Source of the DNA: Acidimicrobiia bacterium
Lineage (GTDB): Bacteria > Actinomycetota > Acidimicrobiia > Spongiisociales > UBA5794
Length of the DNA: 36,674 bases
Direction: 5' to 3'
Assembly (NCBI GenBank): GCA_027036355.1
Contig: JALVQZ010000146.1
Span: 1 to 36,674, forward strand
Shown: positions 1 to 36,674 of the stretch, piece after piece
Numbering within the stretch: position 1 is the stretch's first letter
How the letters are laid out: every line of letters starts with the position of its first letter
Translations under genes and position numbers: made by a program
Notes under the pieces: model-generated
Seen by the model: the letters and a program-made list of their open reading frames with translations, nothing else
The model's database searches: none
Told to the model about the DNA's origin: nothing

Positions 1-230
1 GTCTTGAGGTGGTAGCTGATCGTCGACTGGCTGAGGTCCACATGCCGTTCGATGTCGACCACGCAGACCGCGTCGGCGGCCTCGGCGAGGAGATGCACGA
101 TGCTCACCCGGTGCGGGTCGCCGAGGGCCTTGTAGCCGGTGGCCAGGTCGTCGGCGGCGGCGGCGTCCATCGGCTCGATCGACAGACCGCAGCCGCAGGC
201 CGTCGGGCTGCAGGTGGCGACGTCATCCAT
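1..230 (-). CDS. ArsR/SmtB-family metalloregulator, 3' end cut by window edge
   Basis: The reverse strand encodes the first 76 residues of a winged-helix ArsR/SmtB repressor; the C-terminus lies outside the window. Residues 30-76 match the family core: a YKALGDPHRVSIVHLL helix followed by the recognition helix LSQSTISYHLK. Cysteines sit at 7, 12 and 14 near the N-terminus and at 56 in the helix before the DNA-binding helix. N-terminal Cys plus one Cys near residue 55 is the layout of the Corynebacterium glutamicum As(III)-sensing ArsR, so arsenic or another thiophilic metal is a reasonable ligand; this is inference. The ATG is supported by a TAGCCT hexamer ending 7 nt upstream, suggesting a leaderless mRNA. 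It is one of three ArsR proteins within 11 kb. Confidence 0.85.
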   Translation of the reverse strand, partial: MDDVATCSPTACGCGLSIEPMDAAAADDLATGYKALGDPHRVSIVHLLAEAADAVCVVDIERHVDLSQSTISYHLK

Positions 231-237
231 GGCACCC

Positions 238-243
238 AGGCTA
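238..243 (-). promoter_or_regulatory. -10 hexamer TAGCCT, probable leaderless promoter
   Basis: TAGCCT on the minus strand ends 7 nt before the ATG of the truncated ArsR gene, so transcription would begin at or next to the start codon. No Shine-Dalgarno sequence is present. No convincing -35 box was identified. Confidence 0.45.
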
Positions 244-275
244 CACCTCCGACCGATCGACGGACGTCGATGCGG

Positions 276-686
276 TCAGGACGCGGGTTCGATCGGCAGC
301 AGACGCGAATCGATCAGCGCCGCCGTGCGGTGACCGACGCCGGCCCGGTAGGCCTCGTCCCCGACCATCGTCAGGAACGACGCCACGTCGGGGTACTGGA
401 CGAGCATCGCCCGATCCCAGCGTTCCTCGGAGGGACCGATGAGGTACGGGCCGCCCTCGCCGAGGAACCGGACCGTGCCACCGACGGCCGCCAGGAACGG
501 GCCGGCGTGCGCTGCGTACCGCTCGTAGGCCTCGCGACCGGAGATGGGCTCGTCGGGTGCCAGTTCGGGGTTCGCGGCGTAGTCGGCGACCTCGCGGAAC
601 CGGAGGAGGTTGAGCATGGCGACGGGTCCGGCGATGCCGCGGCCGATGAGCGCTTCGATGGCCTGAGGGGTGGGGTCGATGAACAT
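276..686 (-). CDS. DUF1330 domain protein
   Basis: This encodes a small soluble protein of 136 residues with the ferredoxin-like alpha-beta fold of the DUF1330 family (dimeric alpha-beta barrel superfamily). Visible family features are MLNLLRFRE near residue 25, a GREAYERYAAHAGPF segment, GGTVRFLGEG, and ERWDRAMLVQYPDVASFLTM. The biochemical role of the family is unknown. Two consecutive ATG codons are present; the second (686) is preferred because a TAGGGT -10-like hexamer ends exactly 6 nt upstream, the spacing seen at other leaderless genes in this window. It lies between two ArsR genes and is transcribed towards the truncated one. No metal-binding motif is visible, so a link to arsenic is only positional. 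Confidence 0.8.
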   Translation of the reverse strand: MFIDPTPQAIEALIGRGIAGPVAMLNLLRFREVADYAANPELAPDEPISGREAYERYAAHAGPFLAAVGGTVRFLGEGGPYLIGPSEERWDRAMLVQYPDVASFLTMVGDEAYRAGVGHRTAALIDSRLLPIEPAS

Positions 687-692
687 CATGCG

Positions 693-698
693 ACCCTA
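693..698 (-). promoter_or_regulatory. -10 hexamer TAGGGT, probable leaderless promoter
   Basis: TAGGGT on the minus strand ends 6 nt before the second ATG of the DUF1330 gene. No ribosome binding site is visible. The spacing supports the 686 start rather than 689. Confidence 0.4.
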
Positions 699-812
699 CC
701 CGGCTCCGGGGCGGCCGGAGACGGTGGGGGCGCTCCAGCGGGCCGGGACCGGCGGGCGACCGGAACTCGTGTCCGCGAGGTGCCGGGGCATCGATCTGGG
801 ACCATCCCACAG

Positions 813-828
813 TTCAACATCCCTTGAC
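813..828. promoter_or_regulatory. Candidate ArsR operator 1 (TTCAAC-N5-TTGAC)
   Basis: This dyad, TTCAA-N6-TTGAC, overlaps the -35 box at 824-829. Its arrangement is the same as a perfect dyad at 867-882, with centres 54 bp apart, or about five helical turns. The position is suited to autorepression by the arsR product encoded immediately downstream. Confidence 0.45.
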
Positions 829-852
829 ACGTTCTGAGCAGGGATCTAACCT
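824..852 (+). promoter_or_regulatory. Promoter of the ars operon, leaderless
   Basis: A consensus -35 box TTGACA (824-829), a 17-nt spacer and a -10 box TAACCT (847-852) are followed by only 6 nt before the arsR ATG at 859. The predicted transcription start therefore falls on the start codon. There is no Shine-Dalgarno sequence. Confidence 0.75.
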
Positions 853-858
853 GCCCGC

Positions 859-1155
859 ATGAACACTTCAACGACTCTTGAACAGTTGACGAAGGAGGAA
901 CGGGCCGCTCTCTTCCATGCCCTCGCCGACCCCAACCGGCTCGACATCCTCGACCTGCTCTCCCCGGAGATCCGCTGCAACTGCCACCTCCAGGAGCAGC
1001 TCGACCTCGCCCCCAACCTCCTCTCCTACCACCTCAAGGTGTTGCGGGAGGCCGGGCTCATCGAGGGCAAACGGCGAGGCAAGTGGATCGACTACGCCAT
1101 CACCGACGACGCCAGGAACCGCATCGCCGCGGCGCTGCCGGAGGGGCTCCGGTGA
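859..1155 (+). CDS. arsR: ArsR/SmtB arsenic-responsive repressor
   Basis: This is a 98-residue winged-helix repressor, a normal length for ArsR. The core runs from FHALADPNRLDILDLL (19-34) through the recognition helix NLLSYHLKVLREAGL to the wing GKRRGKWIDYAI. Cys40 and Cys42 form the C-x-C of the alpha-3 helix, matching the Cys32-Val-Cys34 As(III)/Sb(III) site of E. coli ArsR; metal binding there would release the operator. The start is fixed by a consensus promoter whose -10 box lies 6 nt upstream. The gene heads an operon with a permease, a small thioredoxin and acr3, and its stop codon overlaps the GTG of the permease. Two candidate operators flank the transcription start, one of them inside codons 3-8, so autoregulation is likely. 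Confidence 0.93.
   Translation: MNTSTTLEQLTKEERAALFHALADPNRLDILDLLSPEIRCNCHLQEQLDLAPNLLSYHLKVLREAGLIEGKRRGKWIDYAITDDARNRIAAALPEGLR
867..882. promoter_or_regulatory. Candidate ArsR operator 2 (TTCAA-N6-TTGAA)
   Basis: This is a perfect 5-bp dyad, TTCAA / TTGAA with a 6-nt spacer, lying within codons 3-8 of arsR just downstream of the predicted transcription start. It repeats the layout of the dyad at 813-828. Confidence 0.5.
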
Positions 1156-2207
1156 GCGTCTTCCTCCCCGAGCCCGGTACCCGACGCAGCCCGGCGCACC
1201 TGTGGGGCCTCGCCGTCGCCGCCGCCTTCGCCTGGTTCGTCGGCTACGCCCTCAACGGTCGGTTCTGGGACCGGATCGTCTACGACGTCTTCGGGCTCGA
1301 CCCCCAGAGCCGCCTCGGCGAGGCCGTGCACTTCTTCGTGTTCGACACCACGAAGATCCTCCTGCTCCTCGGCGGGATCATCTTCATCGTCACGGTCCTG
1401 CGCAGCTTCATCACCATCGAACGGACCCGCAGCCTGCTCGGCGGCAGACGTGAAGGCCTCGGCAACGTCGCCGCCGCCGGCCTGGGGATCGTCACGCCCT
1501 TCTGTTCGTGCTCGGCGGTTCCGGCCTTCATCGGCTTCGTCGCCGCCGGCGTCCCGCTCGGGGTCACGCTGAGCTTCCTCATCGCCTCCCCCATGGTGAA
1601 CGAGGTCGCCGTCATCCTGATCTTCGGCATGTTCGGATGGCGGATCGCCACCCTCTACGTCGTGTTCGGCCTGCTCGTCGCCGTCGCCGCCGGCTACGTG
1701 CTCGGCCGTCTCCGCCTCGAGAAGTGGGTCGAATCGTTCGTCTTCGAGACCAAGCTCCGCGGCGAGCTCGTCGAACCGTCCACCGACATGCCCTGGGAGG
1801 ACCGTTTCGCCCTCGGCTGGCAGGAGGTCAAGACGATCATCGCCAAGATCTGGCCGTACCTGCTCGTCGGCATCGCCCTCGGTGCCGCCATCCATGGCTG
1901 GGCGCCGGAGGACCTGTTCGCCCGCTGGGCGGGATCGGGCAACGTCCTGGCCGTACCCATCGCGGTCGTCGTCGGGATCCCGTTGTACTCGGGCGCCGCG
2001 GGGATCATCCCCCTCGTCCAGGCCCTCTCCGACAAGGGCGTCGCCCTGGGCACCGTGCTCGCCTTCATGATGGCGGTCGTCGCCCTGTCGCTGCCCGAGA
2101 TGATCCTCCTCCGCCGGGTCCTCAAGCCGAAGCTCCTCGCCACGTTCGTCGCCGTCGTCGGGACCGGCATCCTCGCCGTCGGCTACCTGTTCAACGCCGT
2201 CATCTGA
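1152..2207 (+). CDS. ArsP-like permease (DUF318 / PF03773 family)
   Basis: This is an integral membrane permease of 351 residues with about eight to ten hydrophobic segments. The family signature TPFCSCSAVPAFIGF places Cys118 and Cys120 in a membrane helix, followed by the conserved GVPLGVTLSFLIASPMVNE. A second half begins near residue 235 with IWPYLLVGIALG and GIPLYSGAAGIIPL. Members include ArsP, which exports trivalent organoarsenicals, and uncharacterised metal-efflux permeases; the ars context favours an arsenic substrate, but this is inferred. The GTG start overlaps the arsR stop (GTGA), indicating translational coupling. A mini-thioredoxin gene follows after 19 nt, a pairing common for this family and consistent with thiol chemistry on the substrate or the permease. 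Confidence 0.88.
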   Translation: MSVFLPEPGTRRSPAHLWGLAVAAAFAWFVGYALNGRFWDRIVYDVFGLDPQSRLGEAVHFFVFDTTKILLLLGGIIFIVTVLRSFITIERTRSLLGGRREGLGNVAAAGLGIVTPFCSCSAVPAFIGFVAAGVPLGVTLSFLIASPMVNEVAVILIFGMFGWRIATLYVVFGLLVAVAAGYVLGRLRLEKWVESFVFETKLRGELVEPSTDMPWEDRFALGWQEVKTIIAKIWPYLLVGIALGAAIHGWAPEDLFARWAGSGNVLAVPIAVVVGIPLYSGAAGIIPLVQALSDKGVALGTVLAFMMAVVALSLPEMILLRRVLKPKLLATFVAVVGTGILAVGYLFNAVI

Positions 2208-2226
2208 CCACAGGAAGGAAGCAACG

Positions 2227-2469
2227 ATGAAGATCGAAGTGCTCGGGACCGGATGCAAGAACTGCAACGCCCTCGAGGCAGCCACCGCCGAGGCGCTCCA
2301 GCAACTCGGCGTCGACCAGCCCATCGACAAGGTCACCGACTACGCCGACATCATGGCCTACGGCGTCATGTCCACCCCGGCGCTCGCCGTCGACGGCGAG
2401 GTCAAGGTCGTCGGCCGGGTCCCCTCGGTCGCCGAGCTCAAAGAGCTGCTCGTCGCGGCCGGCTCATGA
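2227..2469 (+). CDS. Small thioredoxin-like protein (redox-active disulfide protein 2 family)
   Basis: This is an 80-residue minimal thioredoxin fold. The active site is TGCKNC with Cys10 and Cys13; the conserved cis-proline is in VMSTPALAVDG near residue 50. The length matches the 75-80 residues usual for this family, which often accompanies DUF318 permeases. It probably keeps a Cys of the permease or its thiophilic substrate reduced in the cytoplasm; this is inference from the family and neighbours. There is no signal peptide. The start is supported by an AGGAAGG ribosome binding site about 8 nt upstream. It is the third gene of the ars operon. Confidence 0.9.
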   Translation: MKIEVLGTGCKNCNALEAATAEALQQLGVDQPIDKVTDYADIMAYGVMSTPALAVDGEVKVVGRVPSVAELKELLVAAGS

Positions 2470-2494
2470 CCCGCGAACCTACGAACCCGGACCG

Positions 2495-3553
2495 ATGACG
2501 GCGCCCCCGGACACGTCGGTCGCCACCCGCCTGTCCGTACTCGACCGCTACCTGCCGCTGTGGATCCTGCTCGCCATGGTGGCGGGTCTCGGACTGGGAC
2601 GCACCTTCCCCGACCTCAACGACGCCCTCGACACGATCAAGATCGACACCGTCTCGCTCCCGATCGCCCTCGGGCTCCTCGCCATGATGTACCCGGTCCT
2701 CGCCAAGGTCCGGTACGACGAGATCGGCGAGGTCACCGCCGACCGGAAGATGATGGGGATGTCGCTCCTCCTCAACTGGGTCGTCGGACCGGCCGTCATG
2801 TTCGCCCTGGCGTGGATCCTTCTGCCCGACCTGCCCGCCTACCGGACCGGCCTCATCATCGTCGGGTTGGCCCGCTGCATCGCGATGGTGCTCATCTGGA
2901 ACGACCTCGCCTGCGGGAGCGCCGAGATGGCGGCCGTGCTCGTCGCCATCAACTCGGTGTTCCAGGTCGTCGCCTACGCCGTCCTGGGATGGTTCTACCT
3001 CCAGGCGCTCCCCGTGTGGCTCGGTCTCGAAGGTGGCGCCGCCCTCGACGTGTCCATGTGGGCGATCGCCAAGACCGTGCTGATCTTCCTCGGGATCCCG
3101 CTCGTCGCCGGCTACCTGACCCGCCGGTGGGGGGAGCGCACCAGAGGCGTCGAATGGTACGAGACGCGGTTCTTGCCTCGCATCGGGCCGATCGCCCTGT
3201 GGGGTCTGCTGTTCACCGTCGTCGTCATGTTCGCCCTCCAGGGCGAGACGATCACCGCCCGCCCCTTCGACGTCGTCCGGATCGCCCTGCCGCTCCTCGC
3301 CTACTTCGGGATCATGTGGGGCGGGTCGTTCCTCGCCGGCTGGCGCATGGGGTTCCCCTACGACCGCACCACGGCGATGGCGTTCACCGCCGCAGGCAAC
3401 AACTTCGAGCTCGCCATCGCCGTCGCCATCGGGGTCTTCGGGATCGCCTCCGGAGAGGCGCTCGCCACCGTCGTCGGGCCGCTCATCGAGGTGCCCGCCC
3501 TCATCGCGCTCGTCTACGCCTCCCTGTGGGCGCGCCGCCACCTGTACGGGTGA
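2495..3553 (+). CDS. acr3: ACR3-family arsenite efflux transporter
   Basis: This encodes a 352-residue membrane protein with about ten transmembrane helices, the usual ACR3 size. It should export As(OH)3 from the cytoplasm. Family hallmarks are GLARCIAMVLIWNDLACG, in which Cys128 is the essential Cys of TM4, and AAGNNFELAIAVAIGVFG in TM9, which carries the essential Glu. The N-terminal LDRYLPLWILLAM is also typical. It is the last gene of the arsR-permease-thioredoxin operon, 25 nt after the thioredoxin stop. The ribosome binding site is weak. It ends 30 bp before the convergent ferredoxin gene. Antimonite transport is possible as a side activity in this family. Confidence 0.95.
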   Translation: MTAPPDTSVATRLSVLDRYLPLWILLAMVAGLGLGRTFPDLNDALDTIKIDTVSLPIALGLLAMMYPVLAKVRYDEIGEVTADRKMMGMSLLLNWVVGPAVMFALAWILLPDLPAYRTGLIIVGLARCIAMVLIWNDLACGSAEMAAVLVAINSVFQVVAYAVLGWFYLQALPVWLGLEGGAALDVSMWAIAKTVLIFLGIPLVAGYLTRRWGERTRGVEWYETRFLPRIGPIALWGLLFTVVVMFALQGETITARPFDVVRIALPLLAYFGIMWGGSFLAGWRMGFPYDRTTAMAFTAAGNNFELAIAVAIGVFGIASGEALATVVGPLIEVPALIALVYASLWARRHLYG

Positions 3554-3583
3554 TCGCCGAGGATCCCGGGCCCGCGGCCACGG

Positions 3584-4993
3584 TCACCGGCAGTTCAAGC
3601 AGCGGCGAGAGATCAGATCGACCGTGCCCGCGAGGTCGGGCCCCAGCATCGAGCGGATACGCTCCAGCATCGCCGAAGGAGCGATCGGACCCCTACAGAC
3701 CTCGCAGGTGGCCGTCGTCGCGGACCGGACCGTTCGTCGTCCGAGAACGAGTTCGGCCACGTCGAGACACCGCTCGAGGGTGATCGCCCCATGCGCTCGT
3801 TCGGGACACGTGGCCACGCACGCACCGCATCCGACACAGAGCAACGGGTCGACCGTGATCTCGATCTCGCCATCGATCCTGCCCGAACGCAGCGCCGTTG
3901 ACGGGCACACGCTCGTGCACTGCTCGCACGCCGTGCACGTCGCAGCATCGATGGCGACGACGCCCGCCGAGCCCGCCTCGACGACGGCATCGTCGACCGA
4001 CAGCGCATCGGCCAGCGCCAAGAACGCCTCGGCATCTCCCCACGACTCCCCGAACGCTCCCGCTCCGGATCCGAGCGGATCGGGGACCATCGGACGGGAC
4101 CGGCGATGGAGCCGCTCCGCGGTCGAACCCAGCTCGTCCAAGATCGCACCAGCCGCCTTGCGTCGTTCCTTGAGGACCAGGTCGTTGCCGAGCTCGCATC
4201 CGATGTCCGTGCACGAGGGGGCCCCGATGGCGCCCGCTCCGAGCACGAGTGGCGCCAGCAGCCATCCCACGGTCAACATGCCCGTGCACGGGACCTCCAC
4301 CGGGAACCACCCGTCGACCGGCGGCGCCGCCACGGCATCGCGGCAGCGGTACTCGATGCCCACCGGAACGTCCGACGCCTCCACGATCGCCCGGATCTGT
4401 GCCGCGACCTGCCCCGTCGTGGCGGTCGGATTGGTGGTGGCCCCGGTCGGACACGTCGTCGTGCAGATCCCACACGCCACGCAGAGGTCCATGTCGTAGG
4501 AGACCTGGCCTGCGTCCCAGCGGAGAGCCCCCGAAGGACAGGCATCGACACACAACCGGCATCCACGCTCGGCCGCGCAGGTCGTCCGGTCGATCGCCGG
4601 CGCCGCGATGTACTGCGGGACGGTCATGGCGAACAGGCGACGCCTCGAGAGCAGCTCGGGCCATCGCATCTTGGCGTGCTCGGGCCCCGAGCCGGGGAAC
4701 GCCCGATGCCGAGCGAGGGCGCCTGCGGCCGCGACGGTCAGCCAGGGTTCCGTTGCGGGTCCCGCCAGCTCGACGACCGGTACGCCGAGCGGATCGGCAC
4801 CGCGCTTGCGAAGGGCGCCCTGGAGGAAGCCGCGGTCGAACTCGCCGGCGTGCAGCATCACGGCCTCGACCTCGGCGAGCTCGGCGGCGACGAGGGAACC
4901 GGGATCCCCGCAGAGACCGGCGATGGCAACCACCTCGGTCCCCGGGATCGTCGGGATCGGCGTGTCGTGATCGGCGCAGACGACGAGGCTCAT
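3584..4993 (-). CDS. Multi-cluster ferredoxin with MvhD-like central domain
   Basis: This encodes a 469-residue soluble protein without a signal peptide. A ferredoxin pair sits at about 130-185, including a CAAERGCRLCVDACP motif and CVACGICTTTCP. A central domain at about 195-290 has VEVPCTGMLTVGWLLAPLVLGAGAIG, SCTDIGCELGN and KERRKAAGAILDELG, resembling the MvhD/hydrogenase delta [2Fe-2S] subunit family. A second ferredoxin pair follows (CTACEQCTSVCP, CVGCGACVATCP). The C-terminus has CEVC and CLNC, a possible metal-binding knuckle. Such proteins pass electrons between flavo- or heterodisulfide-type enzymes and ferredoxin pools. It is the last gene of the molybdoenzyme operon, and its ATG overlaps the TorD stop by 4 nt. 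It may connect the cytoplasm to the respiratory complex or serve in cofactor maturation. The exact domain order appears unusual. Confidence 0.8.
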   Translation of the reverse strand: MSLVVCADHDTPIPTIPGTEVVAIAGLCGDPGSLVAAELAEVEAVMLHAGEFDRGFLQGALRKRGADPLGVPVVELAGPATEPWLTVAAAGALARHRAFPGSGPEHAKMRWPELLSRRRLFAMTVPQYIAAPAIDRTTCAAERGCRLCVDACPSGALRWDAGQVSYDMDLCVACGICTTTCPTGATTNPTATTGQVAAQIRAIVEASDVPVGIEYRCRDAVAAPPVDGWFPVEVPCTGMLTVGWLLAPLVLGAGAIGAPSCTDIGCELGNDLVLKERRKAAGAILDELGSTAERLHRRSRPMVPDPLGSGAGAFGESWGDAEAFLALADALSVDDAVVEAGSAGVVAIDAATCTACEQCTSVCPSTALRSGRIDGEIEITVDPLLCVGCGACVATCPERAHGAITLERCLDVAELVLGRRTVRSATTATCEVCRGPIAPSAMLERIRSMLGPDLAGTVDLISRRCLNCR

Positions 4994-5682
4994 CGGGACG
5001 GCTCCATGACGGACCGCTCCAGGAAGCGCACCACCCCGGCGTCATGCCGCACGAACGACGCGACGGCGGGCCCCAGCTCGGCGTAGAACGCCACGGTTTC
5101 GGCCGCCGACATCCGGGCAACGAAGTGCGGGAGCCAGACGCCCAGATGGCGGTCGAGGAACTCCCGCTGATGGCCGATCGTCAGTTCGAGACGGCGATCG
5201 TTCGCCGCCGATCGGGAGTCCGCCTCCCTGGCGCACAGCGCCGCCATCACCTCCAGCTCGATGGACACGTGGTCGAGGGTGTCGGCGACGGCATCGGTCG
5301 GCGCCAGCCGGTACCGATCGTAGGCGGCGCGGAGCTCGGCGAGGACCTCGCCGACCTCCCCACGGATCGGATCGGCCCCGTAGAAGGACTCCGTCGGAGG
5401 GCTGATCGCCCCCCCGATCCCGGTCGCGAACATGCGCACGTACTCGACCCGGAGCCCACGCGGATCACCGGCGGCGGCCACCGCCGCATCTCTCCATCGG
5501 CTCCATTCCCGGTAGAAGGCCAGGTACGGCAACCCCATGGCCTCGAGCATCTCGGTACCGGCGACGATGTCGCGGATCCGGTCCGGCTCCGGCTCCAGGA
5601 ACGCGGCCGCGAAGACGCGGTACATGCCTTGCCGGAGCCGGGCCAGTTCCTCGAGGCTCTCCGGGAGGCCGGTGTCGATCAC
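4990..5682 (-). CDS. TorD/DmsD-family molybdoenzyme chaperone
   Basis: This is a 230-residue all-helical protein of the TorD family. Members bind the Tat signal and apo-form of a DMSO-reductase-family catalytic subunit in the cytoplasm until the molybdenum cofactor is loaded. Visible features are RQGMYRVFAAAFLEPEP at the N-terminus, VEYVRMFATG, and PPTESFYG near residue 100, followed by DHVSIELEVMAALC and LDRHLGVWLPHF, all usual for the family. The start is the GTG at 5682, which overlaps the stop of the small membrane protein gene (GTGA); no better start was found. The stop overlaps the ATG of the downstream ferredoxin. It almost certainly serves the Tat-dependent catalytic subunit encoded first in this operon. 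Confidence 0.88.
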   Translation of the reverse strand: MIDTGLPESLEELARLRQGMYRVFAAAFLEPEPDRIRDIVAGTEMLEAMGLPYLAFYREWSRWRDAAVAAAGDPRGLRVEYVRMFATGIGGAISPPTESFYGADPIRGEVGEVLAELRAAYDRYRLAPTDAVADTLDHVSIELEVMAALCAREADSRSAANDRRLELTIGHQREFLDRHLGVWLPHFVARMSAAETVAFYAELGPAVASFVRHDAGVVRFLERSVMEPSR

Positions 5683-5891
5683 TTCCCGCCCTTGTAGACG
5701 CTGTAGAAGGCGCCGGCCGAGAAGGCGATCAGCACCCCCAGCACGAAGATCCCGGCCGCGAAGGGCACCCGCGGGTTGCTGCACGCCACCGTGGTGTTGC
5801 ATGCGGGGGTCGTCCAGAACAGGTAGCTGACGACCATCAAGCCGACGCCGACGACGGCGATGGCGGTCGTGATCCAACCTCGGGTGGTCAT
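5679..5891 (-). CDS. Small two-helix membrane protein of unknown function
   Basis: This encodes 70 residues with two hydrophobic helices: about 6-27 (TTAIAVVGVGLMVVSYLFW) and about 45-65 (FAAGIFVLGVLIAFSAGAF). The loop between them carries two cysteines in CNTTVAC, which could form a disulfide or bind a metal. The first helix is probably N-in, so the Cys loop would face outside; this is a topology guess. No family was recognised. The ATG overlaps the NrfD stop by 4 nt and the stop overlaps the TorD start, so it is translated as part of the operon. A stabilising small subunit of the membrane complex is the simplest idea. Confidence 0.75.
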   Translation of the reverse strand: MTTRGWITTAIAVVGVGLMVVSYLFWTTPACNTTVACSNPRVPFAAGIFVLGVLIAFSAGAFYSVYKGGK

Positions 5892-7180
5892 TGCTCTGCC
5901 TCCTCCAAGGGAACGATCGGGAACACCTTCATGAACACGCCGATCATGATCGCTCCGAGGGAGAACAGACCGAACACGACGGCGAACTCCACCCAGTTCG
6001 GCGTGTACGAGCCGATGGGGTAGGGAAGGAGCTGGCCGTGGGTCTGGCTCGGAACCACGATGAGGTAGCGCTTGGCGACCGCCCCGATGTTGACGAGGAT
6101 CCCCGCCGCGACCGCCGCCGCGATCGTCCATCGTCTCGTCAGCGCCTTCCAGGTCAGCAGCACCGCCGCCGCGACCAGCGACACGATCGCCCCCCAGAAG
6201 ATCCAGGCGTACGTGCCCTTGAGCAACGCGTCGGAGAGCACCTGCTCGGCCGCGCTCGCCTGGTAGGTGATCGTCAGGATCTCGACGGCCGTGAAGTACA
6301 GATAGACGAGCAACAGCCCCAGGAGGAGCTTCGCCAACCACGCGAAGGCGTCGACCGTGATGCGCTTCTCGGTCTTGGTCGCCCAGCGGACGATCGCCGC
6401 CAACATGATCAGGTTGCCGATCCCCGAGACGCCGGCGAGCACCACGAACCCGGGAGCCTGCAACGAGCCGAACCATCCGGGACGGCCGACCTGCAGACCG
6501 AACACGAACCCGACCGTGGAGTGGGCGATCACCAGCAGCGGCAGGATGGCGATGGCGAGCCAGAACGTGGCCCTCCGGTCGATCCTCCGTTGCTCGGGCG
6601 TGTCCTCGTAGCCCGCCGCCAGGAAGCGGTACAGCCCCTGGAACCGGGACGGCTGCAAAGCCAGCCTCGCCGCGTCTCGGCGGCTCGTCACGTACAGGTA
6701 CACGAGACTGGCGAACAGGTACCCCGCGATCACCATCGAGAACGTGCCGAAGAACGGCGACTGAGGTCGCCCGAACTCGAACAGGTTCACGATCGCTCGC
6801 CACGGGTGCTCCAGATCCGCCAGGATCGCCAGCGCCCCCAAGATGAGGGAGACCACGGTCAGCAGCTCCCCCATCCGGGCGACCGGCTCGAGCTTCTCGA
6901 TCTTGAAGATCCGGATCAGCGCCGCCACGGTGATGCCGGCGAAGCTCACACCGATGAAGTAGACGTAGTAGGCGACGTACAGACCCCACGTCGCTCCTCC
7001 GCCCGTCCCGAGGTCGCGCAGGCCCGTCACGATGAGCCCGTTGCCGAGCTGCTGGAAGTAGGCGTACAGCCCGACGACGGTGACCGCCACCATCGCCGCG
7101 AAGAACGCGATCCATCCGGTCGACAGCCTGCCGATGCCTTGCGGGAGCTCTCTCTTTGTCGTCATGGTCTCGGTGGTCAC
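5888..7180 (-). CDS. NrfD/PsrC-type membrane anchor subunit
   Basis: This is a polytopic membrane protein of 430 residues with about nine or ten transmembrane segments. It belongs to the NrfD/PsrC quinone-interacting family that anchors DMSO-reductase-type enzymes. Features include the first helix STGWIAFFAAMVAVTVVG, the conserved YVYFIGVSFAGI segment, LADLEHPWRAIVNLF and VIAHSTVGFVFGLQ. Such subunits exchange electrons between the menaquinone pool and the ferredoxin subunit. The GTG at 7180 overlaps the ferredoxin-subunit stop (GTGA) and is taken as start; an ATG at 7165 is an alternative. It lies between the ferredoxin subunit and the small membrane protein, in the standard A-B-C order. Confidence 0.92.
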   Translation of the reverse strand: MTTETMTTKRELPQGIGRLSTGWIAFFAAMVAVTVVGLYAYFQQLGNGLIVTGLRDLGTGGGATWGLYVAYYVYFIGVSFAGITVAALIRIFKIEKLEPVARMGELLTVVSLILGALAILADLEHPWRAIVNLFEFGRPQSPFFGTFSMVIAGYLFASLVYLYVTSRRDAARLALQPSRFQGLYRFLAAGYEDTPEQRRIDRRATFWLAIAILPLLVIAHSTVGFVFGLQVGRPGWFGSLQAPGFVVLAGVSGIGNLIMLAAIVRWATKTEKRITVDAFAWLAKLLLGLLLVYLYFTAVEILTITYQASAAEQVLSDALLKGTYAWIFWGAIVSLVAAAVLLTWKALTRRWTIAAAVAAGILVNIGAVAKRYLIVVPSQTHGQLLPYPIGSYTPNWVEFAVVFGLFSLGAIMIGVFMKVFPIVPLEEAEQ

Positions 7181-7929
7181 CGCTGCACCTCCGTCAAGGG
7201 ACGTTCGATCTCCCGGGTCTCCGCGGTCGGCGGACCGCCCCCGACGTAGTACACGCTCGGGTCGGTCCCCAGCTCCTCCAGCAGCTGGAACCCTGCCCGC
7301 TCCCGCAGGTACGTCGACAACGGCCCTTCGGGGTCTTCCACGTCGCCGAAGTGGATGGCATGGACCGGGCACACCTCGGCGCATGCCGGTTCCAGGCCCT
7401 TCTCGACCCGGTGCACGCAGAACGTGCACTTCTCCATCACGCCGACCGAATGGGCACTGCCGGCGGTCATGCGCTGTTCGTCGCCCTGGGGTCGGTCCAG
7501 GTCCGGGTTCTTGTACGGCGGGATCACCCCGCCGGTGACCGCCTCGACCTCCGGATCGGTGAAATCGACGTCGTAGGCGGCGAACGCCTCGGTCGGAGTG
7601 CGCCAGTTGTAGTAGTTCACGCCGTACGGGCACGCCACCTCGCAGTACCGGCAACCGATACACCGATCGGCGTCGGTGAGGACGATGCCGTCGCCGCGAC
7701 GGAACCGGGCGCCCACGGGGCACACCTTGACGCACGGCGGGTTGTTGCAGTGCTGGCAGGGCCGGGGCATGAACGACATCTTCGTGTCGGGGAACTCCCC
7801 CGTCTCGGTCCTGAACACGTACATCCAGAACACCGCCTGGGGAGTGTTGTTCTCGATCTTGCAGGCCTCCATGCACGCCCGGCACCCTTGGCACCGATCG
7901 AGGTTGATGGCCATCGCGTATTTCGCCAT
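7177..7929 (-). CDS. Four-cluster [4Fe-4S] electron-transfer subunit (PsrB/DmsB-like)
   Basis: This encodes 250 residues with sixteen cysteines in four ferredoxin-like sets: CQGCRACMEAC near residue 13, CQHCNNPPCVKVCP near 57, CIGCRYCEVACP near 90, and CTFCVHRVEKGLEPACAEVCP near 160. This is the pattern of the B subunits of polysulfide, thiosulfate, tetrathionate, arsenate and DMSO reductases, which wire the molybdenum subunit to the quinone-reactive anchor. There is no signal of its own, so it should be exported with the catalytic subunit by the Tat system. It starts 3 nt after the catalytic-subunit stop and overlaps the NrfD start. Confidence 0.95.
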   Translation of the reverse strand: MAKYAMAINLDRCQGCRACMEACKIENNTPQAVFWMYVFRTETGEFPDTKMSFMPRPCQHCNNPPCVKVCPVGARFRRGDGIVLTDADRCIGCRYCEVACPYGVNYYNWRTPTEAFAAYDVDFTDPEVEAVTGGVIPPYKNPDLDRPQGDEQRMTAGSAHSVGVMEKCTFCVHRVEKGLEPACAEVCPVHAIHFGDVEDPEGPLSTYLRERAGFQLLEELGTDPSVYYVGGGPPTAETREIERPLTEVQR

Positions 7930-7932
7930 GCG

Positions 7933-10536
7933 TTATCCCTTCAGCACTCGAACCTTGACGTGGAACGACTGATCGGCCGTACAGACCATGTAGCCCTCAC
8001 CGGTGTAGAAGATCTCGTTGGGCGAGGGTCCGAGACCCTTGTTGCGCTCGGGACTCCACCCGCCGAAGTGGTGGGGCATGCCCACGACGTCGGGCCGGAA
8101 CGCCTCCGACAGGGCGACGACGGTACGGAGTTGCCGCGTCTCGCCCGTGAGGGCGTTGTGGGATTCGACGACGACCTCGTCGCCCTCGCCGACCCCGAGT
8201 CTGCGGGCGGTCTCGGGGTTCATGTCGAGTCGCTGCTTGCCGCTGAGCTCGGTGAGCAGCGGGATCATCGACGTTCTCGACTGCTTGTGGGTGACCAGGT
8301 GGTACGAGATCAGGGTCAGGTCGTACTCGGCGGGCGACTGCTCGAACGTCGGTGTCCGCCAGGTCGGGAACGCGGTGTAGTCCCGCCAGTAGACCTCGTC
8401 GGCGCCCAGCTCCTGCTGCTTGCGTTGAGCGACGAGCAGGCTCTCGCCGTAGAGCCGATGCAGCGCCCCTTTGAAGGGTGGATCCGTGGCGTAGCCGTAG
8501 CGCTTGGTCGCCGCGACCTCTCCCTTGATCCACACACCGTTCTTCTCGAAGTACTCGATCCCGCCTTCGAGCCCCTCCATCCGGGACCACCGGTCGAAGA
8601 TGTCGCGCACGTCGGGCTTCTCGTCGAGGGGCAAGGCGAACTCGTCCTCGAGGGGCAACGCCTTGTTGATCTGCGCGATGTAGCCGTCTTCTCCGTAGAG
8701 GACGCCGAGCTTCTCGCACAGGTCGATGTAGATCTCGATCTCCCCACGGCTGTCGAACAGCGGATCCATCACCGGGAGTCGCAGCGCCTTGCCGTCGATG
8801 TACTGGTCGGACGCCGAGGACGGCCCTTCGTACTTCTCCATGGTGGCCGTCGGCAGCACCACGTCGGCGAAGTAGTCGGCGGTCTCCGACAGCCATGGCG
8901 ACAGGACGGCGACGAACTCGAACTTGCCGTACGAGTCGAGGAAGTCCTTCTGCGACGGGAAGGCCGTCAGCGGGTTGACGTAGTGGAGGATGGCGACCTT
9001 CGGCAGCTTCTCCACCTCGTACTTGGCCGGGTCCTGCATGACCTTGGCGACGATCCCGGGGAACCCGGTGTTGATCGGGAAGAACTTCGAGTTCTTCAGC
9101 GTGAAGTCGTAGGGGCCCTCCTCGACCTTGAGGTTCTCGAACTTGGCGTAGTTCTTGTAGATCTTCCATGTGAAGTCCGACAGCTGTCCGCCGACGGCCC
9201 CGGGGGCGCCGACGAGCATCGAGACCATGGTCATCGCCCTCACGGTCTGGAAGCCCAGCTCCTGTTGGGCCATGTGGTACGCCATGATGCCCACCGGCCG
9301 GTAGGGGATCTCCACGCCGTCGACGACGATCGACGCGCCGATGTTGGCGTTCTCCCCGAACTCGGCGGCGATCTCACGGATATCGTCGGCCGGGATGCCG
9401 GTGATGTCGGACGCCCACTCGGGGGTATAGGGGTCGACGTGTTCGGTGAACAGCTGGAACGCCGGCTTGACCGGGACGCCGTCGACGTCGAACTCGCCCG
9501 TCAACGCGGGGTCCTGCGCTTCGGCATGCGGCACCGCCTGCCCGGTCGCCAGGTCCCACACGAGGGCCGGAGGCTGGTCACCTTCCTCGGCGTCGGCGGG
9601 AAGCTCACCGCGGACGATGAGGCCGTCGGGGCCGACGAGCTCGGGGGAGTTCGTGTACGTCTTGAGATACGGTTCGTCGAGGTGACCCAGCGCGATCAAC
9701 TCGCGGCACAGCGCCAACGCGAAGGCCATGTCGGTCGCCGGCTTGATCGGCACCCACTTGTCGGCGAAGGGCCCGGCCGATCGCAACCGTGGGTCGAGGT
9801 GGACGATCTTGAGCCCGTTCTTCTCCCGAGCGTCGAGCATCTGCTGGGGCCAGGTGATCCAGCAGGTCTTGTTCCCGCCGGCGTTGGTGATGTTCCAGCC
9901 CCACGAGAGGATGTACTTGGAGTGCTTGAAGTCGGGATGGAGAACGGCGTGGGTGCCGAGGGTGTACTCGAGCGCCCGGTACCCCGCGTCCGAGCAGTAT
10001 GCGCCGTGACCGAGCTTGGTGGCTCCGGTGGCCTTGACGAACGCCGTGTCGTAGAACACCTTGGCCTTCGATCGGCCCTTCTGCCAGAGGAAGAGCTTGG
10101 GGTCCTCTTCGAGGACGGGCTTGACCTTCGAGGCGATCAGCTCGAGGGCCTCGTCCCAGGTGGCGGCCCGGAACTCCCCTGGGCCTCCCTTACCGTTGGT
10201 GCGGATGAGGGGCGTCTTGACCCGCTGCGGATCGTAGACCGCGGCGATCTGGGCGACGCCCTTGGGGCAGAGGGTTCCCTTGTTCTTCGGATGGGCGTCG
10301 AGGCCCTCCAGCTTGACCACCCGGCCGTCGATACGGCGAGCCACGATGCCGCAGTCCTGCTTGCCGATCCAGCAGGTGGTGTTGACGAAGTCCTCCCGGA
10401 TCTGCTGGGCCAGCAGCAGTTTGTTCGTCGGCTCCACGGTCTCGAAACCGCCGAAGAGGAACCGCTTCGCCGCCAACGTCCCTCCGGCGACGGCAGCCGA
10501 GCCCTTGATGAACGTCCGCCGCGTGAGATCGACCAT
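7933..10536 (-). CDS. Tat-exported molybdopterin oxidoreductase, Cys-Mo type
   Basis: This is the 867-residue catalytic subunit of a DMSO-reductase-family complex. The N-terminus has a Tat signal, LTRRTFIKGSAAVAGG. The molybdenum ligand is predicted to be Cys181 (GHGAYCSD), as in polysulfide, thiosulfate, tetrathionate and arsenate reductases. The N-terminal cluster region has Cys55, Cys62 and Cys90, but the second Cys of the usual C-x2-C-x3-C is Gly58. The start is the ATG with an ideal AGGAGG about 5 nt upstream; an in-frame ATG at 10590 is an alternative. The gene order A-B-C-small protein-TorD resembles arrABCD, and the flanking ars genes and arsenic-type ArsR favour an arsenic oxyanion. 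Sulfur compounds are the main alternative, since sequence alone cannot decide. Confidence 0.9.
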   Translation of the reverse strand: MVDLTRRTFIKGSAAVAGGTLAAKRFLFGGFETVEPTNKLLLAQQIREDFVNTTCWIGKQDCGIVARRIDGRVVKLEGLDAHPKNKGTLCPKGVAQIAAVYDPQRVKTPLIRTNGKGGPGEFRAATWDEALELIASKVKPVLEEDPKLFLWQKGRSKAKVFYDTAFVKATGATKLGHGAYCSDAGYRALEYTLGTHAVLHPDFKHSKYILSWGWNITNAGGNKTCWITWPQQMLDAREKNGLKIVHLDPRLRSAGPFADKWVPIKPATDMAFALALCRELIALGHLDEPYLKTYTNSPELVGPDGLIVRGELPADAEEGDQPPALVWDLATGQAVPHAEAQDPALTGEFDVDGVPVKPAFQLFTEHVDPYTPEWASDITGIPADDIREIAAEFGENANIGASIVVDGVEIPYRPVGIMAYHMAQQELGFQTVRAMTMVSMLVGAPGAVGGQLSDFTWKIYKNYAKFENLKVEEGPYDFTLKNSKFFPINTGFPGIVAKVMQDPAKYEVEKLPKVAILHYVNPLTAFPSQKDFLDSYGKFEFVAVLSPWLSETADYFADVVLPTATMEKYEGPSSASDQYIDGKALRLPVMDPLFDSRGEIEIYIDLCEKLGVLYGEDGYIAQINKALPLEDEFALPLDEKPDVRDIFDRWSRMEGLEGGIEYFEKNGVWIKGEVAATKRYGYATDPPFKGALHRLYGESLLVAQRKQQELGADEVYWRDYTAFPTWRTPTFEQSPAEYDLTLISYHLVTHKQSRTSMIPLLTELSGKQRLDMNPETARRLGVGEGDEVVVESHNALTGETRQLRTVVALSEAFRPDVVGMPHHFGGWSPERNKGLGPSPNEIFYTGEGYMVCTADQSFHVKVRVLKG

Positions 10537-10573
10537 CGAATCCTCCTGGTAGCAGATAGCTACGGGTATCGTC

Positions 10574-10587
10574 GATGAACGATGAAC
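10574..10587. repeat. Tandem 7-bp direct repeat GATGAAC x2
   Basis: There are two adjacent copies of GATGAAC (10574-10580 and 10581-10587), 38 bp upstream of the molybdoenzyme ATG. The half-site ATGAA/TTCAT resembles ArsR half-sites in other bacteria, so it may be an operator. Evidence is limited to the repeat itself. Confidence 0.3.
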
Positions 10588-10594
10588 CATGCGA

Positions 10595-10653
10595 CTAGGG
10601 CCTTCCGGCCCGATCGGTCCGGACCCGCGACCGATAGGGCCCTTCGGCCCTAG
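10595..10653. promoter_or_regulatory. 59-bp imperfect inverted repeat in divergent promoter region
   Basis: All arms share a single centre at 10624. CTAGGGCC (10595-10602) pairs with GGCCCTAG (10646-10653), GGCCC (10607-10611) with GGGCC (10637-10641), and ATCGGTC (10613-10619) with GACCGAT (10629-10635). In total 21 of 29 positions are symmetric. Each half can alternatively fold as a short hairpin, GGGCC-TTCC-GGCCC on the left and TAGGGCC-CTTC-GGCCCTA on the right. The right edge overlaps the -10 box of the arsR transcript. It may be an extended operator for the ArsR protein or a switchable RNA structure. Confidence 0.6.
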
Positions 10654-10656
10654 GCT
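10651..10656 (+). promoter_or_regulatory. -10 hexamer TAGGCT upstream of uORF/arsR
   Basis: TAGGCT ends 7 nt before an ATG at 10664, the leaderless spacing seen elsewhere in the window. It overlaps the right arm of the 59-bp inverted repeat. No clear -35 box is visible. Confidence 0.4.
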
Positions 10657-10663
10657 CGACCGC

Positions 10664-10696
10664 ATGGTCCGCATCGAGCGACGGAGCGAGACATGA
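10664..10696 (+). CDS. 10-codon leader ORF coupled to arsR
   Basis: An ATG-initiated reading frame encodes MVRIERRSET and ends at a TGA that overlaps the arsR ATG by 4 nt (ATGA). Its start lies 7 nt after a TAGGCT hexamer, so it could be the true leaderless start of the transcript, with arsR translated by termination-reinitiation. The arsR gene has no good Shine-Dalgarno sequence of its own, which fits. Chance occurrence cannot be excluded for so short a frame. Confidence 0.4.
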   Translation: MVRIERRSET

Positions 10697-11049
10697 CCAC
10701 CACGACACCGCCGAACTGTTGCGCAGAGCCGGCGCCCGAGCGTCCCTTCGACGAGATCGAACTGGCGTCGATCGCCAAGGCACTGGCGCATCCCGCCCGG
10801 ATCGCCATCCTCCAGGCGTTCACCGAATGCCGTCCGCACACCGCCGGCGAGGTGGTGGCCGGTCTCGATCTGGCCCAGTCCACCGTGTCCGAGCACCTGC
10901 GGATCCTGCGCGAGGCGGGGCTCCTGTCGGCGACCCCCGATCCGCCCCGTACCTGGTACTGCATCCGCCGGCCGGTCCTCGAGCAGTTCGCCGCCCAGAT
11001 GAAGGACATCATCGACGGTCAGCTCCACGCGATGGACGCCGCCGAATAG
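10693..11049 (+). CDS. ArsR-family repressor with CC...C metal site
   Basis: This is a winged-helix ArsR-family repressor of 118 residues. The fold is visible as IAKALAHPARIAILQAF (27-43), the recognition helix STVSEHLRILREAGLL and the wing DPPRTWYCI. Vicinal Cys9-Cys10 near the N-terminus plus Cys46 reproduce the layout of the Corynebacterium glutamicum arsenic sensor (Cys15, Cys16, Cys55), so As(III) binding is plausible. The gene is divergent from the molybdoenzyme operon across a 156-bp region containing a 59-bp inverted repeat, and probably controls both directions. Its ATG overlaps the stop of a possible 10-codon leader frame. There is no strong ribosome binding site. Confidence 0.9.
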   Translation: MTTTTPPNCCAEPAPERPFDEIELASIAKALAHPARIAILQAFTECRPHTAGEVVAGLDLAQSTVSEHLRILREAGLLSATPDPPRTWYCIRRPVLEQFAAQMKDIIDGQLHAMDAAE

Positions 11050-11142
11050 CCGTTACGAGATCTTTACACGGCCACCGATACGGCCTTGACGCGGCTCGGG
11101 TTCACTACGACCTGTAGGAACCCCACACAAGGAGTCTGCGAG

Positions 11143-11358
11143 ATGATGTACGGATGGTGGGCCCCCTTCGGAGGCCTGATGATGTTCGCCTTCTTCGCCC
11201 TGATCGTCTGGCTGATCGTCGCCGCGGTCCGGCCGGACCGAGAGGCCCAGACGAGCGGACGGACCGCCCTCGACGTCCTCGATGCCCGGTTCGCCCGCGG
11301 TGAGATCGACGACGAGGAGTACCGGACCCGCAGGTCGGTCATCGAAGGGAGCATCTGA
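11143..11358 (+). CDS. Small SHOCT-domain membrane protein
   Basis: This encodes 71 residues: a short N-terminus (MMYGWWAPFGG), one transmembrane helix at about 12-28 (LMMFAFFALIVWLIVAA), and a C-terminal SHOCT-type segment at about 40-68 with LDARFARGEIDDEEYRTRR. SHOCT segments are short oligomerisation or docking modules of uncertain function, common in small actinobacterial membrane proteins. The ATG at 11143 is chosen for its AAGGAG ribosome binding site. The stop shares one base with the ATG of the downstream Met-rich secreted protein, so the two are coupled. The cluster continues with a two-component system, suggesting an envelope metal-stress role. Confidence 0.85.
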   Translation: MMYGWWAPFGGLMMFAFFALIVWLIVAAVRPDREAQTSGRTALDVLDARFARGEIDDEEYRTRRSVIEGSI

Positions 11359-11693
11359 TGGTGAAGAAGACCTTGGCCGTCGCGGCCCTCGCCGCGGCGC
11401 TCCTGGCCGGCACGTCGGCGGCCCTGGCCTCGCCGGGCAACGACGACGCTGCCGCCCCGGCCGATCACTGGAGCGAGATGGCGACCGAGATGGGCGACGA
11501 GTGGCCCTCGATGGTCGCGCACATGCAGGAACGGCTCGGCGACGCCTTCCCCCAGATGGTGGCCCAGATGCAGGCCACCGAAGCCCACATGGACTCCATG
11601 GGGATGGGCTCTATGGGGATGGGCTCCATGGGGATGGGCTGGGACATGGAGGGTTCCTCCATGGGCTCCATGGGCACCTGGATGGACCGCTGA
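11358..11693 (+). CDS. Secreted methionine-rich protein, putative soft-metal binder
   Basis: This encodes 111 residues with a Sec signal peptide (KK, then a hydrophobic stretch to residue 23; cleavage probably near LASPG). The mature part has about seventeen methionines and several histidines. Its C-terminal half is built of MGMGS repeats, encoded by three exact-phase 15-nt units (11598-11642), followed by SMGSMGTWMD. No Cys is present. Met clusters of this kind bind Cu(I) or Ag(I) in periplasmic copper proteins, so metal sequestration outside the membrane is the favoured guess. It is coupled to the SHOCT gene and followed by a hairpin and then a two-component system. The sensor kinase of that system has a similar MGSMMD motif in its outer loop. 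No established family was recognised. Confidence 0.8.
   Translation: MVKKTLAVAALAAALLAGTSAALASPGNDDAAAPADHWSEMATEMGDEWPSMVAHMQERLGDAFPQMVAQMQATEAHMDSMGMGSMGMGSMGMGWDMEGSSMGSMGTWMDR
11598..11642 (+). repeat. 15-nt tandem repeat x3 in the Met-rich gene
   Basis: Three copies of ATGGGGATGGGC plus a variable triplet (TCT, TCC, TGG) begin at 11598, 11613 and 11628. They encode MGMGS, MGMGS and MGMGW in frame. Units of 15 nt would allow copy-number changes without frameshift. Confidence 0.85.
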
Positions 11694-11700
11694 GGCCGGC

Positions 11701-11733
11701 CCACGATCGTGGCGGGGACCTGCGGGTCCCCGC
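11701..11733 (+). terminator. Palindrome followed by a GC-rich hairpin
   Basis: CCACGATCGTGG (11701-11712) is a perfect 12-bp palindrome. It is followed by a 9-bp stem, GCGGGGACC (11712-11720) with GGTCCCCGC (11725-11733), and a 4-nt loop. Only a weak T-tract (TACCTTT) follows. It probably terminates or attenuates the Met-rich transcript before the response regulator gene; the palindrome could be a regulator site. Confidence 0.55.
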
Positions 11734-11762
11734 TACCTTTGTGCACCCGACACCGAGACGCC

Positions 11763-12455
11763 ATGCCCGGCCCCCGCATCCTCCTCGCCGACGACGAACG
11801 TGAGCTTCGCGACATGCTCACGGCCTACCTCCAAGCCGAGGGCTTCGAGGTGATCGAGGCGACCGACGGTCGAGCCGCCCTCGAGGCAGCCCGACGAGAG
11901 GAACCCGACCTCATCCTCCTCGACGTCGGAATGCCCGAGATGGACGGCTTCGAGGTCCTCGGCGAGCTTCGACGCCGCTCCAGCGTGCCGGTGATCATGC
12001 TCACCGCCCGCGCCGAGGAGGTGGACCGGGTCGTGGGACTCACCGTGGGCGCCGACGACTACGTCACCAAGCCCTTCAGCCCCCGGGAGCTGGTGGCCCG
12101 CATCAAGGCGGTCCTCCGCAGAGGACGCATGGCCGCCGAGGAGGACCGCCCTCTGCGGTTCCCGGGCCTCACCATCGACATCGCCGCCCACGAGGTCGTC
12201 AAGGACGGCGAACCGGTCGAGCTGACGACCCTCGAGTTCGATCTCCTCGTCGCCCTCGCGTCGTCGCCGGGTCGGGTGTTGAGCCGGGACCACCTGATGG
12301 AACGCGTGTGGGGATGGGACTTCGTCGGCGTCGATCGCGTCGTCGACGTCCACATCTCGAACCTGCGCCGCATCCTGGACGACGACCCCTCCGATCCCCG
12401 CTACATCGCCACCGTCCGCGGCGTGGGGTACAAGTTCATCGCCGAGCCGCTGTGA
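11763..12455 (+). CDS. OmpR/PhoB-family response regulator
   Basis: This encodes 230 residues with a receiver domain (about 5-118) and a winged-helix transcription domain (about 135-228). The acidic pocket is Asp10-Asp11, the phosphoacceptor is Asp54 (LILLDVGMPEMDG), and the conserved Lys is in VTKPFSPRELVARI. The C-terminal domain has ELTTLEFDLL, the recognition region RVVDVHISNLRRIL and the wing TVRGVGYKF. The ATG at 11763 begins the receiver fold; an upstream extension would add no conserved sequence. Its stop overlaps the GTG of the sensor kinase, so they are a cognate pair. Likely targets include the Met-rich protein operon upstream. The 12-bp palindrome at 11701 is a candidate site. Confidence 0.95.
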   Translation: MPGPRILLADDERELRDMLTAYLQAEGFEVIEATDGRAALEAARREEPDLILLDVGMPEMDGFEVLGELRRRSSVPVIMLTARAEEVDRVVGLTVGADDYVTKPFSPRELVARIKAVLRRGRMAAEEDRPLRFPGLTIDIAAHEVVKDGEPVELTTLEFDLLVALASSPGRVLSRDHLMERVWGWDFVGVDRVVDVHISNLRRILDDDPSDPRYIATVRGVGYKFIAEPL

Positions 12456-13567
12456 GACGTCTCCTGTCGACCCTCCGAGCCCGGCTGGTGATCTCTCATC
12501 TGTCGGCCGTGTTCCTCGGGGTGCTGACCACGATCCTCGTCACCGAACCGCTGACCCAGCGGTTCTTCCGAGATCACACCATGGACTCCGGGTTCGAGGG
12601 GATGATGGGCGGTGGCACGATGGGATCGATGATGGATCGGCTCCAGGACAACCTCGCGGCATCGTTCCGGTCGGCCCTCCTGGTGGCTTTCGCCGCTGCC
12701 GCGGTCACCGCCGTGATCGCCAGCATCGTGGCCGCCCGCCGCATCGCCCAACCGATCGAACAGATGAGCGAAGCCACCCTCGAGCTCGCCGAAGGCAACT
12801 ACGACCGGCGCGTGCCGGTGCCCGACGTGGTCGAACTGGCGACGCTGGCCGAGAGCGTCAACACCCTCGCTCGCTCCCTTGCCGAGACCGAGGAACGCCG
12901 GCTCCGGCTCATCAACGAGGTCGCCCACGAGCTGCGAACGCCCCTGACGACGATCGAGGGGTACATGGAGGGCCTCCTCGACGGCGTGTTCCAACCCTCC
13001 GACCAGATCTTCGGCGCCACCGCACGCGAAGCGGCGAGGCTCAAGCGTCTCGCCGCCGATCTCAGCCTCCTGTCGCGGGCAGACGAGGACGCGCTCGAGC
13101 TCCGTTTCGAGCCGGTCGACCTTGCCGCCGTCGTCGCCGACGTCGCCGGATCGCTCCGGCCCCTGTTCGTGGCCAGGGACATCTCGCTGTCGGTCGACGG
13201 CGCCGACGCCCCGATCACGGTGCGCGGGGACCGGGATCGTCTCGCCCAGGTCTTCACGAACATCATCGGCAACGCCGTGTCCTACACCGATCCGGGGGGA
13301 CGAGTCGAGGTCCGCGTCGACGTCGACCCCGACAACGCCGTGGTCACGATCGCCGACACGGGCAAGGGGATCGCTCCCGACGAACTCGAGCGGATCTTCG
13401 AGCGGTTCCATCGGGTCGACCCGAACCTCCCGGGAGGCACGGGGGTCGGGCTGACGGTCGCCCGGAGCCTCGTCCGTCGCCACGGGGGAGAGGTCGTGGC
13501 CCACTCGGACGGACCCGGGACCGGGTCGCGCTTCGTCGTCTCCCTGCCGAGGGATAGATCGTCGTAA
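12452..13567 (+). CDS. Sensor histidine kinase with Met-rich sensor loop
   Basis: This is a 371-residue membrane kinase. TM1 is about 12-31, an extracytoplasmic loop spans about 32-72, TM2 about 73-95, and HAMP about 96-148. The HisKA motif EVAHELRTPLTT has phosphoacceptor His159, and the ATPase domain shows FTNIIGNAVSY (N box), IADTGKGIAPDELERIFERF (G1/F) and GGTGVGLTVARSLV (G2). The loop is short and contains His42 and six methionines at 44, 51, 52, 57, 60 and 61 in MMGGGTMGSMMD. This suggests direct sensing of Cu(I), Ag(I) or a similar soft metal, which is inference. The GTG overlaps the regulator stop (GTGA). An architecture of short loop plus HAMP is typical of CusS/CutS-like sensors. 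Confidence 0.94.
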   Translation: MRRLLSTLRARLVISHLSAVFLGVLTTILVTEPLTQRFFRDHTMDSGFEGMMGGGTMGSMMDRLQDNLAASFRSALLVAFAAAAVTAVIASIVAARRIAQPIEQMSEATLELAEGNYDRRVPVPDVVELATLAESVNTLARSLAETEERRLRLINEVAHELRTPLTTIEGYMEGLLDGVFQPSDQIFGATAREAARLKRLAADLSLLSRADEDALELRFEPVDLAAVVADVAGSLRPLFVARDISLSVDGADAPITVRGDRDRLAQVFTNIIGNAVSYTDPGGRVEVRVDVDPDNAVVTIADTGKGIAPDELERIFERFHRVDPNLPGGTGVGLTVARSLVRRHGGEVVAHSDGPGTGSRFVVSLPRDRSS

Positions 13568-13626
13568 ATGCGACACTTCGGCAACGGGGGTCCCCGCGGC
13601 CGTCGTTGCTGCGTCGAGGAGGAACG

Positions 13627-14838
13627 ATGCCCCGAACCAGACTGACCGCCCTCACCGCCGGCGTCGCGCTGATCGCGGCCGCGTGCGCCTCCGGTGCGGG
13701 AACGCAACCCGATCCCACCGATCCGACGTCGACGACCGCGACGACCACCGAAGCGGCGGTCCAATCCGCCTCCAACCTCCCGACGGGAGTCTCCGCCCTC
13801 GACGACCGGTTCGACCCGAGCTTCCCCGAGCCGCTCATCGACCCCTCCGAGGTCCTGTCCGGTGGGCCGCCCCCCGACGGCATCCCCCCGATCGACGACC
13901 CACAGTTCGTCGACGTCGCGACCGCCGATGCGTGGCTCAACGATCCCGAGCCGGTCCTCGTCGTCCAGGTCGGCGACGATGTGCGTGCCTATCCGATCCA
14001 GATCCTCATGTGGCACGAGATCGTCAACGACACCGTCGGGGGCGAGCCGTTGGCCGTCACCTACTGCCCGCTGTGCAACTCGGCGATCACGTTCCGTCGG
14101 GTCGTCCGCGGCGTCGAGGTGACGTTCGGGACCTCGGGGAGCCTCTACAACGCGAACCTCGTCATGTACGACCGTGCCACCGAGAGCCTGTGGAACCAAC
14201 TCGACGGCCGGGCCGTCATCGGCCTCCTCACCGGCGAACAGCTCGAGCAGCTCCCGTCGGTCATGATCTCGTGGGCGGACGTCAAGGCCACCCACCCCGA
14301 CGCGAAGGTCCTCGACCGCGAACGCACGGGGTACCGGCGCAACTACGGGACGAACCCGTACACGGGCCTCGACGATCCCAACGGGCAACCGTTCCTCTTC
14401 CGAGGCGACGTCGACGTGCGGGCCAAGGCCATGCAGCGGATCGTCGCCATCGAGAACGGCGACGCGGCCGTCGCCTGGGCGCTCGACGCCATCAGCGGGG
14501 ACGGTCCGACCGTGACGACCGGCACGTTCGACGGCGATCCGCTGGTGATCTTCTGGGAACCGGGCCAATCCTCGGCGTTGGACACCTCCGACATCGCCGG
14601 CGGCCGCGACGTCGGCAACGTCGGGGTGTTCTCACCGATCGTCGACGGCCAGGAGCTGACGTTCCAGGCCGACGACGGCGGGTTCGTCGACGACCAGACC
14701 GGTTCCCGCTGGGACATCTTCGGCGAGGCGACCTCCGGACCACTGGCGGGGACCAGGCTGGAGCCGGTCACGTTCGTTCGCACCTTCTGGTTCTCGTGGG
14801 CGGCGTTCCGGCCCGACACCGACCTCATCGAGGCCTGA
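13627..14838 (+). CDS. DUF3179 domain lipoprotein
   Basis: This encodes 403 residues starting with a lipoprotein signal (VALIAAACASG, lipidated Cys near residue 20) and a Thr/Pro-rich linker to about residue 45. The DUF3179 domain follows, with YPIQILMWHEIVND, VTYCPLCNSAITF (a C-x2-C motif), FGTSGSLYNANLVMYDR and ESLWNQLDG. The family function is unknown; the C-x2-C motif could bind metal or be redox active. The start is supported by a GAGGAGG ribosome binding site. It lies 59 bp downstream of the sensor kinase, so a shared transcript is possible but not shown. It is followed by a hydrolase gene with its own -10-like element. Confidence 0.88.
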   Translation: MPRTRLTALTAGVALIAAACASGAGTQPDPTDPTSTTATTTEAAVQSASNLPTGVSALDDRFDPSFPEPLIDPSEVLSGGPPPDGIPPIDDPQFVDVATADAWLNDPEPVLVVQVGDDVRAYPIQILMWHEIVNDTVGGEPLAVTYCPLCNSAITFRRVVRGVEVTFGTSGSLYNANLVMYDRATESLWNQLDGRAVIGLLTGEQLEQLPSVMISWADVKATHPDAKVLDRERTGYRRNYGTNPYTGLDDPNGQPFLFRGDVDVRAKAMQRIVAIENGDAAVAWALDAISGDGPTVTTGTFDGDPLVIFWEPGQSSALDTSDIAGGRDVGNVGVFSPIVDGQELTFQADDGGFVDDQTGSRWDIFGEATSGPLAGTRLEPVTFVRTFWFSWAAFRPDTDLIEA

Positions 14839-14864
14839 ACGAGCGAGGGACCGAGCCCGATGCG

Positions 14865-14870
14865 TACACT
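14865..14870 (+). promoter_or_regulatory. -10 hexamer TACACT, probable leaderless promoter
   Basis: TACACT ends 6 nt before the GTG start of the hydrolase gene, with no Shine-Dalgarno sequence between. No convincing -35 box is present. Confidence 0.4.
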
Positions 14871-14876
14871 CGGATC

Positions 14877-15683
14877 GTGCGCGCGCAGGAGGGGAACGGG
14901 TCGGAAAGCGACCTGACCGTCGACGGCATGGCCGTCTACCTCGCGGTGCCCGAGACGACGCCCGCGCCCGGCGTTCTCGTCCTCCATGAACTGTTCGGCC
15001 TCAACGACGACATCCGCGCGATCGCGGATCGGTTCGCTGCCCTCGGCTACGTCGCCGCCGCCCCCGACCTCGTCGGAGGAGGGAGCATCCGGTGCGTCGC
15101 CCGGGCGCTCCGCGACCTGTCCCGGTCGGACGGGCCGACGGTCGCCGCGGCCGAACGGATGCTGGAGTGGTTGTCCCACCGGCCGGACGTCCACGGCGGG
15201 GTCGGCGTCGCCGGGTTCTGCATGGGTGCGTCGTTCGCGATGCTCCTCGGGAGCAGGGGCGACGCCGCGGTGGTGTCGGCGGCCTACGGGGAGCCGCCTG
15301 ACGACGACCTGGTGGCGCGCATGTGCCCGACGGTGGCCCACTACGGGGACCTGGATCGGATGTTCCGTCGGTTCGCCGAGCCGCTCGACGCCGGCTTGGC
15401 TCGAGCGGGGATCCCCCACGACGTGAAGCGGTACCCCGGCGTCGGGCATTCGTTCATGAACCGCGGGGACGAGGACCACCCCGTCGTCCGTCGCATCGCT
15501 CGGCCGCTCATGGCGGTCGGCTACGACGAAGATGCGGCCGAGGATGCGTGGCGGAGGATCGAGGCGTTCTTCGCCGTATACCTCACCCGGGCCGAACCCG
15601 AGATCGTGATCGACCTCCGCGACGGGGCGGAAGAGCCCATCGCCGATCCGGTCGAGCTCAACGACCACGACGGCCCCGTGTGA
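14877..15683 (+). CDS. Dienelactone-hydrolase-family protein
   Basis: This is an alpha/beta hydrolase of 268 residues. The dienelactone hydrolase nucleophile is Cys in GFCMGASF, with the acid in YGDLDRMF and the His in YPGVGHSFMNR. LVLHELFGLNDDIRAIADRFAALGY is the typical N-terminal core. Classical members open enol lactones in chlorocatechol degradation, but most homologues act on unknown esters or lactones; no catabolic partner genes are adjacent. About 35 residues after the final core helix (AFFAVYL) form an acidic tail not needed for the fold. The GTG start is chosen because a TACACT hexamer ends 6 nt upstream. Cytoplasmic location is expected. Confidence 0.85.
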   Translation: MRAQEGNGSESDLTVDGMAVYLAVPETTPAPGVLVLHELFGLNDDIRAIADRFAALGYVAAAPDLVGGGSIRCVARALRDLSRSDGPTVAAAERMLEWLSHRPDVHGGVGVAGFCMGASFAMLLGSRGDAAVVSAAYGEPPDDDLVARMCPTVAHYGDLDRMFRRFAEPLDAGLARAGIPHDVKRYPGVGHSFMNRGDEDHPVVRRIARPLMAVGYDEDAAEDAWRRIEAFFAVYLTRAEPEIVIDLRDGAEEPIADPVELNDHDGPV

Positions 15684-15698
15684 GCCGTCACGTGGTAT

Positions 15699-15726
15699 CG
15701 TTACATCGATAGCTATCGATGTAACG
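15699..15726. promoter_or_regulatory. 28-bp perfect palindrome, candidate operator
   Basis: CGTTACATCGATAG followed by its exact reverse complement spans 15699-15726 with no loop. It lies 15 bp after the hydrolase stop and 24 bp before the ATG of a 20-codon ORF. Perfect symmetry and AT-richness relative to the window suggest a dimeric regulator binding site (PadR-, TetR- or GntR-like proteins bind such dyads). Which regulator binds is unknown. Confidence 0.75.
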
Positions 15727-15737
15727 TCGAACCGAGA

Positions 15738-15747
15738 GAGGAGGTGA
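15738..15747 (+). promoter_or_regulatory. Near-perfect Shine-Dalgarno sequence
   Basis: GAGGAGGTGA matches nine consecutive bases (AGGAGGTGA) of the anti-Shine-Dalgarno complement, with the AGGAGG core ending 6 nt before ATG 15751. It is the strongest ribosome binding site noticed in the window, and it precedes only a 20-codon frame. Confidence 0.7.
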
Positions 15748-15750
15748 CAC

Positions 15751-15813
15751 ATGACGCGCTTCATGGTGCCTCGTGTCGCCCACTGTTCGGACGGTTGCCG
15801 AACGGCGTCCTGA
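15751..15813 (+). CDS. 20-residue micro-ORF with strong RBS
   Basis: This 20-codon frame starts at the ATG placed 6 nt after an ideal AGGAGG. The peptide has HCSDGC near its C-terminal end (His11, Cys12, Cys16), a possible metal or redox motif. It matches no family known to me. It lies between a 28-bp palindrome and a 16-bp-stem hairpin, so the whole region looks like an independent mini transcription unit. Alternatives are a leader peptide for regulation of the downstream gene, a decayed gene, or a structured RNA in which the frame is incidental. Confidence 0.5.
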   Translation: MTRFMVPRVAHCSDGCRTAS

Positions 15814-15824
15814 GCACGACACGA
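15771..15824 (+). ncRNA. Nested hairpin structure overlapping the micro-ORF
   Basis: TCGTGTCG (15771-15778) pairs with CGACACGA (15817-15824). Inside it GTTCGG (15785-15790) pairs with CCGAAC (15798-15803) around a 7-nt loop. Together with the hairpin at 15837-15871 this could form a three-helix RNA. Function is unknown; the region may act as a leader or small RNA. Confidence 0.35.
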
Positions 15825-15836
15825 AACTGCTCGCAT

Positions 15837-15871
15837 CGTGTGGGGACGGCCCGTCGGGCCGTCCCCACACG
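15837..15871 (+). terminator. Strong 16-bp hairpin
   Basis: CGTGTGGGGACGGCCC (15837-15852) pairs perfectly with its complement at 15856-15871 around a 3-nt loop. There is no T-tract, as is common in high-GC genomes. It separates the micro-ORF from the promoter at 15882-15909 and probably terminates the upstream transcript. Confidence 0.65.
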
Positions 15872-15881
15872 CGCCGGATCG

Positions 15882-15909
15882 TTGCCGAATCGACCGACCT
15901 TGCTAGCTT
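15882..15909 (+). promoter_or_regulatory. Promoter TTGCCG-N16-TAGCTT, leaderless
   Basis: A -35-like TTGCCG (15882-15887) and a -10 box TAGCTT (15904-15909) are separated by 16 nt, and the -10 ends 6 nt before the GTG at 15916. This supports the GTG start of the membrane-anchored protein gene. Confidence 0.55.
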
Positions 15910-15915
15910 CCCCAC

Positions 15916-16659
15916 GTGGTCTCCCTCCTCACCGGCGGCGTCGTCCGACGCTGGAAACGCCGGCTCATCGCGATCGCCGTCGTCGCCGTCGTCGCCGTCG
16001 GCGTCTACGCGTTCGTCTCCACGGGCGCCTCGCTCCCCGACGACGGGCCACCGGTGGAGACCTCCACCGAAGCCGCCGTGTCGTTCCTCACCAAGATCAC
16101 CGACGCGGGCCAGGCCGCCGCCGGGGCCGACAGCCTCACGATCGCCGTCACCGACGAGGAGGTGACCTCGTTCCTGCGGATCGGATCGGAGCTCGCCGAA
16201 CTCGCCCAGACCGAAGACGTCGCCGGACTCGAGGACCTCGATCCCGACGCCTTCGCGGACATCCCCAACGGCGACCGGCTCCGCGACGCGCTCGCCCTGC
16301 GCGATCGGATCCCCTCGCTGCCCCGCCTCGCCCCCGACGACTTCGCCCTCCGGATCGCCTTCCGCGACCCCGAGGTTCGCTTCCGCGACGACGGCACCGT
16401 CATCGTCCGGGGGACGGCCCGGTTCCTGTTCCTCACCATCCCCGCCCGCGTCGTGGTCGCCCCCCGCGCCGAGGACGGCGACCTCGAGTTCGACTTCGTC
16501 GAGGGGCAGTTCGGCAGGCTTCCCCTTCCCGAGCGTCTCATCGACCTCGCCGGAGCCGGACTCACCGAGCTCATCCTCGCCGGACAGGACTACGCCTCGG
16601 TCGACCGGATCGCCGTCACCGAAGGCACCCTCACCTTCTCCGGCCGGCTCGCCCGGTAG
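15916..16659 (+). CDS. Membrane-anchored protein of unknown function
   Basis: This encodes 247 residues: a basic N-terminus (RRWKRR), one transmembrane helix at about 17-36 (IAIAVVAVVAVGVYAFV), then an outside domain. The domain contains SLTIAVTDEEVTSFL, FALRIAFRDPEVRFRDDGTVIVRGTARFLFLTIPARVVV and LEFDFVEGQFGRLPLPERLIDL. This alternation of a TSFL helix with long amphipathic strands recalls YpmS/DUF2140 or LmeA/DUF2993 lipid-binding-like proteins, but the resemblance is weak and no family can be named with confidence. The GTG start is supported by a promoter whose -10 ends 6 nt upstream. It stands alone between the micro-ORF unit and the aminopeptidase gene. Confidence 0.75.
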   Translation: MVSLLTGGVVRRWKRRLIAIAVVAVVAVGVYAFVSTGASLPDDGPPVETSTEAAVSFLTKITDAGQAAAGADSLTIAVTDEEVTSFLRIGSELAELAQTEDVAGLEDLDPDAFADIPNGDRLRDALALRDRIPSLPRLAPDDFALRIAFRDPEVRFRDDGTVIVRGTARFLFLTIPARVVVAPRAEDGDLEFDFVEGQFGRLPLPERLIDLAGAGLTELILAGQDYASVDRIAVTEGTLTFSGRLAR

Positions 16660-16675
16660 CCGGCCCGAGAGCCGA

Positions 16676-16681
16676 TAACCT
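16676..16681 (+). promoter_or_regulatory. -10 hexamer TAACCT, probable leaderless promoter
   Basis: TAACCT ends 6 nt before the ATG of the aminopeptidase gene, with the same hexamer and spacing as the ars operon promoter at 847-852. No Shine-Dalgarno sequence is present. Confidence 0.5.
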
Positions 16682-16687
16682 GGCCCC

Positions 16688-18133
16688 ATGAGCAACACAC
16701 GGTTCTCCGAACGTCGGGCCCAGTTCGCCGAGCGGATCGGTGGCGGCATCGCCGTCATCGGCGCCGCGACCCTCACCGGACGGAACGCCGACACCGACCA
16801 CCCCTTCCGGCAGGACTCCGACTTCTACTTCCTTACCGGGTTCCCTGAGCCCGACGCCGTCGCCGTGTTCGACCCCGCACACGACTCCGAACGGTACGTC
16901 CTGTTCGTGCGACCCCGCGACCCCGAACGAGAGGCATGGGACGGAAGGCGAGCCGGCGTCGCCGGAGCCGTCGAGCACCACGGCGCCGACGCCGCCTACA
17001 CCATCGACCGGCTCGAACGGTTCCTCCGCGACCGGGTGCGGGGCCGCGACACGCTGTGGTACGCCCTCGGCGGCAGGCTCGATCCGACCGTCCTCGCCGT
17101 CTTCGGCGCCGCTCGCGCCCACCGCGAACGTGCCGGCGTCGTCACCCCGGTGCGGATCGCCGACCCCACCGCCGTCCTCCACGAGATGCGGCTCGTCAAG
17201 ACCCCCGCCGAACTCGAAGCCCTGCGGCGAGCCTGCGACATCTCCGCCGCCGGCCACACCGAGGCCATGCGCTACGCCCGCCCCGGCATGAACGAACGCG
17301 AGGTCCAGGCGGCCCTCGAGTTCGTGTTCCGATCGGAAGGCTCCGAGCGAGACGGGTACCCGCCCATCGTCGCCTCCGGACCCAACGCGGTGATCCTCCA
17401 CTACGTCGAGAACGACCGCACGATGAACGACGGGGACCTCCTGCTCATCGACGCTGCCGCCGAGTACGGCTACTTCTCGTCCGACATCACCCGAACGTTC
17501 CCCGTGGGCGGCAGGTTCACCACGGCCCAGCGCACGCTGTACGACATCGTCCTCGCCGCCCAGGAGGCGGCGATCGCCCACTGCGCACCAGGCGTCCGCT
17601 TCCGGGAACTCCACGACATCGCCGTACGGGTCCTCACCGAGGGGATGGTCGACGTCGGCCTCATCCCCGGACCCGTCGACGACGCGATCGACCACGGCTG
17701 GTACCGAGCGTTCTACTTCCACGGCACCGGGCACTGGCTCGGCATGGACGTCCACGACGCCGGCGCCTACGCGGTCGACGGCGAGAGCCGGGCCCTCATC
17801 CCGGGGATGTGCTTCACCGTCGAGCCCGGGATCTACGTCGCCCCGGACAAGGCCACCGTCGAGCTGCCGATCCTCCCGTACGACATGGAGGCCGAACGGG
17901 ACCTGGCCTACCTCGACCCGGTGGGCGCCCGCAAGCAGCTCGCCGAGCGTCGCGCCGCGGCGGACCACGTCCACCACGCCGTCCCCCCGGAGTTCCTCGG
18001 CATCGGCATCCGGATCGAAGACGACATCCTCATCACCGCCGAAGGTCACGAGAACCTGACCAGGTCCGTCCCCGTCGACCCCGACGAGATCGAAGCCCTC
18101 TGCGCCGAGGATCCGGCACTCCCCCGTCCCTAG
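16688..18133 (+). CDS. pepP: Xaa-Pro aminopeptidase (M24B)
   Basis: This is a 481-residue metalloaminopeptidase that removes N-terminal residues preceding proline. The N-terminal creatinase-like domain (about 1-170) includes DHPFRQDSDFYFLTGFPEPDA, typical of PepP. The pita-bread catalytic domain shows all dinuclear metal ligands: the two Asp in LLIDAAAEYGYFSSDITRTF, the His in FYFHGTGHWLGMDVHD, Glu in CFTVEPGIY, and Glu in GIGIRIEDDIL. A segment near residues 400-435 is longer than in E. coli PepP. There is no signal peptide, so it acts in the cytoplasm. The start is supported by a TAACCT hexamer 6 nt upstream. It is convergent with the LacI gene, ending 11 bp before it. Confidence 0.94.
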   Translation: MSNTRFSERRAQFAERIGGGIAVIGAATLTGRNADTDHPFRQDSDFYFLTGFPEPDAVAVFDPAHDSERYVLFVRPRDPEREAWDGRRAGVAGAVEHHGADAAYTIDRLERFLRDRVRGRDTLWYALGGRLDPTVLAVFGAARAHRERAGVVTPVRIADPTAVLHEMRLVKTPAELEALRRACDISAAGHTEAMRYARPGMNEREVQAALEFVFRSEGSERDGYPPIVASGPNAVILHYVENDRTMNDGDLLLIDAAAEYGYFSSDITRTFPVGGRFTTAQRTLYDIVLAAQEAAIAHCAPGVRFRELHDIAVRVLTEGMVDVGLIPGPVDDAIDHGWYRAFYFHGTGHWLGMDVHDAGAYAVDGESRALIPGMCFTVEPGIYVAPDKATVELPILPYDMEAERDLAYLDPVGARKQLAERRAAADHVHHAVPPEFLGIGIRIEDDILITAEGHENLTRSVPVDPDEIEALCAEDPALPRP

Positions 18134-18144
18134 CAGGCCCGTCG

Positions 18145-19152
18145 CTACGACGGCGGCGGACCGGTCGTGGAACGCACCACCAGCGAAGGCGTCACGACGA
18201 TGTGCCGATCGTCTCTGCGTCCCTCGATCCGCTCGAACAGCAGCTCCACCGCCATCGCGCCCAGCTCGGCTCCCGGCTGATCGATGGTCGTCAGGTCGAT
18301 CCGGCCGAGCGCCGCCAGCGCGGTGTTGTCGTAGCCCACCACCGACACGTCCGCAGGGACCGACACCCCGGCGTCGTCGGCCGCCTGCAACGCCCCGATC
18401 GCGGCGAGGTCGTTGGCGACGAAGACCGCCGTCGGTCGCTCGCCGCCGGCCAGCAGACGCCGCATCCCCTCGTAACCGCCCTCCTCGGTGAACGAGCCGG
18501 AGACGACCCTGATGCGGCTCGACAACCCCGCCCTGGCCATGGCCCGCTCGTACCCGGTCCGCCGGCTCCGGGCTCCGGCTGCCGCCCCCGCCGAGATGTG
18601 CGCGATCCGCTCATGGCCGAGGGCGACCAGATGCTCGACGGCGATGGCACCACCGCGGCGATCGTCGTTGGTGACCGAATCGAATCCGGCGCTGCGACTG
18701 GCTCGGGCGACCAGGACGAGCGGCACCGATCGGGCGGCGGCGGCGATGTCCCGGGTCGCCAGGACCGGTCCGGCCAGGACCAGTCCGTCGACCCGCAGCT
18801 CGAGCAACGTCTCCATGGCCTCGCGCTCGGCGGTCGGGCGCCGAGATCCGCTGTTGAACAGCGCCCGGTAGCCGCCCAATGCGGCTGCCGACTCGACCCC
18901 GGAAGCCACCTCGGCGAAGTACGGGTTGTGGATGTCCGACAGCATGAGGCCAACGACGTGCGACCGCTGCCGGACGAGGCTCCGCGCCACCGCGTTGGGT
19001 CGGTAGCCCAGCTCGGCGGCGGCGGCGACGACCGCCGCCCGCCGTTGCTCGGAGACCTTCGCCGAGCCACGCATCACCAACGACACGAGGGACTTCGAAA
19101 CCCCGGCCCTTTCGGCCACGTCCTTGATGGTCGGGGGCCTCGGATCGGGCAT
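18145..19152 (-). CDS. LacI-family transcriptional regulator of the inositol locus
   Basis: This is a 335-residue LacI/GalR repressor. The N-terminal helix-turn-helix and hinge run from TIKDVAERAGVSKSLVSLVM to YRPNAVARSLV (about 7-60). The periplasmic-binding-protein-like effector domain follows with VGLMLSDIHNPYFAEV, PTAVFVANDLAAIGALQA and VVGYDNTALAALGRIDLTTI. The ATG shares one base with the stop of the dehydrogenase gene; a GTG one codon upstream is an alternative. As the third gene of the iolD transcript it is likely autoregulated. The palindrome TTGGAACGTTCCAA between iolD and iolG has the form of a LacI operator with a central CG and is its probable target. The effector is presumably an inositol catabolite. 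Confidence 0.92.
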   Translation of the reverse strand: MPDPRPPTIKDVAERAGVSKSLVSLVMRGSAKVSEQRRAAVVAAAAELGYRPNAVARSLVRQRSHVVGLMLSDIHNPYFAEVASGVESAAALGGYRALFNSGSRRPTAEREAMETLLELRVDGLVLAGPVLATRDIAAAARSVPLVLVARASRSAGFDSVTNDDRRGGAIAVEHLVALGHERIAHISAGAAAGARSRRTGYERAMARAGLSSRIRVVSGSFTEEGGYEGMRRLLAGGERPTAVFVANDLAAIGALQAADDAGVSVPADVSVVGYDNTALAALGRIDLTTIDQPGAELGAMAVELLFERIEGRRDDRHIVVTPSLVVRSTTGPPPS

Positions 19153-20129
19153 CACGACTCCCGGGTCGCCGCCAGCTCGGCGGGCATCGGTTCGCCGGCG
19201 AGGGCCGCGACGACGTTGCGGGCGGCGAGTTCGGCCATCGCCTCGCGGGTGCGCCTCGTCGACGACCCGAGGTGCGGCACGACCACGCAGTTCGGCAGTT
19301 CGACCAGCGGGTGATCCGCCGGGAGGGGTTCGGGATCCGTGACATCGAGACCCGCGCCGAAGATCCAGCCTTCGGAGAGCGCCGTCACCAGCGCGTCGGT
19401 GTCGATGAGCGGGCCCCGACCGACGTTCACCAGCGTCGCGGTGGGACGCATCCTCTCCAGGGCGGCGCGGTCGATGAGATAGCGGGTCTCGGGGGTCAGG
19501 GCCGCGGTCAGAACGACGTGGTCGGAGGTCCCCAGCAGCGTGTCCAGATCCACCCGACTGACACCGAGGGCCTCCTCCAACGCCGGTTTCGGCCGCCGGG
19601 ACGTGTACCGCACGTCCATCCCGAAGGCGCGTCCCCGTCGAGCGACGGCGGCTCCGATCCGGCCCAGACCGACGACCCCGAGCGTCGTCGACGACACGTC
19701 GACGCCCCAGAGCAGTTCCGGCTCCCATCGCCGCCACCGCCCCGCCCTCACGTGGTCGACGCCCTCGACGACGCGACGGGACACGGCCAGCAGAAGAGCC
19801 CATGCCATGTCGGCGGTCGTCTCGGTGAGCACGTCGGGGGTGTGTCCCACCCGGATCCCCCGTCTCGCGCATGCCTCGCGATCGATGTTGTCGACACCCA
19901 CGGCCATGTTCGACACCACCCGCAGCCGGGGAGCGGCATCGAGCAGCTCGGCGTCGACTCGCTCGGTCAGCATCGTGTAGAGCGCCTCCGCGTCATGGAC
20001 CCGGTCGATCAGGACGTCGCGGGGGATGGCGCGGTCCTCGGGCCAGACCCACACCTCCCCCGCCTCGGCCAGGATGTCGAGGGCACGTCCCGGCGGGCGC
20101 CGGGTCACCACGATGAGCGGAGCGCTCAT
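19152..20129 (-). CDS. D-2-hydroxyacid dehydrogenase (glyoxylate/hydroxypyruvate reductase-like)
   Basis: This is a 325-residue NAD(P)-dependent reductase of the D-isomer-specific 2-hydroxyacid dehydrogenase family. Visible are VVSNMAVGVDNID, the nucleotide-binding GVVGLGRIGAAVARR (about 152-166), the catalytic Arg in LVNVGRGPLIDT, the Glu in DVTDPEPLP and the His in VVPHLGSST. Typical members reduce glyoxylate or hydroxypyruvate in the cytoplasm. Its ATG overlaps the iolD stop by 4 nt and its stop abuts the LacI start, so it is an integral part of this operon. This enzyme is not part of the standard inositol route; it may act on an inositol-derived keto acid or substitute for another dehydrogenase, which is inference. 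Confidence 0.9.
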   Translation of the reverse strand: MSAPLIVVTRRPPGRALDILAEAGEVWVWPEDRAIPRDVLIDRVHDAEALYTMLTERVDAELLDAAPRLRVVSNMAVGVDNIDREACARRGIRVGHTPDVLTETTADMAWALLLAVSRRVVEGVDHVRAGRWRRWEPELLWGVDVSSTTLGVVGLGRIGAAVARRGRAFGMDVRYTSRRPKPALEEALGVSRVDLDTLLGTSDHVVLTAALTPETRYLIDRAALERMRPTATLVNVGRGPLIDTDALVTALSEGWIFGAGLDVTDPEPLPADHPLVELPNCVVVPHLGSSTRRTREAMAELAARNVVAALAGEPMPAELAATRES

Positions 20130-21970
20130 ACGCCGATCCGCTGCCGCTTCTTCTCCGCCTCGTGCTCGGCCCTCGCCACCCTCACGGCCTCACGCTCGGA
20201 GACCTCCGGCACTCCGGTCTCCCACCAGGCGTCTCCACCGGTCCAGGCGTACGGGTCGGTCTCGATCACGATGACCGACGAACCCTCGGCCTGCTTCGCC
20301 CGACGGACCGCTTCCTCCAGCTCGGCGGTGGTCTCGACCTTCTCGGCGCGGGCGCCCAAGGCGCGGGCGTGGGCCACGAAATCGACCCGGATCTCGGGGT
20401 TGCCGCGGGAATGCTCGAGGAGGTTGTTGAACGGTGCGCCCCCCTTGAACTCCTGCAGCCGGTTGATCACCGCGAAACCGCCGTTGTCGGCGAGGATCCA
20501 GATGACCTTGAACCCCGTGAACACGGCCGAGAACACGTCGGAGTTGGCCATGAGATAGGAGCCGTCTCCGACGAAGGAGATCACGTCGCCGCCGGGTTGG
20601 GCCATCGCCACCCCCCAGGCGCCGCCGATCTCGTAGCCCATGCACGAGAACCCGTACTCGCAGTCGAACGCCCCGATGGAGCGCACCCGCCACACCTTGT
20701 TGAGCTCACCGGGGAACCCGCCGGCAGCGGCGAGCGCGTAGTCGCCCGGATCCGCCGCGCGTTCGACCGCCCCGATGACCTGGGCGTAGGTGGGGTGGCG
20801 AGCGTCGCTGGGGGCGGTCACCTCGTCGACGTAGGCGTTCCAGGCGGCCACCTCTCGCCGGGCGCGTTCCATCCACTCGGACGGGGCCGCCCAGTCGAGC
20901 AATGCGATGTCCAGGTCGTGCAACCCCCGCTGGGCATCGGCCACCAGCGGGATCGCCCGATGCTTGGTCGAGTCGAAGCGCCCGACGTTGAGAGCCACGA
21001 TGCGCAGGTCGGGATCCTGGAAGACGGTCCAGGACCCGGTCGTGAAGTCCTGCAGGCGGGTGCCGACCGCGAGCACCACGTCGGCGTCGGCCGCGAGGTC
21101 GTTGGCCGACGTCGAGCCGGTCACGCCGAGGGGACCCGCGTACACCGGGTCGTTCCACAGCACCGTGCCCTTCCCCGCCACGGTCTCGACGATCGGGATC
21201 CCCCGGCGAGCGGCGAAATCTCGCAGGTCGTGCTCGGCCCTTGCGTAGTGGACACCACCGCCGGCGACGATGAGCGGAGCGCGGGCCTGCCGGAGCGCGG
21301 CCGCGGCACGGTCGACCTCGTGGGGGTCCGACCCGGGCCGACGGATCTCCCACGTGCGAGGTTCGAAGAACCGGGCGGGGAAGTCGAACGCCTCCGCTTG
21401 AACGTCCTGAGGGAGTCCGATGAAGGCGGGGCCGCAGTCCTCGGGATCGAGCATCGTGGCCACCGCCTGGGGCATGCTCTCGAGGATCTGCTCGGGCCTG
21501 GTGATGCGGTCCCAGTACCGGGTCACCGCTTTGAAGGCATCGTTGACGGTCATCGTCGGGTCGTGGAAGTGCTCGACCTGCTGGAGCACGGGATCGGGGA
21601 TACGGCTGGCGAAGGTGTCCCCCGCCAGGAGGAGGACCGGAAGCCGGTTGGCGTGGGCGATGCCGGCGGCGGTCACCATGTTGGCCGCCCCCGGGCCGAT
21701 CGACGACGTCGCGACCATGATCTGCCGCCGCCGTTTCGCCTTGGCGAAGGCGATGGCGGCCATGGCCATGGTCTGCTCGTTCTGGCCCCGCCACGTCGGC
21801 AGACGATCCTTGGCCGCCTCGAGCGCCACCCCGAGGGAGGTGACGTTGCCATGGCCGAAGATGGCGAACACCCCCGCGAAGAGGGGGAGCTCGACGTCGT
21901 CGACGATGGTCCGCTGGGCCGTCATGTACCGAACGATCGCCTCGGCGGTCGTCATCCTGATCGTCTCCAC
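20126..21970 (-). CDS. iolD: 3D-(3,5/4)-trihydroxycyclohexane-1,2-dione hydrolase
   Basis: This is a thiamine-diphosphate enzyme of 614 residues that opens the ring of the IolE product to 5-deoxyglucuronate in myo-inositol catabolism. The three ThDP-family domains are seen: an N-terminal pyrimidine-binding domain with FGHGNVTSLG and WRGQNEQTMAMAAIAFAK, a central domain with PLIVAGGGVHYA, and the C-terminal PP domain with FVGDGSYLMANSD. The length is close to that of known IolD (about 620-640). The GTG at 21970 is preferred because GGAGG lies 6 nt upstream; GTG 21976 and ATG 21955 are alternatives. It is the first gene of a minus-strand operon with the dehydrogenase and LacI, divergent from iolG across an operator. 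Confidence 0.94.
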   Translation of the reverse strand: METIRMTTAEAIVRYMTAQRTIVDDVELPLFAGVFAIFGHGNVTSLGVALEAAKDRLPTWRGQNEQTMAMAAIAFAKAKRRRQIMVATSSIGPGAANMVTAAGIAHANRLPVLLLAGDTFASRIPDPVLQQVEHFHDPTMTVNDAFKAVTRYWDRITRPEQILESMPQAVATMLDPEDCGPAFIGLPQDVQAEAFDFPARFFEPRTWEIRRPGSDPHEVDRAAAALRQARAPLIVAGGGVHYARAEHDLRDFAARRGIPIVETVAGKGTVLWNDPVYAGPLGVTGSTSANDLAADADVVLAVGTRLQDFTTGSWTVFQDPDLRIVALNVGRFDSTKHRAIPLVADAQRGLHDLDIALLDWAAPSEWMERARREVAAWNAYVDEVTAPSDARHPTYAQVIGAVERAADPGDYALAAAGGFPGELNKVWRVRSIGAFDCEYGFSCMGYEIGGAWGVAMAQPGGDVISFVGDGSYLMANSDVFSAVFTGFKVIWILADNGGFAVINRLQEFKGGAPFNNLLEHSRGNPEIRVDFVAHARALGARAEKVETTAELEEAVRRAKQAEGSSVIVIETDPYAWTGGDAWWETGVPEVSEREAVRVARAEHEAEKKRQRIGV

Positions 21971-21988
21971 GTTCACCCTCCGAACCGC

Positions 21989-22018
21989 TTGACACCCCCT
22001 GTGTCCTCACCGTATCTT
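21989..22018 (+). promoter_or_regulatory. iolG promoter TTGACA-N18-TATCTT
   Basis: A consensus -35 box TTGACA (21989-21994), an 18-nt spacer and a -10 box TATCTT (22013-22018) face iolG. Transcription should begin near 22025, just before the operator palindrome at 22031, which would block the polymerase. Confidence 0.7.
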
Positions 22019-22044
22019 ACGCGACGGGTATTGGAACGTTCCAA
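22014..22044 (-). promoter_or_regulatory. Candidate iolD promoter TTGGAA-N19-TAAGAT
   Basis: On the minus strand, TTGGAA (22044-22039) and TAAGAT (22019-22014) are 19 nt apart and face iolD. The -35 element lies inside the operator palindrome, so a bound repressor would silence both directions. Confidence 0.4.
22031..22044. promoter_or_regulatory. LacI-type operator TTGGAACGTTCCAA
   Basis: This is a perfect 14-bp palindrome with a central CG, the hallmark of LacI/GalR-family operators. It lies between the divergent iolD and iolG genes, downstream of the iolG -10 box and over the candidate iolD -35 box. The LacI regulator encoded at 18145-19152 is the obvious ligand. Confidence 0.75.
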
Positions 22045-22062
22045 CAGGAAGGCGGTGGACGG

Positions 22063-23058
22063 ATGCGGATGGGCGTCATCGGGGTCGGCCGCATCGGCGC
22101 CTACCACGCGGGGCTCCTCCAGGGCACCGTGGGCGTCGACGAGGTCGTCGTCACGGACGCGAACGCCGAGCTCGTCAACAGGGTCGCCGCCGAGCTGGAC
22201 GTCGCCACCGCTCCCGACGTCGGCACGCTCCTCGATCGGGTCGACGCCGTCGTCATCGCCGCCGCCACCTCCGCCCACGCCGAGCTGATCGAAGCGACCA
22301 TGGCCAGGGGCGTTCCCACGTTCTGCGAGAAGCCGATCTCCCTCGACCTCGAATCCACCAAGCGGGTCGTCGAGATCGTCCACCGCGCCGAGGTGCCCCT
22401 CCAGATGGGGTTCCAACGCCGCTTCGACCCCGGCTACCGCAACGCCGCGGCGCTGGCCGCCGACGGGTCCCTGGGACAGATCTACGTGATCCGCATGGCC
22501 GGGCACGACCCGGCGCCGCCCCACGAGTCCTATATCCCACAGTCGGGCGGCATCTTCCGCGACTTCTCGGTCCACGACTTCGACGCCTTGCGCTTCGTCA
22601 CCGGCCAGGAGGTCGAGGAGGTCTACGCCGACGGGTCGGTGATCGCCTTCGACGTGTTCGCCAAGTACGGCGACGTCGACACCGCCGTCGCCACCTTGCG
22701 TCTCGCCGACGGATCGTTGGGCATCCTGTCGGTCACCCGCCACGATCCGCTCGGCTACGACATCCGTATGGAGGTGTTCGGCTCCAAGGACTCGATCGCC
22801 GTCGGCTGGGACGACCACATCCCGCTCCACTCGGTCGAGCCCGGCGTCGCACCTCCCCCCGGCCCCGCCTACGCGAACTTCCAGGAACGGTTCCGGAGCG
22901 CCTACGAGGCCGAACTCGCCTACTTCGTCGACGTCGCCGCGGGTCGCTCCCCCAGCCCGTGCACCGCCGACGACGCCCTCGAGGCGCTCCGGATCGCCAT
23001 CGCCGCCGACCGTTCCCGCGCCGAACATCGCCCCGTCCGCGTCGCAGAGATCGTATGA
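22063..23058 (+). CDS. iolG: myo-Inositol 2-dehydrogenase (Gfo/Idh/MocA family)
   Basis: This is a 331-residue NAD-dependent dehydrogenase predicted to oxidise myo-inositol to 2-keto-myo-inositol, the first step of the pathway. The Rossmann motif is GVGRIG (7-12), the conserved catalytic-region EKP is at 89-91, and GGIFRDFSVHDFDALRF carries the conserved Asp and His of the family. FQRRFDPGYR is typical of IolG. Substrate assignment rests on the surrounding iolD, iolE, iolC and iolB; scyllo-inositol or another cyclitol is possible. An AGGAAGG lies upstream at a somewhat long spacing from the ATG. The stop overlaps the iolE ATG by 4 nt. It is the first gene of the plus-strand catabolic/transport operon, behind the operator palindrome. 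Confidence 0.92.
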   Translation: MRMGVIGVGRIGAYHAGLLQGTVGVDEVVVTDANAELVNRVAAELDVATAPDVGTLLDRVDAVVIAAATSAHAELIEATMARGVPTFCEKPISLDLESTKRVVEIVHRAEVPLQMGFQRRFDPGYRNAAALAADGSLGQIYVIRMAGHDPAPPHESYIPQSGGIFRDFSVHDFDALRFVTGQEVEEVYADGSVIAFDVFAKYGDVDTAVATLRLADGSLGILSVTRHDPLGYDIRMEVFGSKDSIAVGWDDHIPLHSVEPGVAPPPGPAYANFQERFRSAYEAELAYFVDVAAGRSPSPCTADDALEALRIAIAADRSRAEHRPVRVAEIV

Positions 23059-24014
23059 GCCCGCTCGTCGACCGCATCGCCGCCGCCCCCATCACCTGGG
23101 GGGTCTGCGAAGTGCCCGGATGGGGCCACCAGATCACCGCCGAGCGCTTCCTCGCCGACATCCGCGCCCTCGGCATCCACGCCACCGAACTGGGACCCGA
23201 CGGCTTCCTTCCCGCCGACCCGCGGCGCCTCGCCGAGCTCCTGGACCGCTACGACGTTCGCGTGATCGCCGGGTTCGTCCCCGCGGTCCTCTACCGCGAG
23301 GACCTCCTCGACGACCAACTCGCCTACGTCCGCCGGGCAGCCGCCACCCTCGCCGGGGTCGGCGCCGAGATCATGGTCCTCGGTCCCGACGCCGCCACCA
23401 CCGGCTACGAGGAACGGGTCCGCATGGACGACGGCGACTGGAGGACCTTCGGCGCCGGCCTCACCGACGTCCGGCGCATCGCCGGCGACGCCGGCCTCCA
23501 GGTCGCGCTCCATCCTCACTGGGGGATGGTCGTCGAGACCGCCGACGAGATCGAGCGGCTCTTGTCGACCACCGACGTCGGCCTCTGCCTGGACACCGGC
23601 CATCTCGCCCTGGCAGGAGCCGACCCGCTCGAGATGGTTCGCCGCGCCGGCGACAGGATCATCCACATGCACCTCAAGGACCTCGATCCCGCCATCGCCG
23701 ACCAGGTTCGCGGCGGCACCATCGGCTACCGCGACGCGGTGGCCGGCGGCCTCTACCGCGCCCTCGGCCAGGGAGGGATCGACATCGCCGGCGTCGTCAC
23801 CGAGCTCGAACGACACGGGTACGGTGGCTGGTACGTGCTCGAACAGGACGCGGTCCTGGCCGACACCGACCCCGACGTCGACACCGGTCGGCGAGCCGCA
23901 GCCGCCAGCTACCGGTTCCTCATCGAGATCACCGGCCATGACGGCCGGAACGATCGTTCCCCGGCGAAGCCGGAGGACGGATACGCAGGGACGGCTCCTC
24001 GTGGAGCCACCTGA
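23055..24014 (+). CDS. iolE: 2-keto-myo-inositol dehydratase
   Basis: This is a 319-residue TIM-barrel protein of the AP endonuclease-2/sugar-isomerase family, predicted to dehydrate 2-keto-myo-inositol. Family marks are [40 protein letters not shown] with metal-binding His residues, [14 protein letters not shown] and [11 protein letters not shown], and YVLEQDAVL. The ATG overlaps the iolG stop (ATGA). The last roughly 26 residues (from [10 protein letters not shown]) lie beyond the barrel and are encoded by a stretch holding three consecutive dyads, so the C-terminal tail is probably a by-product of regulatory DNA rather than a conserved domain. It is followed after 16 nt by the ABC-transporter binding protein. 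Confidence 0.92.
23947..23960. promoter_or_regulatory. 14-bp palindrome GGAACGATCGTTCC
   Basis: This is a perfect palindrome inside the last codons of iolE. It shares the GGAAC/GTTCC arms of the 22031 operator but has a 4-bp centre, so binding by the same LacI protein is doubtful. A CCGGC-GAA-GCCGG hairpin (23961-23973) follows directly. Confidence 0.4.
23993..24008 (+). repeat. Hairpin GGCTCC-TCGT-GGAGCC at iolE end
   Basis: A 6-bp perfect stem with a 4-nt loop lies just before the iolE stop and 22 nt upstream of the binding-protein gene. It may stabilise the downstream message or cause partial termination. There is no T-tract. Confidence 0.4.
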
Positions 24015-24030
24015 GAGGAGGAGAGAGAAC

Positions 24031-25044
24031 GTGAGACGCAAGCTATGGATCGCCCTCGTCCTGGCGCTCGGCCTCGTTGCCGCGGCGTGCAGCTCGGGAG
24101 GTACCACCACCACCGCCGGAAGCACCGGCACGACCGCCGGCGGCGACGACGGCGCGGTCAGCCAGCGGAGCTACCGCTTCGTCGTCGTGTCGCACGGACA
24201 GGCATCCGACCCGTTCTGGTCGGTCGCCGCCAACGGCGTCAAGCAAGCCGCCGAGGACATGGGTGTCGAGGTCGAGTACCAGGCTCCCGGGACGTTCGAC
24301 ATGGTCGAGATGAGCCAGATCATCGACGCCGCCGTCGCCTCGAACCCGGACGGTCTGGTCGTCACCATCCCCGACGCCGACGCCCTCGGACCCTCGATCA
24401 AGGCCGCCGTGGCCGCCGGCATCCCCGTCATCTCGATGAACTCGGGAAGTGACGTGTTCAAGGACCTCGGGGTCAAGGTGCACGTCGGCCAGACCGAGTA
24501 CGAGGCCGGGCTCCTCGCCGGGCAGCGGTTCGCCGAAGAAGGCGTCACCAACGCCATCTGCATCAACCAGGAGGTCGGCAACGTCGCCCTCGACCTGCGC
24601 TGCCAGGGATTCGAAGACGGCCTCGGCAGCCCCGTCAAGGTGGTCCCCGTCGACCTCGCCGACCCGACCGGAGCCCAGGAAGCCGTGTCCGCCGAGCTGC
24701 AGGCCAACGCGGGCATCGACGGCATCTTGACCCTCGGTCCCACCGGCGCCGAGCCGACGCTCGCCGCCCTCGACCAGGCAGGACAGCTCGGGAAGATCAA
24801 GTTCGCCACCTTCGACCTGTCGCCGAAGGTGCTCGAAGAGATCCAGAACGGCAACATGCTGTTCGCCATCGACCAGGCGCAGTACCTCCAGGGGTACCTG
24901 CCGATCGTCCTGCTGACCCAGTTCCTCGAGACCGGAGCGCTGCCGCTCGGTTCCGTCGACCGGGTCATCCTGACCGGTCCGCAGTTCGTCACCAAGGACA
25001 ACGCGGCCGACGTCGTCAAGTTCGCGGAGCAGGGCCTCCGCTGA
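24031..25044 (+). CDS. Sugar ABC transporter substrate-binding lipoprotein
   Basis: This encodes 337 residues with a lipoprotein signal: RRK, a hydrophobic core, and LVAAAC with lipidated Cys near residue 18, then a Thr/Gly-rich linker. The mature part is a RbsB-type periplasmic binding protein, with [56 protein letters not shown] and [19 protein letters not shown]. Such proteins bind monosaccharides or cyclitols at the outer membrane face of the cell membrane. Position inside the iol operon makes myo-inositol the likely ligand. The GTG start has an AGGAGGAGAG ribosome binding site. A strong hairpin follows the stop, which may keep this gene expressed above the permease. Confidence 0.93.
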
Positions 25045-25054
25045 CCATCCATCG

Positions 25055-25089
25055 GAAGGAGGGCCCGCCCCTACGGCGGGCCCTCCTTC
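25055..25089 (+). terminator. 15-bp perfect hairpin, partial terminator or attenuator
   Basis: GAAGGAGGGCCCGCC (25055-25069) pairs perfectly with 25075-25089 around the loop CCTAC. It lies between the binding-protein and permease genes. It lacks a clear T-tract, so it may be a processing or stability element as well as a terminator. Confidence 0.65.
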
Positions 25090-25126
25090 GGTACAGTCGG
25101 GAACACCGCTCGAGGAGGGAGCTTCC

Positions 25127-26197
25127 GTGACCACCGGCACCGCACCACCACCCGTCACCGAACACGACGAACGGCTCCGCAAGGTGGGCCGGCTGTCACG
25201 CCTGCTGTCACGCCCCGAGCTCGGCGCCGTCGTCGGCGCCGTCCTCGTCTACCTGTTCTTCGCGGTCATCGCCTTCGACAACAACTTCGTGAGCTGGGGC
25301 TCGCTCTCGTCGATCCTCAACGCCGCCGCGCCCCTCGGCATCCTGTCGGCCGCCGTCGCCATGTTGATGATCGCCGGTGAGTTCGACCTCTCCATCGGTT
25401 CCATCGTCGGGTTCGCCGGCATGACGATCATGGTGCTCGTCACCAGCCCCGACCAGGGAGGATTCGGCTGGACCCTCTGGCCGGCCATCCTCGTCGCCCT
25501 CGTGTTCGCCCTCGCGATCGGCTGGTTCAACGGCATCCTCGTCGTCACCACCAAGCTCCCGTCGTTCATCGTCACCCTCGGCACGTTGTTCATCTTCCGA
25601 GGCCTCACCATCGCCCTGACCCGGACGATCACCAACCGGACCCAGCTCGGCGGCCTCGACGAGGTCAGCGGCTACGACCTCGCCCAGAAGGTGTTCGCAT
25701 CGTCCATCACCATCGGCGGCGGACGGTTCTCCATCGCCATCCTCTGGTGGGTGCTACTCGTCGTCGTCTCCACCTGGGTGCTCCTCAAGATGACGTGGGG
25801 CAACTGGATCTTCGGCGTCGGCGGCGACCCGAACGCGGCCCGCAACGTCGGCGTCCCCGTCGACAAGGTGCGGATCGCCCTGTTCATGACCACCGCCTTC
25901 TCGGCATGGCTCGTCGCCGTCATCCAAGCCGTGCAGTTCACCGGCGCCGACACGCTGCGCGGCACCGGCCAGGAGTTCCAGGCCATCATCGCCGCCGTCG
26001 TCGGCGGCACCCTGCTGACCGGCGGGTACGGCTCGGCCGTCGGCGCGGCGTTCGGTGCCTTCATCTTCGCCATGGTGAAACAGGGCATCCGGATCACCGG
26101 CGTCGATGGCGACTGGTTCCAGGTCTTCGTCGGCGCCGTCCTCGTCATCGCGGTCATCTTCAACAACTACATCCGGCAGAAGGCGGTGAAGAAGTGA
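25127..26197 (+). CDS. Sugar ABC transporter permease (RbsC-like)
   Basis: This is a 356-residue membrane protein of the BPD_transp_2 family with about eight to ten helices. Features include [35 protein letters not shown], the conserved [11 protein letters not shown]-like segment ([16 protein letters not shown]), [19 protein letters not shown], which is the ATPase-contacting region, and [24 protein letters not shown]. It forms the transmembrane channel, presumably as a homodimer. The GTG start has a GAGGAGGG ribosome binding site. Its stop overlaps the ATPase GTG (GTGA). Inositol is the likely cargo from its place in the iol operon. Confidence 0.94.
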
Positions 26198-27087
26198 CGA
26201 CCACCACGGCCCCCGCGCCGCTCCTCGAGATCGACAACATCTCCAAGTACTTCGGCAGCGTGATCGCCCTCAAGGACGTGTCGATGTTCGTTCGCCCCGG
26301 CGAGGTCACCTGCCTGCTCGGCGACAACGGCGCCGGCAAGTCGACCCTGATCAAGGTCCTGTCGGGCGTCCATCAACCCGACGAGGGCACCTACCGGTTC
26401 GAAGGCGCCGAGATGAACCTGTCGTCGCCTCGCGACGCCCTCGAATACGGTATCGCCACCGTCTACCAGGATCTGGCGATGATCCCGCTGATGTCGGTGT
26501 GGCGGAACTTCTTCCTCGGCTCCGAGCCGACCAAGGGATTCGGGCCGTTCAAACGGTTCGACGCCGAGTACGCCAAACGCACCACCAAGGACGAGCTCGG
26601 CAAGATGGGCATCGACATCCGCGACCCCGATCAGGCCGTCGGCACGCTGTCGGGCGGTGAACGCCAGTCGGTGGCGATCGCCCGGGCCGTCCACTTCGGA
26701 GCCAAGGTGCTGATCCTCGACGAGCCCACCGCCGCCCTCGGCGTCAAGCAGGCCGGGGTCGTGCTGCGGTACGTCGTTCAGGCCAAACAGCGCGGCATCG
26801 GGGTGATCTTCATCACCCACAACCCGCACCATGCGTACCCGGTGGGCGACCACTTCGTCATCCTCAAACGAGGTCAGGTCTACGGCGACTACACGAAAGA
26901 CGAGCTTCCCCTCGAACAGCTCATCCAGATGATGGCCGGCGGCGCCGACCTCGAAGCGCTCCAACACGAACTCGAGCGTGCGGCAGAGGAGGGCGACCAG
27001 GCCGCAGAGAACGCCGCCGCCGGGCTCGAGGAGGAGGTCGAGAAGCTCGACGAGCTCACCGAGCAACGCTCCGAGGACGGCGAGTGA
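26194..27087 (+). CDS. Sugar ABC transporter ATP-binding protein (single domain)
   Basis: This encodes 297 residues with one nucleotide-binding domain. It carries Walker [10 protein letters not shown], the Q-loop in [10 protein letters not shown], the signature LSGGERQS, Walker [13 protein letters not shown] and the switch His in FITHNPHHA. RbsA-type proteins have two such domains in about 500 residues; this is the shorter FrcA-like form that works as a homodimer. The last roughly 50 residues (from [19 protein letters not shown]) are Glu-rich and helical, a probable coiled coil not needed for ATPase activity. The GTG overlaps the permease stop and its own stop overlaps the iolC start, so it is translationally coupled on both sides. 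Confidence 0.94.
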
Positions 27088-28031
27088 CCGCACCGTTCGA
27101 CGTCATCACGATCGGACGCGTCTCGGTCGACCTCTACCCGCAGCAGTACCGGGTCCCCCTCGAGGACGTGCGGAGCTTCGCCAAGTCCCTCGGTGGGACC
27201 GCCACGAACGTGGCGGTGGCCACCGCCCGCTACGGCCACCGCGCCGCGGTGGTGACCAAGGTCGGGGACGACCCTTTCGGCCGCTACGTCCGCAAGGCTC
27301 TCGGCGAGTTCGGCGTGGACGACCGCTGGGTCGGCACCGATCCGACGCTGCGCACCCCCCTCGTGTTCTGCGAGGTGTGGCCGCCCGACCATTTCCCGCT
27401 CCTGTTCTATCGCGAGCCCAAGGCACCCGACATGAACCTCGTCCCCGACGACCTCGATCTCGACGCCATCCAGACCGCGTCGATCCTGTGGACCACCGGG
27501 ACCCGCCTGTCGGACGAACCGAGCCGATCGACGACGCTGTCCGCCCTCGCCGCCCGGGCCCGTTCCGGGATCACCATCCACGACCTCGACTACCGCCCCA
27601 TGTTCTGGACGTCCCCCGACGAAGCCGGAGACCAGCAGCGTCACGCCCTCAGGTACGCGACGGTCGCCGTCGGGAACCAGGAGGAATGCGCCGTCGCCGT
27701 CGGCCCCGGCGAGCCCGAGGCCCAGGCCCGACGGCTCCTCGACCTCGGTCTCGATCTGGCGATCGTGAAGCTCGGCCCCGAAGGCGTCCTCGTCGCCTGG
27801 GAGGACCGGACCGAACGCGTCGCTCCCGTCCCCGTCGACGTCGTCTGTGGGCTCGGGGCCGGTGACGCCTTCGGCGGGGCCCTGTGTCACGGACTCCTCG
27901 AAGGTTGGGATCCGGTCGAGACCGTCACCTTCGCCAACGCCGCCGGCGCTCACGTCGCCGCGCGACTGGGATGCGCCGACGAGATGCCCACCGAGGCCGA
28001 GGTGCGGCACCTGCTGGAGGGCGCCGCATGA
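27084..28031 (+). CDS. iolC: 5-Dehydro-2-deoxygluconokinase (PfkB family)
   Basis: This is a 315-residue PfkB-family kinase predicted to phosphorylate 5-dehydro-2-deoxygluconate (DKG) to DKG-6-phosphate. It shows [46 protein letters not shown], and the catalytic [21 protein letters not shown] (Asp in GAGDAF). The sequence DLYPQQ near the N-terminus is typical of IolC rather than ribokinase. The GTG overlaps the ATPase stop. It ends 5 bp before the convergent metallopeptidase-like gene, after which iolB resumes on the plus strand. Confidence 0.93.
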
Positions 28032-28036
28032 GCCAC

Positions 28037-28576
28037 TCAGCCGCCCTCGGCCCATCGAGCGACCACGTCGATCGCGTCATCGGAGACGGGGATGCGACCG
28101 ACGTTGATCGTCCGCTCCCCTCGCACGTGGGCGACCACCGCCTCGGCCCAGTGCTCCGACGGCGTCGCGAACCAGTCACCCTCCCCGAACCACGGCGTGT
28201 CCGGCGCGAATCCCTCGGCGACGAGGAAGGCGTCACGAACGGCGAGCTGGTCCGGGCAGGCGAACTCGAGATGATGGCCCACCTCGTGCACGATCGACGC
28301 CGCCAGGTTCGGAGCGGTGCCGGGCGCCCGGACCACGATCCGGCGTTCGTCGGGAACGTATCGGGCCCGATCCTCCAAGTCCCACGCCACGTCCAGCTCG
28401 ATGCCACCCAGACATCCGCGACGAGCCGGGAACGCCGAGACGACCTCCTCCCACACCTCATCGCCGAGCATCCGCAGGTCGTCGGGCACCGCGGCGGTCG
28501 TCGCCAAACGCGGCGCTCCCACCGAACAGGCCGCCGTCACGAGGGCGGCCACCACGACCCAGGCGATCCAGCGCAT
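28037..28576 (-). CDS. Putative HExxH zinc metallopeptidase lipoprotein
   Basis: This encodes 179 residues beginning with a lipoprotein signal (MRWIAWVVVAALVTAACSVG, lipid-attached Cys at about 17). The zinc motif HEVGHH lies near residue 95, followed by a region with SEHWAEAVVAH whose Glu residues could supply the third ligand as in gluzincins. Two further cysteines (RRGCLGG and FACPDQ) could form a disulfide. The chain is short for a peptidase, so it may be a minimal enzyme or an inactive relative. The ATG is supported by the signal peptide and a TACGGT hexamer 7 nt upstream. It sits on the opposite strand between iolC and iolB. No named family was recognised. Confidence 0.8.
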   Translation of the reverse strand: MRWIAWVVVAALVTAACSVGAPRLATTAAVPDDLRMLGDEVWEEVVSAFPARRGCLGGIELDVAWDLEDRARYVPDERRIVVRAPGTAPNLAASIVHEVGHHLEFACPDQLAVRDAFLVAEGFAPDTPWFGEGDWFATPSEHWAEAVVAHVRGERTINVGRIPVSDDAIDVVARWAEGG

Positions 28577-28583
28577 ACGCCGC

Positions 28584-28589
28584 ACCGTA
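28584..28589 (-). promoter_or_regulatory. -10 hexamer TACGGT, probable leaderless promoter
   Basis: On the minus strand TACGGT ends 7 nt before the metallopeptidase-like ATG, with no Shine-Dalgarno sequence. No -35 box is clear. Confidence 0.35.
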
Positions 28590-28629
28590 GACGAACCACC
28601 ACCGCTCGGAACCCGGCGAGGTGCCGACC

Positions 28630-29463
28630 ATGACCGGGCGATTCCATCCCCGGGCGACGCGCATCGAGCCTGGGCCTGCATCGGCCCTGGCCTATGCCGG
28701 GCTCGAGATCGTCACGCTCGGCCCGGGTGAGACCCACCGGTGGCAGACCGGCCGCGACGAGACCGCCATCGTGCCGCTGACGGGTGCCGCCACCGTCGAG
28801 CTCGACGGTGCCACGTTCGAGCTCGAGGGGAGAGAGAGCGTCTTCACCGGACCCACCGACTTCGTCTACGCGCCGATCGACACCACCGCGGCGATCACCG
28901 CCACCCGGCCCGGCAGGTTCGCGCTGTGCCGAGCCAGAGCCGGCGAACACCGCGAACCGTACCGAGTCGATGCGTCGGCCGTTCCGGTCGAGGTCCGCGG
29001 CGGCGGCCCTGCGACACGCCAGATCAACAACTTCCTCGCCGCAGGCGTCCACGACGCGGCCAAGCTCATCGCCGTGGAGGTCATCACCCCGTCCGGCGGA
29101 TGGTCGTCCTACCCACCTCACAAACACGACGAGTTCACCACCGACGAGGTCGCCCTGGAGGAGATCTACTACTTCGAGATCGCCGCCGAGGGCTTCGGGT
29201 TCTTCACCGCGTACACGGCCGATGGCACCGTCGCCGACACCGTCACGGTGCGCACGGGCGACGTCTACCTGGTTCCCGACGGCTACCACGGTCCCGCCGC
29301 CGCCGCTCCGGGCTACCACATGTACTACCTCAACGTCATGGCCGGCCCCGGAGACGAACGCGTGTGGCGGTTCTGTGACGACCCGGCCCACGCCGACCTC
29401 CGGCGTTGGCTCGACACCCTTCCCCCCGATCCTCGCCTGCCGATGACGCGACCAAGGAGCTGA
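28630..29463 (+). CDS. iolB: 5-Deoxy-glucuronate isomerase
   Basis: This is a 277-residue bicupin of the IolB family that isomerises 5-deoxyglucuronate to 5-dehydro-2-deoxygluconate, between IolD and IolC. It shows LEIVTLGPGETHRWQTGRDE, the first cupin with FVYAPIDTT, and the second with SSYPPHKHDE, LEEIYYFEI and VPDGYHGPAAAPGYHMYYLNVM (His and Glu residues for metal). The ATG at 28630 is chosen because GGCGAGG lies 8 nt upstream; the GTG at 28621 is an alternative. It is separated from iolC by the opposite-strand lipoprotein gene, so it needs its own promoter or a read-through transcript antisense to that gene. Confidence 0.92.
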   Translation: MTGRFHPRATRIEPGPASALAYAGLEIVTLGPGETHRWQTGRDETAIVPLTGAATVELDGATFELEGRESVFTGPTDFVYAPIDTTAAITATRPGRFALCRARAGEHREPYRVDASAVPVEVRGGGPATRQINNFLAAGVHDAAKLIAVEVITPSGGWSSYPPHKHDEFTTDEVALEEIYYFEIAAEGFGFFTAYTADGTVADTVTVRTGDVYLVPDGYHGPAAAAPGYHMYYLNVMAGPGDERVWRFCDDPAHADLRRWLDTLPPDPRLPMTRPRS

Positions 29464-29465
29464 CC

Positions 29466-29834
29466 ATGCAAGACCTGACGTTCGTCCTCGCCGCCGACCA
29501 CGAGCCCGCCGACCTGTGGTCCGTGTTCGGCGAGGCAGGGATCACGATGGAGGCCGCCTGCATGTTCCCCCGCCTCGAAGGACGGATCGTGCACACGGTG
29601 GTCACGGACGAGGACGCCGACGCCGCAGGCGACGCGTTGCGTCGAGCGGGCTACCTCCCCCTCGACCGGCGGCCGGTCCTGGTGGCATCCATCGATCCGA
29701 AACCGGGCGAACTGGGCCGGCTGGCGAAACGGATCGCCGACGCCGGGGCGCGGATCTACATCCTGTACATGGCGGTGGGCAACCGGGTGGTGATCGGCGC
29801 GGACGATCTGGAAGCGGCTCGATCGGCGCTCTGA
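29466..29834 (+). CDS. ACT-like small protein
   Basis: This is a 122-residue soluble protein. The pattern LTFVLAADHEPADLWSVFGEAGITMEAACMF, followed by GRIVHTVVTDEDADAAGDALRRAGY, then PVLVASIDPKPGELGRLAKRIADAGARIYILYMAVGNRVVIGADD, resembles two consecutive beta-alpha-beta ACT-type units, known as small-molecule-binding regulatory domains. It is 2 nt after iolB with an AAGGAG ribosome binding site, so it is co-translated with it. It is not a standard inositol enzyme; a ligand-binding regulatory role is a guess. Its TGA stop directly abuts the stop of the convergent coiled-coil gene. Confidence 0.75.
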   Translation: MQDLTFVLAADHEPADLWSVFGEAGITMEAACMFPRLEGRIVHTVVTDEDADAAGDALRRAGYLPLDRRPVLVASIDPKPGELGRLAKRIADAGARIYILYMAVGNRVVIGADDLEAARSAL

Positions 29835-32800
29835 TCAGTCGTCGTCTTCGGCGTTGTCCTCCTGGAACTTCTTCCGGAGTCCCTGCATCGACGACAACAC
29901 CGACTCGGCGCCGACCCCGATCCGCGGGAGCTTGGCGGACTGACGGGCGTAGCGGCTCCGTGACACGGGACGTTCGGAGTCCTCTTCCTCAGCGAGCTCC
30001 CGGGCCGCCTTCCAGTCGAGGTCCTGTTCGGCGATGTCGTCCTCCGCATCGTCGTGCACCTCGGTGACGGGCGCTTCGACGAGGGTCGCCTCGGCGGACC
30101 CGTCCGGTGCCTCACCGTCGTCGACGGTTGCCTCCCGTGCCGGAACCGTGTCGGTCGCCGGGCCGGTCCGGCCGGCCTCGGGACCATCGCGATGGGTCAC
30201 GTCGTCCTGGTCGACCCGCGCCGAAGACGGATCGTCGGCGACGACTCCCTCGGGTCGCTCACCCCGGAGCCGGGCCAGCTCGGCTTCGACCGCCTTGAGC
30301 TTGCGGTCCGCCTCGGCGGACATGCGCAATGCCTCGGCGCGAGCCTCGGCCGCGGACTGTTGGGCTTCGCTGCGGATCCGTTCGGCGTCGACCCGTGCCC
30401 GCTCGAGCAGTTCCTGCGCCTCGGCGTCGGCGCTCACCGGCTTGTCGGTGTCGACGAACTCGATCCGGGCCGCGATCTCCGCCTCCATCCGTTCGAGCTC
30501 CCGCATGCGGTCCCGGGACTGTTCCTCCCGGCGACGGACCTCCTCGTCTCGCCGGTTCAGTTCCTCCCGGCGGCCTTCCAGCTCCGCCTTGGCCGCCGCC
30601 AGGGCCTGCATCGCCTCCTCGGCTTCGCGCTTGGCCTGCTCGAACGCCTTCACCTGATCCTCGTACCGACCCAGTTCGGCTCGAGCGGCTGCGGCCTCGC
30701 CCTCCGCCGAAGCCCGCAGGCCCACCGCCTCGCGTTGCGCCCGCTCGACGATCTCGAAGGCGCGCTGCTCGGCGTCGGCCAGGGTCTTGGCCCGGTCCTT
30801 CGCCGCGGCCAGGACCTGCTCGGCTTCGGCCCGGAGCTCCTCGGCCTCGCCCCGCAGGCGCGCCGCCTCGGCTTCGGCCGCGGCGGTGATCGTCGCCGCG
30901 CCCGCTTCGGCGGCTTCCACGGCCGCCATCCGCTCTTCCAAGGCCCGTTCGGCTTCGGCGGTGGCGGCTTCCACCGCAGCCAGCTCGGCTCGGCGTCGTT
31001 CGATCTCGGCGTCGGCTTCGGCGAGCTTCTCCGCGGCGAGCCGTTCGGCCTCCTCGGCGATGGCTCTCGCCTTGCCCTCGGCATCGGCCAGCATGGCGAG
31101 CTGGTCCTCGTGCTCCTGACGCAGAGCCGCCGCCTTCTCCCGCATCCGGGCGACGTCGTTGCGCGCCCCGGCGGTGAGCTCCTCGGCGGTCTTCCTGGCA
31201 TCGTCGAGGATCGCCTCCGCTTCGCCGCGGAGGAACGCGGCCTGCTCCTTGGCCGCCTCGACGGCGGCGGCCCCATCCTGGCGGATCGCCTCGGCCTCCT
31301 CCGTCGCCCGGGCGATCATCGCCGCAGCCCTGGAGTCGGCATCGGCGAGGAGTCGCTCCTTGTCGGCGATGGCCTCCATCCGCTCGTCGGCGTCACGGAG
31401 GATCGAGGCCGCCTTCTCCGACGCATCGGACACGAGTTGAACGGCGCGCTGCTCCTCGTCTTCGATCGCCGCGAGGCGAGCCTCGAGCGACCGTTCCCTC
31501 GTGTCGAGCTCTCGGGTGCGTGCTTCGGCGGCGTTCCGCAGCTCGTCGATCTCGGACTCGGCTTCGCGGCGGATCCGGTCGGCTTCGGCGACGGCCTCGG
31601 CGACGAGACGCTCGCCTTCGGCCTCGGCCGCCTCGAGGCGCCGGGTCGCCTCGGTCTGCGCCGCGACGAGCGAACGTTCCCGTTCCACCAGCTCCTCGAG
31701 GCGTTCCCGCGCCCCGACGAGCAGGGTCTGGGCCCGCTCCTCCGCCTCGGCGCGTCGCACGGCAGCCGCTTCGGCGGCCTGAGCCAGCATCGCGGACGCC
31801 TCCTCGGCCTTGCGGTCGGCGACGGCGATGAGCTGCTCGGCGTACTCCTCGGCTTCGGCCCGCATCCGAGCAGCCCTCGACGATGCCTCGGACGCTTCGC
31901 GCTCGGCTTCCTCGCGCAGGACCCTGGCTTCGTCGCGGAGGCTCCTCGATTCCTCCCGGGCCGCCACGAGGGCCGACTCGGCCTCGTCGTGCAGACGCCG
32001 AGCATCGGCGACGATCTCCTCGGCCTGGGCATCGGCCCGAGCCCGGATCATCGCCGCTTCCTCCTTCAGCGCGGCGGCCTCGGTCTGGGCGGCCTGACGG
32101 ATCGACTCGGCCTCCGATCGCGCCTCGGCCAGGATCCGCCCGGCCTCGTCCCGGAGGCGCTCGGCTTCCTCCATCATCCGCGAGGCATCCTCCCGAAGGC
32201 GAGCCGCTTCCGCCTGGGCGTCGGCGACAACGGCTCCTGCCCGCTCCTCGGCCTCGACGACGGCGACCTCACGCTCGTCGAGTTCGGCCTCCCGTGCGGC
32301 CAGCCTCTCCTCGATCTCGCCCGCCGCGGCTTCCGCCGCAGCGAGCCGCTCGGTCGCTTCGGCGACGATCCGCGCCGCCTCTGCCCGCGCTTCGGAGAGG
32401 ATCGACTCGACGTCTTCGTCCGCGGCGCGGATCCGGTCGGCGGCATCGGCTTCGGCGGTGGCGCGGATCCGATCCGCCTCCTTCCACGCCTCGGCCAGGT
32501 TCTCTTCGGCCTCGGCGCGGATCCGATCCGCCTCCCGCTGTCCCTCGGCTCGCTTGTGGGCGAGTTCCGTCTCGATCTCGAGGAGGATCTCCTGGACGCG
32601 GCTCTCGGCGTCGGCGATCAACGCCCGAGCCTCACGCTGAGCTTCCGAGACCTTCCGGGCGGCGGTAAGACGGTCCCGGTCGGCTTGTTCGCGGGATCGG
32701 TTGGCTTCTTCCCGCATCGTCACCGCGGCACGCTCGGCGCGAGCCAGCAACGATCGGGCCCGTTCCTCGGCTTCCTTCCTGATCCGCTCGGCGGCCGCGT

Positions 32801-34433
32801 CGGCGTTGACGAGCGCGGTTTCGTCTGCCAGCACCGCGAGACGCTGGTGGAGGTCCTCTTGGAGCTGAGCCACCTCGTCGCGTCGCCGTTCGGCCTCGGC
32901 GATCAGCTCGTCTGCGGCGCCTCGCGCCTCGGAGCGGATCCGGTCCGCTTCGGCTTCGGCATCCTCCCTGATCCGGCCGGCCTCGACGGCGGCCAAGGCC
33001 AGGGTGTCGTCTTCGGCTCCCTGCCGGGCGTCGACGATCCTGGAGATCTCCGCTTCGAGCCTGCGGCGTTCGTCCTCCATCGACCGCCGGGCGTCGGCGA
33101 CGATCCGCTCGGCTTCCTCCCGAGCCGCCCGGACGATGCCGGCGGCCTCGTCACTCGCTTCGGCGGTGACCGCAGCCGCGCCGTCGGCGATCCGGCCCCG
33201 CAACTCCTCCAACTCGGCGACCGCAGCCGCCAACCGCTCCTCGGCCTCCGCCCTCGCCGCCTCCACCTCGGCGACCCACGCCTCGACCTCCGCCCCCGAC
33301 GCCGCCTCCGCCCGCAGCCGCTCCACCTCCGCCCGCAGACCCGCAGCCTCTTCCTCCAACGCCGCCGCCCGCTCCTCGGCCGCCCGACGACCCGCCGCGT
33401 CCTGCTCCGAACCCGCCGCGAGCGCCCCCCGCAACTCCTCCAACTCGGCGCGGAGGTCGGCGGCTTCCGACTCGAGGGCGGCGACCTTGACGTCGGCTTC
33501 GGCGGTGACCGCGGCGAGCTCCTCCCGGGCAGCGGCGAGGATCGCCTCCGTTCGTGAATGGTCCGAGCCCTGAGCCCTCGCCTCCTCGAGCTGAGCGGTC
33601 AGTTCGGCGATGCGGGCGACGAGCTGTTCCCGTTCGCTCTCGAGCTGGGATCGGTACTGGGCGAGGCCTTCGGCCGCTTCGGCGCGGATCCGGTCCGCCT
33701 CCGCCCGAGCCTCCGACAGGAGACGATCCGCCTCGGCTCGTGCGGCCGCTTCGACCTCCTCGGACACGGGAACCGACACCTCGGCGGCCTCGAGGGACTG
33801 CTGCAAGGTGGCGACCTGTTCGAGGAGCTGCGACCGTTCTTCCTCGACCTGATGGCGGTACCGCTCGAGCTCTTCACCCATCTCGCGACGGATCCGCTCT
33901 GCTTCGGCGCGAGCCTCCTGCACCATCTGCTCGGCTCGCGCCGCCGCTTCCTCCGCGGCGCCCGATCCGGACCGAGCCGTGGCTCGAGCCTCGGCGACGA
34001 TCCGGGCGGCCTCGGCGCGTGCTTCCTCCACGATGCGCTCGGCTTCCTGGCCGGCCTGCGACGACGAACCGGCTCCGCCCGCCTCTTCGAGCAGGCGCTT
34101 GGCCTCGGCCTCGATGGCGGCAGCCCGCTCCTTGGCCTCGGCCTCGATCTTCTCCGCTTGCTTACGAGCCCGCTCGAGAACCCGGTCCTTGGCGTCGAAC
34201 ACCGCGATCATCGCGTTGTCCATCGACCGGCTCTCGACCTCCTTGGCCTTCTGCGCCTCGTACTCGGCTTGCTGCAGACGCGCCTTGGCTTCCTCCGCCC
34301 ATCGCTCGAGGTCACGGAAGTTCTGCTCCACCTCACGCAGGAACTCGCGCACCTCGCGCTTGTCGTACCCCTTACGAGCGACGGAGAACTGCTTCTTGTC
34401 GATGGACGCGTCGTCCGAGATTCGCTTCCTCAC
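29835..34433 (-). CDS. Giant DivIVA-like coiled-coil cytoskeletal protein
   Basis: This 1532-residue protein has an N-terminal DivIVA-like segment (about 10-50: KKQFSVARKGYDKREVREFL) and then about 1330 residues of almost continuous Ala/Glu/Arg-rich coiled coil. The coil recurrently carries ADRIR-EA and EAERIV-EAR patterns. An acidic low-complexity linker (about 1395-1475) and a basic conserved-looking tail (SRYARQSAKLPRIGVGAESVL) close it. I see no cysteine. DivIVA proteins are usually 150-400 residues; the size and layout recall Scy of Streptomyces, which organises polar growth, so a scaffold in cell shape, polarity or chromosome segregation is inferred. The start is a GTG at 34433. Internal repeats cause long spurious frames on the other strand. 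Confidence 0.88.
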   Translation of the reverse strand: MRKRISDDASIDKKQFSVARKGYDKREVREFLREVEQNFRDLERWAEEAKARLQQAEYEAQKAKEVESRSMDNAMIAVFDAKDRVLERARKQAEKIEAEAKERAAAIEAEAKRLLEEAGGAGSSSQAGQEAERIVEEARAEAARIVAEARATARSGSGAAEEAAARAEQMVQEARAEAERIRREMGEELERYRHQVEEERSQLLEQVATLQQSLEAAEVSVPVSEEVEAAARAEADRLLSEARAEADRIRAEAAEGLAQYRSQLESEREQLVARIAELTAQLEEARAQGSDHSRTEAILAAAREELAAVTAEADVKVAALESEAADLRAELEELRGALAAGSEQDAAGRRAAEERAAALEEEAAGLRAEVERLRAEAASGAEVEAWVAEVEAARAEAEERLAAAVAELEELRGRIADGAAAVTAEASDEAAGIVRAAREEAERIVADARRSMEDERRRLEAEISRIVDARQGAEDDTLALAAVEAGRIREDAEAEADRIRSEARGAADELIAEAERRRDEVAQLQEDLHQRLAVLADETALVNADAAAERIRKEAEERARSLLARAERAAVTMREEANRSREQADRDRLTAARKVSEAQREARALIADAESRVQEILLEIETELAHKRAEGQREADRIRAEAEENLAEAWKEADRIRATAEADAADRIRAADEDVESILSEARAEAARIVAEATERLAAAEAAAGEIEERLAAREAELDEREVAVVEAEERAGAVVADAQAEAARLREDASRMMEEAERLRDEAGRILAEARSEAESIRQAAQTEAAALKEEAAMIRARADAQAEEIVADARRLHDEAESALVAAREESRSLRDEARVLREEAEREASEASSRAARMRAEAEEYAEQLIAVADRKAEEASAMLAQAAEAAAVRRAEAEERAQTLLVGARERLEELVERERSLVAAQTEATRRLEAAEAEGERLVAEAVAEADRIRREAESEIDELRNAAEARTRELDTRERSLEARLAAIEDEEQRAVQLVSDASEKAASILRDADERMEAIADKERLLADADSRAAAMIARATEEAEAIRQDGAAAVEAAKEQAAFLRGEAEAILDDARKTAEELTAGARNDVARMREKAAALRQEHEDQLAMLADAEGKARAIAEEAERLAAEKLAEADAEIERRRAELAAVEAATAEAERALEERMAAVEAAEAGAATITAAAEAEAARLRGEAEELRAEAEQVLAAAKDRAKTLADAEQRAFEIVERAQREAVGLRASAEGEAAAARAELGRYEDQVKAFEQAKREAEEAMQALAAAKAELEGRREELNRRDEEVRRREEQSRDRMRELERMEAEIAARIEFVDTDKPVSADAEAQELLERARVDAERIRSEAQQSAAEARAEALRMSAEADRKLKAVEAELARLRGERPEGVVADDPSSARVDQDDVTHRDGPEAGRTGPATDTVPAREATVDDGEAPDGSAEATLVEAPVTEVHDDAEDDIAEQDLDWKAARELAEEEDSERPVSRSRYARQSAKLPRIGVGAESVLSSMQGLRKKFQEDNAEDDD

Positions 34434-34449
34434 CCAGGGTCTATCGGCC

Positions 34450-34483
34450 GGCTCGGAGGCCTCCTTGACCGAGTCTCCGAGCC
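34450..34483 (-). terminator. Inverted repeat between pckA and the coiled-coil gene
   Basis: GGCTCGGAG (34450-34458) pairs with CTCCGAGCC (34475-34483), a 9-bp stem with a 16-nt loop. It lies 22 bp after the pckA stop in the direction of transcription and may terminate it. The absence of a T-tract keeps confidence modest. Confidence 0.45.
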
Positions 34484-34505
34484 GAACGGCCGTCCCCAGG
34501 CCCGG

Positions 34506-36032
34506 TCAGATCGCCTCGACGATGGACGGATCGAGACCGGGGAAGGTCCGCAGGTACGCCCGCCGCTCCTCGGTCAACGACTCGACGATGTGCTTGTACT
34601 CGTCGAGCCTCCCCTGCCGTTCGTACAGACGCCGCGGCTGAAGGAGTTCCTGGTCGTCGAATCCCGGCACCTCGGTGGCCACGAAGTAGCCGAAGTCGGG
34701 ATCCTCCTCCCAGACGATGGATCCCTCCGCGATCCCTTGCACCACCGCCGAGGAATGCCGGATCTTGACCTTCTTCGACCGCTCGTCGTCGTCGGTGCCG
34801 CCGACCCGGCCGGTGTTCATGAGGTACACCTCGAGGTCGGGCATCGTCTCGAGCAACTCGAGCAGGCGGTTGCCCTGCAACGCGTCGTTGGTGAAGAAGA
34901 ACGGGTTCGTCCCCGGCACGCGAAGGTTCTTGCCCATCTCCGCGGCGCCGCCGGCCGACGTGCCCTTCGTCTCTCCCAACATGAAGTACGCCGCCGCCTG
35001 CTCCCGCTTGAGCTTCACCACCGCGGGGATGATGTTCTCGTTGCGGTTCAGCAACAGCATGAAGTCCGCCGGCGGCAGGCCGTGCGGGCTGCGATGGCGG
35101 ATGTTGGCCAGCGGGAAGGTCGATCGCCCGTTGCGGGTGTACGAGTCGTTGAAGAAGTCGACCTTCCCGTTCTCGTCGACCCACGTGTTCTCCAGCCACG
35201 CATCCGGTCTAGTGGTTCCCCCGTAGATCGTCGGCTCGTCGTCGGGATCGAGCCCGAAGGTCTTGGCGAAACAGCCGTTCTCCGACGCGTACACCTTGCC
35301 TCCGGGGAACAACGCGACGAAGTCGTCCTGGACGGGCAACGACCCGAGCTGCTGCCGGAACGTCGTGGTGGTCTTCCCGGTGCCCGACAGGCCGAGGATC
35401 AGCGCCACCTTCTCCCTGCCGTCGACGTCGGGGAAGACCTTAAGCCCGGAGTGGAGCGCCAACCCACCCGCCTCGTACACGAGGTGGTTCCACATCCGCA
35501 GGCCGCCCATCTTCGATTCACCGAAGTAGTCCGAGCCGAACACCCGGGTGACGTAGTTGTCGTGATCGACGAGGATCAGCCGATCGTCGGGCATGCCCGG
35601 CGCCATGAGTCCCGGGGTGTAGATGACCGTGAACTCGGGCACCCACTCGTCGTCCTTGGGGAAGAAGAGCTGCTGCTGCATCGCCGGGATGTTGGCCTGG
35701 GTCTTCTCCATGTAGAGGCGGCTGGCGGTGCGGAACTCCGGGTCGGGACCGATGTAGCCCTCGATGAGGATCATGTCCTTGTCGGCGATGTAGGCGTCCT
35801 GCTTGGCCGCCCACTCCTCGTAGTCCGCGCGCGAGACCGAGTTCTTGTACGGCTCGTCGGCCGACACGAAGAACGTGGAGTTCGCCAACCTGGCCGTCAC
35901 CTGCGCCTTGTAGTTGATGTTCCCGAACTCGGTCACGGTCACCCGCGGCATGTAGGCGAGCACCCACTCGCGCATCTGCTCCTGGGTCGGGTTCTTCTCC
36001 ACCGATGCCGCGTGCGGCAATCTGATCGCCAT
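34506..36032 (-). CDS. pckA: ATP-dependent phosphoenolpyruvate carboxykinase
   Basis: This encodes 508 residues; it converts oxaloacetate and ATP to phosphoenolpyruvate, the entry step of gluconeogenesis. The P-loop is GLSGTGKTTTTF. The Lys and His that bind Mn2+ in PckA correspond to FGESKMGGLRMWNHL and LALHSGLKV, and the metal Asp to PVQDDFVALF. ENGCFAKTFGL and LMNTGRVGG also match the ATP-type family. It is about 30 residues shorter than E. coli PckA and clearly divergent from it, though all key residues are present. The ATG has a GAGGAG ribosome binding site. The upstream neighbour is a class I aldolase, so both may form one gluconeogenic transcript. Confidence 0.93.
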   Translation of the reverse strand: MAIRLPHAASVEKNPTQEQMREWVLAYMPRVTVTEFGNINYKAQVTARLANSTFFVSADEPYKNSVSRADYEEWAAKQDAYIADKDMILIEGYIGPDPEFRTASRLYMEKTQANIPAMQQQLFFPKDDEWVPEFTVIYTPGLMAPGMPDDRLILVDHDNYVTRVFGSDYFGESKMGGLRMWNHLVYEAGGLALHSGLKVFPDVDGREKVALILGLSGTGKTTTTFRQQLGSLPVQDDFVALFPGGKVYASENGCFAKTFGLDPDDEPTIYGGTTRPDAWLENTWVDENGKVDFFNDSYTRNGRSTFPLANIRHRSPHGLPPADFMLLLNRNENIIPAVVKLKREQAAAYFMLGETKGTSAGGAAEMGKNLRVPGTNPFFFTNDALQGNRLLELLETMPDLEVYLMNTGRVGGTDDDERSKKVKIRHSSAVVQGIAEGSIVWEEDPDFGYFVATEVPGFDDQELLQPRRLYERQGRLDEYKHIVESLTEERRAYLRTFPGLDPSIVEAI

Positions 36033-36051
36033 CGTTGCTCTCCTCCCGCCG

Positions 36052-36674
36052 TCAGGCGATGGTCACGGAATCGTCGAGGTACACGTCCTGGATCGCATTG
36101 AGGATCTCGATGCCTTCGGCCATCGGACGTTGGAAGGCCTTGCGTCCGGAGATGAGACCCATCCCCCCGGCCCGCTTGTTGATGACCGCGGTCCGGACCG
36201 CCTGCGCCAGGTCACCGGCGCCCGAGGAAGCGCCGCCGGAGTTGATCAGGCCGATCCTTCCCATGTAGCTGTTGGCCACCTGCCATCGGGTCCATTCGAT
36301 CGGATGGTCCGGTGCCAGCTCGGTGTAGACCCTTGGATCGGTCTTGCCGAACCCGACGGCGGTGAACCCGCCGTTGTTCGTGGGCTGCTTCTGTTTGACG
36401 ATGTCGGCCTCGATCGTCACTCCGAGGTGGTTGGCCTGGCCGGTCAAGTCGGCGGACGCCTCGTAGTTGACGCCGTCGACGGTGAACGCGGGGTTGCGGA
36501 GGTAGCACCACAGCACGGTGAACATCCCCAGCTCGTGGGCTCGATGGAAGGCCTCCGAGACCTCGATGATCTGTCGCCGCGACTGGGGCGAGCCGAAGTA
36601 GATCGTCGCTCCCACGCCGGCGGCGCCCAGATCCCATGCCTCGTCGACGCTGCCGAACATCGTCTGGTCGTACT
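36052..36674 (-). CDS. fbaB: Class I fructose-bisphosphate aldolase (FbaB/DhnA type), 5' end outside window
   Basis: The last 207 residues of an archaeal-type class I aldolase are present; the N-terminal part lies beyond position 36674 and the frame is open to the edge. It interconverts fructose 1,6-bisphosphate with dihydroxyacetone phosphate and glyceraldehyde 3-phosphate through a lysine Schiff base. Visible are [40 protein letters not shown], which is the region of the active-site Lys and strongly matches Fba[10 protein letters not shown], and [20 protein letters not shown], the phosphate-binding C-terminal motif. The gene ends 19 bp before pckA, so co-transcription is likely. A DhnA-type aldolase acting on another sugar phosphate remains a minor alternative. 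Confidence 0.9.

Follow-up and report, generated by a model that had tools for sequence, protein, structure and literature searches.

ArrAB (with ArrX-S-R) pairs an exported MopB catalytic subunit, which has a Cys ligand to molybdenum, with an iron–sulfur (FeS) subunit. The operon of ArxA (arxXSR-B2ABCD) includes NrfD, an FeS subunit and a TorD-type chaperone, and canonical arx islands carry ars neighbours, among them ArsR and a permease. PsrABC and PhsABC share an A-B-NrfD layout. In the sections consulted of the superfamily phylogeny PMC10100899, TtrA, SrdA and the alternative arsenate reductase form a Cys-liganded branch whose substrates are oxyanions of sulfur, selenium and arsenic; AioA/IdrA provide a precedent for a [3Fe-4S] cluster at FS0 in a MopB enzyme, and AioA has no protein ligand to molybdenum.

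The window (the whole stretch of DNA analysed, 36 674 nucleotides) contains an operon that resembles arr and arx operons in its catalytic subunit, 16-Cys FeS subunit, NrfD and TorD-type chaperone. Its gene order is conserved. The operon and its neighbours comprise the following features.

859–1155, plus strand: ArsR/SmtB regulator with a C-x-C motif (RCNC), above the NF033788 cut-off.
1155–2207, plus strand: ArsP_1-family permease (PF03773, 242 bits).
2495–3553, plus strand: ACR3 arsenite efflux transporter (above the TIGR00832 cut-off), the sole copy found in a search of its own genome.
3584–4993, minus strand: multi-[4Fe-4S] protein, conserved at the operon end; a Natronorubrum homologue is annotated 'hydrogenase iron-sulfur subunit'.
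4990–5688, minus strand: TorD/Nitrate_red_del-type chaperone (above the cut-off of PF02613, below that of TIGR03482), start approximate.
5679–5891, minus strand: small two-helix membrane protein of ~70 aa, the tail of ORF 5679–7115.
5888–7192, minus strand: NrfD/PsrC-type membrane anchor (PF03916), quinone-interacting by family, exact start uncertain.
7177–7929, minus strand: four-cluster ferredoxin-like subunit (ArrB/DsrO-like), with 16 of 16 cluster Cys present.
7933–10536, minus strand: catalytic molybdopterin subunit P0001 (867 aa), with a Tat signal at the N-terminus and Cys181 as predicted molybdenum ligand.
10267–10374, minus strand: FS0 motif of P0001, Cys55-Trp-Ile-Gly58-Lys-Gln-Asp-Cys62-x27-Cys90, with Gly in place of the second Cys.
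10693–11049, plus strand: ArsR/SmtB regulator (above the NF033788 cut-off), divergent from the catalytic gene; it has Cys-Cys close to the N-terminus, and further Cys.

P0001 lies above the cut-offs of PF00384 and PF01568 in a Pfam search, which places it in the DMSO-reductase/MopB superfamily, and an operon with a four-cluster FeS subunit and an NrfD-type anchor is that of a complex iron–sulfur molybdoenzyme. The N-terminal twin-arginine signal falls slightly below the cut-off of Pfam TAT_signal.

The first-pass annotation of this DNA had reported that P0001 lacks the second FS0 Cys while keeping Cys181. Both points were confirmed, and the coordinates are exact: the codons of Cys55, Gly58, Cys62 and Cys90 lie at 10372–10374, 10363–10365, 10351–10353 and 10267–10269, and that of Cys181 at 9994–9996. 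Cys55, Gly58, Cys62, Cys90 and Cys181 are present in all 59 rows of alignment A2, and Cys never occurs at position 58. A contig scan of genomes gave 79 loci, 75 of which cover the motif (four do not), and all 75 have C-W-x-G-K-Q-x-C: 70 CWIGKQDC, two CWVGKQDC, and one each of CWIGKQEC, CWLGKQDC and CWIGKQGC. Because CWIGKQDC was itself among the six patterns of the scan, so that this set of 79 loci is biased, a whole-protein profile (HMM) search was added and run over 350, 346 and 194 genomes, a family place being defined by a score >800 bits or as a fragment. The second Cys is absent, and Gly58 and the three other Cys are kept, in all 17 family places that cover the motif. The lower-scoring relatives (≤541 bits) with a readable standard motif have four Cys in 14 of 14 cases, and one further lower-scoring relative (L126) has an irregular Cys cluster. 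The absence of the second Cys in the family exceeds chance.

A sequencing error, or a mutation confined to one genome, had been raised as the explanation to adopt should close homologues have Cys at position 58. None of the 75 covered relatives does, no support for this explanation was found, and since Gly58 is kept in 75/75 of those relatives and in 17/17 profile-search members, we consider it ruled out, with a chance close to nil. The aligned relatives that share Gly58 are both bacterial and archaeal and include a complete genome (L032); a named plasmid record outside alignment A2 (L088) has it as well.

Because the three other Cys are strictly kept, the most likely form of FS0 in this family is [3Fe-4S], or else [4Fe-4S] in which the fourth ligand is distant or not a Cys. 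In AioA it is the fourth FS0 Cys that is missing, not the second, and the family further differs from AioA/IdrA in keeping Cys181 and in having NrfD and a B subunit with 16 Cys as partners. Asp61 is unlikely to be an obligatory fourth ligand, because it is replaced by Glu in one row and by Gly in another. One of four ligands is missing from every motif-covering member, as it would be if FS0 were wholly lost and the enzyme bypassed it or were redox-silent, like the cofactor-losing ActB-like relatives. Such a loss would, however, be expected to let the remaining Cys vary, whereas the three remaining Cys are all kept, together with Lys92 behind them and the molybdenum ligand Cys181, and the B subunit retains 16/16 Cys; we regard it as improbable.

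In a quick tree, with SH-aLRT support only, the family forms a single clade (SH-aLRT 100) outside the ArrA/ArxA, PhsA and TtrA references, and its sister is an uncharacterised group with four FS0 Cys. Its members are scattered among bacteria and archaea. P0001 reaches none of the NCBIfam equivalog cut-offs; its best score, 216.2 bits, is to the PhsA model NF012032 (cut-off 694), and it scores 139.3 bits against the ArrA model NF041714 (cut-off 1600, which eight ArrA-like reference loci, at 988–1197 bits, also do not reach) and 52.7 bits against the TtrA model NF011567 (cut-off 1750). We rejected P0001 as an ArrA on account of this score, its separate clade and its three-Cys motif, all seven ArrA-like tree rows having the four Cys of C-x2-C-x3-C-x27-C. 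As an ArxA it was rejected because it does not group with ArxA in the tree, where both ArxA references carry the full set of four FS0 Cys, and because the sensors near the family are not of the ArxX type. The PsrA/PhsA references and, as aligned, the TtrA references likewise have four FS0 Cys; P0001 was rejected as a PsrA/PhsA by its motif and its score below the NF012032 cut-off, and as a TtrA by its score below the NF011567 cut-off and its separate place in the tree. Nor is it an AioA, since Cys181 is invariant and its partner is a 16-Cys ferredoxin-like protein, not a Rieske protein. None of the 22 family-bearing genomes contains a canonical ArrA over the cut-off, and the best ArrA-model scores in such genomes are 222–248 bits (two genomes), against 988–1197 for the ArrA-like references.

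Because P0001 and its relatives fall outside the PhsA, TtrA, ArrA and ArxA references in the tree, and no NCBIfam cut-off is reached, the earlier suggestion of an undescribed clade apart from PsrA, PhsA, TtrA and ArrA stands, as far as the tree and cut-offs can test it. No paper recognisable as describing a C-x6-C-x27-C clade was found in a mostly open-access body of literature. Of the superfamily phylogenies PMC7331816 and PMC10100899, the latter mentions, in the parts examined, unlabelled novel lineages, and these might include the P0001 family.

Three further residues of P0001 deserve mention.

10072–10074, minus strand: Arg155 of 'QKGRSK', the Gly-Arg of which aligns with RGRY of ArrA and YGRGW of ArxA; putative role in oxyanion binding.
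10006–10008, minus strand: His177, four residues ahead of the molybdenum-ligand Cys, in 57/59 rows and common to the ArrA and ArxA references.
9862–9864, minus strand: Cys225, in 59/59 rows and absent there from the references; possible structural residue or ligand.

The combination of Gly-Arg and His177, common to ArrA and ArxA, is absent from most PhsA references and from the sister rows shown, and occurs also in some TtrA references. An AF2 model of P0001 (mean pLDDT 90.6, pTM 0.89) has ArrA (6cz7) as its top Foldseek match, and VIA-align places PsrA (2vpw) first with Z 33.1 and ArrA at Z 30.7. Because the two comparisons disagree, fold similarity leaves the substrate undecided.

Genes for ArsR, ACR3, ArsC, ArsA or ArsD lie near 11 of the 88 family loci, including the window, and near none of the eight sister-group loci. 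ACR3 lies near the family in the window and in L028, L047 and L077, the last from the cultured Halomicrobium katesii (with a partial match in L174); ArsC-like proteins are encoded in L028 and L051, ArsD and ArsA in L088, from the cultured Natronorubrum bangense, and ArsR with C-x-C in seven loci. An arsenic marker is absent from 58/88 loci in the stretches examined, many of which are short. These ACR3, ArsC-like, ArsR, ArsD and ArsA neighbours are independent of the PhnD-type sensor described below. The arsenic context, which the first-pass annotation did not include, points to the likely function of P0001.

The window lacks an ArrX-type sensor, but a periplasmic PhnD-type sensor is encoded in 20 of the 88 loci, and in most of these the genes for a histidine kinase and a response regulator follow it directly. 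Its best PDB match is ArrX (226 bits), with AioX at 134 and a phosphonate-binding protein at 84. The pocket is of the ArrX/AioX type, Tyr88, Cys106, Tyr131, Ser161 and His192 being kept in all 20 sensors, Asp210 in 19, and Ser163 appearing as Ser or Thr. These sensors cluster with ArrX, not ArxX (100/100), one of them falling within the ArrX branch, and in their loop they resemble ArrX rather than ArxX. According to the sections consulted of PMC5908839, ArrX binds arsenate and phosphate, and neither ArrX nor AioX or ArxX bound tetrathionate, thiosulphate or selenate. In one phylum an ArrX-type sensor was found in 30 of 350 genomes, and in two of the eight family-bearing genomes there. Among 20 sensor loci taken from genomes with no match to the family, TtrA-type enzymes are encoded near 13 and PhsA-type enzymes near two, and the pockets in genomes without the family are identical. 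As proof of the family's function the sensor is weakened, because the same type stands beside these other enzymes in family-free genomes.

Because its genes often adjoin arsenic-sensing and arsenic-export genes, the P0001 family is possibly an unrecognised arsenate-respiring enzyme. In our main reading, with a probability of about 0.5, P0001 forms the catalytic part of a quinone-linked oxidoreductase for arsenic oxyanions in the periplasm. This enzyme would most likely be a respiratory arsenate reductase and would belong to a MopB lineage separate from ArrA and ArxA. The hosts mostly have menaquinone only, and this, together with the ArrX-type sensor, suggests the arsenate-reducing direction. 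Menaquinol would pass electrons to NrfD, from which they would reach the four B-subunit clusters and then, via FS0 (Cys55, Cys62, Cys90), a Mo-bisPGD site with Cys181 as ligand. There Arg155, His177 and neighbouring basic residues would hold arsenate for reduction to arsenite, which ACR3 could export from the cell. Some hosts live as aerobes in the sea, among them the cultured SAR202 Lucifugimonas (L032); arsenate respiration would be unexpected there, which counts against a reductase. Also on that side are the non-specific sensor, its absence from the window, the 58/88 loci without a marker, and the rank of PsrA above ArrA in VIA-align.

The same enzyme might run in reverse, as an Arx-like arsenite oxidase feeding the quinone pool for detoxification or energy. 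The operon parallels arx islands down to the ArsR and permease neighbours, some hosts are aerobic or microaerophilic, and in several lineages the catalytic gene has a nearby ArsR with a C-x-C or Cys-Cys motif, of the kind usually read as marking an arsenite sensor. We nevertheless think this direction unlikely, as the sensors are of the arsenate-binding ArrX type, not the ArxX/AioX type, and arsenite oxidation by the quinone pool would be uphill in menaquinone-only hosts. It is also rather doubtful that P0001 reduces a non-arsenic oxyanion such as tetrathionate, selenate or antimonate, with the arsenic genes as side effects or as a response to a chemically similar ligand. The sensor type shared with TtrA-type and PhsA-type enzymes would fit such a substrate, as would the PhsA model as best NCBIfam score and PsrA as top VIA-align match; the binding results for ArrX, AioX and ArxX (PMC5908839, as far as consulted) speak against it, and ACR3, ArsC, ArsA, ArsD and C-x-C ArsR recur near the family irrespective of the sensor.

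If the arsenic reading is true, Acidimicrobiia, Chloroflexota, haloarchaea and other groups carry genes for arsenate respiration (or arsenite oxidation) that surveys via arrA, arxA and aioA would overlook. Reports exist of arsenate-dependent growth in the absence of canonical ArrAB (PMC9751042, in the sections consulted), and the family is one concrete candidate enzyme for it. Tentatively, the family may have evolved independently as one more lineage of bioenergetic arsenic molybdoenzymes, present in archaea and in several bacterial phyla. It would then help explain arsenate respiration without ArrAB, and its FS0 would be permanently site-differentiated, with three Cys and one iron site that is open or has a non-Cys ligand; this altered site would raise the potential of the cluster or gate electron flow. 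The strictly conserved three-Cys FS0, lacking the second ligand, would be an unusual natural variant in which to study the tuning of electron transfer to molybdenum by this cluster. The small two-helix membrane protein is kept at the same place in the operon (protein cluster 7, 23 loci).

The iron-sulfur cluster of the catalytic subunit (FS0) is the site at which P0001, the catalytic molybdopterin protein of the window, departs from the standard motif. The gene is placed as follows.

7933-10536, minus strand, catalytic molybdopterin protein P0001, with a Tat-type N-terminus and Molybdopterin and Molydop_binding domains

Its FS0 motif, at 10267-10374, reads Cys55, Gly58, Cys62 and Cys90, exactly as the first-pass annotation had it, and the Molybdop_Fe4S4 match is weak. 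Because the Cys55-Cys62 spacing is that of the canonical C-x2-C-x3-C, the second Cys has been replaced by Gly, not deleted. No cut-off of the NCBIfam models is reached by P0001. AlphaFold2 gives a model of good quality (mean pLDDT 90.6, pTM 0.89); the top Foldseek match of this model is the respiratory arsenate reductase ArrA (6cz7), and VIA-align ranks the polysulfide reductase PsrA (2vpw, Z 33.1) first and ArrA (Z 30.7) second.

A scan of genome contigs yielded 79 distinct loci with relatives of P0001. All 75 relatives covering the motif carry C-W-x-G-K-Q-x-C, so that the Cys at position 58 for which the first-pass annotation had proposed to check close homologues occurs in none of them; in the other four loci the examined reading frame stops short of the motif. 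Since CWIGKQDC was itself one of the six patterns of that scan, the search was redone with a whole-protein profile on whole genomes, namely 350 from the phylum of the host of locus L020 (Anaerolinea sp.), 346 from the window's own phylum and 194 from the class of Halomicrobium katesii, of which 13, 7 and 5, respectively, have a match at E < 1e-90. Scores separate family members, which exceed 800 bits or are fragments, from other relatives, which reach at most 541 bits. The second Cys is absent from all 17 family places that cover the motif, some of them in genomes already in the contig scan, and four Cys are present in all 14 lower-scoring relatives with a readable standard motif; one further such relative, L126, has an irregular Cys cluster. 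Cys55, Trp56, Gly58, Lys59, Gln60, Cys62, Cys90, Arg155, Lys157, Cys225 and Cys181, the molybdenum ligand that had been expected to be kept, are invariant in an alignment of 59 family rows. Position 61 varies (57 Asp, one Glu and one Gly), and position 60 is Met in two haloarchaeal members outside this alignment. The absence of the second Cys is thus real, and the evidence for it is sound.

A 60-protein tree (quick IQ-TREE with SH-aLRT as the only support measure and a single distant outgroup) places the 22 family rows in a single clade (support 100, stem length 0.6 changes per column), whose sister is a group of uncharacterised proteins with the standard four-Cys motif (L108-L118, L123 and L124, minus L113, a family member; some genomes have two copies). 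ArrA-like proteins (seven rows, all below the NCBIfam cut-off), two ArxA arsenite oxidases from arx plasmids, and PhsA-type and TtrA-type references (most PhsA and all TtrA named by family search alone, below the curated cut-off) lie in other clades, which bears out the separation from PhsA, TtrA and ArrA proposed earlier. Absence of the second Cys is the hallmark of a separate clade with members in both bacteria and archaea. No published description of this family was apparent in a search mainly of open-access papers; the parts consulted of a superfamily phylogeny mention unlabelled lineages, which may include it (PMC10100899).

The operon of the window encodes, in order, the catalytic subunit, a 16-Cys FeS subunit, NrfD, a small membrane protein, a TorD-type chaperone and a multi-cluster ferredoxin-like protein, and this order recurs across the family. 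An ArsR regulator is divergent from it. Past the operon's end there are genes for an ArsP-family permease, a second ArsR and ACR3, an arsenite exporter with no other copy in this 2.99-Mb genome. Companions of the same kind (ACR3, ArsC, ArsR and a permease) are found in the arx island of Cereibacter azotoformans. Elsewhere in the family, genes for a periplasmic binding protein, histidine kinase and NarL-like response regulator head many of the operons. The window operon has no ArrX-type sensor, and ArsR stands in its place; the closest relatives (L006, L007 and L008) keep the kinase and mostly also the regulator, with a sensor fragment only in L006 (1187-1504) and none recognisable upstream of the kinase in L007 and L008.

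Of 88 family loci, 30 have one or more arsenic markers in tblastn searches at fixed cut-offs, a lower bound because many loci are short; three of the 88 (L170, L171 and L172) repeat contigs already counted, and none of these has a marker. The PhnD-type sensor occurs in 20; an ArsR, ACR3, ArsP, ArsC, ArsA or ArsD match occurs in 11, of which one has the sensor as well. In the small control of sister-group loci no marker was found (0/8); the sensor is present in 5/5 ArrA-like and 2/2 arx loci. ACR3 is clear in four family loci and partial in a fifth. With an assumed 0.8 to 1.5 copies per ~3-Mb genome, the DNA searched should contain 0.3 to 0.6, and the probability of four or more ACR3 loci under these copy numbers is 0.0003 to 0.004. 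ACR3 is common in the family's hosts (10 of 15 chosen genomes). Seven ArsR proteins adjoining or near family genes have C-x-C motifs, which we take to bind arsenite. In Natronorubrum bangense, whose family gene matches 99% of the query at 33% identity, ArsR adjoins that gene, and a tyrosine phosphatase, ArsD and ArsA lie at a greater distance.

The binding protein of family locus L027 scores 226 bits against ArrX, 134 against AioX and 84 against a phosphonate-binding protein in the PDB. In AioX numbering, Tyr88, Cys106, Tyr131, Ser161 and His192 are kept in all 20 sensors with the pocket covered, Asp210 in 19, and position 163 is Ser or Thr. According to the parts consulted of one study, Cys106 is absent from PhnD, and ArrX binds arsenate (1 uM) and phosphate (150 uM) and none of the other anions tested, including tetrathionate, thiosulphate and selenate (PMC5908839). 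In a sensor tree the family's sensors group with five that adjoin ArrA-like genes, apart from ArxX (100/100), and that of L055 lies inside the ArrX branch.

The same sensor occurs in 30 of the 350 genomes from the phylum of L020's host, just two of them among the eight that bear the family. Of 31 sensor places, 20 were examined, picked from the stronger matches in genomes without a family match; the sensors there have the same pockets as the family's, and none of these places is near a family enzyme. A TtrA-type (tetrathionate reductase) enzyme is the neighbour in 13 and a PhsA-type (thiosulfate reductase) enzyme in two, and five have no molybdoenzyme catalytic subunit within the stretch examined. 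Since several of these loci also have ArsP, ArsR or ArsC nearby, a fair reading is that one arsenate sensor serves several reductase lineages; the sensor is not enough by itself to tell which substrate the P0001 family uses. The TtrA-type enzymes near ArrX-type sensors (L191, L193-L200, L202, L203, L205 and L207, some with ArsP and ArsR) are candidates for arsenate reductases within the TtrA branch.

Gly154-Arg155 and His177 have aligned counterparts in ArrA and ArxA and, on the role we assume for those residues in ArrA, would be in keeping with an oxyanion pocket; the sister rows shown and most PhsA references lack them, and some TtrA references have them. Arsenic respiration is the best-supported function of the family. 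Menaquinone is the usual sole quinone of its hosts, and this, with the arsenate-type sensor, would set the direction as arsenate reduction, for which specifically we put the odds at about even.

The first-pass annotation had expected an altered or lost cluster, and the three strictly kept Cys argue that it is retained, probably as a [3Fe-4S] or a site-differentiated [4Fe-4S] cluster. The [3Fe-4S] FS0 of AioA and IdrA presumably arises by loss of another ligand. Cys225, which every aligned family member has and none of the references shown has at the corresponding position, is a candidate distant ligand. Precedent for a [3Fe-4S] FS0 in the superfamily is given by AioA and IdrA in the parts consulted of the superfamily study (PMC10100899).

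On a plasmid of Azoarcus sp. KH32C (L089, 7986-10625), a different molybdoenzyme lies beside an ArxX-type sensor, a sigma-54 regulator, ACR3 and ArsA; its FS0 reads CHVCNIQDG, with Asp for the third Cys. This is a second case of an altered FS0 motif within an arsenic island, and it belongs to another lineage. In L028, L033, L040, L053 and L080 the family operon is followed by a gene for an FmdE-like protein. In the window, a small Met/Gly-rich secreted protein (11358-11693) adjoins a two-component system (11709-13567) whose kinase has a Met-rich stretch, and the two are possibly metal related.

Follow-up and report, generated by a model that had tools for sequence, protein, structure and literature searches.

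A family of Cys/His micropeptides shared by bacteria and phages, mostly encoded with a pseudoknot at the stop codon and repeatedly found beside metal genes

The short open reading frame (ORF) at positions 15751-15813 of the window (the whole stretch of 36,674 nucleotides that was analysed) belongs to an undescribed family of Cys/His micropeptides, about 16-25 aa in length, and is a real gene as judged by comparison with its homologues. These comparisons confirmed that the feature is larger than first noted, with the family spanning many bacterial phyla as well as phages. The simplest account of the unit is a complete miniature gene, composed of operator-promoter, strong Shine-Dalgarno (SD) sequence, ORF, stop-codon pseudoknot and terminator, whose product is a micropeptide predicted to act in metal stress. 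To this reading as a whole we assign a probability of roughly 0.55, with both function and metal specificity being putative.

The original prediction had described a palindrome, an SD match, a 20-codon ORF and hairpins at this locus, and all four were found where it had placed them. The palindrome (CGTTACATCGATAGCTATCGATGTAACG, 15699-15726, assigned to neither strand) is a perfect one of 28 bp with the core ATCGA-N6-TCGAT. The SD sequence (AGAGGAGGTGAC, 15737-15748, forward strand) contains the nine-base match AGGAGGTGA from position 15739, a 9-mer that occurs twice in the window, counting this one; an SD sequence precedes nearly all homologues. The ORF (MTRFMVPRVAHCSDGCRTAS; MTRFMVPRVAHCSDGC...; forward strand) begins with ATG at 15751 and consists of 20 codons followed by the stop codon TGA (15811-15813). 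This stop codon lies inside an H-type pseudoknot (15807-15833, forward strand), which is separated by 8 nt from codon 16 (15796-15798). Stem S1 pairs GTC (15807-15809) with GAC (15818-15820), S2 pairs TGAGCA (15811-15816) with TGCTCG (15828-15833), and loop L3 reads ACGAAAC. Nested hairpins are indeed present, the conserved one (TGAGCA...TGCTCG, 15811-15833) being S2, the main stem of the pseudoknot. The perfect 16-bp hairpin that follows (about 15837-15871, forward strand) has no U-tract and is likely a transcription terminator. The 153-nt transcript region as a whole folds more stably than its shuffled versions (z = -4.8).

Homologues were identified by three approaches. A nucleotide search gave matches in ten of the 50 genomes of the family, one of them weak, and a copy from the same genus matched at 95% over exactly the part from SD through ORF to hairpin. 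This copy (genome G001) carries a 1-nt insertion and the change H11R, and possesses neither palindrome nor terminator; it is a decaying copy. Among the order's 138 genomes, approximately 24 gave strong matches to a covariance model built on ten copies, with E-values down to about 1e-39. When 85,000 species genomes were scanned with a degenerate pattern, 86 stretches were returned, nearly all of which encode the same peptide; the exceptions include two Paenibacillus matches (L138 and L201), which were rejected as spurious. In total, about 85 copies come from bacteria of many phyla, and phages contribute about 25 distinct versions. Carriers from the pattern scan within the Actinomycetota belong to Acidimicrobiia, the Solincola/Geothermincola group and Thermoleophilia, and others to deltaproteobacterial lineages, KSB1, Zixibacteria, Elusimicrobia, Anaerolineales, Cytophagales and Patescibacteria MAGs. 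Occurrence at class level is patchy (27 of 395 genomes), which, together with the differing contexts of the copies, suggests horizontal spread.

The family consensus is M-x-R-F-[MT]-[IV]-P-R-[VTI]-A-H-C-[SDG]-[DE]-G-[C/H]. Among single-base codon differences, 16396 are synonymous and 3729 non-synonymous, and codons 3-16 differ mostly at synonymous positions; part of this bias is imposed by the search pattern, and the pattern-free hits of the covariance model show the same. Residues F4, P7, R8, A10, H11, C12 and G15 were fixed by the pattern. Those that were not fixed, or only partly, are also conserved (R3 in 80, [DE]14 in 78 and [CH]16 in 81 of 83 copies), and the pattern-free hits agree on the conserved residues. 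Position 16 is Cys in 73 and His in 8 of the 83. The stop position varies, being TGA at codon 21 (in S2), TGA at codon 23, TAA at codon 25 (in L3), or a stop at codons 17-19. Codon comparison thus shows a peptide under coding selection that is common to bacterial phyla and phages. Two variants (L092 and L093, from genomes G129 and G128) have HCPSGG in place of HCSDGC, with the ligands lost and the pseudoknot and frame kept; these are possibly decaying or neofunctional. On one Acidimicrobiia contig (L190, the same as L076) two micro-genes lie approximately 1 kb apart with a small gene between them, and in L204 (6530-6700) the first copy is immediately followed by a second (MKRYKIPRVAHCDSG...); no other tandem gene pair was seen.

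An H-type pseudoknot can form just downstream of codon 16 in 73 of the 86 bacterial copies (consensus GUC-C-YRRGCA-h-GAC-nnnAAAC-UGCYYR). The 8-nt spacer from codon 16 is found in all 73, even where the stop codon comes earlier, and L3 is 7 nt long in 70 of them. Translation stops before or within the pseudoknot in almost all copies, usually within it. Stem S2 covaries without a single mismatch in 73 copies (pair 3, GC in 47 and AU in 26; pair 4, GC in 68 and AU in 5), and in the order-level alignment the structure exceeds every shuffle, in cells paired and in covariation score, and all slid controls. The 3-bp stem S1 is mostly invariant, with clean double changes in L089 (AUC/GAU) and L149 (GAC/GUC) and two broken cases, and is regarded from these alignments as the less certain helix. 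Behind the pseudoknot position there is a hairpin in 52 of the 86 copies, as against 9 of the control stretches, and L188 has two pseudoknots in tandem. Members of the Solincola/Geothermincola group (L128, L143, L150, L160, L162, L168 and L192) keep the peptide and have a plain GC hairpin instead of the pseudoknot; this group also has its own conserved, unannotated gene upstream of the micro-gene. A few other copies have plain hairpins as well.

In 56 of 75 loci the upstream neighbour shares the strand of the micro-gene, and the downstream neighbour is split between same (44) and opposite (32) strands, indicating that the micro-gene is usually the last of its operon. The gene merA is located directly upstream in many Acidimicrobiia copies. 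Nine named loci have genes for P1B heavy-metal ATPases no more than 4 kb away, where we estimate about 0.6 to be expected from approximately 2.3 such genes per genome of approximately 2.9 Mb, and further loci carry CsoR, ArsR, ZnuA, FUR, MerR, ArsM-type, TRASH/YHS or DsbD proteins. In about two thirds of loci no metal gene was recognised up to 4 kb away, their contexts including GGR/rubrerythrin, serS, PDZ protease and uncharacterised genes. In L151, L183 and L204 the gene immediately before the micro-gene is serS (seryl-tRNA synthetase), and one copy follows a gene for a CCA-adding-type enzyme. Operator-like sites were identified at several loci. In L146, which has a CsoR-family gene, the upstream sequence TTATAATACCCCTATAGGGTATTATAA fits the published CsoR consensus ATATACCCCTNAGGGGTATAT (PMC3902906). 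In L163 and L194, palindromes of the type ATCGACATATGTCGAT occupy the gap that separates the micro-gene from a divergent ArsR gene, a Fur-like site (TGAGAATSGTTCTCG) is found beside zinc-uptake-type genes in L131/L156, and L083/L089 possess a MerR-type dyad (TTCCAG-N4-CTGGAA) behind TTGACA with a divergent MerR gene adjoining.

In the window, the micro-gene is the last member of a co-directional run on the forward strand (10693-15813). This begins with an ArsR/SmtB-family metalloregulator with an N-terminal CC (10693-11049; NF033788 above cut-off) and continues with a SHOCT protein, a small secreted protein whose translation is Met-rich (11358-11693), an OmpR-type response regulator and a histidine kinase (11763-13567), and a DUF3179 protein and a dienelactone-hydrolase-family protein (13606-15683). 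The kinase (12455-13567) has a Met-rich sensor loop (GMMGGGTMGSMM), which together with the Met-rich secreted protein suggests a Cu/Ag-type sensing locus missed by family models. As for the control of the window copy, the ArsR-type protein would be the candidate regulator. No other perfect palindrome in the window has 14-bp arms (none occurred in 100 Markov windows), and this one has no second copy within three mismatches in the 3.0-Mb genome. Conservation in relatives, on which the original prediction had staked its case, extends to the ORF, the SD sequence and the pseudoknot and stops short of the palindrome, which is missing from all relatives compared, including the decayed same-genus copy. 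Its ATCGA-N6-TCGAT core is shared with L163, where it lies between the divergent ArsR gene and the micro-gene. It is probably a repressor operator of the window copy, overlapping the promoter or just upstream of it.

Scans of viral sequences gave 36 contigs, most of which encode M..[KR]FM[ILV]PR[VIT]AHC.[NK]GC followed by a stop codon. These copies are located in structural-gene regions without metal genes, and the peptide is present without the pseudoknot, which argues that the peptide is the product. Readthrough of UGA-CUA in phages was rejected, as the CTA is a convergent gene's TAG stop codon read on the other strand. On phage contigs L243 and L245, and putatively on L241, a tmRNA of the permuted/two-piece type lies approximately 230-260 nt downstream on the same strand, and L221, which also holds a micro-gene, contains a Pistol ribozyme (5883-5946).

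That no known element had been recognised here was borne out: Pfam and NCBIfam contained no family matching the peptide, and Rfam had no relevant match for the window, four loci with canonical pseudoknots or the phage loci. A PDB sequence search returned only a chance match (E = 3.6), tblastn of GenBank plasmid and phage collections returned none, the 22-aa query having little power, and the peptide sequence was not found printed in the literature searched. Pfam and NCBIfam lack a peptide of about 16 residues that hardly varies among the many bacterial phyla, and the phages, that encode it; genes so short are usually skipped by annotation. The covarying pseudoknots enclosing the stop codon form a new family, and the peptide recurs in connection with the control of mercury, copper, arsenic and zinc.

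Under the metal-stress reading, thiophilic-metal or thiol stress would switch the gene on through a local sensor (ArsR-type here; CsoR, MerR or Fur/Zur elsewhere), and a micropeptide lacking a secretion signal would be the working product. H11, C12 and C/H16 would serve as ligands for a soft metal ion; R3-F4 and P7-R8-x-A10, which are invariant, may touch a conserved partner; and the pseudoknot may slow or time the ribosome at codons 15-16 and keep termination local. The synonymous bias, alternative stops, Cys/His exchange at position 16, metal neighbours and operator-like sites support this reading; against it stand the two thirds of loci without a metal gene and the phage copies in structural-gene regions. 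The strong conservation of non-ligand residues indicates that more than metal binding is involved. If the function holds, micropeptides linked to metal stress or to translation would gain a new type, and mRNA 3' ends a new element.

The main rival is a role in the nascent chain or in ribosome pausing, which we consider unlikely: the ribosome would pause at Gly15-Cys16 against the pseudoknot, the chain in the exit tunnel would sense metal or redox state, and the output would be local, for example on mRNA stability or termination of the upstream operon. The fixed spacer and pseudoknot argue that in most bacteria it is of consequence where the ribosome stands at codons 15-16, and for this reason the model is retained. 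Eight nt is the spacing of known recoding and pausing pseudoknots, and with so few residues the peptide cannot emerge from the tunnel. Nascent chains that sense copper are known in CruR (PMC9426467) and CutF (PMC9973294). Against this model, the downstream gene is inconsistent in orientation and a terminator-like hairpin usually comes next, and phages and the Solincola/Geothermincola group have the peptide without the pseudoknot. A related proposal, judged slightly less probable again, is that an HCx[DE]G[CH] chain paused at Gly15-Cys16, together with the pseudoknot at the ribosome entrance, captures a soft-metal or thiol signal, with phages using the peptide alone.

It is rather improbable that the RNA is the product, namely a small regulatory RNA from the 3' end with an active pseudoknot and an accessory ORF. 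The covarying stem, the tandem pseudoknots of L188 and the predicted short transcript with its terminator favour this, but codons are conserved, the stop is maintained and phage copies have only the peptide. Still less probable is a peptide acting not on metals but on translation, through the ribosome or tRNA metabolism; the three copies after serS, the one after the CCA-adding-type gene, the phage lineage with a tmRNA shortly downstream and an invariance across phyla and phages that fits a universal target would agree with it, but such cases are few and the metal operators would be unexplained. The lack of conservation of the palindrome itself would suit a chance palindrome beside a spurious ORF, a reading refuted by the order-wide covariance-model matches and the cross-phylum pattern scan.

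Several known systems resemble the micro-gene in part. CruR and CutF, DUF2946-type copper-responsive uORFs (PMC9426467, PMC9973294), are likewise small metal-linked ORFs with a Cys motif and a nearby RNA structure in metal loci. They are exported, combine CXXC with an arrest motif that is RAPP-like or proline-rich, and precede the genes under their control, whereas the micropeptide has 16-25 codons, the consensus HCx[DE]G[CH] with neither RAPP nor a Pro-rich C-terminus, and a position that is mostly last in the operon, the orientation of the next gene being near random (44/32) rather than that of a controlled metal gene. An attenuation leader peptide for the next gene was rejected, as the same 44 to 32 split leaves no conserved co-oriented target. 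Thus, of the possibilities first offered, regulated micropeptide and structured RNA (the latter as the stop-codon pseudoknot) were retained and leader peptide was not.

Bacterial metallothioneins such as SmtA and MymT are metal-regulated, cytosolic and contain Cys and His, all of which is predicted for the micropeptide as well, the operator-like sites and metal neighbours being what bears on its possible metal regulation. It differs in that its 16-20 residues include only two Cys (or Cys and His) plus a single additional His, in place of the many Cys that bind a metal cluster, and in that its non-ligand residues are as invariant as the ligands. Signals for -1 frameshifting or stop-codon readthrough use an H-type pseudoknot downstream of the decoding site, and the fold seen here, about 8 nt past that site in 73 of 73 copies, lies within their fixed 6-9-nt spacing. 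Its stop codon lies in the pseudoknot, unlike in such sites, and neither a slippery heptamer nor a conserved extended product was found, the downstream sequence not being conserved. Selenocysteine readthrough, as in a selenoprotein with a SECIS element, was rejected because stop codon and position vary (TGA, TAG, TAA and sense codons). MntS is a tiny protein whose gene is under metal-sensor control, for a single metal in a single lineage; the micro-gene would resemble it in sensor control, and differs in showing no recognised sequence relation and in its association with several sensors and phyla.
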